Shown here: positions 1 to 64,000 of the stretch, one piece after another
Numbering within the stretch: position 1 is the stretch's first letter
Layout: every line of letters begins with the position of its first letter
Assembly (NCBI GenBank): GCA_002842735.1
Contig: PHEB01000001.1
Coordinates: 124,001-188,000, forward strand
Direction of reading: 5' to 3'
DNA from: Alphaproteobacteria bacterium HGW-Alphaproteobacteria-7
GTDB taxonomy: Bacteria; Pseudomonadota; Alphaproteobacteria; Sphingomonadales; Sphingomonadaceae
Length of the DNA: 64,000 nt
Translations under genes and position numbers: made by a program
Notes under the pieces: generated by a model
What the model saw: only the letters and a program-made list of their open reading frames with translations
Database searches by the model: none
What the model was told of the DNA's origin: nothing

Positions 1-319
1 GCCCCGCACTGGTGGTCAGCACAGCAACCACCTCACTATCGTCCACTCGGCGAAGGCGCTTGATCAATTCACCAAGGCCATAGCCCGATGTTGGTTCGCC
101 CTCCTGCGGGGCCATGCCTTGGCGCAGCTTCCACAATTGCACCACATTCAGCCGGTCAACCATGCGGCCCGCCATGCAATCGGCGCGCTGTTCATTGACG
201 CCTGCCTGCACCAATGCGCCCGCAACCTGCCGTTCGATCAGCGGGTTGGCGAGGCCGCTATACACCGCCCCGCCCACGAGCACGGCGAGCAGCAGAAAAA
301 GGATGATCAGCTTGCGCAT
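1..319 (-). CDS. Hypothetical small exported or membrane-anchored protein (3' end outside window)
   Basis: An open frame reads leftward from ATG at 317-319 and runs off the window edge, so the ORF track misses it. The first ~20 residues (MRKLIILFLLLAVLVGGAVY) form a hydrophobic signal peptide or membrane anchor. The rest is soluble and includes RADCMAGRMVDRLNV and a charged stretch LGELIKRLRRVDD. At least 106 residues are visible. I do not recognise the family. It lies downstream of pntB in the same orientation, separated by a tandem repeat, so it may be a separate transcription unit. Confidence 0.6.
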   Translation of the reverse strand, partial: MRKLIILFLLLAVLVGGAVYSGLANPLIERQVAGALVQAGVNEQRADCMAGRMVDRLNVVQLWKLRQGMAPQEGEPTSGYGLGELIKRLRRVDDSEVVAVLTTSAG

Positions 320-340
320 CAGCGGCTTGCCTTCATTTGT

Positions 341-451
341 TGTCGCATCGCCGAGAAGCCGAAAACCGGTTCCCACTTTTCGGCGCGATGCTCAGTTATT
401 GTCGCATCGCCGAGAAGCCGAAAACCGGTTCCCACTTTTCGGCGCGATGCT
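341..451. repeat. Two tandem copies (period 59) of an alphaproteobacterial dyad repeat
   Basis: The 52-nt unit starting TGTCGCATCGCCGAGAAG and ending TTTTCGGCGCGATGCT occurs at 341-392 and again at 400-451 with no difference that I can see. Each unit folds on itself: GCATCGCCGAGAAG at the left pairs with CTTTTCGGCGCGATGC at the right. The core AAAACCGGTTCCCACTTTTC resembles a repeat I recall as common in Rhizobiales genomes. The second copy abuts the pntB stop codon, so the hairpins could terminate or stabilise the pnt transcript. Confidence 0.85.
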
Positions 452-2040
452 TAATCGAGCGATTTGACGATTTCCTCGACCATCTTCTTGGCGTCGGCCA
501 GCAGCATCACGGTCTGGTTCATGTAGAACACGTCGTTATCGACCCCGGCATAGCCGACACCGCCCATCGACCGCTTGATGAAGAACACCTGCTTGGCCTT
601 GTCGACATCAAACACCGGCATTCCGTAGATCGGTGAGGATTTGTCGGTCTTGGCCGCAGGGTTCACCACGTCGTTCGCGCCGATGATGAAGGCAACATCG
701 GCCTGCGCGAATTCGGAGTTGATGTCTTCGAGTTCAAACACCTCGTCATAAGGCACGGATGCTTCGGCGAGCAGCACGTTCATGTGCCCCGGCATCCGCC
801 CTGCGACGGGGTGGATGGCGTATTTCACGTCCACACCCTTTTCCTTGAGCTTGTCGCCCATTTCGCGCAGCGCGTGCTGGGCCTGCGCCACCGCCATGCC
901 GTAACCGGGGATGATGATGACGCTTTCGGCCTGTTCGAGCATATAGGCCGCGTCTTCGGCGCTGCCCTGTTTATAGGGCCTCTGTTCGCGCGCGCCGCCT
1001 GCGCCGCCTGCATCGGGCGCTGCGCCGAACCCGCCTGCGATCACCGAAATGAAGCTGCGGTTCATCGCGCGACACATGATGTAACTGAGGATCGCGCCAG
1101 AACTGCCGACCAGCGCGCCGGTGATAATCATCGCGCTGTTGCCGAGCGTAAAGCCCATCGCCGCTGCGGCCCAGCCCGAATAGGAGTTGAGCATCGACAC
1201 CACCACGGGCATATCCGCCCCGCCGATCGGGATGATCAGCAGGAAACCGATGATGAAGGCCAGCACCGCAATGGCGATCACCAGATAGCCTTCACCCGCG
1301 CCGCCTTCGGGCGAGATGGTGTAAATCCCGATCAGCGCCAGAATCGCGATCAGCGTGCCGAGGTTGATGACGTGCCGCCCCGGCAGCATGATCGGTGAAC
1401 CGCTCATCCGGCCCGACAATTTCAGGAACGCGATGACGCTCCCCGAGAAAGTGATCGCCCCGATGGCTATGCCAAGGCCGAGTTCCACGCGGCTGACCGC
1501 TAGAATCTGATCCGCCGCATCGGTAATCCCGAACGCCGCCGGGTTCAGCCACGCGGCAAAGCCCACCACCACCGCGGCAAGGCCGACGAGACTGTGGAAG
1601 CCTGCAACCAGTTCGGGCATCTGGGTCATCGCAATGCGGCGAGCGACGGTGACGCCAATGATCCCGCCAAGGAAAATCGCGATGCCGATCTCGGCAATGT
1701 TGGCAATGTCGTGGGTGACAAGCGTCGTCACCACCGCGATTCCCATGCCGATCATGCCATTGCGGTTGCCCGCCTGGCTGGTCGCCGGGCTGGAAAGCCC
1801 GCGCAGCGCGAGGATGAAGAACACGCCCGCGATCAGGTAAGCGAGCATCGCCCAGGCAGGCGTGCCGCCTTCGCCGCCACCTGCCGCATAGGCGGGGGTC
1901 GCAAACAAAAACATCGTCATCGCGAGAAGCGAAGCGACGAAGCGATCCATGGCCGAACCGCGCGTGGCGAGCGCCGGTCCATGGATTGCCGCAGCGACTA
2001 CGTCGCCTCGCAATGACGAAGTCTGAGAGAAGCGCCCCAT
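451..2040 (-). CDS. pntB: NAD(P) transhydrogenase subunit beta, with a repeat-derived N-terminus
   Basis: This is the membrane plus NADP(H)-binding subunit of the proton-translocating transhydrogenase, which couples proton influx to reduction of NADP by NADH. Many membrane helices are followed by the soluble NADP domain with IIPGYGMAVAQAQ, HPVAGRMPGHMNVLLAEA and a conserved C-terminus (GANDVVNPAA). The protein is 529 aa from ATG at 2040, where the family is usually about 460-480 aa. That ATG has a good ribosome-binding site (AAGGAG, 8 nt). The extra N-terminus is encoded by a palindromic repeat (1915-2018) lying wholly in frame. Alternative starts without the repeat are ATG at 1920 or 1914, just before a secretion-like stretch FLFATPAYAAGG, but neither has a visible ribosome-binding site. 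Last gene of the pnt operon. Confidence 0.93.
   Translation of the reverse strand: MGRFSQTSSLRGDVVAAAIHGPALATRGSAMDRFVASLLAMTMFLFATPAYAAGGGEGGTPAWAMLAYLIAGVFFILALRGLSSPATSQAGNRNGMIGMGIAVVTTLVTHDIANIAEIGIAIFLGGIIGVTVARRIAMTQMPELVAGFHSLVGLAAVVVGFAAWLNPAAFGITDAADQILAVSRVELGLGIAIGAITFSGSVIAFLKLSGRMSGSPIMLPGRHVINLGTLIAILALIGIYTISPEGGAGEGYLVIAIAVLAFIIGFLLIIPIGGADMPVVVSMLNSYSGWAAAAMGFTLGNSAMIITGALVGSSGAILSYIMCRAMNRSFISVIAGGFGAAPDAGGAGGAREQRPYKQGSAEDAAYMLEQAESVIIIPGYGMAVAQAQHALREMGDKLKEKGVDVKYAIHPVAGRMPGHMNVLLAEASVPYDEVFELEDINSEFAQADVAFIIGANDVVNPAAKTDKSSPIYGMPVFDVDKAKQVFFIKRSMGGVGYAGVDNDVFYMNQTVMLLADAKKMVEEIVKSLD
1915..2018. repeat. Palindromic repeat family A, copy 1 (inside the pntB 5' end)
   Basis: Imperfect inverted repeat with outer arms CGTCATCGCGAGAAGCGAAG and CGCCTCGCAATGACG, and inner arms GCGATCCATGG and CCATGGATTGCCGC. 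It belongs to the same family as the elements at 21151, 27296 and 39842. On the minus strand it is open in the pntB frame and would encode about 35 residues (SLRGDVVAAAIHGPALATRG and onward). Confidence 0.85.
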
Positions 2041-2042
2041 CC

Positions 2043-2324
2043 TCACTTCTCCTTCTTCTTGTACATCGCGAGCATGCGCTGCGTGACCGCGAACCCGCCG
2101 AAAATGTTGATGCTGGCCAGAACCACCCCGAACAGGCCGAAATACTTCGCCACCGGGCTCTGCGCCTCAGCCGCCGCAATCAGCGCGCCGACGATAATCA
2201 CCGAGGAGATCGCATTGGTCACCGCCATCAGCGGCGTGTGCAGCGCCGGTGTGACCGACCAGACAACGTAATAGCCCACGAAACAGGCCAGCACGAAGAT
2301 CGAGAGGATTGAGATGAAGTCCAT
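2043..2324 (-). CDS. pntAB: NAD(P) transhydrogenase subunit alpha part 2 (membrane domain)
   Basis: A 93-aa protein with three predicted membrane helices and the signature SVTPALHTPLMAVTNAISS, typical of the PntA C-terminal membrane domain when alpha is split. It ends MLAMYKKKEK. Its stop overlaps the alternative GTG of pntB by GTGA and lies 3 nt before the preferred pntB ATG, so translation of the two is probably coupled. Its start is only 3 nt after the TAA of the upstream DUF559 ORF, and the nearest ribosome-binding-like sequence (GGGGAGG, 11 nt upstream) lies in the terminal repeat of the DUF559 cassette. Confidence 0.93.
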   Translation of the reverse strand: MDFISILSIFVLACFVGYYVVWSVTPALHTPLMAVTNAISSVIIVGALIAAAEAQSPVAKYFGLFGVVLASINIFGGFAVTQRMLAMYKKKEK

Positions 2325-2327
2325 TGG

Positions 2328-2798
2328 TTACGCAGCCTCCCCGGCACGGGGAGGGGGACCAGCCGCAGGCTGGTGGAGGGGACTCGCCACACGCGCAACG
2401 ATGGCTTGCGCCGCGTCGCTCGCATCACGCAGCACACGCTGTGCCGAGACCCTCAAAACCCTGAACCCGTTTTCTTTCAGAAATGAAACGCGACGCTCGT
2501 CAAACTTGGCACGGTCGATGTTGTCATGCGCGCTCCCATCGACTTCCACGACGAAGCGTTCCGAAACGCAGCAGAAATCGACCACATAGGGGCCGATCGG
2601 GTGCTGTCTGCGGAACTTGTAACCGCCCGGGCGCTGCCGCAGCAATTGCCACAATGTCCGTTCCGGCAGGCTCATGTCCTTGCGCAGTTGACGTGCGAGG
2701 ATCACCTCGGGCCTTGCGACGAACCGCGAGTCCCCACCACCGCGCTGCGCGCGGTCCCCCTCCCCGTTCCGGGGAGGATTTGATGCCGCAAGGCTCAC
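2328..2798 (-). CDS. DUF559 (Vsr-like endonuclease fold) protein inserted in the pnt operon
   Basis: A 156-aa frame with the DUF559 pattern: SLPERTLWQLLRQRPGGYKF, RRQHPIGPYVVDFCC, FVVEVDGSAHD and FLKENGFRVLRV. DUF559 is related to the very-short-patch-repair endonuclease fold; the D of VVDF and the E/D of VEVDG would be the metal site. Cellular role unknown. The GTG start at 2798 overlaps the pntAA stop (GTGA), and no ATG occurs before residue 42. Both ends of the protein are encoded by 52-nt inverted repeats (RNGEGDRAQRGGGDSR at the N-side; SPLHQPAAGPPPRAGE at the C-side). Transhydrogenase operons do not need this gene, so it looks like an inserted cassette that keeps the operon translated. 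Confidence 0.85.
   Translation of the reverse strand: MSLAASNPPRNGEGDRAQRGGGDSRFVARPEVILARQLRKDMSLPERTLWQLLRQRPGGYKFRRQHPIGPYVVDFCCVSERFVVEVDGSAHDNIDRAKFDERRVSFLKENGFRVLRVSAQRVLRDASDAAQAIVARVASPLHQPAAGPPPRAGEAA
2336..2387. repeat. Left terminal inverted repeat of the DUF559 cassette
   Basis: 52 nt beginning CCTCCCCGGCACGGGGAGG and ending GGAGGGGACTCGC. It holds two hairpins: CCTCCCC-GGCAC-GGGGAGG and ACCAGCC-GCA-GGCTGGT. It matches the reverse complement of 2726-2777 at 44 of 52 positions. Confidence 0.9.
2726..2777. repeat. Right terminal inverted repeat of the DUF559 cassette
   Basis: Reverse complement begins CCTCCCCGGAACGGGGAGG and ends GGTGGGGACTCGC. Its inner hairpin is ACCGCGC-GCA-GCGCGGT, against ACCAGCC-GCA-GGCTGGT in the left copy. 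Six of the eight differences between the copies are paired changes that preserve this stem. Confidence 0.9.
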
Positions 2799-3916
2799 CC
2801 CAACAGCCTTTCATTCACAACCTTGCCGCCCTGCGTCAGCCGGATCGCATTGCCGATTTCCTCGTCGAGCACGGGCTTGCCCGCCTCCTTGTCCCAGAAA
2901 GCCGAAAGGAAGTTGTAGTGGTTGCGCGCGAACAGTGCCGATGCGTCGGCGGGCAGGTGCGCGGGGGTGTTGGAATAGCCGATGATTTTGACCCCGTGCT
3001 TGACCACGACCTCATCCGGCTTCGACCCTTCGACATTGCCGCCCTGCGCCACCGCAAGATCGAAGATCACGCTGCCGGGCTTCATCGTCGCGATCTGCGC
3101 ATCGGTGATGAGGCGCGGCGCAGCACGGCCCGGGATCAGCGCGGTGGTGATGACGATGTCCTGCTTGGCAATATGCGAACTCACCAGCTCGGCCTGCGCC
3201 TTCTGGTATTCCTCGCTCATTTCGGTAGCATAGCCGCCCGAACCTTCGCCTTCGATCCCGGCGACATTTTCAACGAAAATCGGTTTCGCGCCGAGCGACT
3301 GGATCTGTTCTTTGGTCGCGGAACGCACGTCGGTAGCTGAAACCTGCGCGCCCAGCCGCCGTGCGGTGGCAATCGCCTGAAGCCCCGCCACGCCCACGCC
3401 CATGATGAAGGCGCGCGCGGCCTGCACAGTGCCCGCCGCCGTCATCATCATCGGGAAGGCGCGGCCATAGGTATCCGCCGCCGCCAGCACCGCCTTGTAT
3501 CCGGCGAGGTTCGATTGTGACGACAGCACGTCCATCGACTGCGCGCGGGTGATGCGCGGCATGAACTCCATGCTCAATGCCTCAAACCCGGCCGCAGCAT
3601 AGGCATCCACCACATCGCGCCGCGTGAAAGGATCGAACAGCGCAGCCACCCACGCGCCGGGCCGCGCGCCTTTCAGCAGCGCCACGTCAGGCGCCTGAAT
3701 GCCTAGCACAATGTCGGCGTCCTTCACCGTTGCGGCAGCGGTGCCAAGGCTCGCGCCCGCTTCACCATAGGCCGCATCGGTGACAGAAGCCGTCACACCC
3801 GCCCCCTTTTCAACCGCGACATCGAGGCCCAGCGCGGCGAATTTCTTGACCGTTTCCGGCGAGGCGGCAACGCGCGTCTCACCGGGCGCGCGTTCTTTCA
3901 GGATCGCGATTTTCAC
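2795..3916 (-). CDS. pntAA: NAD(P) transhydrogenase subunit alpha part 1 (NAD-binding)
   Basis: A 373-aa soluble NAD(H)-binding domain, homologous to alanine dehydrogenase. It opens MKIAILKERAPGETRVAASP, has the Rossmann segment MGVGVAGLQAIATARRLGA and the mobile-loop region SEEYQKAQAELVSSHIAKQD. The start is GTG. The gene is followed by the DUF559 cassette and then pntAB and pntB, which complete the enzyme. A 40-aa oxidase subunit IV-like gene lies immediately upstream on the same strand. Confidence 0.95.
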   Translation of the reverse strand: MKIAILKERAPGETRVAASPETVKKFAALGLDVAVEKGAGVTASVTDAAYGEAGASLGTAAATVKDADIVLGIQAPDVALLKGARPGAWVAALFDPFTRRDVVDAYAAAGFEALSMEFMPRITRAQSMDVLSSQSNLAGYKAVLAAADTYGRAFPMMMTAAGTVQAARAFIMGVGVAGLQAIATARRLGAQVSATDVRSATKEQIQSLGAKPIFVENVAGIEGEGSGGYATEMSEEYQKAQAELVSSHIAKQDIVITTALIPGRAAPRLITDAQIATMKPGSVIFDLAVAQGGNVEGSKPDEVVVKHGVKIIGYSNTPAHLPADASALFARNHYNFLSAFWDKEAGKPVLDEEIGNAIRLTQGGKVVNERLLG

Positions 3917-3928
3917 CCGCGGCGCGCC

Positions 3929-4051
3929 TTAATCGGCGATCAGCGCGAGAATGATGAACACAATCACCGCAACAATCGGCACCGCCCATTTCAGCGTGGC
4001 CATGAAACCGCCAAAAGTTGCCTGGGCTTTTTCCATATCGTGAACTGTCAT
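3929..4051 (-). CDS. aa3-type cytochrome c oxidase subunit IV-like small membrane protein
   Basis: A 40-residue frame, too short for the ORF track, reads MTVHDMEKAQATFGGFMATL followed by one hydrophobic helix (AVPIVAVIVFIILALIAD) and a stop. The short charged N-terminus with a single C-terminal helix resembles the bacterial aa3 oxidase subunit IV family, and in related genomes I recall such a gene directly before pntA. The start is supported by an upstream AAGG. It ends 12 nt before pntAA, so the two are probably co-transcribed. Confidence 0.7.
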   Translation of the reverse strand: MTVHDMEKAQATFGGFMATLKWAVPIVAVIVFIILALIAD

Positions 4052-4299
4052 TATCCTTGTTTCCCCTTGGGCGTTCCAAACCGCAAGCGCGCGTCTGGTT
4101 GCCGAAAAAACATGCCTGCAATCGGCACCTGTTTTCCTCGTATCGAAGCGGGAGCGCTATCTCAAGTCACCATTCATGACAGGCGGGGACATCGCTGCAA
4201 ACAGCCTTAATCCCGTTTTTACCTCCTTGCCCTATTCATTGTGGATTGTGTCATCCGGGGACTCGTGCCCGGGCTGAGGGAAAGTGAGCGGCAAGGTTG

Positions 4300-5745
4300 A
4301 TGGCTGAGATGGATTGCCACCCAGACGCGCACAGCGATGCGCGAATCGTGATGCTGATCGATGATGAGCCGGCGCAGTCGCGCCTGATCACCGCGATTGC
4401 CGCTCGCGATGGCTGGCGCACCATTGTCGCCGCCGATGCCGAAACCGCGATTGCGATGCTCGGCACGCGCGAAGGGATGCAGCTGTCGGCAATCCTGCTC
4501 GATCAATGGGTGCCGGGCGATGATGCCTGCAAACTGATCGCCGAATTGAAATCGCGCCGCCCCGCGCTGCCGATCCTGATGCTCACAACCAGCGCATCAC
4601 CGCTGCTCGCGGTTGAGGCGATGCGCGCCGGGGCCAGCGATTATCTGGTCAAGCCGGTCGCTCCCGATCGGTTGATGGAGGCGCTGCGCAGCGTTACCAC
4701 CCGCGAAACGGCGCGCGATGAACTCGCCCCGCTGACGGAGAAAATGTCCGCCAGCCTCGATTTCGATGCGATGATCGGCACCGCCCCGCAATTCCGCACT
4801 GCGCTGGCACAGGCGGCCAAGGCCGCGCGCGGCCACGGCCATGTGTTGATCGAAGGCGAAACCGGCACCGGCAAGGAAATGCTGATGCGCGCGATGCACG
4901 CCGCCAGCCCGCGTTCCAAGGAGCCGCTGCGGATCATCAACCTCGCCAGCATTCCGCCCGGATCGATCGAATCGGTATTGTTCGGGCATGAACCCGGATC
5001 GTTTCCCGGCGCGTTTGATCGCCAGATCGGCGCATTCCAGCATTGCGACGGCGGCACGCTGGTGCTCGACGAAATCGACCGCCTGACCCCGGCGCTGCAA
5101 CAGCGGCTGGGCGATGCGCTGGACAGCGGGATCATCCGTCCGGTTGGCGCGAGCTATGGCTTCCGGGTCGATGTGCGGCTGCTGGTGACCAGCAATGTCG
5201 GGCTCGACCGGATTGTAGGTGCCAGCCAGTTCGATGCCGGACTCGCGGCGAAGTTGGGGAGCACCCGGATCGTGCTGCCGCCCCTGCGCGAACGCGTGGG
5301 CGATATTCCCGCGCTGACCCGCCATTTCCTCGCCCGGATTGGCGAACAACCCGGGCTGAACCATCTGTCCGTATCCGATAGCGCCTTGGCGTTGCTCGCC
5401 GCCTATGACTGGCCGGGCAATGTCCGCCAGCTGCAATCGGTGTTGTTCCGCGCCGCGGTCTATTGCGAAGACAACTCGCTCACCGCGGACAGTTTCCCGC
5501 AATTGTCCGAAATGCTGGGCGAACAAGGCAGCGTCACGGTGGCGAGCGCGCATGAAGGGGTGGGCATCATGCTCTACACCCCCGACGGCAACCTGCGCCC
5601 GCTGGAGGATATCGAGGCTGACGTCATCCGCCTCGCCATCGGCCATTATCGCGGCCGCATGACCGAAGTGGCGCGGCGGCTGGGGATCGGGCGCTCGACG
5701 CTCTATCGCAAGCTTTCCGATCTCGGGATTGATAACGCGGCCTAA
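4300..5745 (+). CDS. NtrC-type response regulator (receiver, AAA+, Fis HTH) with altered GAFTGA loop
   Basis: 481 aa. The receiver (about 15-130) has acidic pocket IDDEPAQ, probable phospho-acceptor Asp in AILLDQWVPG and Lys in LVKPV. The AAA+ domain has Walker A GETGTGKE and Walker B GGTLVLDEIDRL. The C-terminus is a Fis-type helix-turn-helix (GRMTEVARRLGIGRSTLYRK). The sigma-54 contact loop, normally GAFTGA, reads GSFPGA, so normal sigma-54 activation is doubtful. No histidine kinase is adjacent. ATG at 4300 is chosen over TTG 4297. An untranslated region of about 250 nt precedes it, with a CCGGGGACTCGTGCCCGG hairpin. Confidence 0.88.
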   Translation: MAEMDCHPDAHSDARIVMLIDDEPAQSRLITAIAARDGWRTIVAADAETAIAMLGTREGMQLSAILLDQWVPGDDACKLIAELKSRRPALPILMLTTSASPLLAVEAMRAGASDYLVKPVAPDRLMEALRSVTTRETARDELAPLTEKMSASLDFDAMIGTAPQFRTALAQAAKAARGHGHVLIEGETGTGKEMLMRAMHAASPRSKEPLRIINLASIPPGSIESVLFGHEPGSFPGAFDRQIGAFQHCDGGTLVLDEIDRLTPALQQRLGDALDSGIIRPVGASYGFRVDVRLLVTSNVGLDRIVGASQFDAGLAAKLGSTRIVLPPLRERVGDIPALTRHFLARIGEQPGLNHLSVSDSALALLAAYDWPGNVRQLQSVLFRAAVYCEDNSLTADSFPQLSEMLGEQGSVTVASAHEGVGIMLYTPDGNLRPLEDIEADVIRLAIGHYRGRMTEVARRLGIGRSTLYRKLSDLGIDNAA

Positions 5746-5786
5746 TTTTCGGGTGAATAACCCGTTGACCCAGATTGAGATAGCGA

Positions 5787-6650
5787 ATGTCGGTGTTATC
5801 TTGCCGTATGAGCAAGGCCACACCAACCTATCAGCAAAGGCTATTTTCGGATGAGCAGCTCGGATTGCGCTCTCATGACGAGATAGTTCGCTGGGTAGAT
5901 CAGCGGACTAAGTTTGGGATTGGAACGCTTTTGCGAGCGCTTCAGGTTCCGCATGTCGAGGACGAAGATGGAGCCTGTCGGGCTTGGGGAAGTGATTACA
6001 TAGATCTCGACGATTTTCAGTATTCGGATGATCGGTCCGCCTGCCGTATGATCCGGCTTCTTTTGAGGGATACCAAACCGAAGTATCCCCGAGCGCCAAA
6101 AGTTATCGTAAACCCACCGAAATGGGAACTCCCGGTTCGTGGGCCGCGTGGAGGCGTCATAGGTTTTTTCGATCTCGCGTTCTCGGTCAAAATCTTCCAG
6201 CCGTGCCTAGATATCAAGACGGTTAATGAACTTCCAATAACCAAGGATTCGCTCACGGATCGTCTCGACAAATTATTCGGCAAATATTCATCTGGAATTT
6301 GGGCTGATCACAGGATCGCGGTCGAGGACTACAAGGAATGGAGCCAGTGCCCGTATGAAATCTCTGACTTGCTGGCGATCATAAGGCACCGTTACGGAAC
6401 AATCGGCATAAAGGATTTTAGCTGGGGGCAGTACGACTCTTTGGCTGAGACCCATGATGTGTACGTCGAAGCAAAAACAGAGGTGAGAAGCGCGGGAGAG
6501 TTACTGCGACAAATGAACCTCTATCGGGCTCATACGCCAAGTAGAGGCAATAAGTTTCTGGTAGTAGCTCCACGGGATAAGGTGCCGACCGAACTAGAAG
6601 AAATTCTCAATGAGCAGGGAATTTATTTCTTAGCATACCAGTCAAATTAG
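5787..6650 (+). CDS. Hypothetical protein, PD-(D/E)XK nuclease-like C-terminus, base composition unlike neighbours
   Basis: 287 aa with visibly lower GC and mixed codon use compared with neighbours, suggesting recent transfer. I do not recognise a named family. The C-terminus reads VYVEAKTEVRSAGELLRQ then LVVAPRDK and LNEQGIYFLAYQ. An E-x-K after a strand, then a Q-containing helix and a terminal strand, resembles restriction-endonuclease-fold proteins. An earlier GVIGFFDLAF could supply the acidic residue. ATG at 5787 or 5808 could be the start. Neighbours give no functional clue. Confidence 0.6.
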   Translation: MSVLSCRMSKATPTYQQRLFSDEQLGLRSHDEIVRWVDQRTKFGIGTLLRALQVPHVEDEDGACRAWGSDYIDLDDFQYSDDRSACRMIRLLLRDTKPKYPRAPKVIVNPPKWELPVRGPRGGVIGFFDLAFSVKIFQPCLDIKTVNELPITKDSLTDRLDKLFGKYSSGIWADHRIAVEDYKEWSQCPYEISDLLAIIRHRYGTIGIKDFSWGQYDSLAETHDVYVEAKTEVRSAGELLRQMNLYRAHTPSRGNKFLVVAPRDKVPTELEEILNEQGIYFLAYQSN

Positions 6651-6682
6651 TCGGGATCAAAGTGGCTTATATAGAGGCGGAC

Positions 6683-7441
6683 ATGACGAGTGCCTACTGC
6701 TTCACCGGGCGCAGCGCGCTCGTCACCGGGGCAGCTTCGGGGATCGGTGCGGCTGCGGCAAAGGCGCTTGCGGCGCGCGGTGCGGCGCGGCTGTTTCTGG
6801 TCGATATTGATGGCGCGGGGCTGGATGCGCTCGATTTACCGGGCGAAGTTCACCGCATTGTCGGCAGCGTCGCGGATGAGGCGCTTTGGCAGGCGTTAGA
6901 CCCCCGCTTGGCCGGGCTAGACCATGCCTTGGTCAATGCTGGGATCGGGTCTGGCGGGCCGATTGCGTCAATTTCGCTGGCCGAATGGCGCCGGGTGATG
7001 GCGGTCAATCTGGACGGTGCGTTCATGACTTTGGCGAGTTCGCTGCGGGCAATGGAACAACGCGGCGGCAGCGTGGTGGTGGTCGCCTCAGTCACCGGGA
7101 TCAAGCCGGTGCCGGGCATCGGCCCTTACGGCGTATCCAAGGCAGCAGTTGCTCACATGGCCCGTATTGCCGCTGCCGAAAATGCCAAACAAGGCATCCG
7201 TGTCAATGCGATAGCCCCCGGCGGGGTGGACACTGCGATCTGGGAAAGCGGCGCAGATTTTACAGCTTTGGTCGCAGCAATTGGCCGCGAGGCGACGATC
7301 AAGGCAATGGCCAAGACCACGCCGCTGGGCCGGTTTGCCACCTCAGAAGAAATGGCCGACAGCATCCTTTACCTGCTCAGCGATGCTGCTTCCAACATTA
7401 CCGGCCACGTGATGGTGTCGGACGGCGGCTTTACTCTCTGA
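6683..7441 (+). CDS. Short-chain dehydrogenase/reductase (SDR)
   Basis: 252 aa classical SDR. The cofactor motif is TGAASGIG, followed by a D in LVDIDG that favours NAD(H). The NAG motif is VNAGIG. The catalytic Ser is in VVASVTG and the Tyr/Lys are in YGVSK. The C-terminus ends VSDGGFTL as in FabG-like enzymes. The substrate cannot be told. ATG at 6683 is preferred because GAGG lies 5 nt upstream; the ORF track uses GTG at 6662. Confidence 0.88.
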   Translation: MTSAYCFTGRSALVTGAASGIGAAAAKALAARGAARLFLVDIDGAGLDALDLPGEVHRIVGSVADEALWQALDPRLAGLDHALVNAGIGSGGPIASISLAEWRRVMAVNLDGAFMTLASSLRAMEQRGGSVVVVASVTGIKPVPGIGPYGVSKAAVAHMARIAAAENAKQGIRVNAIAPGGVDTAIWESGADFTALVAAIGREATIKAMAKTTPLGRFATSEEMADSILYLLSDAASNITGHVMVSDGGFTL

Positions 7442-7482
7442 TTTTTATGCAGTTTTTCTTATCATCCCAACAGGGAGGAAAA

Positions 7483-7498
7483 TGTTTCACGTGAAACA
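7483..7498. promoter_or_regulatory. parS centromere site, copy 1
   Basis: TGTTTCACGTGAAACA is an exact match to the 16-bp palindromic parS bound by chromosomal ParB, and the palindrome extends to 20 bp with flanking AA/TT. It lies between the convergent SDR and folP genes, outside coding sequence. Confidence 0.92.
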
Positions 7499-7587
7499 TT
7501 AGTAGAACATCACAATGTAACGCCCGTGTCGACCGGAGTGTTACAGTCGCCCCGCATGAGGATGTGCCAGGGGTTGGAAAGGCCGTC

Positions 7588-8700
7588 TCAGTGCAGCGGG
7601 AGCTGGCTAAAATCCGTCAGCCCGACATCGCGCAAACCGCGCCACACATTGCGCGCCTGCACCGTTTCGGACACATCGTGGACACGCAGGATGTGCACGC
7701 CGGCCTCCATCCCCCTCACCGCCATTGCGAGCGACCCGGCGAGCCGCTGATCGGCAGGCTCCTCAGCCGACAGCGCGCCAATCATCCGCTTGCGGCTCGC
7801 CCCCAGCATAACCGGGCTGCCCAACGCGTGGAACAACGGCAAGGCGTTGATCAGCGCAAGGTTATCCGCCAGCGACTTGCCGAAACCGATGCCCGGATCG
7901 ACGATGATACGGTCTTCGGCAATGCCCGCCGCGATGGCGCGCGCGCGCGCTGCTTTGAGGAAGTCGAACACCTCGCTAACCACGTCAGCATATTGCCCGC
8001 CCGCGTGCAGATCCTCGCCCGCACCCGGCGCGTGCATCAAAACCACCGGGCAACCGCGCGCCGCAACCAGATCGATGCTGCGCGGATCATATCGCAGAGC
8101 CGAGACATCATTGACCATATGCGCGCCCGCCGTCAGCGCCGCTTCGAGCACGCCTGCGCGCCGGGTGTCGACGCTGATTGCGGCTCCCATTGCCGCGCAA
8201 TATTCGACAGCAGGGATCACCCGGCGGATTTCCTCATCCTCAAACGTCGCCGCAGCGCCGGGGCGGGTGCTTTCGCCGCCAATGTCGATGATCGCAGCCC
8301 CAGCCTCCAGCATCGCGGCGGCATGGGTGCGGCCGGCCTGCGCATCATCATGCGCTCCGCCATCGGAGAAACTGTCGGGCGTGACGTTGAGGATGCCCAT
8401 GATCTGCGGCTGATCGAGCCGGATCGTGCGCGCACCCAATTGCAGCGGAGGGTGTGCCTTCCTGAGGTTCGCCCACTGCAATGCTGCATCAGCGGCCACC
8501 GCATCAGGCAGTCTGGCCAGCGCCCGCTCCACCGTGGCTGCGGTGCAGATGATCCGGTCAGCCACCACCCCATCGCGGCGCAGCACCAGCGCAAATTCGC
8601 GGGCATAGGCCATGCTGCCGCCCAGCCGCACGGCGTCCCCCTCCACCGCCTGCGGGCCGGGGACGAGCGTGAGCGGGTGGAGATAGGCGGTGGCGGTCAT
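7588..8700 (-). CDS. folP: Dihydropteroate synthase
   Basis: Condenses 6-hydroxymethyl-dihydropterin pyrophosphate with p-aminobenzoate in folate synthesis; target of sulfonamides. Signatures: MGILNVTPDSFSDGG, IDIGGESTRPGA, MVNDVSALRY, DPGIGFGKSLADN and GASRKRMIG. At 370 aa it is longer than typical FolP (about 280 aa), with about 95 extra N-terminal residues lacking a recognised motif. Its ATG overlaps the stop of a 31-codon frame upstream (ATGA). Confidence 0.95.
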   Translation of the reverse strand: MTATAYLHPLTLVPGPQAVEGDAVRLGGSMAYAREFALVLRRDGVVADRIICTAATVERALARLPDAVAADAALQWANLRKAHPPLQLGARTIRLDQPQIMGILNVTPDSFSDGGAHDDAQAGRTHAAAMLEAGAAIIDIGGESTRPGAAATFEDEEIRRVIPAVEYCAAMGAAISVDTRRAGVLEAALTAGAHMVNDVSALRYDPRSIDLVAARGCPVVLMHAPGAGEDLHAGGQYADVVSEVFDFLKAARARAIAAGIAEDRIIVDPGIGFGKSLADNLALINALPLFHALGSPVMLGASRKRMIGALSAEEPADQRLAGSLAMAVRGMEAGVHILRVHDVSETVQARNVWRGLRDVGLTDFSQLPLH

Positions 8701-8792
8701 GCTGCCTCCCCCTCGGCAAATCCTGCAGGAATGAACACATGGAACACGGTCCAGTGGCGGGAATCGCAGGGCGTTTGGAGCGGCTTGGTCAT
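8697..8792 (-). CDS. Possible 31-aa leader ORF overlapping folP
   Basis: A short frame MTKPLQTPCDSRHWTVFHVF continues to AEGEAA and its TGA overlaps the folP ATG as ATGA, a pattern typical of translational coupling. No family is recognised and no strong ribosome-binding site is seen, so it may be chance. Confidence 0.3.
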   Translation of the reverse strand: MTKPLQTPCDSRHWTVFHVFIPAGFAEGEAA

Positions 8793-9099
8793 GCCCAGCG
8801 GCTTAGCGGGTAGGAGCCGTGAACGATAGGATTGCGAGTCGATTATCGCCATCCGTGCTCTGCTTCGTCATCATATTCCGCCATTCTCGCGTTGGTAGCG
8901 GATCAGTTTTCAAAGTGACCCACTACCGATTCAACGACAGAACCAAGAAGCCCATAATATTGGCGATTTTAGCCGTCGTTATTCCACTAACATTTGCGCC
9001 TGCGTGAACCGGTCAACGATCACTATAGTACTGACTAGGAGGCCATCGCTGTCGTCTCGCGTTGCACAGCGTTGGCAACCCGGTTGTCGATAAATTCGC
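8793..9099. other. Intergenic stretch without a supported gene
   Basis: About 300 nt, less GC-rich than its surroundings, between the ankyrin lipoprotein end and the folP leader. One 62-codon frame (8819-9007, plus) ends in a hydrophobic segment, but it has no clear ribosome-binding site or family resemblance. I see no RNA gene or hairpin that I can name. Confidence 0.4.
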
Positions 9100-10131
9100 T
9101 CAGCGCCCTCTTGGCTCGCGAGCGATGGCGCGCATCTTCTGGACAAACTCAATGTCGCCCCTATCTAGCGCGAGCGTTTCGAGGCTTTGCCCCTTTGGCG
9201 TCTTATGCAGGATATTAGCACCTGCATTGTGCAACATACGCAGCAGGTCTAGGGTCGGCTCGTATTTGCGATCGCGGTCGGGATATTGGAGATAATTCGC
9301 GACACCGAATCCGTTGGCGTCGATCAGGCTCGCATTCGCGCCTTTTTCGAGCAGGAACTCGACCGTGTTGAAACGCCGCATGCTCACTTCGCCGACATAG
9401 TCCACCGCCTGCATCAGGGGCGTCGAACCCTGATAGAAGGGCTCGCCGAATGTGTGATGCTGAGCCGGGCGGGTGCGCGTGTCCCTCACATCGATATCCG
9501 CTCCTGCAGCCAGCAGGTAGTTCATCGTGTTCGTCACAGACTGCGCGTATTCGGCCAAGTTTTCATGACTCGTGTCGGTTCTGCGTCTCGCACAATAGTG
9601 AAGCGCGCTCGCACCATCTTTATCGGTGAAATTCACCTTGACGCCCTGTTGGGTCAGCAAGCGGGCGTTGTTCTCCCCCATAGAGCGCCCCCAGCAGACA
9701 TAAGAGATCGGGCGCCGAGCATTGTCGAATTGCTCGTCGAGGTCGAAACCAGCGCTGATCAACGTCTGAACAACGTCTTGGCCGGGCGTGCAGTCACCTC
9801 TGTCGAAATCGCAGTTACCACTTCCATATAGGTAGAAAACGAGGCTGTGTCCGGTCGAGAGGTCTTTGGCATCGACGAGGCCTTCGTTGAGGTAGAACAT
9901 CGCATCTTCGAGATTGCCCTGCCGCATGGCCGAGACGAACTGTCTCTCTACCGCAGACAGGCGCTCGCTGCGCGGGGCCTTTTGCGGCTCGACCTCAGCC
10001 AGCGAAACTTGTTTGGAAGACTGTCCGGTCACATCGGCCAGAACTTTGGTTTCCGCCTCTTCCGCATTGTTCGAACAGGCCACTAGGTTAAGGAAAACGC
10101 CAGCGACGAATAACGACACAGTGACCCGCAA
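9100..10131 (-). CDS. Ankyrin-repeat lipoprotein
   Basis: 343 aa with a lipoprotein signal (MRVTVSLFVAGVFLNLVACS; lipobox LVAC). Several ankyrin-like repeats follow: GASALHYCARR, GSTPLMQAVDYV, VEFLLEKGANASLIDANG and LLRMLHNAGANIL. Such repeats mediate protein contacts; the partner is unknown. The gene stands alone between folP and ccrM. Confidence 0.8.
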   Translation of the reverse strand: MRVTVSLFVAGVFLNLVACSNNAEEAETKVLADVTGQSSKQVSLAEVEPQKAPRSERLSAVERQFVSAMRQGNLEDAMFYLNEGLVDAKDLSTGHSLVFYLYGSGNCDFDRGDCTPGQDVVQTLISAGFDLDEQFDNARRPISYVCWGRSMGENNARLLTQQGVKVNFTDKDGASALHYCARRRTDTSHENLAEYAQSVTNTMNYLLAAGADIDVRDTRTRPAQHHTFGEPFYQGSTPLMQAVDYVGEVSMRRFNTVEFLLEKGANASLIDANGFGVANYLQYPDRDRKYEPTLDLLRMLHNAGANILHKTPKGQSLETLALDRGDIEFVQKMRAIAREPRGR

Positions 10132-10241
10132 GGAACCCTCCGATATTATCCCGTTCGAAATACTCGATTTTTCTGTATTTGCAATTGATTTCTATCTCTT
10201 CACTTCAACAAACGCGAACATCCACTGCAATCAGGCGTAGA

Positions 10242-11414
<1,173 letters not shown>

Positions 11415-11428
11415 TTATCCACAGGCAT

Positions 11429-11581
11429 GAGTCTTTGAGGAGTCCGCGTCAAGCGCCTAATTATGCGCGCATTATGGTTAACGCTGCATCAACGCAGCGG
11501 AACGAAGCAAGACCGGCACAAGATGTTGAGTCCCGCGCCGCGCAAGGGACTCGATATGCAGCGGTGTGGCCCGCAGGACTC
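11429..11581. promoter_or_regulatory. Cluster of five GANTC methylation sites between ccrM and rnhB
   Basis: GAGTC at 11429-11433, 11440-11444 and 11528-11532, and GACTC at 11548-11552 and 11577-11581. By base composition roughly half a site would be expected in 153 bp. Two closely spaced GANTC sites in the ccrM leader are known from Caulobacter. A GTTAAC near 11472 could be half a CtrA site, but no full TTAA-N7-TTAA is visible. Confidence 0.7.
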
Positions 11582-11614
11582 ACCTGCTACGCCATCAACC
11601 GTGCAAAATTCCGA

Positions 11615-12238
11615 TCAGATCAACGTCAGCTGCGCAACCGGGGCAAAGCTGCGGCGGTGTAGCGAGGTCGGGCCGTGGCGGCGCAGCGCCTCCATGTGTT
11701 CGGCCGTGCCGTAACCCTTGTTGCGCTCCCACCCGTATTGCGGGTGCGCAGCTGCGGCCTCCACCATCAACCGGTCGCGCCATTCCTTGGCGATGATCGA
11801 CGCGGCAGAGATCGCCGGTTCGATCCCGTCTCCGCCAACGATGGCGCGCGCGGGCCAGCCCCATTCGGCGCAGCGACCGGAAGGGGTCATATTGCCATCG
11901 ATCAGCACTTCGCGCACCGGCGCGGGAATCGCGGCAGTCAGGCGAGCCACCGCGCGGGTCATCGCCTCCATCGTCGCGATGAAGATATTGAGCCGGTCGA
12001 TCTCGTCAGGCTCCACCACCGCCACTGCCCAGCCGCAGCTTGCGCGAATAGCCGTTTCCAGCCGCGCACGGCGGGCGGGCGAAAGCTGCTTGGAATCATC
12101 GAGCCCAGTGGGTATCTCAACCCCAAGCACAACCGCCGCGGCCACCACCGGCCCGGCCAACGGCCCGCGCCCGGCCTCGTCAACCCCGATGACAAGGCCG
12201 CCGTTTGTAACCGTGAAACCCGGAGTGACCCCAAACAT
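11615..12238 (-). CDS. rnhB: Ribonuclease HII
   Basis: Removes RNA primers and misincorporated ribonucleotides from DNA. 207 aa from ATG at 12238, just before GLVIGVDEAGRGPLAGP, the metal-binding D-E motif. VLIDGN, SAASIIAKEWRDRLM and HPQYGWERNKGYGTAEHM complete the signature. The ORF track extends the frame upstream, antisense to the neighbouring dehydrogenase. The start codon overlaps that of the divergent gene (CATG). Confidence 0.94.
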   Translation of the reverse strand: MFGVTPGFTVTNGGLVIGVDEAGRGPLAGPVVAAAVVLGVEIPTGLDDSKQLSPARRARLETAIRASCGWAVAVVEPDEIDRLNIFIATMEAMTRAVARLTAAIPAPVREVLIDGNMTPSGRCAEWGWPARAIVGGDGIEPAISAASIIAKEWRDRLMVEAAAAHPQYGWERNKGYGTAEHMEALRRHGPTSLHRRSFAPVAQLTLI

Positions 12239-13409
12239 GGCCCGTTCTTTCCCTCTGACCGCCGCACTTTCCCTACCCGCGTTGATGCTGGCAAGCTGTG
12301 GCGCTGAAAAACTTGGGGCCGAAACCGGGGAAACCGCCGGATCGGCAGCCGATGGCGCTCCGTTTGTCATCAGCGAAGTGGCGACGTTTGAGGAACCCTG
12401 GGCGATTGAATTTGCGCCGGGCACCACGGTTCTGTTCGTCACTGAAAAGGCGGGCACGGTGAAGTTTATCGACACGGCAACGGGAACCATCGGCACGGTC
12501 AGCGGCGTTCCCGAAGTGGCCTATGGAGGGCAAGGCGGATTGGGCGACATCGCCTTCCTGCCCGCCGAAGCCTCAGACGTTCTGGGGCAGCGCACAATCT
12601 ATCTCAGCTGGGCCGAGGCGGGCGCGGATGACACGCGCGGGGCGGCGGTTGGCAAGGGGACACTGGTGTGCGCCAGCACCGAGACTTGCACCATCGAAGG
12701 CCTCAGCGTCATCTGGCGGCAAGCCCCCAAGGTGACCGGGCGCGGGCATTATTCGCACCGCATCAGCGTGTCGCCCGATGGTCAGCACCTTTATATCGCC
12801 AGCGGCGAACGTCAGAAGATGGAGCCTGCGCAGGACACATCGAACACGCTCGGCACGATCGTCCGGCTCAATCTGGATGGCACACCGGCGGCGGGCAATC
12901 CGATGGCGGATCAGGGCGGCGTGACAGCGGAAATCTGGTCTTACGGGCACCGCAACATTCTGGGGATGGATTGGGACGCGCAAGGGCGCCTGTGGGAAGT
13001 CGAACACGGCCCGGCGGGCGGGGATGAACTCAACCTCGTCCAGCGCGGTGCCAATTATGGCTGGCCGGTGCGTTCCTATGGCGAACATTACAACGGCGGC
13101 GCAATTCCTGATCACAGCGCCGATGATGGCTTCGCCAAGCCCGCGATGTTCTGGAATCCGGTGATCGCGCCGGGCGATATGCTGATTTATGACGGCACAA
13201 TGTTCGACAACTGGCAGGGACGCGCGCTGATTGTGGGGCTTGGTTCGCAGGCTTTGGTCGAGGTCGCTATCGAAGGTGACAGTGCGAGCGAGGTCAGCCG
13301 CCATGAATTCGACCGTCGGCTACGCTCGCTTGCGCAAGGGCCAGACGGCGCGCTGTGGATCGCCGAGGATGGCAAGGGCGCGCGGGTGTTGAAGCTTTCC
13401 CCGCAATGA
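12237..13409 (+). CDS. PQQ-dependent aldose sugar dehydrogenase, lipoprotein (soluble GDH family)
   Basis: 390 aa with a lipoprotein signal (LPALMLASCG). The beta-propeller dehydrogenase pattern is clear: EEPWAIEFAPG, GQGGLGDIAF, GHYSHRISVSPDG, IWSYGHRNILGMDWD, EHGPAGGDELNL and NYGWP. Family members oxidise aldoses in the periplasm with PQQ and calcium. No PQQ synthesis genes are in the window. Its ATG overlaps the divergent rnhB start by two bases, so its promoter must lie inside rnhB. Its stop overlaps the next GNAT gene (ATGA). Confidence 0.88.
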   Translation: MARSFPLTAALSLPALMLASCGAEKLGAETGETAGSAADGAPFVISEVATFEEPWAIEFAPGTTVLFVTEKAGTVKFIDTATGTIGTVSGVPEVAYGGQGGLGDIAFLPAEASDVLGQRTIYLSWAEAGADDTRGAAVGKGTLVCASTETCTIEGLSVIWRQAPKVTGRGHYSHRISVSPDGQHLYIASGERQKMEPAQDTSNTLGTIVRLNLDGTPAAGNPMADQGGVTAEIWSYGHRNILGMDWDAQGRLWEVEHGPAGGDELNLVQRGANYGWPVRSYGEHYNGGAIPDHSADDGFAKPAMFWNPVIAPGDMLIYDGTMFDNWQGRALIVGLGSQALVEVAIEGDSASEVSRHEFDRRLRSLAQGPDGALWIAEDGKGARVLKLSPQ

Positions 13410-13945
13410 CAACGGCTGCCACTGCCCCCACCACCGCAACGCTGATCCCGCTGGAGGCGGTTGATCCCGCCATGATCGAGGCGGTGCTTGACCGCGCGTT
13501 CGGCGCGGATCGTCACGCGCGCACGGCCTACCGCATCCGCGAAGGCATGGATTGGCTGCCGGGTCTGAGCCTGGCGGCGCTGGATGAAGACGATCTGCTG
13601 GTCGCCACGATTCAATGCTGGCCCATCGCGCTCCAGACGCGGCAGGGGCCGGTGCCGTTGGTGATGGTCGGGCCGGTGGCGGTGGTGCCCGAACGGCAGG
13701 GCGAAGGCTTTGGCGTCGGCTTGATGAGCGCGATGATCGCTGAAGATGCGCGGCTGGCGGCAGGCGGGCAGGCGCTGGCGCAGGTGTTGATCGGCGATGC
13801 CGAATACTATGGGCGCTGGGGCTTTTCCGCGGCAATGACAGGCGGCTGGCGCTGCCCCGGCCCCTATGAACCGCATCGGCTGCTGGCACGCGGTGCGGGT
13901 TTGGCGGCAATGCCGGCCGAAGGAATGCTGGGCCCGTGGGAATAA
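13406..13945 (+). CDS. GNAT family N-acetyltransferase
   Basis: 179 aa. VMVGPVAVVPERQGEGFGVGL is the acetyl-CoA binding motif A and YYGRWGF is near the C-terminus, as in the YhbS-like subgroup. ATG at 13406 overlaps the upstream TGA, indicating translational coupling; the earlier ATG at 13355 lies inside the dehydrogenase. Substrate unknown. Confidence 0.8.
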   Translation: MTTAATAPTTATLIPLEAVDPAMIEAVLDRAFGADRHARTAYRIREGMDWLPGLSLAALDEDDLLVATIQCWPIALQTRQGPVPLVMVGPVAVVPERQGEGFGVGLMSAMIAEDARLAAGGQALAQVLIGDAEYYGRWGFSAAMTGGWRCPGPYEPHRLLARGAGLAAMPAEGMLGPWE

Positions 13946-14008
13946 TAAGAAGGAGCAGCTTAGCCCCTTCACCTTGCGCAAAGCTTCTGGCATCGCTCTA
14001 ATCGAACC

Positions 14009-14563
14009 ATGCCCTATGAACCGCCCCCCTATCTCGCCGAACTGACGCTGGCCGAAATCGCCGATCTGGTGGCGCAGCGCAAATTGCCGCCGCTCGAAGG
14101 CTGGGCACCGCAGCAATCGGGCGACAGCGCGATGCGGATCGCGGCCGACGGCACCTGGTATCACGAAGGCAGCCCGATCCGGCGTGAAGCGATGGTGCGC
14201 GCCTTTGCCGGGCTGCTCAAACGCGACGACAGCGGCCAGCACTGGCTGATCACCCCGTTCGAGAGACTTAGCATCGCAGTTGATGACGCCGCCTTCATCG
14301 CGGTCGATTGCGTGCGCGCCGATGATGCGCTGGTGTTCCGGCTCAACACCGATGACATCGTGATTGCCGGGCCGGATCACCCCTTGCGCGCAGCAGGCGA
14401 TGCCGATGCCCCGGCGCTCTACCTCGATGTCAGGCGTGGGTGCGAGGCGCGATTGAACCGCTCAACTTACGCGCAACTGGCCGAAATTGCGCTGGCCGAA
14501 GGGGCCGAGGACAATAGCTGGCAAGTCACCAGCAAAGGTCAGGCGTTTTCGCTGCTGCCATGA
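14009..14563 (+). CDS. DUF1285 family protein
   Basis: 184 aa matching my recollection of DUF1285: DGTWYHEGSPIRREAMVRAF, LITPFERLSIAVDDAAF and DNSWQVTSKGQAF. Function unknown. It forms a conserved plus-strand run with the NUDIX and cca genes downstream, overlapping the NUDIX start (ATGATG with TGA). Confidence 0.82.
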   Translation: MPYEPPPYLAELTLAEIADLVAQRKLPPLEGWAPQQSGDSAMRIAADGTWYHEGSPIRREAMVRAFAGLLKRDDSGQHWLITPFERLSIAVDDAAFIAVDCVRADDALVFRLNTDDIVIAGPDHPLRAAGDADAPALYLDVRRGCEARLNRSTYAQLAEIALAEGAEDNSWQVTSKGQAFSLLP

Positions 14564-15186
14564 TGCCATCCCCCGCCGCCAGCATTTACGACCCGCTTGC
14601 TCAGGCATTTACCGAAGGCCACCGCACGCCCATCCCCGATCTGCTCAGCGACGCGCATTTCGCACAGGGTGGCCGCACCACGCCTGCCGCCGTGCTGATT
14701 GCGGTGACCGATGCGGCGCATGATCCGCAGGTTATCCTGACCCAGCGCCCGCGCGCGATGCGCGAACATCCGGGGCAGGTCGCCTTTCCGGGCGGTAAGA
14801 TCGATCCGGGTGAGGACGCCATCACCGCCGCCTTGCGCGAGGCCGAGGAGGAACTCGCTATGCCGCGCGATGCGGTTCGAGTGATCGGAACCAGCGATGT
14901 CTATCATACTGGCACCGGCTTTCTGGTGACGCCGGTGGTCGGCGTGGTGCCACCGGGGCTGTGCCTCACCCCCAACCCTTCGGAGGTGGAAGCATGGTTC
15001 GAAGCCCCGCTCGGCCTGCTGCTCGATCCGGAAAGCTGGACGACGAACGAGGTGTTCTGGCGCGGCGCAACCCGGCGTTACCTCGAACTGGAATGGCAAG
15101 GTTTCCGCATCTGGGGCGTGACCGCGGCGATCATCGCCAACCTTTCGCGCCGGATCGCGATAAAGGCGCTGCGCGATGCGGCGTGA
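14560..15186 (+). CDS. NUDIX hydrolase, probable coenzyme A pyrophosphatase
   Basis: 208 aa. The Nudix box reads GGKIDPGEDAITAALREAEE with EL following. Upstream, LTQRPRAMREHPGQVAFPGG matches the CoA pyrophosphatase subgroup (NudL/YeaB). These enzymes hydrolyse CoA or oxidised CoA. ATG at 14560 or 14563 could be used. The C-terminus overlaps cca by 11 nt. Confidence 0.85.
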   Translation: MMPSPAASIYDPLAQAFTEGHRTPIPDLLSDAHFAQGGRTTPAAVLIAVTDAAHDPQVILTQRPRAMREHPGQVAFPGGKIDPGEDAITAALREAEEELAMPRDAVRVIGTSDVYHTGTGFLVTPVVGVVPPGLCLTPNPSEVEAWFEAPLGLLLDPESWTTNEVFWRGATRRYLELEWQGFRIWGVTAAIIANLSRRIAIKALRDAA

Positions 15187-16360
15187 TCTCACCCAAGCCG
15201 AATGGCCGCACCGCGCTGGCCTTGCCGCGCTGACAGCGGCGCTGGGCGCGGCGAATATCCGCTGGGTCGGCGGCGCGGTGCGCGATGGCTTGCTGGGCGT
15301 AGAGGTGCATGATGTCGATTGCGCCACCGTGCTGATGCCCGCCGAGGTGATCGACCGCTGCGCCCGCGCGGGCATTCGCACCGTTCCCACCGGGATCGAA
15401 CATGGCACGGTCACCGCGATCCTTGCCGATGGCCCGGTCGAAATCACCACCTTGCGCCGCGATGTTGCCACCGATGGCAGGCGCGCCACCATCGCCTTTG
15501 CCCGCGATTGGGCAGAGGATGCCGCGCGGCGCGATTTCACCATCAACGCGCTCTATGCCCATCCTGAAACGCTGGAAATTGCCGATTATTTCGGCGGGCT
15601 GGATGATCTGGCGGCGCACCGCGTCCGGTTCATCGGCGATGCGCGCGAACGGATAGCCGAGGATCACTTGCGGATTCTACGCTATTACCGCTTTCAGGCG
15701 CGCTTTGGCGCAGCATTGGACACCGAGGCGGAGGCTGCCTGCGCAGACCTCGCTCACACTCTGAAAGGGTTGAGCCGGGAACGGGTGGCGGCGGAATTGC
15801 TGACATTGCTGGCCCTACCCGATCCGCACGCCACGCTGGAACGGATGCGCGCGCACGGCGTGCTCGGCGTGATCCTGCCCGAAGCTTGCGCCGCGCAGCT
15901 TGCCGCGCTTGCCCGGTTGATCGCGCAGGAGAGCGCGCAAGGGGTCGCCCCCGATCCGGTGCGGCGGTTGGCAGCCCTGCTCCCCCCTTCGCCCGATGTC
16001 GCCGAGACGGTCGCCGCGCGGCTGCGGCTGTCCAAAACGCAGCGCGCGCGGTTGATTGGCGCGGCTGAACGCGTGGCAGACGACGCCGCCAACCCCCGCG
16101 CGCTTGCCTATCGTGTCACAGTGCCGTCGGCGGTTGACCGGTTGCTGCTGCTGGGCGGCGATGCGCGCGCGCTGATTGGCTGGACGCCGCCGGTCTTCCC
16201 GCTGAAAGGCGGCACGATTGTCGCACGCGGAGTTACCGCTGGCCCGGCGGTTGCGCGTGTGCTGCAAGCGGTGGAGCAACGCTGGGTCGCTGAAGGTTTT
16301 CCCGATCCTGCACGGATCGAAACCCTGCTCAACGAGGAATTGGCAAAGACCGCGACGTGA
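15176..16360 (+). CDS. cca: CCA tRNA nucleotidyltransferase / poly(A) polymerase family
   Basis: 394 aa. The head domain has VGGAVRDGLLG, the catalytic D-x-D VHDVDCAT, ARRDFTINALYAHP, the DDLAAHRVRFIGDARERIAED block and HLRILRYYRFQARFG. The enzyme adds or repairs the 3' CCA of tRNAs. The C-terminus is less conserved, as in alphaproteobacterial forms. A ~275-nt spacer without a visible gene follows. Confidence 0.93.
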   Translation: MRRDLTQAEWPHRAGLAALTAALGAANIRWVGGAVRDGLLGVEVHDVDCATVLMPAEVIDRCARAGIRTVPTGIEHGTVTAILADGPVEITTLRRDVATDGRRATIAFARDWAEDAARRDFTINALYAHPETLEIADYFGGLDDLAAHRVRFIGDARERIAEDHLRILRYYRFQARFGAALDTEAEAACADLAHTLKGLSRERVAAELLTLLALPDPHATLERMRAHGVLGVILPEACAAQLAALARLIAQESAQGVAPDPVRRLAALLPPSPDVAETVAARLRLSKTQRARLIGAAERVADDAANPRALAYRVTVPSAVDRLLLLGGDARALIGWTPPVFPLKGGTIVARGVTAGPAVARVLQAVEQRWVAEGFPDPARIETLLNEELAKTAT

Positions 16361-16635
16361 CCTGCCCGACGGGATGAACCGAGACTAAAGAACGGCGGGC
16401 TGCATTCAAGGGCGGCGCCTTGCGGTTGTCACCCACGTCGGGCCCGGGCTAGGAATGGGTCACGGGTCAATGCACCGCATTCGCAACCGCGACGGCAGCA
16501 GCATTTTAATTGACCTCGGCCACACTCTCTGGCCTCTCGCTGCGGCCAACCCGGTCGCTGGGATCCTCCGTATCCCGCAGAGCTTGTCGTCCCGTTCGGC
16601 AATCCTCCGGCAACGTGTAACAATGGAGTATATCA

Positions 16636-17148
16636 ATGAAATCTGTTAAACTGGCGCTGATTGCCGCCGTGTTTGCTGCGACCCCCACAGTGGCTTTCGC
16701 ACAGGACGTGGGCGCGACAATCTACGGGAATGATGGAAACCCGATCGGCACGGTCGAACAGAAGACCGAACAGGTGGTCGTGATCAACACCGGCAAGCAC
16801 AAGGCCCCGATTCCCGCCAATCTGTTGTTCGAAAACGATAAGGGTCACGCCGTCAACGCTACCACAGCACAGATTGATGCGATGATGGATCAACAGCTCG
16901 CTGCTGCTGCGGCCAAGCGTGATGCGGCGCTGGTCACTGGCGCAGCAGTGGTATCGGTCAACGGCAATCCGGCAGGCAAGCTGGGCGAGGTTGATCTGGC
17001 CGCCGATGAAATCACGCTGGAAAGCCCCGACGGGCCGATCTTGCTCAAGAAAGAATATTTTATCGTCGATAACGATGGCCAGCTCAAGGCGCTGGTTACG
17101 CGTGATCAGATCGCCAACGCTGCCGCTAGCCGCAAGGCGGGCGGATAA
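16636..17148 (+). CDS. Hypothetical periplasmic protein
   Basis: 170 aa with a clear Sec signal peptide (MKSVKLALIAAVFAATPTVAFA, cleavage before QDVGA). The mature part holds two similar halves, each with short beta segments: ATIYGNDGNPIGTVEQ and AVVSVNGNPAGKLGEVD, followed by a ILLKKEYFIVDNDGQL block. This could be a PRC-barrel-like or internally repeated fold. No named family. GGAG 7 nt upstream supports the start. Monocistronic, with a strong terminator after it. Confidence 0.75.
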   Translation: MKSVKLALIAAVFAATPTVAFAQDVGATIYGNDGNPIGTVEQKTEQVVVINTGKHKAPIPANLLFENDKGHAVNATTAQIDAMMDQQLAAAAAKRDAALVTGAAVVSVNGNPAGKLGEVDLAADEITLESPDGPILLKKEYFIVDNDGQLKALVTRDQIANAAASRKAGG

Positions 17149-17182
17149 CCTTACCGACCGCTCCCTCACAAGGGTCGTAATC

Positions 17183-17218
17183 GGGCTGCGGGTGCTGCAA
17201 TCGCATCCGCAGCCCTTT
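17183..17218. terminator. Bidirectional hairpin terminator between the 16.6-kb gene and parC
   Basis: A perfect 9-bp stem GGGCTGCGG / CCGCAGCCC with a 15-nt loop, followed by TTT on the plus strand. It sits between two convergent genes. Confidence 0.7.
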
Positions 17219-17223
17219 CAGCG

Positions 17224-19530
17224 TCAGTCAAACCGGCCCGACTTGGGGAAGCCCTGCGGCGGCATTCGCCCGGCGGCCCCGCGCGCCACCTTCCACATGC
17301 GGATTTCGGTTTCGGTGCGGGTGCGTTCGCCCGATCCGCCCATCTGCCAGCTGAGGCCATCGCCCAGCACAAAGGTGATCGCGTCGGACAACCCGCCGTC
17401 GCGGTAGCGCTGCAATTGCACCCCCTGCCCGCGCGCCATCACCGGCAGTTCTTCAAGGTTGAACACCACCAGCTTGCGGTTGTCCCCGACGCAGGCGACA
17501 TGATCGTGGGTGGGCGCAATCTCGCGGATCACCCGCAGCGCAGCGCCATCTTTCAGGTTCACCACCTGCCGCCCTTTGCGTGTTTCGGCCAGCAGATCAT
17601 CCATCGCCGCCACAAAGCCCTTGCCGTGGCTTGAGGCGAGCAGCAACCGCCCGCCCGGGCGGTGCACCATCATCGCAGTGATCGCGGCTTCGCTTTCAAG
17701 GTCGACCATGGTGCGCACCGGTTCGCCGAACCCGCGCGCGCCGGGAAGCTTGTCGCACCCCAGCGTATAGAACCGCCCGTCGGATGCAGCCAACAACAGC
17801 TTATCAGTCGTCTGCGCATGGAGGATGAAGGCGAGGCTGTCGCCCTCCTTGTATTTGAATTCCTGATCCAGCGGCACGTGGCCGCTCGCCGCGCGGATCC
17901 AGCCTTTCTGGCTGAGGATCACCGTGACCGGGGCCTTTTCAATCATCGCATCCATGCTGAATTCGACCGCAGGCGCGGCTTCGGCAATCAGCGTGCGGCG
18001 CGCGCCGAGCGCGGTATCCTCGGCGTATTCCTTGCGCAGCGCCTTGAGATCGCGTTTCAGCCGGGTGCGCTGTTTCGCGGGGCTTTCCAGCAGCGCCTGC
18101 AATTCCGCCTCTTCGGCCAGCAGCGTGTCCTGTTCCTTGCGCAGCTCCATTTCCTCCAGCTTGCGCAAAGACCGCAGCCGCATATTGAGGATCGCTTCGG
18201 CCTGCCGGTCGGTAAGGTCGAATTCGGCCATCATCAGCGGCTTGGGCTCATCCTCGGTGCGGATGATTTCGATCACCCGGTCAAGGTTGAGGAAGGCGAT
18301 GATGTAACCGCGCACCAGTTCCAGCCGCGATGCGATCTTGTCCAGCCGATGCTGCGCGCGGCGTTGCAGGATGTCTATCTGCGCCGCCGTCCAGCTGCCC
18401 AGCAGTTCCTTCAGCCCCATCACCATCGGGGTGCGCCCCAAACCGGGCTGCGCATCGAGCACGTTCAGATTGAGGCTGAACCGGGTTTCCAGATCGGTCA
18501 GCTTGAACAGGCTTTCTTTCAGCAGTTCAGGATCGACATTGCGGCTTTTGGGGGTGAGCACGATGCGGATCGCGGTATCGCTTTCATCGCGCACGTCTTC
18601 CAGAATCGGCAGTTTGCGATCACCGATCAGCGCGGCGATCTGTTCGATCAGCTTGCCCTTGGGCACCTGATAGGGGATTTCCGAGATAACAAGCTGCCAC
18701 TGCCCGCCGCCCAGCCGTTCGATCCCGGCGGCGATATCATCGGCGTCCTTGGCCTCTGGCGCGTGGAACTTGCCGCGCAGGCGGAAACTGCCGCGTCCGG
18801 TGCGATAGGCCTCGGCAATGCTGGCCGCGCTGTCGACCACCTGCCCGCCGGTAGCAAAATCGGGGCCATGGAACAGTTCCATCAGCCGCGCATGTTCCAC
18901 GTGGGGATTGTCGATCAGTTCCAGCGTCGCGTCGATCACTTCTGCAACATTGTGGCTGGGAATGCTGGTCGCCATGCCGACCGCGATCCCGCTTGACCCA
19001 TTGGCGAGCAGGTTGGGGAACAGGCCGGGGAAAATTTCCGGCTCGACCTCTTCACCGTTGTAAGTCGGCAGAAAATCGACCGTGCCTTCATCCAGCCCCG
19101 CCATCAGCGCCAGCGCGGTCTTGGTCAGCCGCGCTTCGGTATAGCGATAGGCGGCGGCGTTATCGCCATCGACATTGCCGAAGTTGCCCTGGCCTTCAAC
19201 CAGCGGATAACGCAGCGCAAAATCCTGCGCCAGCCGCACCATCGCGTCATAAACCGAGGCATCGCCATGCGGGTGATACTTGCCGATCACATCGCCGACC
19301 ACGCGCGCCGATTTCTTGAACGCTGAGGATGGATCAAGCTTCAACTGCCGCATCGCCCACAGCAATCGGCGGTGCACCGGCTTCAACCCGTCGCGCAGAT
19401 CGGGGAGCGAGCGCGCGGTGATGGTGGACAGTGCATAAACGAGGTAGCGTTCGGACAGCGCAGCATCGAACGGCGCATCGACGATCGCATCAAACGGGTC
19501 TTCTGGCGGGGTGGTAACAGTGTCGGACAT
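17224..19530 (-). CDS. parC: DNA topoisomerase IV subunit A
   Basis: 768 aa, decatenating type II topoisomerase subunit. N-terminal [19 protein letters not shown], the active-site tyrosine in [12 protein letters not shown], and the quinolone region [18 protein letters not shown] with the usual Ser. GyrA-type tower motif [13 protein letters not shown] is present. The C-terminal beta-pinwheel is short, fitting ParC rather than GyrA. It is preceded by a ferredoxin gene on the same strand, with a hairpin between them. Confidence 0.94.
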
Positions 19531-19659
19531 GGCCCCCCTCTAGCAATCCGCCGCACCGCGAGGGAGAGGGGTTTCCACAGGCTTGAGCTCTTATGCTGCC
19601 AGCGCGCTAAGATGCTGTCGCATCACGCGCTGGAAATGCTCAAGCGCCGCACGGGCTTA

Positions 19660-19697
19660 ACCAAAGTTCGATGAGGCAAAGCCCATCGAACTTTGGT
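19660..19697. terminator. Perfect 14-bp hairpin after the ferredoxin gene
   Basis: ACCAAAGTTCGATG pairs perfectly with CATCGAACTTTGGT around a 10-nt loop whose ends (GGC/GCC) pair too. It starts 2 nt after the ferredoxin stop. No T-run follows on the minus strand, so termination efficiency is uncertain; it may protect the 3' end of the mRNA instead. Confidence 0.6.
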
Positions 19698-19698
19698 A

Positions 19699-20034
19699 TT
19701 ACATCCGCCGCAGATCATTGCTTTCGGACGGCACGCTGACGGTCAGTCCGTCCATCTCGGCCGTCAGTTCGATCTGGCATGACAGGCGCGACGTGCGCCG
19801 CGCTCCGGCGGCGAAATCGAGCATGTCTTCCTCCTCATCGGCGGCGGGGGGCAGGCGGTCGAACCATTCGGCAGCGACGATCACGTGGCACGTTGAACAG
19901 GCCATCTGCCCTTCGCAGGTACCCTCCAGCGGCAGCCCCGCCGCCTGGCCGACGCGCAGCAGATTGTCGCCCGCTTCGCACGCCGTTTCCACCCGCTTGC
20001 CATGGGGGTCGACAAAGGTGATGGTGATGCTCAC
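19699..20034 (-). CDS. 2Fe-2S ferredoxin (adrenodoxin/ISC type)
   Basis: 111 aa. The cluster ligands are in CEGQMACSTCHV plus a later Cys in SRLSCQIEL, the plant/vertebrate-type pattern of ISC ferredoxins. DEEEDMLDFA is the acidic helix that binds partners. Its start overlaps the end of the upstream cysteine desulfurase gene by 4 nt, so the pair probably serves Fe-S assembly. Confidence 0.93.
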   Translation of the reverse strand: MSITITFVDPHGKRVETACEAGDNLLRVGQAAGLPLEGTCEGQMACSTCHVIVAAEWFDRLPPAADEEEDMLDFAAGARRTSRLSCQIELTAEMDGLTVSVPSESNDLRRM

Positions 20035-21131
20035 AGGCCTTGCTCCTTGGCGGCAGAGAGGATCGCGCTGGCGGCGACCTCGATGTCCTGCGCCGCGGTA
20101 TAGCGGCCAAATCCCAGCCGAATAGAGGACTTTGCCTGCCCGTCAGTCAGCCCGATCGCCTTCAACACATGGCTCGGCCGGCCCGATCCGCTGGCGCAGG
20201 CGCTGCCTGCCGAGAACATCACATTGCGGCAATCTGAGATCAAGCGGGCGACGTCGAGGCCGTCTAATCGCACATTGAGATTGCCGGGCCAGCGGTGGTC
20301 GACGCTGCCGTTGACCTCCCATCCCGCAAAGGCATCGCGGGCAATGTTCGCCAAATGTTTCACGTGAAACATTTGCGCTTCGATCCCCTCTGCCGCCACC
20401 TGCGCCGCCGCGCCGAACCCGGCGCAAAGCGCGGGCGAGAGGGTGCCTGAACGAAGGCTAGCCTCCTGTCCGCCGCCCCACAGCAGGGGTGCGGGGCGCG
20501 GCGCATCTGCGGCGATCCACAAGGCACCAATCCCCTTTGGCCCGTGAATCTTGTGCGCCGATACCGCGATGTAGTCGGGCCTAAAGGGGGTCAAGGCGAG
20601 CCTACCGATAGCCTGGACGGCATCAACCAGAACCCGCGCTCCGGCAGCGTGAGCGATAGTGATGGCCTCGGCCAGCGGATGGATCACGCCGATTTCATTA
20701 TTGACCGCCATCACCGCGACAAGCCCGGTTGCAGGCGTGATCGCGGCCTTCAGCGCGTCAAGATCGGCGCGGCCATCGGGCAGGACGGGGAGCACGGTGA
20801 AGCGCCGCCCCTGCGCCTCCACCACCCGCGCGCAATCGAGCACTGCTGCATGCTCGGCGGCGAAGGTGATGACATCGCCCGGCGTGCCTTGCAGCACCAT
20901 ATTGAGCGCTTCGGTTGCGCCGGAGGTAAAGATCACTTTCCCATCATCGGGCAGCAAAGCCGCGACCCGACCCCGCGCCGCCTCCACCGCCGCCGCCGCC
21001 ATGCGGCCCATGCGGTGGGCGGAATGCGGGTTGCCGAAGGTGTCGCTGTCCGGCCCGCCGAGCCAGCGCAGCATCGCCTCACGCGCCTCGGGGGCGAGCG
21101 GCGTGGTGGCTTGGTAATCGAGGTAGATCAT
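20031..21131 (-). CDS. Cysteine desulfurase (NifS/IscS family), carries an internal parS
   Basis: 366 aa PLP enzyme releasing sulfur from cysteine. It begins MIYLDYQATTPLAPEAREAM; PLP lysine in AVSAHKIHGPKGIGALW; catalytic loop AGSACASGSGRPSHVL. The sequence MFHVKHLA within it is the peptide product of a parS site (20356-20371). It is the second of two tandem desulfurase genes and overlaps the ferredoxin gene. Confidence 0.92.
   Translation of the reverse strand: MIYLDYQATTPLAPEAREAMLRWLGGPDSDTFGNPHSAHRMGRMAAAAVEAARGRVAALLPDDGKVIFTSGATEALNMVLQGTPGDVITFAAEHAAVLDCARVVEAQGRRFTVLPVLPDGRADLDALKAAITPATGLVAVMAVNNEIGVIHPLAEAITIAHAAGARVLVDAVQAIGRLALTPFRPDYIAVSAHKIHGPKGIGALWIAADAPRPAPLLWGGGQEASLRSGTLSPALCAGFGAAAQVAAEGIEAQMFHVKHLANIARDAFAGWEVNGSVDHRWPGNLNVRLDGLDVARLISDCRNVMFSAGSACASGSGRPSHVLKAIGLTDGQAKSSIRLGFGRYTAAQDIEVAASAILSAAKEQGL
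20356..20371. promoter_or_regulatory. parS centromere site, copy 2 (intragenic)
   Basis: TGTTTCACGTGAAACA, identical to copy 1 at 7483, extended to 22 bp by flanking AAA/TTT. It is read in frame as Met-Phe-His-Val-Lys-His in the cysteine desulfurase. Coding-sequence parS sites that encode this peptide are common in bacteria. Confidence 0.92.
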
Positions 21132-21150
21132 CGGTTCACGCCCCCACCCT

Positions 21151-21235
21151 CGTCATTGCGAGGAGCGAAGCAACGCGGCAATCCAGAGCGTATCGCGAGA
21201 CACTCTGGATTGCTTCGCTGCGCTCGCAATGACGA
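21151..21235. repeat. Palindromic repeat family A, copy 2
   Basis: Outer arms CGTCATTGCGAGGAGCGAAG and CGCTGCGCTCGCAATGACG, inner arms GCAATCCAGAGCGT and ACACTCTGGATTGC. It lies between the two desulfurase genes, 1-2 nt after the stop of the upstream one, and could act as their transcription attenuator. Confidence 0.88.
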
Positions 21236-21236
21236 A

Positions 21237-22274
21237 CTAGCATAGCGAAGCCCAAGCATCGGCAAACCGCTCCAAGTCCTCGGGCGTGGTGTTCCACCCC
21301 AAACTCACCCGGATGGTGCGCGCGGCCACATCATCCGCCACGCCAAAGGCATCAAGCACCCGGCTTTTCTTGAGCGTGCCCGAAGAACACGCGCTCCCCG
21401 CCGACACGGCAAAGCCCATGGCGTCGAGCCGGATCAGCAATGCCTGCGAGCTGATCGTGGGGTGGGCGACCGAGATAATATGGGAGCATTGAAAGCCCGG
21501 TGCGATCACCTCACCATGACGGAAAAGCGCGTTCTTCAAGTCGAAATGCTGTTCAACCGTGGTTGCCCAACTATCCAGCCCGCCCGCTTCCAGCGCCGCT
21601 GCCATGCCAAGCGCGCCGGGCAGATTCTCGGTGCCCTGACGATAACCGCGTTCATGCCCGCCGCTCGGCTCCAGCAGATTGAAATCGCGCACCAGCAATG
21701 CGCCGATCCCGATCGGTCCGCCGAACTTATGTGCGCTGACGACGATCATGTCGGCATCAGGAAGCGTCATCTTTCTGGCACTTTGCGAGCAATCGACGAG
21801 CAGTTGCCCTCCACTCTCACGGACCGATTCCGCCAGCTTGCCTTGCAGATATGGCATTAAATTCGTGCCAGTTTCCGAATTGATTTGCTGCACTGCCACC
21901 AGAGCGCCAGCGCTGTTTGTGAGCGTATCGGGATCAACTTCGCCGTCAGTAACCGGCACAACCTCCGCATCGGGCGCGGCGCGAAATACCGCGTCATGCT
22001 CGACCGCGCTGACAATCCGGCGGTTCACCTTCGCGCGGTTCAGCGCAATCCACAACGCCTCGCTCGCGCCGGAGGTGAAGATCAGCTCCCCGCTCCATTG
22101 TAGCGAAGCCTTGATCCGCTCACGCGCATCCTCCAGCAGGTGCCGCGCCTTGCGCCCTTCCGCGTGGGGCGAGGACGGGTTGGCCCACAGCGCAAACCCC
22201 TCCTCCATCGCCGCCTTTGCCTCGGGCCGCAGCGGCGATGTGGCCGCGTGGTCGAGATAGATCCGCTCCGGAAT
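21237..22274 (-). CDS. Cysteine desulfurase family protein with probable ATT start
   Basis: 345 aa if it starts at ATT 22274. The family N-terminus YLDHAATSPLRPEAKAAM is fully encoded but contains no ATG, GTG or TTG; an in-frame TGA lies two codons upstream of the ATT. AGGGG stands 8 nt before ATT. The track start (ATG 22208) would delete the conserved first strand and loop. PLP lysine in VVSAHKFGGPIGIGAL, catalytic cysteine in AGSACSSGTLKKSRVL. It is followed by a second desulfurase and a ferredoxin. Alternatively a small deletion removed the original start. Confidence 0.85.
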   Translation of the reverse strand: MPERIYLDHAATSPLRPEAKAAMEEGFALWANPSSPHAEGRKARHLLEDARERIKASLQWSGELIFTSGASEALWIALNRAKVNRRIVSAVEHDAVFRAAPDAEVVPVTDGEVDPDTLTNSAGALVAVQQINSETGTNLMPYLQGKLAESVRESGGQLLVDCSQSARKMTLPDADMIVVSAHKFGGPIGIGALLVRDFNLLEPSGGHERGYRQGTENLPGALGMAAALEAGGLDSWATTVEQHFDLKNALFRHGEVIAPGFQCSHIISVAHPTISSQALLIRLDAMGFAVSAGSACSSGTLKKSRVLDAFGVADDVAARTIRVSLGWNTTPEDLERFADAWASLC

Positions 22275-22294
22275 GGCTCAGCCCCTACAAAAAA

Positions 22295-22322
22295 TTGCGA
22301 ATTGCGCGCGCGTCCCTATATA
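22295..22322 (+). promoter_or_regulatory. Candidate sigma-70-like promoter for the alpha/beta hydrolase
   Basis: TTGCGA and TATATA are separated by 16 nt, about 60 nt before the hydrolase ATG. The region is AT-rich and lies between divergent genes. Motif matching only. Confidence 0.3.
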
Positions 22323-22383
22323 GAGCGCGCTTTCGCGGACGCCACCCGGCGTAGCGCGGCCCCTCGATCAACAAGGTCTGCTC

Positions 22384-23040
22384 ATGCCATCCGTCATCTT
22401 CCCCGGCCCCGAAGGCCGTCTTGAAGGCCGTTTCTCCCCCCCGCCGCGCCCGCGTGCGCCCGTGGCGATGATCCTGCACCCGCACCCCGAAGGCGGCGGC
22501 ACCATGAACGACCGGATCGTGCAGCGGCTTTACAAAACCTTTGCCGATCGCGGCTTTGCCACCCTGCGGTTCAACTTTCGCGGCGTGGGCCGTTCGCAAG
22601 GCAGCTTCGATTCCGGCATCGGCGAGCTTTCCGACGCGGCGAGCGCATTGGATTGGGTGCAGTCGATCCACCCTGAGGCACAAAGCACCTGGATCGCGGG
22701 CTATTCTTTCGGCGCGCTGATCGGGATGCAATTGCTGATGCGCCGCCCCGAAGTGCGCGGGTTTATCTCGGTCGCGCCGCCCGCCAATATGTATGATTTC
22801 AGCTTCCTCGCCCCTTGTCCTGCGAGCGGCATCTTCGTGCAGGGCGCGGCGGATACCGTGGTGCAGCCGATTGCGGTGCAGAAGCTGGTCGACAAGCTGC
22901 GCACGCAAAAGCACATCACTATCCACCACGAAGAAATCCCGCGCGCCAACCACTTCTTCGAAAACGAGATCGAGGAATTGATGGGTTCGGTGAACAATTA
23001 TCTGGATTTCCGGCTCTCGCCCGATTGCCCGATCAAGTGA
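22384..23040 (+). CDS. Alpha/beta hydrolase
   Basis: 218 aa. HPHPEGGGTMNDRIV, FATLRFNFRGVGRSQGSFD, nucleophile elbow GYSFGA and a late catalytic His in NHFFENE fit a conserved bacterial hydrolase family sometimes annotated as dienelactone-hydrolase-like. Natural substrate unknown. It is divergent from the desulfurase genes. Confidence 0.85.
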   Translation: MPSVIFPGPEGRLEGRFSPPPRPRAPVAMILHPHPEGGGTMNDRIVQRLYKTFADRGFATLRFNFRGVGRSQGSFDSGIGELSDAASALDWVQSIHPEAQSTWIAGYSFGALIGMQLLMRRPEVRGFISVAPPANMYDFSFLAPCPASGIFVQGAADTVVQPIAVQKLVDKLRTQKHITIHHEEIPRANHFFENEIEELMGSVNNYLDFRLSPDCPIK

Positions 23041-23069
23041 TGCGTTGATGCGGGCGGTGGACGCCGCCC

Positions 23070-23282
23070 CTACCCTTCCCCGGCGGCCTTGATCTGGGTG
23101 ATCGGCGCTTCGCCGGTGCTGGTGGGCAGCGTCCAGATCAGCACGTTGAGCACCGCGATCACCGCCAGCACCATCATCAGCGCGGGCTGTTTGATCTGCC
23201 CCGTGCGCCGCCACAGCGCGTAGGCCCCGGCCAGCAGTGCCAGCGCGGCGAGCATGACGATGGATAATACGATATCGGTCAT
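23070..23282 (-). CDS. Hypothetical two-helix membrane protein
   Basis: 70 aa with two hydrophobic segments (VLSIVMLAALALLAGAYALW and ALMMVLAVIAVLNVLIWTLP) joined by a short polar loop (RRTGQIKQ). No family recognised. Convergent with the hydrolase. Confidence 0.65.
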   Translation of the reverse strand: MTDIVLSIVMLAALALLAGAYALWRRTGQIKQPALMMVLAVIAVLNVLIWTLPTSTGEAPITQIKAAGEG

Positions 23283-23392
23283 ACGGAAGAGCCTTCCTGT
23301 GAAGCCCGCAGCACGAAATTAGGAGTCGCCATACTTCAACATATCCAGCATATTGAATTGGCAAAGCTTAATGCCACAATGGGAGGGTTATG

Positions 23393-23773
23393 ATGGGTAT
23401 TTTCAGTTCAATCAAGAATGCGGTCTGGGGTTCAGGCGATGATAAAAAGGCCGAAGCGCCTGCGCCCAAGCCTGTTGCTGCACCCGCTGCACCAGCCGCC
23501 CCCGCTGCGCCTGACCCGATCAGCCAGGCCGAAATGGAAGCGCGCATCGCCGCCATGCCCAATGCCGACAAATTCAATTGGCGCACATCAATCGTCGATC
23601 TGATGAAGATGGTCGGGCTCGACCCCAGCTTTGCCAATCGCAAGGAATTGGCCGGGGAACTGGGCATGGAAGGATATAGCGGCACCGCCGAAGAAAACAT
23701 CAATCTGCACCACGCCGTGCTCAACCTGCTGGCAGCCGAGGGCGGCAAGGTAGGCGGCATCCTCAAGGATTGA
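23393..23773 (+). CDS. DUF3597 family protein
   Basis: 126 aa. An Ala/Pro-rich linker (residues ~20-45) separates MGIFSSIKNAVWG from a compact domain with KFNWRTSIVDLMKMVGLD, RKELAGELG and NINLHHAVLNLLAAEGGKV, which I recall as DUF3597. Function unknown. GGGAGG upstream favours the second of two adjacent ATGs. Confidence 0.8.
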   Translation: MGIFSSIKNAVWGSGDDKKAEAPAPKPVAAPAAPAAPAAPDPISQAEMEARIAAMPNADKFNWRTSIVDLMKMVGLDPSFANRKELAGELGMEGYSGTAEENINLHHAVLNLLAAEGGKVGGILKD

Positions 23774-23820
23774 TCCTGCGCGATTGACTCCGCTTGGCCG
23801 CCTCGTCAAACCTTGCGCCC

Positions 23821-25668
23821 ATGAGAGAGAACCACGCTGATTTCACCCGCCGCCAAACCCTTGCCGGGTTTGGCGGCGTTTCCGCGCTTGCGCTGCTGCC
23901 CGCCTGCGCCGCAACCAGCACCGCGCCCAATAGCGGAGCGCCGGTCGCTGGGCTTGATCCCGATGCCGCGCTCGACAGGATCGCCTACCGGATGCTCGCC
24001 CACGAACCGGGCCGCGCTACCGGGCTGGGTGTGGACACCGGCGAATATGCCGCGTGGCGATCAACCTTCGGCACGGCGGGCGAACAAGGGCGCAGCGAAT
24101 ATGCGGCCACGCTCAAGGAACTGGTCGCCGAAGCCCGCGCCTACCCCAAGGATGGCCTGACCAGCGATCAGCAGATCGGGTTTGAGGTCGTCGAAACCGC
24201 GTTTTCCAAAGCGCTTGAAGGCATGGCGATGCCCTACGGCGATGTCGCGGTCGGCAGCTGGCGCAATGCGCCCTATGTGGTGATCCAGAATGTGGGCGGC
24301 TATATTGATCTGCCGCGGTTCTTCGGTTCGACCCAGCCGTTGAATGCATCCGAAGATGTCGGCCCTTACATGGACCGCCTCGCCGAAGTTCCCGCGATCC
24401 TCGACGGAGAGCTTGACCGCATCCGCGCCGCGCGCGCCATGGGCGTGGTGCCGCCGGCCTTCCTGATCGACAAGGCGATCGCCCAGATGGAAGCGAGCAT
24501 CGCCAGCGCCAGCGATAGCTACGCCGGGCCGCTCACCGCCGCACCGTTCAACATTGGCGACTGGGCCGCACCGCAAGCCGGGCGGATCGTCGCCAACGGG
24601 ATTGTCCCCGCGCTCGAACGCCAGATTGCCGAACTCAAGGCCCAGCGCGCCGTCGCGAAGGATAGCGCCGGGATGTGGGCGCAGCCGATGGGTGAGGAAT
24701 ATTACAGCTGGGCGGTCGGCGCATCGACCACGACCGCGATGACGCCCGATGAAATCCACCGTCAGGGGCTGGCCGAACTTGACGAAATCCACGGGAAAAT
24801 GGACCCGATCCTGCGCGAAATCGGCTATACCCAAGGCACCGTGGGTGACCGGATGCGCGCGTTGTCAGACGATCCGCGTTACAAATTTGCCGAGGGCGAT
24901 CCGGGGCGCGAGGAAATCTTCGCCTTCATCAATGACCGGGTGGCGTGGATCAAATCGCAGATGCCGCGCGCGTTCAACCAACTGGTCGACCCCCCGCTCG
25001 AAATCCGCCGCCTGCCGCTCGCTGAAGAACCCGGCGCGCCGGGGGCTTACGGCGGGGCGGGCAGCAAGGATGGCTCGATTCCGGGGCGGTTCTGGATCAA
25101 CCTCAGAACCACCGATCTGCACCGCAAATATGACTTGGCCGACCTTGCCTTCCACGAATCGATCCCCGGCCACGTGTGGGAAGGCGAGTTTTCCAACCGC
25201 CTGCCGCTGATCCGATCGATCCTCGCCTTCAACGCTTTTTCCGAAGGCTGGGCGCTTTATGCCGAACAATTGGCGGATGAGCTGGGCGCTTATGATGAAT
25301 TCAAGGTCGGGCGGCTGGGCTACCTCCAATCGCTCGCCTTTCGTGCCTGCCGGTTGGTGGTGGATACCGGGCTGCACTCCAAACGCTGGACGCGCGAACA
25401 GGGGCGGCAGTTCTTTGTCGAGCGCAACGGCTCCAAGGTCGAAGAAGTGGCGAGCGAGGTTGATCGTTATTGCAGTTGGCCGGGGCAGGCCTGCGGTTAC
25501 AAGATCGGCCACAGCGAAATCGTGCGCCAACGCGCGCGGGCGCAGGCGGAACTGGGCGGCGCGTATGATTTCAAGGCGTTCAACACCGCCGTGGTGCTGG
25601 GCGGCAACGCCCCGCTGAGCGTGGTGGCGAACACGGTGAGCCGCTACATCGCGGGCGCGCGGGGGTGA
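23821..25668 (+). CDS. DUF885 family lipoprotein, putative zinc metallopeptidase
   Basis: 615 aa. The signal contains RRQTLAGFGGVSALALLPAC, a twin-arginine-like lipoprotein leader. The DUF885 hallmark HESIPGHVWE gives a zinc-binding HExxxGH-type motif, followed by FSEGWALYAEQLADELG. Related proteins are annotated as peptidase-like, but the substrate is unknown. ATG 23821 is chosen because the track start (23794) has no support. Its stop overlaps the ATG of a methyltransferase remnant. Confidence 0.85.
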   Translation: MRENHADFTRRQTLAGFGGVSALALLPACAATSTAPNSGAPVAGLDPDAALDRIAYRMLAHEPGRATGLGVDTGEYAAWRSTFGTAGEQGRSEYAATLKELVAEARAYPKDGLTSDQQIGFEVVETAFSKALEGMAMPYGDVAVGSWRNAPYVVIQNVGGYIDLPRFFGSTQPLNASEDVGPYMDRLAEVPAILDGELDRIRAARAMGVVPPAFLIDKAIAQMEASIASASDSYAGPLTAAPFNIGDWAAPQAGRIVANGIVPALERQIAELKAQRAVAKDSAGMWAQPMGEEYYSWAVGASTTTAMTPDEIHRQGLAELDEIHGKMDPILREIGYTQGTVGDRMRALSDDPRYKFAEGDPGREEIFAFINDRVAWIKSQMPRAFNQLVDPPLEIRRLPLAEEPGAPGAYGGAGSKDGSIPGRFWINLRTTDLHRKYDLADLAFHESIPGHVWEGEFSNRLPLIRSILAFNAFSEGWALYAEQLADELGAYDEFKVGRLGYLQSLAFRACRLVVDTGLHSKRWTREQGRQFFVERNGSKVEEVASEVDRYCSWPGQACGYKIGHSEIVRQRARAQAELGGAYDFKAFNTAVVLGGNAPLSVVANTVSRYIAGARG

Positions 25669-25748
25669 TGCCGAACAAACTCTATTTCGGGGATAATCTC
25701 CACGTCCTGCGCGAACATATCGCGGATGCCAGCGTTGATCTGATTTAA
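25668..25748 (+). pseudogene. N-terminal remnant of a type III-like DNA methyltransferase
   Basis: 26 codons, MPNKLYFGDNLHVLREHIAD then ASVDLI, end in TAA exactly where the catalytic DPP(F/Y) motif should follow. The opening is typical of DNA methyltransferases with a C-terminal Mrr-like domain. The matching C-terminal part lies at 26629-27255, beyond an inserted DUF3800 gene. Confidence 0.85.
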
Positions 25749-25768
25749 AAAAGGCTCGCAGAGACTTC

Positions 25769-26509
25769 ATGGGCGAACCCCTTCCTTATTCCGATTACAT
25801 CGTTTTCGCCGACGAAAGCGGTGATCATGGGCTGGACAAGATTGACCCCGAATTCCCGATGTTCGCCCTGTCCTTTTGCATGATCGAGAAGGCGGCATAC
25901 ATAAGCAGTGTTGTTCCCGCATTTCAGCAGTTCAAATTCGATTTTTGGGGCCATGACGGGGTGGTTCTTCACGAACATGAGATCCGCAAGAGGAAGGGGC
26001 CGTTCACACTTCTGCTCACCAATCCCGATTTGCGTGCCAGTTTTTATGAACGCTTGAATGGGCTGATGGCCGACACACCAATGTCCATCGTCGCGTCAGT
26101 GATCGACAAGGTTAAACTCAAGGCCAAATACGCCCAACCTTCGAACCCCTATGAAATCGCGCTTCTTTTCTGCATGGAGCGACTGCTGGGACAGTTGTTG
26201 GCAAAAGGGCAGTCGGACCGAACTGTTCACGTGCTTTTCGAGAGCCGCGGCAAACAGGAGGATGCCGACCTCGAACTGGAATTTCGCCGGATTTGCGCGA
26301 ACCAGCGCAACTGGGGTTGGAAGCAGACCGACTTCACCCAAATCCGGTTTGAGCCTGTTTTCGTGAAGAAAGCCGCTAATGCAACCGGGCTTCAGCTATC
26401 AGATCTGACTGCGAGACCGATTGCCCTACACTATCTGCGGCCCGATCAAAGCAATCGCGCCTATGATACGATCTCAACCAAGTTGCGAGCCGTGAAATGC
26501 TTCCCCTAA
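25769..26509 (+). CDS. DUF3800 protein replacing the centre of a methyltransferase gene
   Basis: 246 aa. The N-terminal YIVFADESGDHGLD is the DUF3800 hallmark (the family has a predicted RNase H-like fold), with later acidic residues in VHVLFESRGKQEDADLELEF and a C-terminal LSDLTARPIALHYLRP. Biochemical function is not known; members are frequent on mobile and defence islands. The gene is intact, with its own ATG, and sits between the two remnants of a DNA methyltransferase. Confidence 0.85.
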   Translation: MGEPLPYSDYIVFADESGDHGLDKIDPEFPMFALSFCMIEKAAYISSVVPAFQQFKFDFWGHDGVVLHEHEIRKRKGPFTLLLTNPDLRASFYERLNGLMADTPMSIVASVIDKVKLKAKYAQPSNPYEIALLFCMERLLGQLLAKGQSDRTVHVLFESRGKQEDADLELEFRRICANQRNWGWKQTDFTQIRFEPVFVKKAANATGLQLSDLTARPIALHYLRPDQSNRAYDTISTKLRAVKCFP

Positions 26510-26628
26510 TAGCTTACGCCAACGCATAAAAACAAAGGGACCCCAGGTTGTCCCAGAGTCCCTATGCCGACCGGGTAGGTCCCAATCCGGCTTCTGAGAT
26601 AACATTCTTGCTGCAAATGTCAATGATA

Positions 26629-27255
26629 GACGGCTGCGGCACCGCCGTTCACGCCGCGCAAAAACTCGGGCGGCAGTGGATCGGGATCGATGTCACCCAC
26701 CTTGCCATCGGCCTGATCGAAAAGCGGATGAAGGAAGCCTTCCCCGGCCTCGGCTTTGAAGTGGTGGGCCGTCCGCAAGACCTGAACTCCGCGCTCGATC
26801 AGGCCGCGCGCGACAAGCATCAGTTTGAACTCTGGGCGCTGTCGGTGGTCGAGGCCCAGCCGTGGAAGGGCGGGCGCAAGGGGGCCGATGGCGGGATTGA
26901 CGGGATCATCTATTTCAAGCCCGACGGCAAACGCACAGAGCGCGCTATTGTTGAGGTAAAAGGCGGCGGTGTGGGGGTGAAGGACATTGGCCGCCTTGCG
27001 CAAGTCATCGAACGCGAACGCGCGCCGTTTGGCGTGTTCCTGACCGCGCAGCCCCCAACCCGCGCGATGGAGCGCGATGCGGCGGCGGTGGGCGTGTGGG
27101 AAAACGAACTCACCGGCCGCCGCCACCCGCGCCTGCAAATCATCACACTGGCCGAATTGTTTCAGGGCAAACAGCCCGATATTCCGTGGGTCGATGCCAG
27201 CGTCGCCAAACAGGCCAAGCGTGAGGATACGAGCAAGCAGGGCAGTTTGCTGTAA
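26629..27255 (+). pseudogene. C-terminal remnant of the DNA methyltransferase with Mrr-like domain
   Basis: The sense part begins inside the SAM-binding motif (GCGTAVHAAQKLGRQWIGID). It continues with THLAIGLIEKRM and a restriction-endonuclease-like domain, GGRKGADGGIDGIIYFKPDG and AIVEVKGGGVGVKDIG, whose D and E-x-K residues are present. All catalytic methyltransferase motifs upstream are missing. The track ORF starts earlier (26548), but the first ~27 codons do not resemble the family. Nuclease residues could still be translated as an orphan domain. Confidence 0.85.
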
Positions 27256-27295
27256 CGCGCGTGCCCCCGGCTGCCCAACGGTTTGCTCTTGCTCT

Positions 27296-27400
27296 CGTCA
27301 TTGCGAGGAGCCGTAAGGCGACGCGGCAATCCATGAACTGCCGTTGCACCCAAACGCAAGGTCAGCCCATGGATTGCTTCGCCTACGGCTCGCAATGACG
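27296..27400. repeat. Palindromic repeat family A, copy 3
   Basis: Outer arms CGTCATTGCGAGGAGCCGTA and TACGGCTCGCAATGACG, inner arms GGCAATCCATG and CATGGATTGC, 105 nt. It lies downstream of the methyltransferase remnant. A smaller repeat (GGCCCCGGCCTGCGCCGGGG, 27411-27430) follows. Confidence 0.88.
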
Positions 27401-27455
27401 ACGAAAGCTAGGCCCCGGCCTGCGCCGGGGTGACGGGAATGCGCGAAAGCCCGGT

Positions 27456-27779
27456 TCAGCTTTTGCCGAACAGTCCCTTGGCCATGCCCATGATGTCGTT
27501 GATCGGGTTGCCATCGCCATCGCGGTCAAGGATCGAGGCGAAGTTCGCCAGCGAGCCTTCGCCGCCAATCGCGCCGACGATCTGGTTGAGAATATCCGGG
27601 CTCATCCCGGTCTTTTCCGCCGCCAGCGTCACCGTGTCGCCGTCCATCTGATGGGTCTTGCCCAGCGCGCCGATCGCCATTTCGACCATCTTGGGGTCAA
27701 CCCCGACCTTGGCCGCCAGATTGGCGACATCATCCGGCGCGCCGCCGATGTTCTTCAGAATCCCGTCGAGAATGCTCAT
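27456..27779 (-). CDS. YidB/DUF937-like small protein
   Basis: 107 aa from ATG 27779 (GGGAGC upstream). MSILDGILKNIGGAPDDVAN, ANLAAKVGVDPKMVEMAIGA and the C-terminal DRDGDGNPINDIMGMAKGLF, rich in Gly and helices, fit the YidB/DUF937 group. Function unknown. The DRDGDGNP stretch could bind calcium. Confidence 0.7.
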   Translation of the reverse strand: MSILDGILKNIGGAPDDVANLAAKVGVDPKMVEMAIGALGKTHQMDGDTVTLAAEKTGMSPDILNQIVGAIGGEGSLANFASILDRDGDGNPINDIMGMAKGLFGKS

Positions 27780-27857
27780 GCTGCTGTGCTCCCTTGCTGA
27801 TGAATCAGGCTGTTGCACCGGCAAGGTTACGCCATCATGGCGCGGGACGCCAGAAAA

Positions 27858-29477
27858 TCAGGCGGCAACCAGCCCCGGCGCAGCCTGCCGCACGCCTTCG
27901 TCAACGTGATCCGCAAACTGGGCGAAGTTATCGATGAACAGTTGCACCAGTTTGCGAGCGGTGGCGTCATATTCGGCCCCGTCCGCCCATGTGCTGCGCG
28001 GATCGAGGATGGTCTGATCCAGCCCCGCATCGGCCAGCGCGGGCACGAACACCGGCACGTCAAAGCCGAAATTTTCATCCTTGCGGAATTCGACCGCGTC
28101 CATCTTGCCATCGAGCACCGCGTTGAGCAGCGCGCGGGTCGCCTTGATCGGCATCCGGCTGCCGGTGCCATACTTGCCGCCAGTCCAGCCGGTGTTGACC
28201 AGCCAGCATTGCGCGCCGCCCTTGGCGATGCGTTCTTTCAGCAGGTTGCCATAAACGCTGGGATGGCGCGGCATGAAGGCTGCGCCGAAACAGGTGGAGA
28301 AGGTCGCCTCAGGCTCGGTCACGCCGATTTCGGTGCCCGCCACCTTGGCGGTGTAGCCGCTGAGGAAATAATACATCGCCTGATCCGCGGTCAGCCGCGC
28401 AATCGGAGGCAGCACGCCAAACGCATCCGCCGTCAGCATGATGACATTCGAAGGTGCCGGGCCGAGGTTTTTTTCGCTGCTGTTGGGGATGAATTCGATC
28501 GGATAGGCACCGCGCGTATTTTCGGTTTTGCTGGCGTCGGTAAAATCCAGTTCGCGCGTGCTATCATCCATCGCCACGTTTTCAAGGATCGTGCCAAACA
28601 TCTGTGTGGTGGCGTAGATTTCCGGCTCACCCTCAGCCGAAAGGTTGATCATCTTGGCATAACAGCCGCCTTCGAAGTTGAACACGGCGGTGTCCGACCA
28701 GCCGTGTTCATCATCGCCGATCAGCGTGCGGCTGGCATCGGCGGACAGCGTGGTCTTGCCGGTGCCCGACAGGCCGAAGAAAATAGCGCTTTTGCCGTCG
28801 GCACCGATATTGGCGCTGCAATGCATCGGCATCACGCCCTGCGCAGGCAGCAGGTAATTGAGCAGGCCGAACACGCCCTTTTTCATCTCGCCCGAATATT
28901 CGGTGTTGCCGATCAGGATCAGCTTTTCGGTAAAGCTGACCGCGATCACCGTATCGCTGCGGCAACCATGGCGGGCGGGATCGGCCTTGAAACTGGGCAG
29001 GTTGATGATGGTGTATTCGGGCGTGAAGCCGGCCACTTCGTCCGCCGTTGGGCGCACCAGCAGCGTGCGCACGAACAGGCTGTGCCACGCCATCTGGGTA
29101 ATCACCCGCACATTGACGCGGTATTCGGGCTGCGATCCGCCGAACAGGTCGGCGACGTAAAGTTCGTCCTGATCTTCCAGCGCCTTGAGGAAATCGGCCT
29201 TCAACGCGGCGAAATGTTCGGGGCTCATCGGCTGGTTGATCGCGCCCCAGTTCACCGTGTCTTCGGTCGCGGCGTCGCGTACGATAAACTTGTCCTTGAC
29301 GCTGCGCCCGGTGAACTTGCCCGTTTCCACCAGCAGCGCGCCATGTTTCGTCAGCTTGCCTTCGCCCTTTGCCAACGCGTGTTCGACCAGCGCCGGGGTG
29401 CCGAGGTTGGCGTGAATGGTCGCACGGGTGGCAATGTTCTGGGCAGACAGCGGGGTTGCAAGCGAGGTCAACGTCAT
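27858..29477 (-). CDS. pckA: Phosphoenolpyruvate carboxykinase (ATP)
   Basis: 539 aa; first committed step of gluconeogenesis, oxaloacetate + ATP to PEP. The kinase loop is [15 protein letters not shown] and the second metal motif is [25 protein letters not shown] and [10 protein letters not shown] are family signatures. Start ATG 29477; the track extends it without support. It is divergent from chvI, a conserved arrangement in alphaproteobacteria where ChvI and PTS components influence pckA expression. Confidence 0.96.
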
Positions 29478-29662
29478 TCTCCTGAGCGAAACGGCAGGTT
29501 CGGGCGAACTGGCAACCGCCAGCGAATCCATGCCGCGCTCACTAGCAGCCGCGCATACGTATGCAACCTCTGGCTGGCACGGTTGGCGCGCAGACGATTG
29601 TCTCACGCGGGCGATGGGGCTACCCAAGCGAATATCGAAGGTCGGGGTTGAAAAGGATGAAC

Positions 29663-30439
29663 ATGATGTCCGATAGCACCGCCGAGACCATCACCCCCGC
29701 GTCCGAACCCGGTGATGCAGACAGCCGCAAGCTGCAAATCGCGCTGGTGGATGATGATCGCAACATCCTCACCACCGTATCCATCGCGCTGCAATCCGAA
29801 GGGTTTGCCACGCGAATCTATTCCGATGGTGAAACCGCGCTGAAGGCGCTGCTCGACAATCCGCCCGATCTGGCAGTGTTCGACATCAAAATGCCCAATA
29901 TGGACGGGATGGAGCTGCTGCGCCGCCTGCGCGAACATTCGCCGCTGCCGGTGATTTTCCTGACCAGCAAGGATGATGAAAGCGACGAAGAGGCCGGGCT
30001 GGAACAGGGCGCGGATGATTACATCGCCAAACCGTTCAGCCTGCGCCTGCTGGTCGCCCGGATCCGCGCGATCCTGCGCCGCGCCGATCCGGCGGCGGGC
30101 GGCGATGCTATCGGCCCATCGTCCGAACCCGCGCTGGCAAGCATATCGCGCGGGCGTTTGTTCATGGATCCGGCGCGCCATCACATCGCGTGGGACGGCA
30201 AAAGCGTCAGCCTTACCGTCACCGAATTCCTGATTCTTGAAGCACTCGCGATCCGCCCCGGCGTGATCAAGAGCCGCAACCAGCTGATGGACGCAGCCTA
30301 TCCCGACGATGTGTTCGTCGATGATCGCACAGTCGATAGCCACATCAAACGGATGCGGCGCAAGTTCAAGGTGGTCGACCCGTCCTTTGATGCGATCGAA
30401 ACGCTGTATGGCGCGGGCTACAGTTTTACCGATGACTGA
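29663..30439 (+). CDS. chvI: Response regulator ChvI
   Basis: 258 aa OmpR-type regulator. Receiver with acidic pocket [10 protein letters not shown], phospho-acceptor in [16 protein letters not shown], Thr in FLTSKDDE and Lys in [14 protein letters not shown]. The winged helix ends [14 protein letters not shown]. In rhizobia and relatives ChvI controls envelope, acid-stress and metabolic genes. AAGGA 5 nt before ATG 29663 decides the start. The C-terminus overlaps chvG by 8 nt. Confidence 0.94.
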
Positions 30440-31991
30440 CATAGGGCGGCGGCCAGCGGGCGGCGAACAGCTGACGGCGAACGGGCGGTTTGCGCTGACG
30501 GCGCGCATTCTGGTCGTCAACATCCTGCCGCTGCTGATCATGGGCGGTGGGTTGTTCTATCTCGATGGCTACCGCACGCAGTTGATCAACGAACGCTTCA
30601 AACTCGCCCGGATCGAAGCGCAAATCACCGCCGAGGCGCTGGCGGGCGCTTCGCGTGATCGGCAGAATGCGCTGCTGGTGCAGATCGGCAAGGAACAGCG
30701 GCTGCGGATGCGGATGTTCGATGCCGATGGCAAATTGACCGCCGACAGTTTCGCGCTCGCCAATCCCGCGTTCCGGTTCAACGACATCAGCGATGATGAT
30801 TGGGAACAGCGCTTTGCCCGCTGGCTTGATCGCACGGTGGATACCATTGTCAGCGCCGAATCCGTGCAAGATTATATCGAACCCGAAGCGCAGGACGCCG
30901 ATGCCTGGCCCGAACTGGCGCGCGCACGCGAACTCGGTCTTTCGCAGGTGCGGTTATATGACTGGCGTGATGGCACCCCGGTGATCACCGCTGCTGCGCC
31001 GGTCGGATTGCAGGGCGCGACCTTGCTGACCGTGCGCAACGCGGTCGACATTACTGATCGGGTAAGGGAGGCGCGATCAACGCTCGGCATTGCGATGCTG
31101 ATAGTGATGGCGGCATCGGCGCTGCTTTCGCTGTTCCTGGCGCGCACCATCGTCACGCCTTTGCGCCAGCTCGCCCGCGCGGCCATGCGGGTGAGGCAGG
31201 GGCGCGAACGCGAAGTTGAGGTGCCGCGCCTGCCGCAGCGCCGCGATGAAATCGGCCTGCTGGCGCGCGCGGTTTCAGATATGACCGGCACACTGCGCCA
31301 CCGGATCGACGCGGTCGATAGCTTCGCCGCCGATGTCGCGCATGAAATCAAGAACCCGCTCGCCAGCCTGAGGAGCGCAATCGAATCGCTCCCACGGGTA
31401 GAAGACCCGGCACTGCGCAATGAACTGATCCAGATCGCCACCCATGATGTGCGCCGGATTGACCGGCTGGTGAGCGAGATTTCCGAAGCCAGCCGGATCG
31501 ACGCGGAAATGAGCCGCGCCACGCGCGAACAGATTGATCTGGCCGATCTGGTGCAGGCGATCATCGGCGGACGCGAACACCGCGCCGAAAATGAAGGCCG
31601 CCGGATTGAACTGATCACAACCGGGCCTGCGGCTCTGGTGTGCGGCGTGGGCACGCGGCTGGAACGGTTGGTGGAAAACCTGCTTGATAACGCGGTCTCG
31701 TTTTCGCCGCCCGATGCACCGATTGACGTCACCATTTCCAATGACCGCCGCTGCGTCACGCTGGAGGTGTGCGATTCCGGCCCCGGCATTCCTGTCGATG
31801 CGCGCGAAAAAGTGTTCCTGCGGTTCCATTCGGTGCGCCCCGACGCGGAGGACTTCGGCAATCATTCGGGCCTTGGGCTCGCGATTGGCCGCGCGATTGC
31901 CGAGGCGCATGATGGCACGCTGACCGCCCATGCCCGGCCCGATGGCGCCAGCGGTGCGTGTCTGCGCTTGCAGCTTCCGGCGGCGGCATGA
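30432..31991 (+). CDS. chvG: Sensor histidine kinase ChvG
   Basis: 519 aa. A transmembrane helix ([21 protein letters not shown]), a periplasmic sensor of about 220 aa, a second helix ([19 protein letters not shown]) and HAMP precede the dimerisation domain with phospho-His in [14 protein letters not shown]. Then N-box [10 protein letters not shown] and G boxes CDSGPGIP and [12 protein letters not shown]. Cognate of ChvI upstream; the downstream hprK overlaps its stop (ATGA). Confidence 0.95.
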
Positions 31992-32485
31992 ACGCGGGAA
32001 TGGATCGGGACGCGGACTTCGTCCACCACGCCAGCGCGGTGGTGATTGGCGGCCGCGCGCTGCTGATCGCAGGCCCACCGGGCAGCGGCAAATCCAGCCT
32101 CGCGCTCGCGCTGATTGATCGCGGCGCGGGGTTGATCGGTGATGACGCGGTGACGCTCACTCTGGCCGATGATCGCCTGATCGCCAGCCCCCCGCCCAAT
32201 ATCGCCGGGTTGCTGGAACTGCGCGGTGTCGGCTTGGTGCGCCTGCCGGTGGCTGACCCCGCGCCGGTTGCGCTGATCCTGGAACTCGGCGGCACGGCGC
32301 AGCCTGCGCGCTTGCCCGAAACGCTCCCCCAGCGCGACATTGCCGGCGTGCAGGTGCCGGTGCTTGCGTTTGACCCCGGCACCATCGCCCCCGGCCCGCG
32401 CGCAGAATTGGCGTTACAGATGCACGGGCTGGTGTTCAAACCGGCTTCCCTTTGCCGCGCTTCCGGGCAAGATGCGCAGACATGA
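31988..32485 (+). CDS. hprK: HPr kinase/phosphorylase, short alphaproteobacterial form
   Basis: 165 aa, only the C-terminal kinase domain of the family (full-length forms are about 310 aa). P-loop GPPGSGKSSLALALIDRGAG followed by LIGDDAVTL and LLELRGVGLVRLP. It should phosphorylate the HPr encoded at 33945 on its regulatory Ser. Overlaps chvG and rapZ by ATGA on both sides, so it is tightly coupled in the operon. Confidence 0.92.
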   Translation: MNAGMDRDADFVHHASAVVIGGRALLIAGPPGSGKSSLALALIDRGAGLIGDDAVTLTLADDRLIASPPPNIAGLLELRGVGLVRLPVADPAPVALILELGGTAQPARLPETLPQRDIAGVQVPVLAFDPGTIAPGPRAELALQMHGLVFKPASLCRASGQDAQT

Positions 32486-33414
32486 CCAACACTCCCACCC
32501 CCTCCGCTGACCAAAGCGCCATGCCGCAACAACAATTGCTGCTGGTCACCGGACTATCGGGCGCGGGCAAATCCACCACGCTCGCGGTGCTGGAGGATCT
32601 GGGCTGGGAGACGATCGATAATTTCCCGGTGCGGCTGCTCAAGCGCCTGGTCGCCATGCCCGACGAATCGCGCGGGCCGCTCGCCATCGGGTTCGATTCG
32701 CGCACCCGCGGGTTTGTTCCGGGTGACATCATCGCGCTGGTGAAAGACCTCGCCGCGCGCGCCGATATCGCGCTGACCTTCCTGTTTCTCGACTGTTCGG
32801 GCGGCGAGCTTGAACGCCGCTATAATGAAACCCGCCGCCGTCATCCGATGGCCGATGGCCGCCCGGTGATGGAGGGGATCGCCGCAGAACGCGAACTGCT
32901 GGAACCGCTGCGCCGCTGGGCCGACGCGGTAATTGATACCAGCGCGATGACCAGCAACGATCTGCAAGGGCAGGTGCGCAAGCTGTTCGGGGACACTGCT
33001 GGCGAAGCGGCGATGACGCTGACTCTGTCGAGTTTCGGTTTCGCCCGCGGGATGCCACCGCTGGCTGATCTGGTGTTCGATATGCGCTTTCTCGATAATC
33101 CGCACTGGGTGCCGGGTTTGCGCGAATTGACCGGGCAGGACGCCGCCGTGGGCGCACATATCGAAACCGATCCGACCTTTGCCGACGCATTCGCCCGCAT
33201 CCGCGATCTGTTGCTGGTGCTGCTGCCGCGCTATCAGGCGCAGGGCAAACCCTATGTCCACGTCGCGTTCGGGTGTACCGGGGGGAGACACCGTTCGGTC
33301 TACACCGCCGAACGCATGGCAGAAAGCTTGCGCGGGGCGGGATTTTCGCCCACTGTCCGCCATCGTAACCTGGGCTCGCGTGCAGCGGACGAGATTGAAC
33401 GGGATCGAAAGTGA
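32482..33414 (+). CDS. rapZ: RNase adapter protein RapZ
   Basis: 310 aa. P-loop VTGLSGAGKSTTLAVLEDLG and Walker B-like LFLDCSGGELERRYNETRRRHP; C-terminal FGCTGGRHRSVYTAE is the RapZ signature. In E. coli it directs decay of the GlmZ small RNA; in alphaproteobacteria the role inside the HprK/PTS operon is less clear. ATG 32482 overlaps the hprK TGA. Confidence 0.94.
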   Translation: MTNTPTPSADQSAMPQQQLLLVTGLSGAGKSTTLAVLEDLGWETIDNFPVRLLKRLVAMPDESRGPLAIGFDSRTRGFVPGDIIALVKDLAARADIALTFLFLDCSGGELERRYNETRRRHPMADGRPVMEGIAAERELLEPLRRWADAVIDTSAMTSNDLQGQVRKLFGDTAGEAAMTLTLSSFGFARGMPPLADLVFDMRFLDNPHWVPGLRELTGQDAAVGAHIETDPTFADAFARIRDLLLVLLPRYQAQGKPYVHVAFGCTGGRHRSVYTAERMAESLRGAGFSPTVRHRNLGSRAADEIERDRK

Positions 33415-33506
33415 TCGCGGCGCTCGGAAAAGCTGGCATTGTCCTGATCGGTTGAAACGCGTAAGGCTTGGCCCCCGGCGGGCAGTTAACGGACCCTTTT
33501 TCACAC

Positions 33507-33932
33507 ATGATCGGTTTGATTCTGGTAACCCACGGCCGCCTTGCGGACCAATTTGTCGAGGCAATGGAGCACGTCGTCGGCCCGCAGGACGGGATCGTCA
33601 CCGTCTGCATCGGCCCCAATGACGATATGGAACAGCGCCGCACCGAAATCGCCGACGCGATCAGCGCGGTTGATAGCGGCAGCGGCGTCATCATCCTCAC
33701 CGACCTGTTCGGCGGCACACCGTCGAACCTTGCGATTTCGCTGCTGGTGGCTGGGCAGATCGAGGTGATCGCCGGGATCAACCTGCCGATGCTGATCCGG
33801 CTGGCGGGCGCGCGCAAGGCGATGGATGTCACCGCCGCCGTCCACGCTGCGCAAACCGCCGGGCGCAATTACATCACCATCGCCAGCGAATTGCTCGGCC
33901 ATGACACGGCCCCCGCGCGGGCCAAGGCCTGA
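33507..33932 (+). CDS. PTS EIIA component, mannose family
   Basis: 141 aa. It opens MIGLILVTHGRLADQFVEAM, where the His of VTHG is the phosphorylation site; TDLFGGTPSNLAIS is a family motif. With HPr and HprK but no EIIB/EIIC transporter in the window, it is likely to be regulatory rather than sugar-importing. Start ATG 33507 rather than the track start 33468. Confidence 0.92.
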   Translation: MIGLILVTHGRLADQFVEAMEHVVGPQDGIVTVCIGPNDDMEQRRTEIADAISAVDSGSGVIILTDLFGGTPSNLAISLLVAGQIEVIAGINLPMLIRLAGARKAMDVTAAVHAAQTAGRNYITIASELLGHDTAPARAKA

Positions 33933-33944
33933 AGGTTCGCCGCC

Positions 33945-34223
33945 GTGGGGGAGGCTCGCACGACCATCACCATTGTCAACCGCCGCGGCCTGCACGCGCG
34001 CGCGAGTGCGAAGTTCGTCGGCGCGGTGGCTGTCCTGCCCGAAAATGTGACCGTCACCGTGACCAAACCGCCCAACAGCGCGGCGGGCGGATCAATCCTT
34101 GGGTTGATGATGTTGGGCGCAGCCAAGGGTGACACCGTCGAAGTGGCGGTTGAAGGCGAAAATGCCGATGCGGTGCTGGCCGATCTCGCGGCGTTGATCG
34201 CCTCCGGCTTCGGCGAGGATTAG
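33945..34223 (+). CDS. HPr family phosphocarrier protein
   Basis: 92 aa with GTG start. Active-site His in RRGLHARASAKFV and regulatory Ser in AAGGSILGLMMLGAAKGD, as required for HprK. It accepts phosphate from enzyme I (not in the window; ptsP is probably elsewhere) and passes it to the EIIA encoded 12 nt upstream. Final member of the ChvIG-HprK-RapZ-PTS operon. Confidence 0.93.
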   Translation: MGEARTTITIVNRRGLHARASAKFVGAVAVLPENVTVTVTKPPNSAAGGSILGLMMLGAAKGDTVEVAVEGENADAVLADLAALIASGFGED

Positions 34224-34234
34224 TGCTCAGGCCC

Positions 34235-35035
34235 ATGCGCAAGCACATCACCGGCTTCTCCAATCCGACCGTCAAATATCTGCGGTCTTTGCGCGACAAG
34301 AAGCACCGCAAGCGTAGCGGCCAGTTTCTGGTCGAAGGGTTGCGGTTGCTCGAGGACGCGCGCAGCACGGGCCGCTTACCAACAACACTGGTGATGGCTG
34401 AAGGACGCGCCGCGCATGAGCTGCTGGCGCGGCTGGAAGCTGACGTCGTGGCGGCGGGCGGAGAGGTGATCGCCACCTCGCCCGATATCCTGTCCAAGAT
34501 TACCGGCAAGGACAATGCGCAAAGCGTGGTGGGGGTGTTCGATGAATGGGACACGGGCCTCGCGGCGCTTGATCGCAGCGCCGCGCCGATCTGGCTGGTC
34601 GCGCAGGCTTTGCGCGATCCCGGCAACCTTGGCACGATGCTGCGCACCGGCGATGCGGTGGGCGCAGGCGGATTGATCCTGATCGATGATTGCGCCGACC
34701 CGTTCAGCGCCGAAGCCGTGCGCGCGAGCATGGGTGCGGTGTTCACCGTGCCACTGGCACAGGCGCGGTGGGAGGAGTTTTTGCCATGGCTGCGGGGCGG
34801 TTCAGGGCAGTTGGTCGCCGCGTCCCTGCGCGATGCGGTGCCTTATCGCGACGCGGCCTATGCGGCACCGTGCTTCATCCTGGTCGGCAACGAATCGCAA
34901 GGCCTGCCTGAGGAATACGAGGCTGCCTGCGATCTGCGCGTGACGATGCCGATGCGCGGCCGCGCAGATTCGCTCAACGCCGCCGTGGCCGGTGCGGTGC
35001 TGGCTTACGAGGTGTTAGCGGGGGTGGAGGCGTAG
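34235..35035 (+). CDS. TrmH/SpoU family RNA 2'-O-methyltransferase
   Basis: 266 aa. N-terminal substrate-binding part RDKKHRKRSGQFLVEGLRLL, then SPOUT motifs ALRDPGNLGTMLRT, FILVGNESQGLPEE and VTMPMRGRADSLNAAVAG. Acts on rRNA or tRNA riboses; exact nucleotide unknown. GTG at 34223 or ATG at 34235 could start it. Its stop abuts the convergent rmuC stop with no base between. Confidence 0.9.
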   Translation: MRKHITGFSNPTVKYLRSLRDKKHRKRSGQFLVEGLRLLEDARSTGRLPTTLVMAEGRAAHELLARLEADVVAAGGEVIATSPDILSKITGKDNAQSVVGVFDEWDTGLAALDRSAAPIWLVAQALRDPGNLGTMLRTGDAVGAGGLILIDDCADPFSAEAVRASMGAVFTVPLAQARWEEFLPWLRGGSGQLVAASLRDAVPYRDAAYAAPCFILVGNESQGLPEEYEAACDLRVTMPMRGRADSLNAAVAGAVLAYEVLAGVEA

Positions 35036-36475
35036 TTACTCCGCTGCATCCTTGCGCGGTTCCAACGCCGGATACTCCGCCTCAACCGCATCGCCATCCG
35101 CCGCGTTGTAGCGCGGGGCGCTTTCCACCAGCGGCACTGGCTCAATCTCGCGCTTGCCGATTTCGACGCCCTTTTCGGCGAGCCGCCGCCCGGAGGACAG
35201 CACATTGCGTTCAAAGCTGCCGACGAATTTGTTGTAGTTGTTGACCGCGCTTTCCAGCCCGCCGCCGACGCGTTTGAGATGTTCGGCCGCGGTGGCGAGC
35301 CGATCATACAATTCCGCGCCCATCCGCCCGATTTCCGCCGCCTCGTTCGCCATCTTGTCCTGCCGCCAGACCTGCGCCACCGTGCGCGCAATCGCCACAA
35401 GATTGGTCGGGGTGGCGAGCAGCACCTTGTTGCGGAACGCGAAGTCCCACAATTCGGGATCATGTTCCAACGCGGCGGCGACGAAATGTTCGCCCGGCAC
35501 AAACATCACCACATAATCGGGCGCGTCGTCGAACTGGCTCTGATAGCTTTTGCCGCCCAGCGTCTGCACATGGTTGCGCATCGATTTGGCGTGGAGATCA
35601 AGGTGCCGCTTGCGCTCCCCATCATCATCCGCCTCAAACGCCGCCTGATAGGCGTTCAGGGACACCTTGGCGTCGATCACCAGCTTCTTTTGCCCCGGCA
35701 CATTGACGATCGCATCGGGGCGAAGGCGCCCATCGGCGGTGTCCATTGATTGTTCGAGATGAAAATCTGTGTGCTCGGCCAGCCCGCATTGTTCGAGCAC
35801 ATTCTGCAACGCCCGCTCCCCCCAGCGCCCGCGCGCCTTGGGGGCGTTAGTGAGCGAATTGCCGAGCCGCTGCGCCTCACGCTTGACCTCTTCCTGGCCC
35901 TTGCGCATTTCCTCGATCACGCCGGTGAGCTGACCGAAAGCATCGGTGCGTTTGGCCTCCAACTCGGCCACCTGCTTTTCGTAACTCGCGAGCCGTTCGC
36001 CTACGGGTGACAGCAGGGCTTTCAATTTTTCCTCGCTGGCCTTTTCCGAATGGCCCAGCCGTTCCTCGGCGCGTTTGAGGAAGGCTTCCTGCGCCTTGCC
36101 CAGCACAGCGGCCCCGGTGTTTTCAAACTCCTTGAGCAGATTGGTGCGCGATTCTTCGAGCAACCGCTTCTGTTCGGCAAAACCGGCGCGTTCGGCGCGG
36201 AACTGCGCATTTTCGGCGCGCGCGGCCTCCAACTGCTCGGCCAGCGCATCGGCCCGCCCGGCACGCTCCCCCAGCGTCGCAACTTCGATCCGCGCTTCAC
36301 CCAATTCGGCCACGGCGCGCTTGAATTCGCCCTCACGCTCCGCCGCCGCGCCTTCCGCCGCCGCCAGCCGCGCGCGCAAGTCTGCCAAGGGACGCGAAGC
36401 GAAAAACCACGCCGCAACGCCGCCCACAGCGGCACCAAGGATCAGAGCGAGAAGCGGGAGAATCGACGAGTCCAT
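35036..36475 (-). CDS. rmuC: DNA recombination protein RmuC
   Basis: 479 aa. An N-terminal membrane anchor (LPLLALILGAAVGGVAAWFF) is followed by a long Ala/Glu-rich coiled coil (~30-190) and the RmuC nuclease-like domain with GRWGERALQNVLEQCGL, RPDAIVNVPGQKKLVIDAKV and YVVMFVPGEHF. It is thought to limit rearrangements at inverted repeats in E. coli. It is preceded by a ~245-nt spacer holding another GC-rich palindromic repeat (about 36550-36585) and no gene. Confidence 0.92.
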   Translation of the reverse strand: MDSSILPLLALILGAAVGGVAAWFFASRPLADLRARLAAAEGAAAEREGEFKRAVAELGEARIEVATLGERAGRADALAEQLEAARAENAQFRAERAGFAEQKRLLEESRTNLLKEFENTGAAVLGKAQEAFLKRAEERLGHSEKASEEKLKALLSPVGERLASYEKQVAELEAKRTDAFGQLTGVIEEMRKGQEEVKREAQRLGNSLTNAPKARGRWGERALQNVLEQCGLAEHTDFHLEQSMDTADGRLRPDAIVNVPGQKKLVIDAKVSLNAYQAAFEADDDGERKRHLDLHAKSMRNHVQTLGGKSYQSQFDDAPDYVVMFVPGEHFVAAALEHDPELWDFAFRNKVLLATPTNLVAIARTVAQVWRQDKMANEAAEIGRMGAELYDRLATAAEHLKRVGGGLESAVNNYNKFVGSFERNVLSSGRRLAEKGVEIGKREIEPVPLVESAPRYNAADGDAVEAEYPALEPRKDAAE

Positions 36476-36721
36476 CGCCCTTCCCTACACGGAACGTATA
36501 GAGAACGCTAGTAAATGTTGGATGATATACTCAAGAAAGCCCAACCCCGTATCCCCGGCCTGCGGCGGGGCAGACAAGTCCGGGGCGAAGAGGAGGTGAC
36601 GACCACATCGGCGCGCAGCGCCGCAAGCGCGACTGCGCGCCCGCAGCGGGCGCAGCTTTGCTGCGCATCTAGCGAGGACGCCAAAACACTTGGGCGCCCG
36701 GAGGGACGAGCGCAAAACAAA

Positions 36722-37294
36722 CTACGCCGCTTGCCGCAATTTCTTCAGCTTCTTCAGCGCCATCGCCTTCTTCAACCGCGACAGGTGGTCGATGAACAGG
36801 ATGCCTTCCAAGTGGTCCATCTCGTGTTGCAAACACGTCGCCATCAGGCCTTCCAGTTGTTCTTCGTGGGTCGCGCCGTCGAGATCCTGATAGCGCACAC
36901 CGCAGGTCGCCGGACGTTCGACGTCGGCGTAAATCTCCGGCACCGACAGGCAGCCTTCCTGATAGATCGAAAGATCGTCCGCCGGATCAAGGATCACCGG
37001 GTTGATGAACACCCGCGGTTCCTTTTTCGTGGCGGGATGGGTGTGGCTATGCCCGTCATGGCTGCATTCGACCGGGGGCGCATCGGGATCATCGGGTTGC
37101 AGATCGATCACCAGCACCCGCTTGGGCACGCCGACCTGAATCGCGGCGAGGCCAATGCCGGGGGCGTCATACATCGTCTCGAACATATCTTCGACCAGCG
37201 TGCGCAGATCGGCGTTGAACTCATGCGGTTCAACCGGGGTCGAGATGATTTTGAGCCGGGGGTCCGGCACTTCAAGGATTTCGCGTATGGCCAT
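36722..37294 (-). CDS. def: Peptide deformylase
   Basis: 190 aa. Removes the formyl group from nascent proteins. The three motifs are present: [17 protein letters not shown] and QHEMDHLEG with the HExxH zinc site. Start ATG 37294 before [14 protein letters not shown]; the track extension upstream encodes a palindromic repeat and is not family sequence. An insertion rich in His/Asp ([15 protein letters not shown]) interrupts the middle of the domain. Functionally linked to fmt, 1 kb to the right. Confidence 0.95.
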
Positions 37295-37330
37295 GATTGG
37301 CGATTTAGTGCGCACAGCTTGAAATCTCAA

Positions 37331-37398
37331 GTGAGTCCCCGTGCAGACGGGGATCTCGTTCGGAACTGCGGGAGGCTCCCGCCTGCGCGGGAGCTCAC
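37331..37398. repeat. Palindromic repeat family B, copy 1 (between def and recR)
   Basis: Two hairpins, GTCCCCGTGCAGACGGGGAT and GCGGGAGGCTCCCGC..GCGGGAG, bounded by GTGAG and CTCAC. It aligns almost base for base with 38857-38922 in fmt. Confidence 0.88.
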
Positions 37399-37403
37399 AA
37401 TTG

Positions 37404-38000
37404 TCACCCCATCGGCCGCCGCGCGCGCAATGCCTGCGCCAGCGTACCTTCATCAAGGTAGTCAAGCTCGCCCCCCACCGGCAATCCGTGGGCCAGCTGC
37501 GTCACCCGCAGCGGGAAGGCCTCGAGCCGTTCGGCAATGTAATGCGCGGTGGTCTGGCCTTCCAAGGTGGCGTTCATGGCGAGCACCACTTCGTCCACCG
37601 CGCCGCCTTCAACGCGGGCGAGCAGGCTGGCTATGCCCAAGTCCTCCGGCCCCACCCCGTCCAATGCCGAAAGCCGCCCGCCCAGCACATGATAGCGCCC
37701 CGGAAACAGCCGCGCACGGTCAAGCGCCCAGACATCCGCGACCTCTTCCACCACGCACAGGCTGCGCGAATCGCGGCGCGGATCGGTGCAGATGCCGCAC
37801 GGGTCGCTGGTATCGACATTGCCGCAGGTGGCGCATTCCACCAGCGTTTCCGCAACCCCAGCCAACGCCTCCAGCAGCGCGGGCAGCGCCGTTTCGCGGT
37901 GCTTGACCAGCCACAGCACCGCCCGCCGCGCCGAACGCGGCCCCAGACCCGGCAGACGGGCGAGCGCGGAACTCAGAGCTTCGATTTCCTGTGAGGCCAT
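37404..38000 (-). CDS. recR: Recombination protein RecR
   Basis: 198 aa RecFOR component that loads RecA at gaps. HhH motif [16 protein letters not shown], zinc finger with [19 protein letters not shown], and Toprim domain with [12 protein letters not shown] and [20 protein letters not shown]. The gene follows def in order and may share its transcript. Confidence 0.95.
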
Positions 38001-38020
38001 GATTTTCCCCTACCCGCTCG

Positions 38021-38105
38021 CCCTGAGCTTGTCGAAGGGCTGTTCTGCTCTTTATGGGACAGGCTAGAAGAAAGTGCGGGGCTTCGACAAGCTCAGCCTG
38101 AACGG
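38021..38105. repeat. Inverted repeat pair CCCTGAGCTTGTCGAAG (family D)
   Basis: CCCTGAGCTTGTCGAAGGGC near 38023 and its inverted partner CTTCGACAAGCTCAGCCTGA near 38083 flank a ~45-nt spacer between recR and fmt. This sequence is a widespread repeat in many proteobacteria. The right arm lies just before the fmt start. Confidence 0.8.
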
Positions 38106-38115
38106 GGTTTGTGAG

Positions 38116-39075
38116 TTGCGCATCATTTTCATGGGAACACCCGATTTCGCGGTTCCAGCGCTGCAAGCCCTGAACGCGGCGGGGCATGATATTGCCTGCG
38201 TCTATACCCAGCCGCCGCGCGCTGCGGGCCGGGGCAAGCAGCTGCGCGCATCGCCGGTGCAGGTTGCGGCTGAGGCCTTGGGGCTGATGGTGCGATCGCC
38301 GGTGTCACTGAAGAACGCCGAGGAGCAGGCCGCGTTTGCCGCGCTGAACGCCGATGTCGCGGTGGTGGCCGCTTACGGTTTGATCCTGCCGCAGGCGGTG
38401 CTGGATGCCGCTGCGCATGGCTGCCTCAACATCCACGCCAGCCTGCTGCCGCGCTGGCGCGGGGCGGCGCCGATCCACCGCGCGGTGATGGCGGGCGATG
38501 CGGAGACCGGCGTTACGATCATGCAGATGGAAGCCGGGCTGGATACCGGGCCGATGCTGCACAAGGTGCGCGTGCCCGTGGGGCGCAAGACCACCGGCGG
38601 ACTGACCGAAGAACTCGCCGCCTTGGGGGCCAAGGCGATGGTTGCCGTGCTGGCCGATCTTACGGCTTTCGCGCCAGAGGTGCAGGACGACAGCGCCGCC
38701 ATCTACGCGCCCAAGATCGACAAGGCCGAGGCGAAGATCGACTGGGCCGAGCCTGCCGCAGTGATCGAACGCAAGGTGCGCGCCCTGGCCCCGTTTCCCG
38801 GCGCGTGGTTTGCGTTGGAGGGCGAGCGGGTGAAGTTGCTGCTGGCTGAAACGGTGGTGAGTCCTCGCGCAGGCGGGGACCTCGTGCCAGACGCGGGAGG
38901 CTCCCGCCTGCGCGGGAGTTCGCAAATTGGCACGGTGCTGGACGATAATTTCGCCATCGCCTGCGGGGACGGCGCGCTACGCCCGCTAAAGCTCCAGCGC
39001 GCGGGCAAGCCGGCCATGTCGCGCGAAGACTTCCTGCGTGGGCGGCCGGTGGCGGCGGGCACGGTGCTGGTATGA
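38116..39075 (+). CDS. fmt: Methionyl-tRNA formyltransferase with in-frame palindromic insert
   Basis: Formylates initiator Met-tRNA. From TTG 38116 the protein starts [19 protein letters not shown], the exact family N-terminus, giving 319 aa. [17 protein letters not shown] and the SLLP catalytic region are normal. An upstream in-frame GTG (38074) would add 14 residues encoded by repeat D. In the C-terminal domain about 22 residues ([20 protein letters not shown] and following) are encoded by palindromic element B2 and are foreign to the family; the sequence before and after it ([27 protein letters not shown]) is otherwise continuous. Confidence 0.94.
38857..38922. repeat. Palindromic repeat family B, copy 2 (in frame inside fmt)
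   Basis: 66 nt, GTGAGTCCTCGCGCAGGCGG at the start and GCGCGGGAGTTCGC at the end, with hairpins CTCGCGCAGGCGGG-type and CGGGAGGCTCCCG. Length is a multiple of three, and it is read without a stop in the fmt frame. Confidence 0.9.
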
Positions 39076-39085
39076 GCCTGACGGA

Positions 39086-39835
39086 ATGACCCGCTTCGCG
39101 CTCACCCTCGAATTTGACGGCACGCCGTTCCACGGGCTGCAACGCCAGTCCAACGGGCCGAGCGTGCAGCAATCGGTCGAAACCGCGCTGCACCGCATCA
39201 CCGGTGAACACGCCACGCTCCACAGCGCCGGGCGCACCGATGCGGGGGTGCACGCGCTGGGGATGCGATCCCATGTCGACCTTGAAAAAGACATCACCGC
39301 GTTCCGATTGATGGGGGCGCTGAATGCCCACCTGCGGCCTGATCCGATTGCGGTCACAGCTTGCGAGATTGTGCCGGACGATTGGCACGCGCGCTTTTCC
39401 TGCACAGGCAGGCGCTATCTCTACCGCATCGTCAACCGCCGCGCACCGCTCGCCTTGCAGCGCGATCGGGCGTGGCAGGTGGCGACCCCGCTGGATGCCG
39501 ACGCGATGCACCATGCTGCGCAGGTGCTGGTGGGGCGGCATGATTTCACTACCTTCCGATCCATCCATTGTCAGGCAGCCGATCCGGTCAAGACGCTCGA
39601 CCGGCTCGACGTTGAGCGGGTTGGTGAGGACGTGCACATCCACGCCGCCGCGCGTTCGTTCCTGCATCATCAGGTGCGCAGCATGGTCGGGTGCCTCAAA
39701 CTGGTGGGCACCGGAACGTGGGACTCCGCCCGCCTCGCCGCCGCGCTGGCCGCGCGGGATCGCGGCGCATTGGGCCTGAACGCACCGCCGCATGGGTTAT
39801 ATTTTGTCGAGGCGGTTTACCCAACGTCACCCTAG
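39086..39835 (+). CDS. truA: tRNA pseudouridine(38-40) synthase
   Basis: 249 aa. Start ATG 39086, [20 protein letters not shown]. Catalytic Asp in [23 protein letters not shown] and [15 protein letters not shown] are conserved. It follows fmt by 10 nt and is probably co-transcribed. Confidence 0.95.
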
Positions 39836-39841
39836 CCACCA

Positions 39842-39939
39842 CGTCATTGCGAGCGTAGCGAAGCAATCCAGCCCCGCATTTGCTGGCCAGTCCCGCGCCT
39901 GCTGGATTGCCACGGAGCCTGCGGCCACGCGCAATGACG
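39842..39939. repeat. Palindromic repeat family A, copy 4
   Basis: Outer arms CGTCATTGCGAGCGTAGCGA and GCCACGCGCAATGACG, inner arms AGCAATCCAGC and GCTGGATTGCC. Located between truA and the MDR oxidoreductase; the track start of the latter (39880) lies inside it. Confidence 0.85.
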
Positions 39940-39957
39940 AAATCGAGGATCGAACTT

Positions 39958-41067
39958 ATGACCACCGGAAAACAGCTTTTCACCACCCTCACCGCCGACG
40001 GCAAATTGACGCTCGAAGTGGCCGAGGCCACCTTCCCCGCGCCCACCGGCAATCAGGTGCTGGTCAAGATGGAGGCCGCGCCGATCAACCCGTCCGATCT
40101 GGCGATCCTCACCAGCGCGGCCGATTTCGACAATGCCCAATACACCCCCGGCAAGGTGGTGGCGACCATGCCCGAACCGTTCCTGTCGGGCCAGAAAGGC
40201 CGCCACGGCCAGCGCCTGCCTGCGGGCAACGAAGGCGCAGGCACCGTGGTCGCCTGCGGTGATAGCGACATGGCAAAGGCGCTGATGGGCACGCGCGTCG
40301 CCTGCGTTCCGGGCAGCGCGTTCAGCCAATATGCCATTGCCGATGCGATGATGTGCCTGCCGCTGGGCGATCATTCTTCCGAGGAAGGCGCGTCGAGCTT
40401 CGTCAACCCGATGACCGCTCTGGCCTTCGTCGAAACCGCGAAGCTGGAAGGCCATTCCGCGATCATCCACCTCGCCGCCGCGTCCAACCTCGGCCAGATG
40501 CTCAATCGGATCTGCATCGAAGACGGGATGAAGCTGGTCAACATCGTGCGCCGCGATGAACACGTCGAACTGCTCAAATCGCAGGGCGCGCAATATGTCG
40601 TGAACTCGTCCGCCCCGACCTACATGGCCGATCTGCGCGCGGCGATTAAGGAAACCGGCGCGTTCCTCGGCTTTGATCCGATTGGCGGCGGGCAAAACTC
40701 CGACCATGTGCTGAAAGCGATGGAGCAGGTCGCATCCAGCCAGATGACCGAGTTTTCGCGCTACGGATCGAACCAGGACAAGAAGATGTATATGTACGGG
40801 CGGCTTGACCTGTCGCCGACGATCCTGACGCCTTCCTATGGCCTGCAATGGAGTGTTGCGGGCTGGTTGCTGACCCCGTTCCTGCAACGTGCGGGCATGG
40901 AAACCGTGGTGCGGCTGCGCACGCGGGTGCAGCAGAACCTCACCACCACCTTCGCTTCGCATTACAAGGCGAAGGTGACGCTGGAAGGAATGCTGGAGAA
41001 GGACGTGATCAGCGATTACCGCCAGATGAAAACCGGCGAGAAATATCTGGTTACGCCCTGGGGCTGA
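39958..41067 (+). CDS. Medium-chain dehydrogenase/reductase family protein
   Basis: 369 aa, start ATG 39958 with GAGGA 8 nt upstream. GroES-like part PTGNQVLVKMEAAPINPSDL and GNEGAGTVVACG; cofactor domain GHSAIIHLAAASNLGQML and VNIVRRDEHVELLKSQGAQ; C-terminal FDPIGGGQNSDHVLKAMEQ. No zinc-ligand cysteines are visible, so it is likely a quinone or enoyl reductase type. Substrate unknown. A perfect hairpin (CATTCAGGAA/TTCCTGAATG) follows. Confidence 0.8.
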   Translation: MTTGKQLFTTLTADGKLTLEVAEATFPAPTGNQVLVKMEAAPINPSDLAILTSAADFDNAQYTPGKVVATMPEPFLSGQKGRHGQRLPAGNEGAGTVVACGDSDMAKALMGTRVACVPGSAFSQYAIADAMMCLPLGDHSSEEGASSFVNPMTALAFVETAKLEGHSAIIHLAAASNLGQMLNRICIEDGMKLVNIVRRDEHVELLKSQGAQYVVNSSAPTYMADLRAAIKETGAFLGFDPIGGGQNSDHVLKAMEQVASSQMTEFSRYGSNQDKKMYMYGRLDLSPTILTPSYGLQWSVAGWLLTPFLQRAGMETVVRLRTRVQQNLTTTFASHYKAKVTLEGMLEKDVISDYRQMKTGEKYLVTPWG

Positions 41068-41753
41068 TTCAACGCACCGCCGCTGCCGGGCATTCAGGAA
41101 GCCGTGACGGTTCCTGAATGTAGGAGACACATGTGACACTGTCCTGAAACCAAAAACCCGCCCCCCATGCTGCGCCGCGCGCGATCCGGCGCGGCCTGCA
41201 ACCCCGGCTGCGCGCAGAAACGGATTAGGAGAGGGTCGCACAATCATCGAGCCAGACTGCCAGCAGCAAGCCAGGTAGGAAAGGAGGCACTGCTGGCCCG
41301 GAGGGGATGGCAGCTTTCAGGGATGCGGTTGCAGTTGTCGGAGGGCTGGAAGTGGGTGGATTTGCGGCCATCCCTCGTCATCCCGGCGACGGATGGGACG
41401 CAGGGCGGTGCGCACTGCCCGATGAGGCTCTGGGCCCCGGCCTTCGCCGGGGTGACGGGAACGTCCGCTTCGGGATCGATTGCTGAACGGCGGTTTTCAG
41501 CGGCGAGAATGCTAGACCGCTTTCGGGATTGCGCATCGACCCCGCTTATGATTGCTGATGGGTGGATTCCCGCCATTCTCTCAATCGTCGCCCCGTGCTT
41601 GACACGGGGCTTGGCTTCCTTGTTTCGACACCATCGAAGGAGAAAAGCCTGACCCCGTGTCAAGCACGGGGCGACGAATCTTGGAAAGTCGTGAATGTGG
41701 TCGCTAGCCGAATCTCAGCTTTTAGCGAGATTTCCGAAAAAGCCGCCGCCCCC
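41068..41753. other. Gene-free region rich in palindromes
   Basis: 686 nt without a supported gene. It holds: a 10-bp stem CATTCAGGAA/TTCCTGAATG (41091-41120), a plausible terminator; a repeat of the type CGTCATCCCGG...CCGGGGTGACGGG (41375-41461), related to a shorter copy at 27411-27439; and a 25-bp perfect inverted repeat (41585-41677). The apparent 139-codon minus ORF across it is translated repeat. No RNA gene recognised. Confidence 0.6.
41585..41677. repeat. Perfect 25-bp inverted repeat element
   Basis: TCGTCGCCCCGTGCTTGACA continuing CGGGG at 41585-41609 is the exact reverse complement of 41653-41677. The 43-nt spacer contains a smaller imperfect palindrome (TTTCGACACCATCGAAGG). Both arms being identical suggests a recent or functionally constrained element. 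Confidence 0.88.
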
Positions 41754-42740
41754 TCACCCCCCGTCAAACGCCGCCTGCACCGCTGCCGCATCGCTAATCC
41801 CGCCCGCGATCAGCACCATCAGCAGCACCCGCGCCTTGGCCGGGCCGAGCGCGCGGGCTGCCACCAGCCCCAGCGCATCGTCATCCACTTCGACATTGCG
41901 GTCGACGATGCCTTCGTCCACCCGGCTTGATCGCACCACCGGCACGCCTGCCGCCGCTGCCTCGGCCAGCGCGGCGATCACGCAGGCGGGCGCGTTGCCC
42001 TGCCCCATTCCGGCGAGCACAATCCCCTTGCATCCGATGCCGAGCAGTGCCTTGACCGGTTGTTCATCCATCCCGGCGCCCGCGGTCAGGATCGCCACGC
42101 GCGGCAGCGTAGCGGGCCATGCAAAGCGCGCACGTTCGCCCAATCTGTGCGGCGGGCCGAACCAGTCGAGACGCGCCGGGGTCACGCGCGCAATGCTCCC
42201 GCGCGGAAAGCTTTTGAATGCATCGATGCTGCTCGTCGCCGCCTTGCGAGCATCGCGCGCCGCCAGCACGCCGTCACCCATCACCAGCAACACGCCGCGC
42301 CCCGCCGCCGCAGGGTCGCTCACCACCCGCACCGCATTGGCGAAATTGCGCATCCCGTCCGCCCCCACCGCATCGGCAGGCCGCATCGCGCCGACCAGCA
42401 CAACCGGCTTGCCCGCAGGCAGGGTGAGATCGAGCAGGAACGCGGTTTCCTCCGCCGTATCCGTGCCGTGGGTGATGATAACGCCGGTAATCGCGGGATC
42501 GGCGAGCGCGCCCGCGCAGGCCGCGTGCAGCGCCTGCCACTGCGGCCAGCCGATGTCCTGCGAACCGATCTGCGCGATGTCCTGCGGGATCAACTCCGCG
42601 TCGAGGCCCAGCCCGGCCAGATTGCCCAGCATGGCATCAAGCGACAATCCGCCGGGTTGATAGGCCGCGCTGGTGGCGCTTTCCGCCGCGCCGGCAATCG
42701 TGCCGCCGGTGCCCAGAACAAGAATGCGCGGGTTGGTCAT
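41754..42740 (-). CDS. L-asparaginase
   Basis: 328 aa. Catalytic threonines in VLGTGGTIAGAA and ITHGTDTAEETAFLL, plus VLVGAMRPADAVGADG. Hydrolyses asparagine (or glutamine) to the acid and ammonia. No signal peptide, suggesting a cytoplasmic form. Monocistronic, start ATG 42740. Confidence 0.93.
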   Translation of the reverse strand: MTNPRILVLGTGGTIAGAAESATSAAYQPGGLSLDAMLGNLAGLGLDAELIPQDIAQIGSQDIGWPQWQALHAACAGALADPAITGVIITHGTDTAEETAFLLDLTLPAGKPVVLVGAMRPADAVGADGMRNFANAVRVVSDPAAAGRGVLLVMGDGVLAARDARKAATSSIDAFKSFPRGSIARVTPARLDWFGPPHRLGERARFAWPATLPRVAILTAGAGMDEQPVKALLGIGCKGIVLAGMGQGNAPACVIAALAEAAAAGVPVVRSSRVDEGIVDRNVEVDDDALGLVAARALGPAKARVLLMVLIAGGISDAAAVQAAFDGG

Positions 42741-42833
42741 CCGCCTGCCCTACTCATCCGCGCCCGCCAGCGCCAGCACCAGAAGGCAATTGCATTTGCG
42801 CAAACCTGCGTTAGAGAGCGCATCCGCATAGTG

Positions 42834-42909
42834 GGGCGGTTAGCTCAGTTGGTAGAGCATCTCGTTTACACCGAGAGGGTCAGCGGTTCGAGCCCGTTAC
42901 CGCCCACCA
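42834..42909 (+). tRNA. tRNA-Val (anticodon TAC)
   Basis: 76 nt including encoded CCA. Acceptor GGGCGGT pairs with ACCGCCC; D arm TAGCTCAGTTGGTAGAGC; anticodon stem TCTCG/CGAGA with loop TTTACAC giving TAC; T arm GCGGTTCGAGCCCGT. All cloverleaf arms are well formed. Confidence 0.97.
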
Positions 42910-43021
42910 TATTTTCAGTTGCTTGGTTCGCTTCCCTGAAATTCTCGATGTCCGGCGGTCACTCCACCTGCATTGTCGGGCCCGCAAACTCCCGATACAT
43001 GGCGGCCAAAGGAATATCCCA

Positions 43022-43687
43022 ATGCCCCGTTTTGCCACTGGCGTCGTCAAGTTCCAGCGCGAAGTCTTCCCTGAAAAGCGGGAGCTGTTTGAACAGCTGA
43101 GCGCGGGCCAAAGCCCCGAAGCGCTGTTCATCACCTGCTCGGATAGCCGGATCGAAACCGCGATGATCACCCAGACCGATCCGGGCGACCTGTTCATCTG
43201 CCGCAATGCGGGCAACATCGTGCCCCCGCACACCAACGAAACCGGCGGGATGACCGCATCGATCGAATTTGCCATCGGCGCGCTTCATATTCCGCACATT
43301 GTCATCTGCGGGCATACCGAATGCGGCGCGATGGCAGGCGCGATGAACCGCGCGGGGCTGACAGGCCTGCCCCACGTCAGCAAATGGTTGGGCTTTGTGC
43401 AGGGTGCGATCGATATCGTCGAGGCGATGGGTGCTGGCCTTGATCCCGAGGCAAAGATGCGGATGCTGCTGGAGCAGAACGTGATCCTGCAATTGCAGCA
43501 CATCAAAACCCACCCGACCGTTGCGGTTGCCTTGGCACAAAAGGAAGTCCGGCTGCACGGCTGGGTATATGATATCGCAACCGGGCAGGTGGCAGCCTAC
43601 GACGAAGCGACCGAAAGCTGGTTACCGGTTGAAGATCACTATGCCGCTGAACTTGCTGCAGCGGCGATGGAAAGCCACCACTGCTGA
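43022..43687 (+). CDS. Beta-class carbonic anhydrase
   Basis: 221 aa. Zinc ligands in ITCSDSRIET and VICGHTECGAM, and the conserved CRNAGNIVPP. Interconverts CO2 and bicarbonate. ATG 43022 precedes PRFATGVVKF; the track start lies just after the tRNA and is not supported. Confidence 0.94.
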   Translation: MPRFATGVVKFQREVFPEKRELFEQLSAGQSPEALFITCSDSRIETAMITQTDPGDLFICRNAGNIVPPHTNETGGMTASIEFAIGALHIPHIVICGHTECGAMAGAMNRAGLTGLPHVSKWLGFVQGAIDIVEAMGAGLDPEAKMRMLLEQNVILQLQHIKTHPTVAVALAQKEVRLHGWVYDIATGQVAAYDEATESWLPVEDHYAAELAAAAMESHHC

Positions 43688-43771
43688 ATCGCGCCACTTT
43701 CCCATTACACGTTCCTTGATCCTGCGCTTCGACACGCGCATGACCGCGATACGGAAACAGGAGAGCGAGCG

Positions 43772-45751
43772 ATGATGATGGTGGTGCGATATTGGGCAGG
43801 CGCAATGCTCGCCGTGGCCAGCGCGGCGGCGCTGTCAGCGCAGGAAACCGCCGGGCCTCCGGCCGCCAGCGATCCGACCCGCGCCGCGCAGGCCGTCGCA
43901 GCAGCCGCCCTGCCCGCCGAAGGCACGCGCGACGGCGATTTTTCCACCCGCGGCTTTATCGCCACCCGCACCGACCCGATCATCACCGATGCCAGCGGCA
44001 AGCCGGTCTGGAACCTTGCCGCCTATGCCTTTGTCGATGGCCCTGCGCCCGACACTGTCCACCCCAGCCTGTGGCGGCATATGCGCCACCTGAAACACCA
44101 CGGGCTGTATCAGGTGACGGACAATGTCTGGCAGGTGCGCGGCTTTGACCTGTCGAACATGACGATCATTCGCGGGCAGACTGGCTGGATCGTGATCGAC
44201 CCGCTCACCAGCGTCGAAACCGCGCGCGCGGCGATGGAGTTGGTGAACGCGACCCTCGGCCAGCGTACCGTCAGCGCGGTGATCTATTCGCACAGCCATG
44301 CCGACCATTTCGGCGGTGTGCGCGGGGTGGTGGATCCAGCAGACGTTTCCGCAGGCCGCACGCAGGTGATCGCGCCCGAAGGCTTCATGGAAGAAGCCAC
44401 GTCGGAAAATGTCATGGCCGGCGGAGCGATGCTGCGGCGCGCGGCCTATCAGTTTGCCACCGGGATGCCGCCCGGCCCAACTGGCCAGATGGGCAGCGGG
44501 ATCGGCATGGCGGTATCGGGCGGCACGCTGTCGCTGATCGCGCCGACCGCCACCATCGCCGCGACTGGCGAGGCCCGCGAGGTTGACGGTGTGACGCTGG
44601 AATTCCAGATCGTTTCGGGCAGCGAGGCTCCGGCGGAATTCAACGTGTTCGTCGCACCCGAAAAGATCTTCCTCGCCGCTGAAATCGCCACCTGCACGCT
44701 GCACAACATCCTCACCCCGCGCGGCGCCAAGGTGCGCGATACGCGCGCATGGGCGCATTACCTCGACGAAGCGGCCACCCGTTACGGCCCGCAAAGCGAA
44801 GTGGTGATTTCCAGCCATTGCTGGCCGATCTTCGGGCAGGCGGAAGGCACCGCATGGCTCACCGCGCAGCGCGACAATTATCGCTGGCTGCACGATCAGA
44901 CCGTGCGGCGCATGAACCGGGGTGAGACGATGGGCGAGATTGCCGAGGCATTGTCCGCCGCGCCGCCGCCGGGGTTGGGCGATGAATGGGCGACGCATGG
45001 CTATTACGGAACGGTCAGCCACAATTCCAAGGCGATCTATCAGTTCTACCTCGGCTGGTATGATGCGGTGCCCGCCAACCTCCACGCTCACCCGCCGGTG
45101 GAGCGCGCCGCGCGGCTGATCGCGGCATTGGGCGGCGCGGATCGCACGCTGGCGCTGGCGCGCGGCGCGATGGCGACGGGGGATTACCGCTGGGCATCCG
45201 ACCTCCTGCAAAATCTGGTTTTTGCCGCGCCTGACAATGCGGCGGCCACGGCATTGCTGGCCGAAAGTTATGAACAGCAGGGCTTTCAGGCTGAAAGCGC
45301 GATTTGGCGTAACCAGTTCCTCGCCGCCGCGCGCGATCTGCGACAGGGCAGCACACCAAGATCAGCGGCGCAGAGCACCGATCTGATCGCCGCGATTGCC
45401 ACCGCCGAACTGCTCGATTCCGCTGCCACCCGGTTTGCGCCGGAGCGGTTCGGCGCGCGCAAGCTGACCGTCGCGCTCGACCTGACAGACCGCAAGGAAC
45501 AGGCGATGCTCGAAGCCAATGGAAGCGTGCTGATCGGGCGGGTCGGCGCATTGCCCGCCGCGCCCCCCGCCATACCCGACATTACCGTTCGCGGCCCGCG
45601 TGCGCTGTTGCTGGCGATGCTGTTTCTGAAACAGCCGGTCGCCGCGATGCAAAAAGCCGGGCTTCAGGTCGAAGGCGATGCCGCCGCGCTGCAACACCTG
45701 ATCGATGCGCTTGATCCGGTGCCGCAGGGCTTTGACATCGTAATGCCCTAG
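43772..45751 (+). CDS. Alkyl/aryl-sulfatase-like metallo-beta-lactamase fold enzyme (SdsA1 type)
   Basis: 659 aa with a signal peptide (AMLAVASAAALSAQ). Zinc motif YSHSHADHFGGVRG, a second ligand block FLAAEIATCTLHN and ISSHCWPIFG, then the dimerisation part (YFLGWYDAVPANLHAH-like: QFYLGWYDAVPANL) and a C-terminal SCP2-like domain. SdsA1-type enzymes cleave primary alkyl sulfates such as SDS in the periplasm. Start at the first of three tandem ATGs, with AGGAG upstream. Confidence 0.88.
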   Translation: MMMVVRYWAGAMLAVASAAALSAQETAGPPAASDPTRAAQAVAAAALPAEGTRDGDFSTRGFIATRTDPIITDASGKPVWNLAAYAFVDGPAPDTVHPSLWRHMRHLKHHGLYQVTDNVWQVRGFDLSNMTIIRGQTGWIVIDPLTSVETARAAMELVNATLGQRTVSAVIYSHSHADHFGGVRGVVDPADVSAGRTQVIAPEGFMEEATSENVMAGGAMLRRAAYQFATGMPPGPTGQMGSGIGMAVSGGTLSLIAPTATIAATGEAREVDGVTLEFQIVSGSEAPAEFNVFVAPEKIFLAAEIATCTLHNILTPRGAKVRDTRAWAHYLDEAATRYGPQSEVVISSHCWPIFGQAEGTAWLTAQRDNYRWLHDQTVRRMNRGETMGEIAEALSAAPPPGLGDEWATHGYYGTVSHNSKAIYQFYLGWYDAVPANLHAHPPVERAARLIAALGGADRTLALARGAMATGDYRWASDLLQNLVFAAPDNAAATALLAESYEQQGFQAESAIWRNQFLAAARDLRQGSTPRSAAQSTDLIAAIATAELLDSAATRFAPERFGARKLTVALDLTDRKEQAMLEANGSVLIGRVGALPAAPPAIPDITVRGPRALLLAMLFLKQPVAAMQKAGLQVEGDAAALQHLIDALDPVPQGFDIVMP

Positions 45752-45760
45752 GGTCAGGCT

Positions 45761-48142
45761 CTAGAACGAACACTCCGCGCCAGATGCCGCGTCATCACGG
45801 GTGATTTCGCTGATCTGGAGCGTGAATGCGCCCTGCGAGGCGAAGTTCAGGTTGCCGCCCGCAGCGCCCAGACAGACGCTGGTCAACACCATTTCGCGCC
45901 AGCCCTTGCCCTCGGCAACCGCCATTGGCTGGGTGATGTCGAACGCGGCGGCGCCTGCGCTGACAGTGACCGACGCGGTCGGGCGCGCGGTCACCTGATA
46001 GGCGATCCGCCACGCCGCGCCGCTGTCCGGCCCGGTCAGCGCCAGCTTCGCGCCGGGCGCAAAGGCGATGCGGCGCGCGTCTTCCTGCGCCTTGCGATCG
46101 ATGCCGGTGGCGGTGATGCCGCTGCCCACACCGCGCAGGTCGGGCAGCAGCGCGTTATCCGCCACAGCCTGCACCTGCATACCGAGCTTCCCGTTTGCAA
46201 ACCACGTCGCGCCGGTATCGATGGTGAGCGCATCGCACGTCTCATCCAGCGGCGCGAGCTGCGCGCTTGCGGTCAGATCAAGCCCATAGCCGCGCGGAAA
46301 CAGCGCGCCTTGGGGCCCGTTGACCGGGGTGCCTTCGCAAGTTGCGGGCCAGCTGAATGACAGCCGCCCCGTGGCCGGGTGCTGACCGAACAGCACATCG
46401 GCCACGCCTGCCCCTTCGCTACCCGGAAGCCATGCGGCGACAAACGCGTCGGCGGCGTTCAATTCGCGGTTCATCCACAGCGGGCGGCCTGAAAGGAACA
46501 CCGCCACCGTCGGCACGCCGCGCTCACGATAGGATTTGATCAGCGCAAGCCCTTCTTCATCGCGAAACGCCAGATCCTTACGGTCACCGACAAATTCGGC
46601 ATAGGGTTCTTCGCCAAACACCACGATCGCAACATCGGGTTTGCCGGTCGAAACGCCATCAACCGCCAGCATCGCCTCACCGCCGACAGCCTTCACGGCG
46701 GCTGCGATCCCGCCATAGATCGAAGTTGCGCCGGGGAAATCAGCCGGGGTCAGATCGCCCCCGCCCTGCCAGGTGATTGTCCACCCGCCCGCCTGCTGCG
46801 CGATGTTGTCTGCCGCGCTGCCTGCCACTTCGATCCGCGCGCCCGGCTTCAGCGGCAACACGCCGTGGTTCTTGAGCAACACCTGCGATTTGGCCACCGC
46901 TTCGCGCGCAATGGCGCGGTGTTCGGGTGAACCCAACAGTTCCCAGCGTCCACCATAGGCGCGCGCCGATGGTTTTACCTCACCATCAAAAATGCCGATT
47001 TGCTGCTTTAATCGCAGCACCCGCAGCACCGCTTCATCCAGCCGCGCCATCGGGATCGCGCCATCCTTGACCTGCGCGGTAAGCGACGCATGGAGCGCCT
47101 TCCAGTCTTCAGGCACCATGTAGACATCGAGACCCGCCAGCAGCGCCTGCGGGCAATCGGAATTGGTGCAGCCGGTGACTTGCCCATGCCCGTTCCAGTC
47201 GCCAACCACCAGGCCCTCAAACCCAAGATTGCCGCGCAACTCGCCGGTCAACAGCGGGCCATTGCCGTGCATCTTGGTGCCATTGATCGAATTGAAGCTG
47301 GCCATCACGCTGGCAACGCCCGCGCCGATTGCGGCAGGATAGGGCGCGGCGTGGATCGCCATCAATTCGGCCAGATCGCCGTTGACATCGCCCTGATCCA
47401 CACCCTGCGCGGTGCCGCCGTCACCAAAGAAATGCTTGGCCGTCGCTGCGACCTTGCCCGCGCCAAGGAACCCCGGTTCGCCCGGGCGGCCTTGCAGCCC
47501 TTCGACCATCGCCGCGCCAAGGCGGCTGACCAGCGCCGGGTCTTCGGAATAGCTTTCGTATGTCCGGCCCCAGCGATCATCCCGCGCCACCGCGATGGTG
47601 GGGGCGAATGTCCAGTCGATCCCGGTTACTTCGATCTCAACCGCCGTCGCCGCGCCGATCCGGCGGATCAGGTCAGTATCGCCGGTCGCGCCCAGCGCGA
47701 TGTTGTGCGGAAAAATGGTCGCGCCGATGATATTGGCATGGCCGTGCACAGCATCGGTCGCCCACACCGCCGGGATAGCCGGTTCACCATCGGGCAGCGG
47801 CGCGGTGGACGCTTCCCAATATGCATCGACCAGCTTGAGCCATTCGGGCGCAGGGGCCTTGTCATCCCCGCCGGGGCCGGAATTGCCGCCATTAAGGATC
47901 GTGCCGAACCGATATTGCCGCACGTCGTCCGGCGTGATTGATCCGATATCGGGCATCACCAGCTGCGCAACCTTGCGTTCAACGCTCATGCGCGCAAGCA
48001 GCGCTTCGGGCGCGTTGGCGCCAGCTTGAACGGCAGCGTTGGTGCCGCTTACTTCGACCGGCGGCGCACCTGCGCATCCCGCCAACAACGCAGCAAGTCC
48101 CACACCGCAGGCCAACCGCCCCAGCAATTGTCGTATCATCAA
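45761..48142 (-). CDS. Glycoside hydrolase family 3 beta-glucosidase, lipoprotein
   Basis: 793 aa. Lipobox LAALLAGCAG. GH3 motifs: WTFAPTIAVARDDRWGRTYE, KHFFGDGGTAQGVDQGD, nucleophile Asp in GLVVGDWNGHGQ, and in the second domain VAKSQVLLKNHGVLPLKPG. Such enzymes release glucose from beta-glucan oligosaccharides in the periplasm. Transcribed with or beside an MFS transporter and LacI regulator; a palindromic operator lies 28 nt upstream of the start. Confidence 0.93.
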   Translation of the reverse strand: MMIRQLLGRLACGVGLAALLAGCAGAPPVEVSGTNAAVQAGANAPEALLARMSVERKVAQLVMPDIGSITPDDVRQYRFGTILNGGNSGPGGDDKAPAPEWLKLVDAYWEASTAPLPDGEPAIPAVWATDAVHGHANIIGATIFPHNIALGATGDTDLIRRIGAATAVEIEVTGIDWTFAPTIAVARDDRWGRTYESYSEDPALVSRLGAAMVEGLQGRPGEPGFLGAGKVAATAKHFFGDGGTAQGVDQGDVNGDLAELMAIHAAPYPAAIGAGVASVMASFNSINGTKMHGNGPLLTGELRGNLGFEGLVVGDWNGHGQVTGCTNSDCPQALLAGLDVYMVPEDWKALHASLTAQVKDGAIPMARLDEAVLRVLRLKQQIGIFDGEVKPSARAYGGRWELLGSPEHRAIAREAVAKSQVLLKNHGVLPLKPGARIEVAGSAADNIAQQAGGWTITWQGGGDLTPADFPGATSIYGGIAAAVKAVGGEAMLAVDGVSTGKPDVAIVVFGEEPYAEFVGDRKDLAFRDEEGLALIKSYRERGVPTVAVFLSGRPLWMNRELNAADAFVAAWLPGSEGAGVADVLFGQHPATGRLSFSWPATCEGTPVNGPQGALFPRGYGLDLTASAQLAPLDETCDALTIDTGATWFANGKLGMQVQAVADNALLPDLRGVGSGITATGIDRKAQEDARRIAFAPGAKLALTGPDSGAAWRIAYQVTARPTASVTVSAGAAAFDITQPMAVAEGKGWREMVLTSVCLGAAGGNLNFASQGAFTLQISEITRDDAASGAECSF

Positions 48143-48169
48143 GCCAGCCCCTCCCTAGGCCGTGTCATT

Positions 48170-48185
48170 TTGAGAACGTTATCAA
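48170..48185. promoter_or_regulatory. Probable LacI-family operator before the GH3 gene
   Basis: TTGAGAACGTTATCAA is a 16-bp palindrome with a central CG and one mismatched pair. The AACGTT centre flanked by TGA/TCA is typical of LacI/GalR operators. It lies 28-43 nt upstream of the GH3 ATG; the LacI gene is two genes upstream. Confidence 0.7.
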
Positions 48186-48230
48186 CTTATGCCGAGCCGC
48201 ACCCGCTTTGGCAAGTATCAAGCGCAAGCT

Positions 48231-49427
48231 TCACGCGCGGCGCATTACGGCGGTGAGCAATGCGGCGCTCATCAGCGACAGGGTCGCAAACAGCACAAAC
48301 AGCGCCGAATAGCCGAAGCTGGGCACCAGCAGCACTGTCAGCCACGGCATCACCATGCCCGGCACGGTGTTGGTAAGGTTGAACAGCCCAAGATCGCGCC
48401 CGCGATGCTGCGGCGCGGGCAGCACGCGCAATGTCTGGCCGGAATGAAGCGCAAGGAAAATCGCCGCCGCAAGTCCGAACAAGACATAGCCAGCAATCGC
48501 CGTTTCCAGCGTGCCTGCCGCCGCCATCACCAGCATCCCGGCAGTGCACAACAGCGCGCAGGCGACCAGCGGCAGTATCGGGCGCGCGTGGCGATCCGAC
48601 CAGCGACCCAGCAACAGCGACAGCGGCACCGCGCAGACCAGCACCATGCTGAAGATATTGGCCGCGCCGTTTTCAGGATAATCGGGCGCCAGCGAACGCA
48701 GCCAATAGAGCAGAAACGCAAACATCCCGCCCTCTGCCACCTGCACCAGCAGCCGCGCGATCCACATCCTTACCACCACCCGGTCACGCAGCCGCAGCGG
48801 ATCGCCTGTCGGCACAACCGGCTGCATCAGCTCACCGCGCACCCGCCCGCCGCCCAGCACCACGGCAGGCAGCACCAGCGCAGTCACCAGCAACGCCACC
48901 AGCCCCAGCCGCGCATCAGGCGGAACCAGCCCCGCAAACGTCACCACCGACCCGGCAATCGCCCCCAGCGCCGGGGCCAGTGCCAATGCCCCGCCCAGCA
49001 CGCCTTTCTGGCTATCGGGGAAGCAATCGCCCGCCCACGCCATCAGCGGGGCGAGCATCAGGTTGAGCGCCACCTGCCACGCCATGATCAGCAGCACCAA
49101 TTCTGCAATCGAATCCGCCCTGCCGATAGCGATCAGCGCCATGTTAGAGGCAATCAGGCCCGCGATAATCCATGGGCGGCGCACCGTGCTGCGGTCGCTG
49201 AGTGCACCCACGGCGATATTGGCAAGACTGGCCATGACCGCGCCCAGAAAGGACACCTGCGCCAACGCGGCGACATCTTCGCCGCCCTGCAATGTGACGA
49301 TCTGCTGCGGCAACAGCACTGTCAGCAACGGGACATAGGCCACCGCGCCCCCTGCGGCAGCAAGCGCGAACAGCACAAGGAACCAGCGCGGCTGGCGTTC
49401 CGGTAAAACGACGAAAGGCGCGATCAA
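48231..49427 (-). CDS. Major facilitator superfamily transporter
   Basis: 398 aa with about 12 hydrophobic segments. Loop ALSDRSTVRRPWIIAG and LLGRWSDRHARPILP match the repeated MFS D-R motif. Given its position between LacI and GH3 genes it probably imports glucose or a short glucan product, an inference from context. Its start overlaps the lacI-type stop by 4 nt. Confidence 0.88.
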   Translation of the reverse strand: MIAPFVVLPERQPRWFLVLFALAAAGGAVAYVPLLTVLLPQQIVTLQGGEDVAALAQVSFLGAVMASLANIAVGALSDRSTVRRPWIIAGLIASNMALIAIGRADSIAELVLLIMAWQVALNLMLAPLMAWAGDCFPDSQKGVLGGALALAPALGAIAGSVVTFAGLVPPDARLGLVALLVTALVLPAVVLGGGRVRGELMQPVVPTGDPLRLRDRVVVRMWIARLLVQVAEGGMFAFLLYWLRSLAPDYPENGAANIFSMVLVCAVPLSLLLGRWSDRHARPILPLVACALLCTAGMLVMAAAGTLETAIAGYVLFGLAAAIFLALHSGQTLRVLPAPQHRGRDLGLFNLTNTVPGMVMPWLTVLLVPSFGYSALFVLFATLSLMSAALLTAVMRRA

Positions 49428-50479
49428 GCCGCGCCCGGCGCAGGTGCGGTGGAGGAACGTTCAACCAGCGCCGCGGCGACTTCGATTACCGTGTCGCTAT
49501 CACTGTCTTCACCGCGCGCAATCAACTGTTCGACCGCGCGTGATACCGTTTCAGCAATCGGCTGATCAATCGCTGTCAGCGGCGGTTGAGAGAAGCGCAC
49601 AATCGGGGTGTTGTCGAAGGAAATCAGCGAAAGATCGCGCGGTACATTCAGCCCGCGATCACGCGCCACTTCGAGCGCGGCCAGCGCCATCTGGTCGCTG
49701 CTGGCGATGATCGCGGTAAGATCGGGGTTGCGAACCAGCAAAGCGCGCGCCGCGCGGGTGCCCGATTCATAGCCGAAATCGCCCACTTCCAGCAGCCCTT
49801 CGCTTGGGATGCCATTATCGCCCAGCGCGCGCCGCCAGCCATCGATGCGCCAGGCGCTAAGGCTATATTGCGATGGCCCCGCGATCATCGCGATGCGGCG
49901 GTGGCCGAGCTCGATCAAGCGGCTGGTGGCGAGATGCGCAGCGCCTTCATCGCCCATCGTCAGCGGGATCCCCGGCCCCGGCGCATTCGATCCGATCCGC
50001 GCAAACGGAATCGCGCGCGCCGCCAGCAATTCGGTAATCAACCGGTTTTCCGAGTGTGGCGGGGTTAGGATCACGCCGTCGGGTTGAAGCGCGGAAATCG
50101 CCGCGCCCAATTCACGTTCGACATGATCGGAATGGGTATCGACCAGTTCGACCATCATCCGGTAGCCATGTTTGGAACAGGTCAAAATCCCGCCCAGCAG
50201 CATCTGGTCAACCCAGTCAGTCCCGCGCCGCTCGCTCCAGTCGGCCAGCGTGCGTTCGCGGTCGTTGATGGCAAGGATGATGTAGGAACGCGACCCGCTC
50301 ATCCGCTGTGCGGCGAGTGAGGGGACGTAGCCCAGCCGTTCAATCGAAGCGCGCACCTTGTCGCGCAATTGCGGGCGCACGTTCGGCCCGCCGTTGACCA
50401 CCCGGCTTACCGTCTGAAGCGAGACGCCCGCATCCCCGGCCACGTCCTTGATCGTGACTGCTTTGCGCACCCGCGCCAT
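49424..50479 (-). CDS. LacI family transcriptional regulator
   Basis: 351 aa. N-terminal HTH and hinge: AVTIKDVAGDAGVSLQTVSR VVNGG then GYVPSLAAQRMSG. Periplasmic-binding-like effector domain with LISFDNTPIVRFSQPPLTAI. Start ATG 50479. Expected to bind the palindrome at 48170 and repress the glucan genes until a sugar effector is present. Confidence 0.92.
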   Translation of the reverse strand: MARVRKAVTIKDVAGDAGVSLQTVSRVVNGGPNVRPQLRDKVRASIERLGYVPSLAAQRMSGSRSYIILAINDRERTLADWSERRGTDWVDQMLLGGILTCSKHGYRMMVELVDTHSDHVERELGAAISALQPDGVILTPPHSENRLITELLAARAIPFARIGSNAPGPGIPLTMGDEGAAHLATSRLIELGHRRIAMIAGPSQYSLSAWRIDGWRRALGDNGIPSEGLLEVGDFGYESGTRAARALLVRNPDLTAIIASSDQMALAALEVARDRGLNVPRDLSLISFDNTPIVRFSQPPLTAIDQPIAETVSRAVEQLIARGEDSDSDTVIEVAAALVERSSTAPAPGAA

Positions 50480-50501
50480 TACGCACCCATTCCCATCTTG
50501 C

Positions 50502-50846
50502 CTACCGCATGCACGCGCGCCCCCGATCGGGATCCTCGGCGCATTGGTAAACCCTGATCCAATCGATTGCGAATTGCGCGGGAAAGCTCTTGGCCGCAAC
50601 CCCCTTGGCGTTGCTTTCTTCTGCCAGGCGTCCGCCCACAGCCAGGTTGGCCATGACATAGAACGGCTGATCGAACGGGGCTGCGGCATTGCCCTTGGCA
50701 CGCGGCGATGCGCTATCCCATTGATCTGCTGTGACAGTCAGATGGACATGGTCATCGACCAGGAACCGGATCAGACCTTCGCCCCATTCGACCGCATAGA
50801 CGTGAAAATCGTCTGACGGCAACGCCCCATCGGGCAGCCCGATGAT
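50502..50846 (-). pseudogene. C-terminal fragment of a GH16 beta-glucanase (laminarinase-like)
   Basis: About 112 residues, LPDGALPSDDFHVYAVEW, FLVDDHVHLTV, FDQPFYVMANLAVGGRL and the terminal FAIDWIRVYQC, match the last part of GH16 laminarinases. The catalytic ExDxxE motif, which lies further upstream in the family, is absent. The fragment is fused in frame to the end of a TonB receptor fragment. Confidence 0.85.
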
Positions 50847-52502
50847 CCCCGCAGCTTTCACCTCGGTTTCAACATAACGCAGGCCGAAATTGCCGATCAG
50901 CTTCCAGCCATTGTTGAAATCGGTGCCGTAATCGATGCGGCCATAGGCGGCCTTGGTGGTTTCAGCCACGGCCGAGATTTCGGGCGTGCAGAGCGGGTCG
51001 CATGGCGTGACCTCGCCCATCACCGCATTGTTGAAGGTGCGGTTGTTCACGCCGAAGAACCGGCCAGGGGTAAAGCCCGGCTCAAACACGGGGACGCCAT
51101 CGACAAACAGCGATGTTGTGCCCGGGGCACCGGGTTGGCAGCCACCCCCCTCGCCCCACGGCAGACAACCCGCGCGGCCTGCCCATGGTGCGGACAGGTT
51201 GCCCCAAGTGCTGAAATTGGTGTCACGCGTTACCCGATCACGATCTGACCAGCGTGCGCCGAACTTGGCAGTCTTGAAGAAGCCTTCGTCGCTGATGTCA
51301 TATTCGGCATCAAACCGCAGGCTGTCGAGTTCACCCTCATTGCGGGCCTTGCTATCGAGCAGGAACCAGAAAAAGGTGTTGTCGCCGCTGCTGAAGAAAT
51401 CGCTGGGCGATCCCGGAGGTGCGAGGAACTGGACTTGCGGGGTGCTGCCGGTGGCATCGATGGCGATGTTGGCCCAGCTGTTCATCACGCCAATGATCGA
51501 ATCCTGCTGCAAATCGGATTCGATCCGCTGCGCTTCGAAGTTGACCCGCAAACGGTCAGAGATATTCCAGTCGACATCGAAGGAAAAATCCTGCGTCTTG
51601 GCATCGGTGGCCCGCTCAAACCGCAGGGTTTCAAACGGAATGCCCCCGCGCCCGCCCGGGTTGGCGAAGGAATCGCCAATCCGCTGACTCAGGATACCGC
51701 GCTGAAAGATGCCGTTCTGGTCGAATTCCCAGGTGCTGCCCGCCGCAGGAACCGGGAACAGCGCGTCATCATTCACCAGTGCGAGCGCGGCAAACTCCTT
51801 GGTGAAGAAGCTGGTTTCGGCGCGCAGCCATTCAAAGGTGACGAGCAGATCGCGATTGGGGGTTTCATACTGAACGACCGCCGACCATGCCTCGCGGTCA
51901 CGTTCCAGATCGGTGGTGCGCACGCCTGCGCCCTTGGGAACAACCACGGAGCCCGGAGGCGGGAAGTTGGTTTCGTCAAAATTGGTGCCTTCAAGGAACC
52001 CGTCGCTGCTCACCGGGCGCACGCGGAAGCAGCCGCCATCCAGCGTCGCAGCGCGATAGCAAGGATCGGTAATCTGCGATGCGTCGGTGCGGCTGACCAG
52101 TTCCGAATTGGCGTAGCCAAGCTGCACACCGATCGACCCGGCATCGTTTTTAAACGTTGTCGAACCGATCAGCGAGAAACCCGGTGACCATTCTTCGGCA
52201 AGATCGCCGTAATTGGCTTCGATCGTGCCCGCGATATGGGTGCCGCGCCGATCAAGCGGTTTGCGGGTGACGAGGTTCACGGTGCCCGCAATCCCGCCTT
52301 CGACCATGTCGGCGGTAAGGTTCTTGAACACCTCGACCCGGCCCAGCAATTCGGGCGAGACATCGTTAAAGCTGAGAACGGTGCCACCCGTGGCGGAGAA
52401 TATGTCGCGGCCGTTCAGTTCCGAACGCACGAACGGCAGACCGCGCACGATCACCCCGGTGCCTTCGACCGAGAAACGGTCAGGATCGGACGGCTTTTCG
52501 AA
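50847..52502 (-). pseudogene. TonB-dependent receptor fragment lacking both ends
   Basis: About 552 residues. Plug-domain signatures are clear (FEKPSDPDRFSVEGTGVIV, RGLPFVRSELNGRDIF, ELLGRVEVFKNLTADMVEG, GIAGTVNLVTRKPLD), followed by much of the barrel to NFGLRYVETEVKAAG. The signal peptide, TonB box and first plug part are missing, and so is the end of the barrel. Nothing upstream can start it except antisense of a halogenase. The parental protein would import a carbohydrate, fitting the neighbouring glucan genes. Confidence 0.88.
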
Positions 52503-52505
52503 ATG

Positions 52506-53807
52506 CTCGCCGCGGTCGGGGGCACGTTCAAGCTGGGCATTCAGTTCGAAAACTGGAACCGCATCGGCGACAGCTACATTCACCCCTTCGGCGCTTATGG
52601 ATACACCATGGGCGGGATTTCGTTTCACCATGTCTGGCACCGCATGGCGAATGCGGGAGACAAGCGCCCGATCCAGGTTTTCAACCTTGAAACAATGGCC
52701 GCCTATTTCGGCAAGTTTGCCCGCACGCAGGATTTCGCGCGCGACGATCTGCCGCCGGTCAATTACGCCTATCACCTCGATGCGACCCGCTATGCCGCTT
52801 TTCTCAGGCGCTTTGCCGAAGCGCGCGGCGTGGTGCGGCAGGAAGGCCGGATCGCCGATGTCGCGCTGGATGGCGAAACCGGGTTTGTTACCACCGTCAC
52901 GCTGGATGATGGGCGGCAATTCGCAGGCGATCTGTTCATCGATTGCTCGGGCTTTCGCGGGCTGCTGATCGAACAGGCTTTGCAGACCGGCTATGATGAC
53001 TGGAGCCATTACCTGCCGTGCAACCGCGCGGTTGCGCTGCCCTGCCAGCGCGATGACGGTAGCCCGCCCCCGCCCTTCACCCGCGCCACCGCACACCGCG
53101 CCGGCTGGCAATGGCAGGTGCCGCTGCAACACCGCAACGGCAATGGGCACGTCTATTGTTCCAGCTTTATGGAGGATCAGGACGCGCTCGACATCCTTGT
53201 CGGCAATATCGCGGGCAAACCGCAGGCTGAGCCGAATTTTCTGCGCTTCGTTACCGGCCGGCGCAAGAAGTTCTGGAACAAGAACGTGGTCGCGCTCGGG
53301 CTGGCGGCGGGGTTCATGGAGCCGCTCGAATCCACTTCGATCCACCTCGTCAATACCGGGATCGACAAGCTGATTTCGCTGTTGTCACTGGATGGCATCA
53401 CACAGGCGCAGGAAGATGCCTTCAACCGCCTGACGGGCCGCGAATATGCCCGCATCCGCGATTTCCTGATCCTGCATTACAACGCGACATCGCGGGACGA
53501 TTCCGACTTCTGGAATTATGTGCGCACGATGGAAGTGCCCGAATCGCTGACCGAGAAGATCGAGATATTCAAAGCCAACGGCCAGATCTTTCGGGAAGAG
53601 GATGAATTATTCACCGAAACCAGCTGGGCAGCGGTGATGATGGGCCAGGGAATCGCGATGGGCGGGCATAATGCGATGGCCGACGCGCTTGATCCGGCCA
53701 AGACCCGCGAGGAAGCCGACGAGATGGAGAAATCGATCCGCTATCTGGTGCAGCACATGCCGGGGCACGGCGATTATGTGGCGCGGTATTGCCCGGCGGC
53801 GACGTAA
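52506..53807 (+). pseudogene. Flavin-dependent tryptophan halogenase-like gene without its N-terminus
   Basis: About 433 residues from AAVGGTFKLGIQFENW through FHHVWHRMANAG, DLFIDCSGFRGLLIEQAL, the halogenase signature GWQWQVPLQ, and GFMEPLESTSIHLV. The first ~75-80 residues, including the GxGxxG FAD-binding motif, are lacking: sequence to the left is antisense of the TonB receptor fragment. The track ORF start at 52236 is therefore artificial. In related bacteria this gene type commonly accompanies TonB receptors. Confidence 0.87.
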
Positions 53808-53850
53808 CGCGCCGCACGGCATCGGCAAGCAGTCGGAAGGGCCGAGGGTT

Positions 53851-54837
53851 TCAAGGAGCCGAGCGTGGCGGACACGCTTCGGCCAGCAGTAGCAGGAATT
53901 GCCCTGCGCTATCGGCCCACCGCGCGCGCGGTTCCCACCCGGCGCTCGCCAACAGCATCTGGGCCGAACGGCGGGTGAACTTGTGGCTGTTTTCAGTGTG
54001 GATGCTTTCCCCGCTGCGAAGCGTAAAGCGCTGCCCGCTGATCGTAAACGTCATGTCAGCGGCGGCGATCAAGTGCATTTCGATCCGCGCAAATGTGTCG
54101 TTCCAACGCGCTTCGTGGCGGAATTGGTCGACCGGAATATCGCCCGCAAGCTCCCGGTTGATCCGGGTCAGCAGGTTGCGGTTGAACGCTGCCGTGACAC
54201 CCGCCGCATCATCATAGGCGGCCTTCAACAGCGCCTCGTCCTTGACCAGATCCATGCCGATCAACAGCAGCGCGCCTTCACCCAGCGTTTCGCGCATCGA
54301 ACGCAGCAGATCAGTGGCAGTGCGCGCGATCATGTTGCCGATGGTCGATCCGGGGAAAAAGCCGAGCTTGGGCAGGTCTGCAACCGCGCCGGGCAATTCA
54401 ACCCGGCGCATGAAATCAGCCTCAACCGGGTAAACCGGAAGGCCCGGAAACTTAGCCGCCAGATCAGCCGCCGCCGCGCGCAGAAAATCGCCTGCAATAT
54501 CGAGCGGAACATAGGCCGATGGCGCAATCGCGGATAATAGCAGCGGAGTCTTGACCGAAGAGCCAGAGCCAAACTCCACCACCGCCCGCCCCGGCCCGAT
54601 CAGATCGGCCATCGCGCCCGCGCGCTCGGTCAGGATTTCGGTTTCGGCGCGGGTCGGGTAATATTCGGGCTGCTGGGTGATATCTTCAAACAGTTGCGAT
54701 CCCGCATCATCATAGAACCAGCGCGCCGGGATTGCTTTTTGCGGTTCGGCCAGCCCCGCCAACACGTCTGCCCGGAAGGCGCGATCAACCCCGGCGGAAT
54801 CGCGCTCAACCAGCTTCAGCCCTGTATTCGTCGTCAT
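53851..54837 (-). CDS. egtD: L-histidine N-alpha-methyltransferase EgtD
   Basis: 328 aa. Makes hercynine (trimethylhistidine), first step of ergothioneine synthesis. FYDDAGSQLFEDITQQPEYYPTR-type N-terminus (FEDITQQPEYYPTRAE), SAM motif VVEFGSGSSVKTPLLL, FFPGSTIGNM and IHTENSHKFTRR. AAGG 9 nt before ATG 54837 supports that start, 2 nt after the egtB stop; ATG 54846 overlaps egtB and is possible. Confidence 0.94.
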   Translation of the reverse strand: MTTNTGLKLVERDSAGVDRAFRADVLAGLAEPQKAIPARWFYDDAGSQLFEDITQQPEYYPTRAETEILTERAGAMADLIGPGRAVVEFGSGSSVKTPLLLSAIAPSAYVPLDIAGDFLRAAAADLAAKFPGLPVYPVEADFMRRVELPGAVADLPKLGFFPGSTIGNMIARTATDLLRSMRETLGEGALLLIGMDLVKDEALLKAAYDDAAGVTAAFNRNLLTRINRELAGDIPVDQFRHEARWNDTFARIEMHLIAAADMTFTISGQRFTLRSGESIHTENSHKFTRRSAQMLLASAGWEPRARWADSAGQFLLLLAEACPPRSAP

Positions 54838-54838
54838 C

Positions 54839-56128
54839 TCAAACATCCTTGGCCAGCCGCAGGCCGGTGAATTGCCAGCGCTGCTGGGGATAGAAGAAAT
54901 TGCGGTAGGACGCGCGCGAATGACCGCGCACCGTGGCGCAGCTTGCTCCGCGCAGCACCACCTGCCCGCTCATGAATTTGCCGTTATATTCGCCAACTGC
55001 TCCTTCGGCGATGCGAAAGCCGGGATAGGGTAGATAAGCTGAGCGGGTGAACTGCCAGCAATCGCCGAACAGGTGCTGCCCACCCTGCGGGAGTGGCGGC
55101 GCGGCGCCATCAAGCTGATTGCCAGCGGCGGGATCATGGCTGGTCGCTATCGCCTCCCACTCGAACTCGGTCGGCAGGCGGTGCCCCGCCCAAGTGGCAA
55201 AGGCATCCGCTTCATAATACGAGACATGGCTAACCGGCGCATTGGTATCGCGCGGCTGCCAGCCTTGGTGGGTGAAATGCTGATCGTCACGCCAATACAG
55301 CGGTGCGCCTATGTCTTGCACCTGCACCCAGCCCCAGCCATCAGACAGCCACAGCCGCGCATCGCGATAGCCGCCGTCAGCGATGAAGCCATCCCATTCG
55401 CCATTGGTCACCAAGCGGTCAGCCAGCGCAAACGGTTCGATCAACACGCGGTGACGCGGGCCTTCATTGTCGAAGGCGAAGCCACCACCTTCGTGGCCGA
55501 CAAGCGCGATCCCGCCGGGGTGCTGGTGCCAGCCAAGTGATGCTTGTGCGTTTTCCCGCAAATCGGAAGTGTGCTTTGCCTGCCTGAGATCCCCGCCTTC
55601 GCGGGGACTCACAACGGCTTCATACATCGCCGGGCCAAGCGGATTCTGGAACAGCGCGTGTTTGATATCGGTCAGCAACAATTCGATGTGCTGTTGTTCA
55701 TGCGCAACGCCCAATGCGATCAGGCCGCTGAGCGCCGGATCATCCAGCAGCGGCGTCATCGCGTCATTCACCGCTGCGCGCCATTCCTGCACCTCGGCCA
55801 GCGTCGGGCGTGACAGCATCCCACGCTGCCCCCGCGCCATCCGCGCGCCTTCCGCTTCGTAATAGGAATTGAACAGGAACGGCCAGTCTTCGCGCCACAG
55901 CCGATAACCCGGCAAATAATCGCGTAGCAGGAACGTTTCCCAGAACCACGTCGTATGCGCGAGGTGCCACTTGGCAGGAGAGGCATCCTCCATCGATTGC
56001 AGGCTGGCATCGGCATCGCTCAGCGGGCGAACCAGCGCCTCGGTCAGCGCGCGGGTGGCGCGAAAACTATCACCGAATGTTGCCGCATCTGCGCCGCTGA
56101 TGGGATTTTGCCGTTCGCCACGAGGCAC
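54839..56128 (-). CDS. egtB: Ergothioneine synthase EgtB with half-palindrome insert
   Basis: 429 aa iron enzyme that joins hercynine to a thiol and oxidises it. DinB-like domain with iron ligands in KWHLAHTTW and VAHEQQHIELLL; C-terminal formylglycine-enzyme-like domain with HRLPTEFEWEAIA and VLRGASCATVRGHSRASYRN. In the linker, about 25 residues (VVSPREGGDLRQAKHTSDLR on) are foreign to the family and start with the translation of palindromic element B. No egtA/C/E in the window. Confidence 0.93.
   Translation of the reverse strand: MPRGERQNPISGADAATFGDSFRATRALTEALVRPLSDADASLQSMEDASPAKWHLAHTTWFWETFLLRDYLPGYRLWREDWPFLFNSYYEAEGARMARGQRGMLSRPTLAEVQEWRAAVNDAMTPLLDDPALSGLIALGVAHEQQHIELLLTDIKHALFQNPLGPAMYEAVVSPREGGDLRQAKHTSDLRENAQASLGWHQHPGGIALVGHEGGGFAFDNEGPRHRVLIEPFALADRLVTNGEWDGFIADGGYRDARLWLSDGWGWVQVQDIGAPLYWRDDQHFTHQGWQPRDTNAPVSHVSYYEADAFATWAGHRLPTEFEWEAIATSHDPAAGNQLDGAAPPLPQGGQHLFGDCWQFTRSAYLPYPGFRIAEGAVGEYNGKFMSGQVVLRGASCATVRGHSRASYRNFFYPQQRWQFTGLRLAKDV
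55584..55612. repeat. Palindromic repeat family B, half copy (in frame inside egtB)
   Basis: On the minus strand GTGAGTCCCCGCGAAGGCGG followed by GGATCTCAG reproduces the first hairpin of family B (GTGAGTCCCCGTGCAGACGG in copy 1). The second hairpin has decayed or is absent. Confidence 0.75.
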
Positions 56129-56211
56129 GCGCGTCTCCTGTTACCGCCTTGCTTCAGCATATCCGCCACTGCCCGCACGCTGTGACAATTTAAAGCGCCA
56201 GCGCGCCGCGT

Positions 56212-57603
56212 TCAGGCCGCGTTGGCGCTGATCCCGGCATCACGTTCACCCGCCGCTTCATTGAGCATTTCTGCGACCAGAAACGCCAGTTCGAGCGATT
56301 GTTCCGCATTCAGGCGCGGGTCGCAATGGGTGTGATAGCGATCGCCGAGGCGTTCCTCGGTAATCGCCACCGCGCCGCCGACGCATTCGGTCACGTCCTG
56401 CCCGGTCATTTCGATATGGATGCCGCCGGGGTGCGTGCCTTCGGCGCGATGCACGGCGAAAAAGCCCTTCACTTCGCGCAGTATGCGGTCGAACGGGCGG
56501 GTCTTGAAGCCGGTGTCGGATTTCACCACGTTGCCGTGCATCGGATCGCAGCTCCACACCACCGGATGCCCTTCCCGCTCCACCGCGCGAACAAGCCGGG
56601 GCAGGCCGTCTTCAACCTTGTCATGACCGAACCGGCTGATCAGCGTGATCCGCCCGGCCTCACGCTTGGGGTTGAGTTCATCAAGCAACGCCAGCAACGC
56701 GTCAGGTTCCAGCGTGGGCCCGCATTTCATCCCCAGCGGATTACCGATCCCGCGCGCATATTCGATATGCGCAGAGCCGGGGAAGCGGGTGCGATCACCG
56801 ATCCACAGCATATGCGCGCTGGTCGCATACCAATCACCGGTCAGCGAATCCTGCCGGGTCATCGCCTGTTCGTAAGGCAGCAGCAGGCTTTCGTGGCTGG
56901 TGTAGAAACTGGTGCCCTGCAATTGCGGGACGGTGGCGGGATCAATCCCGCAAGCCTCCATGAAATCGAGCGCTTCGCCGATGCGGTCGGCCATTTCGCT
57001 GAACTTTTCGGTCCACGGGGTGCGGCCCATGAAATCGAGCGTCCACTGATGCACCTGGCGCAGGTTGGCATAGCCGCCATTGGCGAAGGCACGCAGCAGG
57101 TTCAATGTCGCGGCGGCCTGCGAATAGGCGCGCACCATCCGCTCGGGATCATTGCGGCGCGACACAGGATCAAATTCGATCCCGTTGATATTGTCGCCAA
57201 GGTAGCTTGGCAGGGTCACACCATCGATCGTTTCCGTCGGGGCGGAACGCGGCTTGGCAAACTGACCTGCCATCCGCCCGACCTTCACCACCGGACGTTT
57301 GCTGGCAAAGGTCATCACCACCGCCATCTGCAAAATCGCACGGAAGGTGTCGCGGATGTTGTTGGGGTGAAATTCAGCGAAGCTTTCTGCGCAGTCCCCG
57401 CCTTGCAGCAGAAAACCGTGGCCATTGGCGACATCGGCCAGATCGGACTTCAATGCGCGTGCCTCGCCCGCGAACACCAGCGGGGGGTAGTTCGAAAGGG
57501 TTTGCTCTGCCGCTGCCAGTTCGGCTGCATCCTCGTAATGCGGCAGGTGGCGCGCTTCGTGAGCCTTCCAGCTTTGCGGGGTCCAGGTCATCGGCACAGT
57601 CAA
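56212..57603 (-). CDS. Class II 3-deoxy-7-phosphoheptulonate (DAHP) synthase
   Basis: 463 aa, plant-type (AroH/AroA-II) enzyme opening the shikimate pathway from PEP and erythrose 4-phosphate. Signatures: [46 protein letters not shown]-like ([17 protein letters not shown]), HEALLLPYEQ-type [13 protein letters not shown] and [12 protein letters not shown]. Monocistronic. Confidence 0.95.
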
Positions 57604-57732
57604 AACTCTTTCATGGCTTGGCGCGCAAGGTTCGCGCGGGGCCGCTCGCTACAGGAGGCGCGATTGAATTGTAAAGCCGCAACGGCGTGTAGCACAACTT
57701 TATTTCCCGACCACACTATGCGGCAGAGCCGA

Positions 57733-60700
57733 TCAACGGCCTGTCATGCCCCCTCTGGCACCAGCGGCACTCGCCCCGCCAACCGGCGCTTCGACCAAGG
57801 CTTGGCCTTCGGGGATGATCGCCAAGCGATACGGCGCTCCGTTGGCGAAATAGCGGTCGGCCAGAAACTGCATCACCTGCGGGCTGGTCTGCGAATAATC
57901 GGCCAGCAGCGTGCGCAACAACCCCACGCGCCGCGGATCGAACGCTGCGCCTTCGAGGTTATACAGCCAGAACTGGTTGCCCGTCGACGCACGCCGGATC
58001 AGCTGACCGAGCGGTTCGGTCACTCGCTCCAATTCGTCGGCCGTGGGCGGATTGGCGGCCAAATCTTTGGCAATGCGGTCAGCCTCGGCAAAGAACACGG
58101 GCACGAATTCCGGCTCCAGCTGCGCCAGCGCAGTGATCCGTCCGCCGCTGGCAATATCCGCGGGCCAGCGCGAAAACACCTGCGGCGAATAGCTGGCCCC
58201 GGCACGTTCCCGCAACGCTTCGAGCAGGCGGTTGTTGAACAACTGGGTAAGGATTTCAAGCTGGCGGCCTTCGCGCAAGGCATCAACCCCGCCCCCGCTG
58301 GGCCATGCGACCACAGCGGCGGCCTGATTGGCATCGCCGCGATGGGTGACGATGGCCGGGCGATCGCCCGCCACCGCGAACGACGGCACCCGCGCAGCCA
58401 CATCTGGCGCAATCGGTTCGCGCGGCGGCAAGGCACCAAAGGTCAGGCGCAGCTGCTCGATCACGGCAGGCTGATCAAATTCGCCAAACACCAGCACCTC
58501 GACCGGGCCTTGTTTGAGCAATGGCTCCCACACCGCGCGAAAGCCTTCGGGGGTGACGTCGCGCAAAGCCTCCGGACTGGGCGTCGCAAACCGCTGATCG
58601 CCGCCGGTGACAAGGTATTCCAGATCACGGTTGAGAATGCCGCCGGGGCTGGTCGAATAGGTGTTGTAGGCGAGTTCTGCCGCAGCCTTGGCGCGGATCA
58701 CCGGATCCTTGTCCCAGCGCGGCATCCCCAGCTTGGCCGCGAACAGGTAGAGCTGATCGACAACGTCTTCCGACCGGGTCTGGGCGGTGAAGGTGAACAC
58801 CGCTTCATCAATGCCGAAATCGAACCCGAGCTTGCGCCCGGTTGCCAGCCGGTCAATCTCGTTCTGACCCAATTCGCCAAGTCCTGATCCGACCAGCGCC
58901 GCCTCACCCAGCGCCGCATAGACTGCGCTATCCTTGTTAAACGCCCGGTAGCCCGCGCCAAACCGCACACGCACCGTCACCCGGCCGGGTTCGGCATCAT
59001 TGGCCCACACCAACGCCTTTACGCCGTTGGCGAAATCGATCTGCTCGACATCAAGCAGGCCAAGCGGCTTTTGTTCAGCGATGATGCCCGGTTCGCCGAC
59101 CGCGGGAAGTTCGTCGAACGAAATCGTCTGCGCGGCCAGTCTGGCGCTGCCATCGACCACCGCTTCGCGCGCCAAGGCCAGCCGCAGCATATCGGCGTCA
59201 GCTTCGCCGCTTGTGGGCGTTACATAGACCGACCGCGTGACAGTGCCATCAAACAGCGCCTTGGTGCGCGCCAGCACTTCATCGGGATTGAGCCGCGCGG
59301 TCATCCCGCGAAACACATTGAGCACCACGTCCGGCGCAGCCACGGTTTCGCGGATATCGACCGCGTTGACGAGGTTGTTGGCAAGGTCAGAACCTGACTG
59401 CACGCTTTCCTGTTCGACCTGATTGGCGAACACCACGTCGAATTCGGCCGCTTCGCGGTCAATCTCCTCCTGCGTGGGCGGATTGGTCAGCGCGTCGGCG
59501 ATCACGCTGCGCACATCGGCAAGCGCCGCCTGCCAATCGCTTGTCAGCGGCGCAAAGGTGACAAACGTCGCATCGGTGGAACGCGAAACATCGTCCTGCT
59601 GCACCTGCGCATAGAGGAAACTGCCCCCGCCGCGCGCGCGCGCTTCAAGCCGGCGATTGATGATCGACTGCGCAACCGCATCGATCAGCAGGCCTTCATT
59701 ATAGGCGATGGTATCTTCAACCTGCCGCCACGGCCGCATAACCGCATAGGTCAGGCTGCGCGGCAGATCGGGTTCGACCCCCACCGCAAGTTCACCAATC
59801 GGGGTGCCTTCAACCGGGTTTTCGGGCGCGGCTGCGGGCGCAACCGGATCGCCGAAATCGGGTGCAACACCGGGTTTGCCCTTGCCTTCCCAGTCGCCGA
59901 ACCACTGTTCAACCAAACCAGCCAGCACCATCGGATCAGCATCGCCCACAACCACGATCACGGCGTTTTCCGGACGATACCAGCGATCATAGAACGCCTT
60001 TACGTCCTTGCCGTTGGCGGCCCGCAGCGTTTCATCAGTGCCGATCGGATTGCGCGCGGCGAGCCGCTGTCCGGCAAAGAAGGTCTGCCGGGTCAGATCG
60101 GCAATCCGCAGCCCCGCCCCGCCGCGTTCACGCTTTTCAGCCAGCACGATCGGGCGTTCGGCGGCAACATTGGCATCATTCAGCACCGGTTCGCGGATCA
60201 TGCCCGACAACAGCTTGAAACTTTCAGACAGCTTGGCCTGATTAATATTGGGAATATCCAGCTTGTAGGCGGTGTGGGTCGGGCTGGTTTCGGCATTGGC
60301 ATCGCTGCCAAAGGTTGCGCCCAGCCGCTGCCATGCGGCAATCGCCTCGGCCTGTTTCAGATATTTGCTTTCGCGGAACAGCAGGTGTTCGAGCAGGTGG
60401 GCATAGCCTTGTTCGGTGTCTTTTTCGTGCAGCGACCCGGCATCAATGCGCACCCGGATCGAAACCTGTTGGGGCGGCACGCCGTTGCCGCGCACGGCAT
60501 AGCGCAGGCCGTTCTTCATTTCGCCAAACAGCCATTGTTCATCAACCGGGACATCGCTGCCACGATACAGCCACGGCACTTCACCATTGACCTGAAGCGC
60601 GCGCGGGGCCGGGATCGCTGGTTCAGCCGGGGCCTGCACCGCGGCCGGAGCAGGCGCAGGAGCAGCGGTTTGCTGGGCAAATGCCGGGTGGAGCAGCGCA

Positions 60701-60753
60701 GCAGGCGCAAGCAAAAGAACGAAAGCGCGGCTGGCGCGGGATAACAACGTCAT
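57733..60753 (-). CDS. M16 family zinc metallopeptidase (two-domain), exported
   Basis: 1006 aa with a signal peptide (LLLAPAALLHPAFAQQ) and a Pro/Ala-rich linker. Zinc motif HLLEHLLFRE (HxxEH) with the distal Glu region downstream. Four M16 repeats are expected from length; ENAVIVVVGDADP and LEARARGGGSFLYAQ fit. Periplasmic peptide degradation likely. Confidence 0.93.
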   Translation of the reverse strand: MTLLSRASRAFVLLLAPAALLHPAFAQQTAAPAPAPAAVQAPAEPAIPAPRALQVNGEVPWLYRGSDVPVDEQWLFGEMKNGLRYAVRGNGVPPQQVSIRVRIDAGSLHEKDTEQGYAHLLEHLLFRESKYLKQAEAIAAWQRLGATFGSDANAETSPTHTAYKLDIPNINQAKLSESFKLLSGMIREPVLNDANVAAERPIVLAEKRERGGAGLRIADLTRQTFFAGQRLAARNPIGTDETLRAANGKDVKAFYDRWYRPENAVIVVVGDADPMVLAGLVEQWFGDWEGKGKPGVAPDFGDPVAPAAAPENPVEGTPIGELAVGVEPDLPRSLTYAVMRPWRQVEDTIAYNEGLLIDAVAQSIINRRLEARARGGGSFLYAQVQQDDVSRSTDATFVTFAPLTSDWQAALADVRSVIADALTNPPTQEEIDREAAEFDVVFANQVEQESVQSGSDLANNLVNAVDIRETVAAPDVVLNVFRGMTARLNPDEVLARTKALFDGTVTRSVYVTPTSGEADADMLRLALAREAVVDGSARLAAQTISFDELPAVGEPGIIAEQKPLGLLDVEQIDFANGVKALVWANDAEPGRVTVRVRFGAGYRAFNKDSAVYAALGEAALVGSGLGELGQNEIDRLATGRKLGFDFGIDEAVFTFTAQTRSEDVVDQLYLFAAKLGMPRWDKDPVIRAKAAAELAYNTYSTSPGGILNRDLEYLVTGGDQRFATPSPEALRDVTPEGFRAVWEPLLKQGPVEVLVFGEFDQPAVIEQLRLTFGALPPREPIAPDVAARVPSFAVAGDRPAIVTHRGDANQAAAVVAWPSGGGVDALREGRQLEILTQLFNNRLLEALRERAGASYSPQVFSRWPADIASGGRITALAQLEPEFVPVFFAEADRIAKDLAANPPTADELERVTEPLGQLIRRASTGNQFWLYNLEGAAFDPRRVGLLRTLLADYSQTSPQVMQFLADRYFANGAPYRLAIIPEGQALVEAPVGGASAAGARGGMTGR

Positions 60754-60847
60754 GCCCGGCTTATAGAGGCCTCAAATGTGAAGCGATAGTGAATGTGTGT
60801 GCCCGCGCGCCCTTGCCGCATCGGCCTGGGGCACCTAAATTGCGGTC

Positions 60848-61426
60848 ATGTTCATAGAAACCGAAACCACGCCCAACCCTGCTGCGCTGAAATTCCTGCC
60901 CGGTCAGGCCGTGATGGACGCAGGCAGCCGCGAATTTTCCACCCCCGAAGCCGCTGAGGCAAGCCCGCTTGCCCAGGCGATTTTTGACACGGGCGAAGTC
61001 GTCAACGTGTTCTTCGGTGCCGATTTCGTCAGCGTCACCGCTGCGCCGGGGGCCAATTGGAGCGCGCTGAAACCGCAGGTCATTGCCATCCTGCTCGATC
61101 ATTTCGTGTCCGAAGCGCCGCTGTTTGCCGGTGGCAGCGCGCACGGCATTGCTGTCCCGCCCGACAACGATCTGGCGGTCGAAGAACGCGCCGAGGATGC
61201 CGAGGTGATCGCGGCGATCAACGAACTGCTCGAAACCCGCGTCCGCCCGGCGGTGGCGGGTGACGGCGGCGATATCGCCTATCGCGGCTTTCGCGACGGG
61301 GTGGTATATCTGACGCTGCAAGGTTCCTGCGCAGGCTGCCCTTCAAGCACCGCGACATTGAAGCACGGGATCGAAGGCCTGCTGAAACATTACGTGCCCG
61401 AAGTCACAGAGGTTCGCGCAGCATGA
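60848..61426 (+). CDS. NifU family Fe-S cluster scaffold (NfuA-like)
   Basis: 192 aa. N-terminal Nfu_N domain [19 protein letters not shown] and C-terminal NifU domain with cluster-binding [19 protein letters not shown]. Delivers Fe-S clusters to target proteins. The next gene starts 4 nt inside its end (ATGA). Confidence 0.95.
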
Positions 61427-62031
61427 CCGTGCAATTTCACGACCAAGTGCTGCCGGACGCAGCGCTCGCACAGCTGTTCAACGAAGCGCGCAGCTACAAC
61501 GGCTGGCTCGACAAGCCGGTTTCGGACGCGCAGCTTCACGCGATCTGGGATCTGGTGAAAATGGCCCCCACCTCGGCCAATATGCAGCCGGCGCGGATTG
61601 TCTGGGTGAAATCGGCTGACGCCAAGGCCAAGCTGGCCGACTGCGTGATGGAGGGCAACAAGGCCAAGGTGCTGACCGCCCCCGTCACCGCCGTGATCGG
61701 TTACGATATCGACTTTCACGAACACCTGCCATGGCTGTTCCCGCATACCGACGCCAAAAGCTGGTTCGAAGGCGACGAGGCCGGGCGCGAGGAAGGTGCG
61801 TTCCGCAATTCATCCTTGCAGGGTGCCTATCTGATGCTGGCAGCGCGGGCGCTGGGGTTGGATTGCGGGCCGATGTCGGGGTTTGATGCCGATGCCGTCA
61901 ACGCCGCGTTCTTTGCCGATCAACCGCGCCACCGGGTCAATTTCATCTGCGCGGTTGGCTATGGCGATCCCGCCAGCATTTTTGACCGCAGCCCGCGTCC
62001 GGACTTCGCGCGCTTCAACCGTATCGCCTGA
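61423..62031 (+). CDS. Nitroreductase family protein, malonic semialdehyde reductase RutE-like
   Basis: 202 aa. [15 protein letters not shown] and [20 protein letters not shown] followed by PMSGFD match the RutE/HadB subgroup of FMN nitroreductases. The true substrate is uncertain, as no other rut genes are present. ATGA overlap with the NifU gene. Confidence 0.87.
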
Positions 62032-62085
62032 CCGGCAGCATCTGCTGCTTGCACAGCGCGGCAGCGTGAGGCATCGCGCACCGCA

Positions 62086-62718
62086 ATGCGCGTGCTTGCC
62101 ATCGAAACCGCTTCCGAAGCATGTTCCATCGCCCTGTTTGATGGCGAGGCAATCGTCGCGCATAATCACCGGCTGATCGGGCGCGGCCATGCCGAAGCCT
62201 TGGTTCCGATGATCGCCGCCCTGCCGGACAGGGGGCGCGCGAATCGCATTCTCGTTTCGCTTGGCCCCGGCAGCTTCACCGGCGTGCGTATCGGCCTCGC
62301 CGCCGCGCGGGCGCTGGGGTTCGCGTGGGGGGCTGAAGTGCTGGGCTACCCAACGCTCGCGCTGGCCGCCGCACAGGCTCAGCATATCCACCCCGCGCAG
62401 GCCGTGACAATTTGCATGAACGGCGGGCATGGCGAATGGTTCGTCGCGGATTTCGGCGCTGACGGATTGCCGCAGGGCCATGCCTCCTCGCTGACGCCCG
62501 ATGCTGCGCGCGCGCGCAAATCTCACCCGCTGGTTGCGGGCAACCGTGCAGCGGCGCTGGCCGCATTATACGCTGATCAGGCCATCACGGCGATCGACCT
62601 GCTGCCCGATGCCACGTCTGTGCGATTCCTTAATCCCCGGTTGCTGACGCACAACCTAGCCCCGATCTATGGTCGCGGGCCGGATGCCACCCCATTGGCA
62701 CTCCAGGGGCGACCATGA
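62086..62718 (+). CDS. tsaB: tRNA threonylcarbamoyladenosine synthesis protein TsaB
   Basis: 210 aa. ASKHA-type N-terminus MRVLAIETASEACSIALFDG, GRGHAEALVPMI and SLGPGSFTGVRIGLAAARAL. Partner of TsaD in making t6A37 of tRNAs. Overlaps rimI by ATGA. Confidence 0.94.
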   Translation: MRVLAIETASEACSIALFDGEAIVAHNHRLIGRGHAEALVPMIAALPDRGRANRILVSLGPGSFTGVRIGLAAARALGFAWGAEVLGYPTLALAAAQAQHIHPAQAVTICMNGGHGEWFVADFGADGLPQGHASSLTPDAARARKSHPLVAGNRAAALAALYADQAITAIDLLPDATSVRFLNPRLLTHNLAPIYGRGPDATPLALQGRP

Positions 62719-63191
62719 CCCCCTGCCCGCACCTCGTCGACCGGATCATGGCGGTGATGGATGCCGCATTTGACCCGGCCTTTGGAGAAGCATGGAACCG
62801 GCGGCAGGTCGTTGATGCGCTGACCGTGCCTTCCACCCATGCATTGGTGGTTGATGCTGATGGCACCGCGATCCCCGATGGGCCAGCACCCCGCGCAACG
62901 CCTGCGGGTTTCGTGCTCACCCGCCATGTGCTTGATGAAGAAGAGTTGCTGCTAATCGCGGTCGCTCCCGATGCACGGCGACGCGGCATCGGCGCGGGTT
63001 TGATCGAATACCTGTTCGCCGCCGCCCGCAAACGCGGAATTGGCCGTATCTTTCTAGAAATGCGGCGCGGCAATCCGGCAATTCATCTCTACATCAAACT
63101 TGGTTTTGAACCCATTGGTGTGCGTCGCAACTATTACCGAATGGTAAATGGTGATAGAATTGATGCCATTACTTTTGGCCGGACGATCTAA
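62715..63191 (+). CDS. rimI: Ribosomal protein S18-alanine N-acetyltransferase-like GNAT
   Basis: 158 aa. Acetyl-CoA motif LLLIAVAPDARRRGIGAGLI and FLEMRRGNPAIHLYIKLGFE, then RRNYYRM, as in RimI. The tsaB-rimI pairing supports the name. The last third is AT-richer than the first. Confidence 0.9.
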   Translation: MTPCPHLVDRIMAVMDAAFDPAFGEAWNRRQVVDALTVPSTHALVVDADGTAIPDGPAPRATPAGFVLTRHVLDEEELLLIAVAPDARRRGIGAGLIEYLFAAARKRGIGRIFLEMRRGNPAIHLYIKLGFEPIGVRRNYYRMVNGDRIDAITFGRTI

Positions 63192-63307
63192 TTCGGGCCT
63201 GCCTGCCGGATAATTATAGCCATGCCAAATATCCTGGTTGCCAAAGCCAAGGGCCTGCGTCATGAGTTAATAGGTGGGGCAGATGGAACAACGCCAAAGA
63301 GGAATTT

Positions 63308-63751
63308 ATGCAAGATTTGGAAATGGAAATGAAAGAAGCGCTGATCACACTTACCAGCGATATCGTCGCCGCTCATGTCAGCAACAATGATGTCGATGTT
63401 GCTGATCTGCCAAGCCTGATTACCAACGTCTATACCGCGCTCGCCAATTTGGGCGAAAAGGTTGAAGTTGAAGAGCCCAAGCCGCAGCCCGCCGTCGCGA
63501 TCCGTAACTCGGTGAAGCCGGATTACATTGTCTGTCTTGAAGACGGCAAGAAGCTGAAAATGCTCAAGCGTTACCTTCGCACGAATTACGACATGACCCC
63601 CGAAGAATACCGCGCGCGCTGGGGCCTTGCCGCTGATTACCCGATGGTTGCGCCCAATTACGCGGAAAAGCGCCGCGAACTCGCCAAGAAGATCGGCCTT
63701 GGTCGCAAACCCGGAACCGTCGTGCGCCCGCGCCGCGCAAAGAAGGCCTGA
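63308..63751 (+). CDS. MucR/Ros family transcriptional regulator with altered zinc ligands
   Basis: 147 aa. N-terminal ITLTSDIVAAHVSNNDVDVA oligomerisation region and C-terminal DYIVCLEDGKKLKMLKRYLR, MTPEEYRARWGLAADYPMVA, NYAEKRRELAKKIGLGRKP. MucR proteins bind AT-rich targets and silence surface and virulence genes. The canonical zinc finger needs C-x2-C and two His; here only one Cys remains and both His positions read Tyr (KRYLRTNY), so zinc is probably not bound in the usual way. Confidence 0.92.
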   Translation: MQDLEMEMKEALITLTSDIVAAHVSNNDVDVADLPSLITNVYTALANLGEKVEVEEPKPQPAVAIRNSVKPDYIVCLEDGKKLKMLKRYLRTNYDMTPEEYRARWGLAADYPMVAPNYAEKRRELAKKIGLGRKPGTVVRPRRAKKA

Positions 63752-63827
63752 TCCCGGCCCCAAGGTCGCCTATCCTTGGCTGGCAAGGCCGCCTCTGTTG
63801 AGAGGGTGCCCGTGCCAGCTTGAGCAT

Positions 63828-63860
63828 GCAGCCTCATCCCTATAAGGATGGGGCTGCTTT
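63828..63860 (+). terminator. Intrinsic terminator after mucR-type gene
   Basis: GCAGCCTCATCC pairs with GGATGGGGCTGC (one G-T pair) around CTATAA, followed by TTT. Confidence 0.65.
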
Positions 63861-63902
63861 GCTATCAAATGGTCGATCCGGTTTCGGGCGGCGTGTGCGG
63901 CG

Positions 63903-64000
63903 ATGGAGCTTTCGTTGAACCAGAAAATCGATCTCGAACAACTCTGCGCCGAAAAAGGTCTGCGCATCACCGAACAACGCCGGGTGATTGCCAAGGTGTT
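63903..64000 (+). CDS. Fur family metalloregulator, N-terminal part (gene continues beyond window)
   Basis: The last 98 nt encode MELSLNQKIDLEQLCAEKGL and RITEQRRVIAKV with no stop before the edge. The R-x-T-x-QR-x-VI pattern is the first helix of the Fur winged helix. Whether it is Fur, Irr-like or another family member cannot be told from 32 residues. The ATG at 63903 has GGCG upstream only; GTG upstream cannot be excluded. Confidence 0.8.
   Translation, partial: MELSLNQKIDLEQLCAEKGLRITEQRRVIAKV

Follow-up and report, generated by a model that had tools for sequence, protein, structure and literature searches.

Palindromic repeats are widespread in bacteria. Genes of the DUF559 family are also widespread, and to our knowledge no role has been established for them. 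Among the closest described systems is the combination of REP/REPIN repeats with RAYT (TnpA-REP), an HUH tyrosine transposase. RAYT genes are known partners of palindromic repeats other than those described here, and one large palindromic-repeat superfamily, common in alphaproteobacteria, has no dedicated transposase according to a survey (PMC3733652). The CIR repeats of Caulobacter are about 110 nt long, with two long inverted arms, a linker and GANTC sites, in the account of Chen and Shapiro (2003) as given in PMC2229807, and were reported to be strictly intergenic (PMC10969869). Rickettsia palindromic elements (RPE), of about 105–150 nt, are described as lying in frame in protein genes, and the excerpts of the RPE literature used here name no mobilising gene.

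Two nucleases are also relevant. I-Bth0305I belongs to the EDxHD homing endonucleases (PMC3943268), and Caulobacter VsrA, which has a DUF559 domain, was proposed as a mismatch-repair nuclease linked to cytosine methylation (PMC12907096). No earlier report linking DUF559 with palindromic or inverted repeats was found in the open-licence PMC literature, and a subscription paper on the subject could exist.

The locus studied here lies in the window, i.e. the whole stretch of 64,000 nt that was analysed. As judged from sequence comparisons, it is probably a member of a family of hairpin-ended mobile DNA whose DUF559 nuclease acts on its arms. An initial annotation had described a DUF559 ORF framed by 52-nt inverted repeats within the transhydrogenase (pnt) operon, and its coordinates, repeat identity and family assignment were all confirmed (table 1). 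The ORF matched DUF559 (PF04480) with 109 bits against a Pfam gathering score of 20.6, and the only further Pfam match, to MTES_1575, lay below threshold. The two arms were identical at 44 of 52 positions (85% complementary), were 338 nt apart, and formed the sole inverted repeat detected within 2200–2900.

Table 1. Features of the DUF559 locus and its operon (window positions).
Feature	Position	Strand	Remarks
pntB (PNTB), third operon gene	451-2046	minus	
pntAB (PNTB_4TM), downstream neighbour	2043-2324	minus	
DUF559 ORF, 156 aa, between pntAA and pntAB	2328-2798	minus	GTG start; TAA stop just outside downstream arm
GGGGAGG, outer end of downstream arm, Shine-Dalgarno-like	2336-2342	minus	11 nt before pntAB start codon
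Downstream arm (3' of DUF559 gene), 52 nt	2336-2387	minus	outer hairpin 2336-2354; inner hairpin 2358-2374, stem AGCC
Upstream arm (5' of DUF559 gene), 52 nt	2726-2777	minus	outer hairpin 2759-2777; inner hairpin 2739-2755, stem GCGC
GTGA, DUF559 start codon overlapping pntAA stop codon	2795-2798	minus	
pntAA (AlaDh_PNT), upstream neighbour	2795-3916	minus	

Each arm folded into two hairpins on either strand, as had been described, with z-scores of −3.1 to −4.3 that were equalled by 0–2 of 200 dinucleotide shuffles. The claim that six of the eight differences between the arms preserve pairing was also correct, and all six fell in the inner stem (AGCC/GGCT versus GCGC/GCGC); one of the remaining two lay in the outer loop and the other in the GGTGGT/GGTGGA tail. 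An Rfam scan of the locus returned no credible family. A PADLOC scan gave no more than marginal matches and thus no support for a known defence system.

The initial annotation had suggested that paired hairpins be sought around other DUF559 genes of Sphingomonadales, and these were indeed found. The sample comprised 132 DUF559 loci from Sphingomonadales genomes, 117 of which, including the window locus, scored at least 73 bits; the presence of arms was scored by matching patterns up to 300 nt from the DUF559 gene. For scanning contigs, a broad alignment of 16 proteins proved too divergent. Arms of the same class were present on both sides at 90 of the 117 high-scoring loci, while 16 had one recognisable arm, 4 had unlike arms and 7 had none; the class labels are descriptive only, since the patterns were drawn up after the loci had been inspected. 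By the same pattern test, no arms were detected at any of the 15 low-scoring homologues, of which 14 form one conserved clade and one (L073) is a divergent exception.

An ungapped inverted-repeat scan of these loci with shuffles is independent of the arm-class patterns. In a further set, significant inverted arms were present in 68 of 80 relatives in named genomes, mostly of Sphingomonas, Novosphingobium, Sphingobium and Erythrobacter. Armed examples were also found in Caulobacter, Asticcacaulis and Chelatococcus; by order, most were Sphingomonadales, with some Caulobacterales and Rhizobiales.

When the seven arm classes were placed on the DUF559 protein tree, 12 changes were required (minimum 7), compared with a mean of 82 for shuffled labels and none of 200 shuffles as low, on a tree with few columns and many weak forks in which near-copies at the same locus inflate clustering. 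Two relocated cassettes are free of the weakness that arises from such near-copies. In G014 and G032 the cassette follows an acyl-CoA dehydrogenase gene, and in the tree it is nested among the cassettes of the crtI-LOG site. The crtI-LOG site of G014 is empty, G001 has the reverse arrangement, and in relatives of G014 and G032 the acyl-CoA dehydrogenase site is free of a cassette. Sequence comparison thus gives good support to a mobile family with hairpin ends and DUF559 genes that diverge along with them.

Pairing in the stems was also conserved across the family. Among distinct inner hairpins of standard length from the fetched loci, 33 of 35 had all four variable pairs intact, versus 6.9 expected when the halves were shuffled. 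The initial annotation had concluded that the folded shape seems to be selected. The covariation of the stems was borne out, but selection for the folded shape is only one reading of it; template-switch correction of imperfect palindromes could yield the same pattern, and covariation by itself is therefore no proof of selection.

At the pntAA-pntAB junction, measured in 73 genomes, the two genes were 0–4 nt apart in 17, a class A cassette was present in 9 and a class E cassette in one (G097), and the other junctions held unrelated or unidentified sequence. G100 likewise carries a class A cassette at this site. The invariable presence of DUF559 at this junction, together with a lack of flanking repeats at other DUF559 genes, had been named in advance as the pattern of an ancient operon member. 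The empty junctions and the arms found elsewhere do not conform to it. At the crtI-LOG site the spacing was 0 nt in 9 genomes, and 7 of the fetched genomes carried a cassette.

Most arm classes occupied mainly one locus across the genus, with class A at several. Such a distribution would be expected of old, mostly vertical units, and counts against mobility. A target-site duplication of fixed length, the mark of a classical DDE transposon or MITE, was not evident at the crtI-LOG, valS or acyl-CoA dehydrogenase sites in between-species comparisons. It was also found that the pntAA-pntAB junction is a hotspot in general, with unrelated small ORFs in many genomes of the genus, including a recurrent one of 121 aa (e.g. 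L078, L090, L096 and L103). In the class E locus of G097 (L165), ispE lies next to the right arm, and part of its 5' end is duplicated in the left flank of the cassette, which may be a by-product of insertion.

Mini-elements of about 130 nt were scattered over the window's genome, each with a class A arm at one end, a class E arm in inverted orientation at the other, and about 37 nt between the two. Solitary REPs were considered for the dispersed hairpins of this genome and were rejected, the hairpins being parts of two-armed mini-elements. Two mini-elements lie in frame inside valS. The valS gene of most relatives has no insert at these places, and that of some relatives has unrelated inserts within the same loops. 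As a separate observation, in the valS genes of L365, L369, L380, L384 and L390 two loops carry in-frame repeat-like inserts that differ from species to species.

A covariance model detected mini-elements in 48 of 114 genomes. The number of matches per genome, with both strands of the palindromic element included in the counts, was 9.0 with a class A/E DUF559 gene versus 0.90 without one (p 1.4e-12; the genomes are not phylogenetically independent). Higher scores were likewise seen in genomes with class D or F. Among genomes lacking class A/E, class D was significantly higher, in four genomes only, and no significant effect was observed for classes B, B2, C and F. Mini-elements were present without a class A/E DUF559 gene in some genomes (G007, G124), and eight genomes had a class A/E gene but few or no mini-elements.

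The system resembles REP/REPIN and RAYT in its dispersed short hairpin pairs, its covarying stems and a nuclease-type gene set between paired inverted hairpins. As in a RAYT/REPtron, these hairpins are of the genome-dispersed type, and repeat copies are commoner where the enzyme gene is present, genomes being treated as independent. Unlike in REP/REPIN, each arm is a double hairpin with GGGGAGG at its end, and the enzyme is of the Vsr/EDxHD type. Neither the Pfam matches nor the predicted fold of the window ORF indicated an IS200/IS605-type HUH tyrosine transposase; since this defining enzyme is absent, the DUF559 family is not a RAYT. The parallel drawn in the initial annotation, i.e. the logic of a REP-associated transposase with an unrelated enzyme, agrees with the Vsr-like fold and with the dispersed arm-bearing copies that accompany matching nuclease classes.

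Compared by their description in the source cited above, the CIR repeats share with the mini-elements two inverted arms, a linker and GANTC, with at least one GANTC at an arm's inner edge in 7 of 8 aligned mini-elements. Unlike the strictly intergenic CIR repeats, the mini-elements also occur in frame in valS. In that respect they resemble the RPE as described in the excerpts, from which they differ in having a nuclease-bearing relative with the same arm type.

In the proposed mechanism, the full unit would be a cassette of about 440–470 nt, made up of an arm, the DUF559 gene and an inverted arm, and the mini-elements would be its short derivatives. The DUF559 nuclease would bind the folded arms, either as cruciforms or as single strands during replication, and would cut at the arms or at the target, after which break repair may copy the element to new places. 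Copying of nuclease-bound arms in this manner would cause nuclease and arms to diverge together. Insertions would last mainly where they do little harm, either in the gap that separates the stop codon of one gene from the start codon of the next or in frame within protein loops, and the outer GGGGAGG could act as a ribosome-binding site for the next gene. Action of the nuclease on the arms and on the movement of mini-elements would be the simplest mechanism, and we infer that the enzyme recognises its own hairpins.

A profile of 30 relatives, compared with the PDB, matched NGO0050 (3hrl, 1.4e-28), I-Bth0305I (3r3p) and PvuRts1I. The best matches of the predicted fold were again NGO0050 and I-Bth0305I, with Vsr, which like Caulobacter VsrA has the same fold, further down, in line with the Vsr-like fold stated in the initial annotation. 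E85, H91 and D100 were invariant in the family alignment and D87 nearly so, which, on alignment and fold, provides the E, D, H and D residues of an EDxHD catalytic domain. The protein is similar to I-Bth0305I in catalytic-domain fold, conserved acidic and His positions and mobile-gene behaviour. It differs in having hairpin-arm flanks and no intron, and in the lack of an extra, tethered DNA-binding region, its 156 aa comprising a core of about 110 aa and low-confidence tails. In the AlphaFold2 model, pLDDT exceeded 90 for most of the DUF559 core and was about 45–68 for the arm-encoded tails.

The presence of the pnt cassette on the pnt-gene tree required 9 changes versus a mean of 10.5 with shuffled labels, i.e. 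it is patchy. Recent transfer had been expected at this site but was not seen in the silent divergence, which was similar for the cassette and the pnt genes: divergence at fourfold sites of the DUF559 core was 0.10–0.69 per pair of pnt-site copies, and for most pairs it was similar to or above that of the pnt genes. The pnt cassette thus reflects either an early acquisition followed by many losses or several gains that are themselves old. Protein identities of 69–97% together with silent differences of up to 0.69 point to purifying selection on the pnt-site copies. Fourfold divergence was 0.03 in the right (downstream) arm and 0.19 in the left arm, so that the nucleotide sequence of the arms is itself under constraint. 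The initial view of the locus as a mobile cassette is supported by the paired arms, the relocated cassettes, the empty sites and the mini-elements, but not by any recent movement at pnt.

A free-standing homing endonuclease would cleave alleles that lack the cassette at a single host site, and repair would copy its gene in, the hairpins being terminator or ribosome-binding furniture and not the substrate. The kinship with I-Bth0305I, the one locus kept by most classes and the patchiness at pnt would all fit such an enzyme. Class-specific arms, mini-elements that track the nuclease class and related cassettes at different loci are not predicted by it, and the silent divergence at pnt gives no sign of recent transfer, making this explanation rather unlikely.

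Alternatively, the arms might be moved by a different enzyme encoded elsewhere in the genome, such as a RAYT or some other transposase, with DUF559 as a passenger between two of them. The lack of a DUF559 gene in the mini-elements would fit such an enzyme, and RAYT genes do partner other palindromic repeats (PMC3733652). A passenger would not be expected to diverge in parallel with seven arm classes, nor does the occurrence of the DUF559 family between arms of all these classes favour this explanation, which we consider quite improbable.

In a refinement of the earlier description, the arms of the window locus were found to be largely translated themselves. The start codon that overlaps the pntAA stop, correctly noted before, was kept in every one of the nine class A cassettes at pnt whose 5' end is intact, window included; the overlap (NTGA) takes the form ATGA, GTGA or TTGA, and the frame continues across the left arm to the DUF559 domain. 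In these cassettes translation of the right arm gives ...SPLHQPAAGPPPRAGE..., with small variations. The position of the GGGGAGG offered as a ribosome-binding site for pntAB was likewise confirmed, and the outer GGGGAGG of 24 among 28 class A/E cassettes is found 4–11 nt upstream of the next start codon. Although these two signals, the almost frozen arms and a silent divergence that follows the operon at pnt would suit an old operon member with a host function, whose arms would serve, as RNA structures, to couple translation or stabilise the mRNA, the 0–4 nt junctions in 17 genomes, the unrelated genes at that junction in many others and the related cassettes in unrelated operons make this very improbable.

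The association may extend beyond alphaproteobacteria. In E. coli K-12, the DUF559 gene ycjD (7408–7761 in L395) has a hairpin, CCCCTCGCCCCTCTGGGGAGAGGGTTAGGGTGAGGGG, just downstream, and in a similarity search with a 52-nt query over this hairpin, E. coli genomes had a median of 19 matching places each; since the hairpin is on one side alone, the association is a lead only. It is conceivable, though we hold it only tentatively, that Proteobacteria harbour a large and so far unrecognised class of mobile elements with hairpin ends, mobilised by DUF559 nucleases (E. coli YcjD among them) and with non-autonomous derivatives of their own, and that this class explains part of the palindromic repeats that lack a known enzyme.

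A nuclease family whose divergence follows that of its flanking hairpins supplies a concrete candidate enzyme for palindromic repeats. The family would offer a way to study hairpin-guided mobility beyond RAYT, testable in Caulobacter and E. coli, and the in-frame copies in valS represent hairpin elements that add peptide loops to an essential enzyme.

Two further features of the window were recorded. A sequence of about 60 nt (TTGTCGCATCGCCGAGAAGCCGAAAACCGGTTCCCACTTTTCGGCGCGATGCT...) is present twice in tandem near the end of pntB (341–452), and two more short hairpins, of the TCCCCG...CGGGGA type and outside class A arms, lie at 37336–37353 and 55590–55607.
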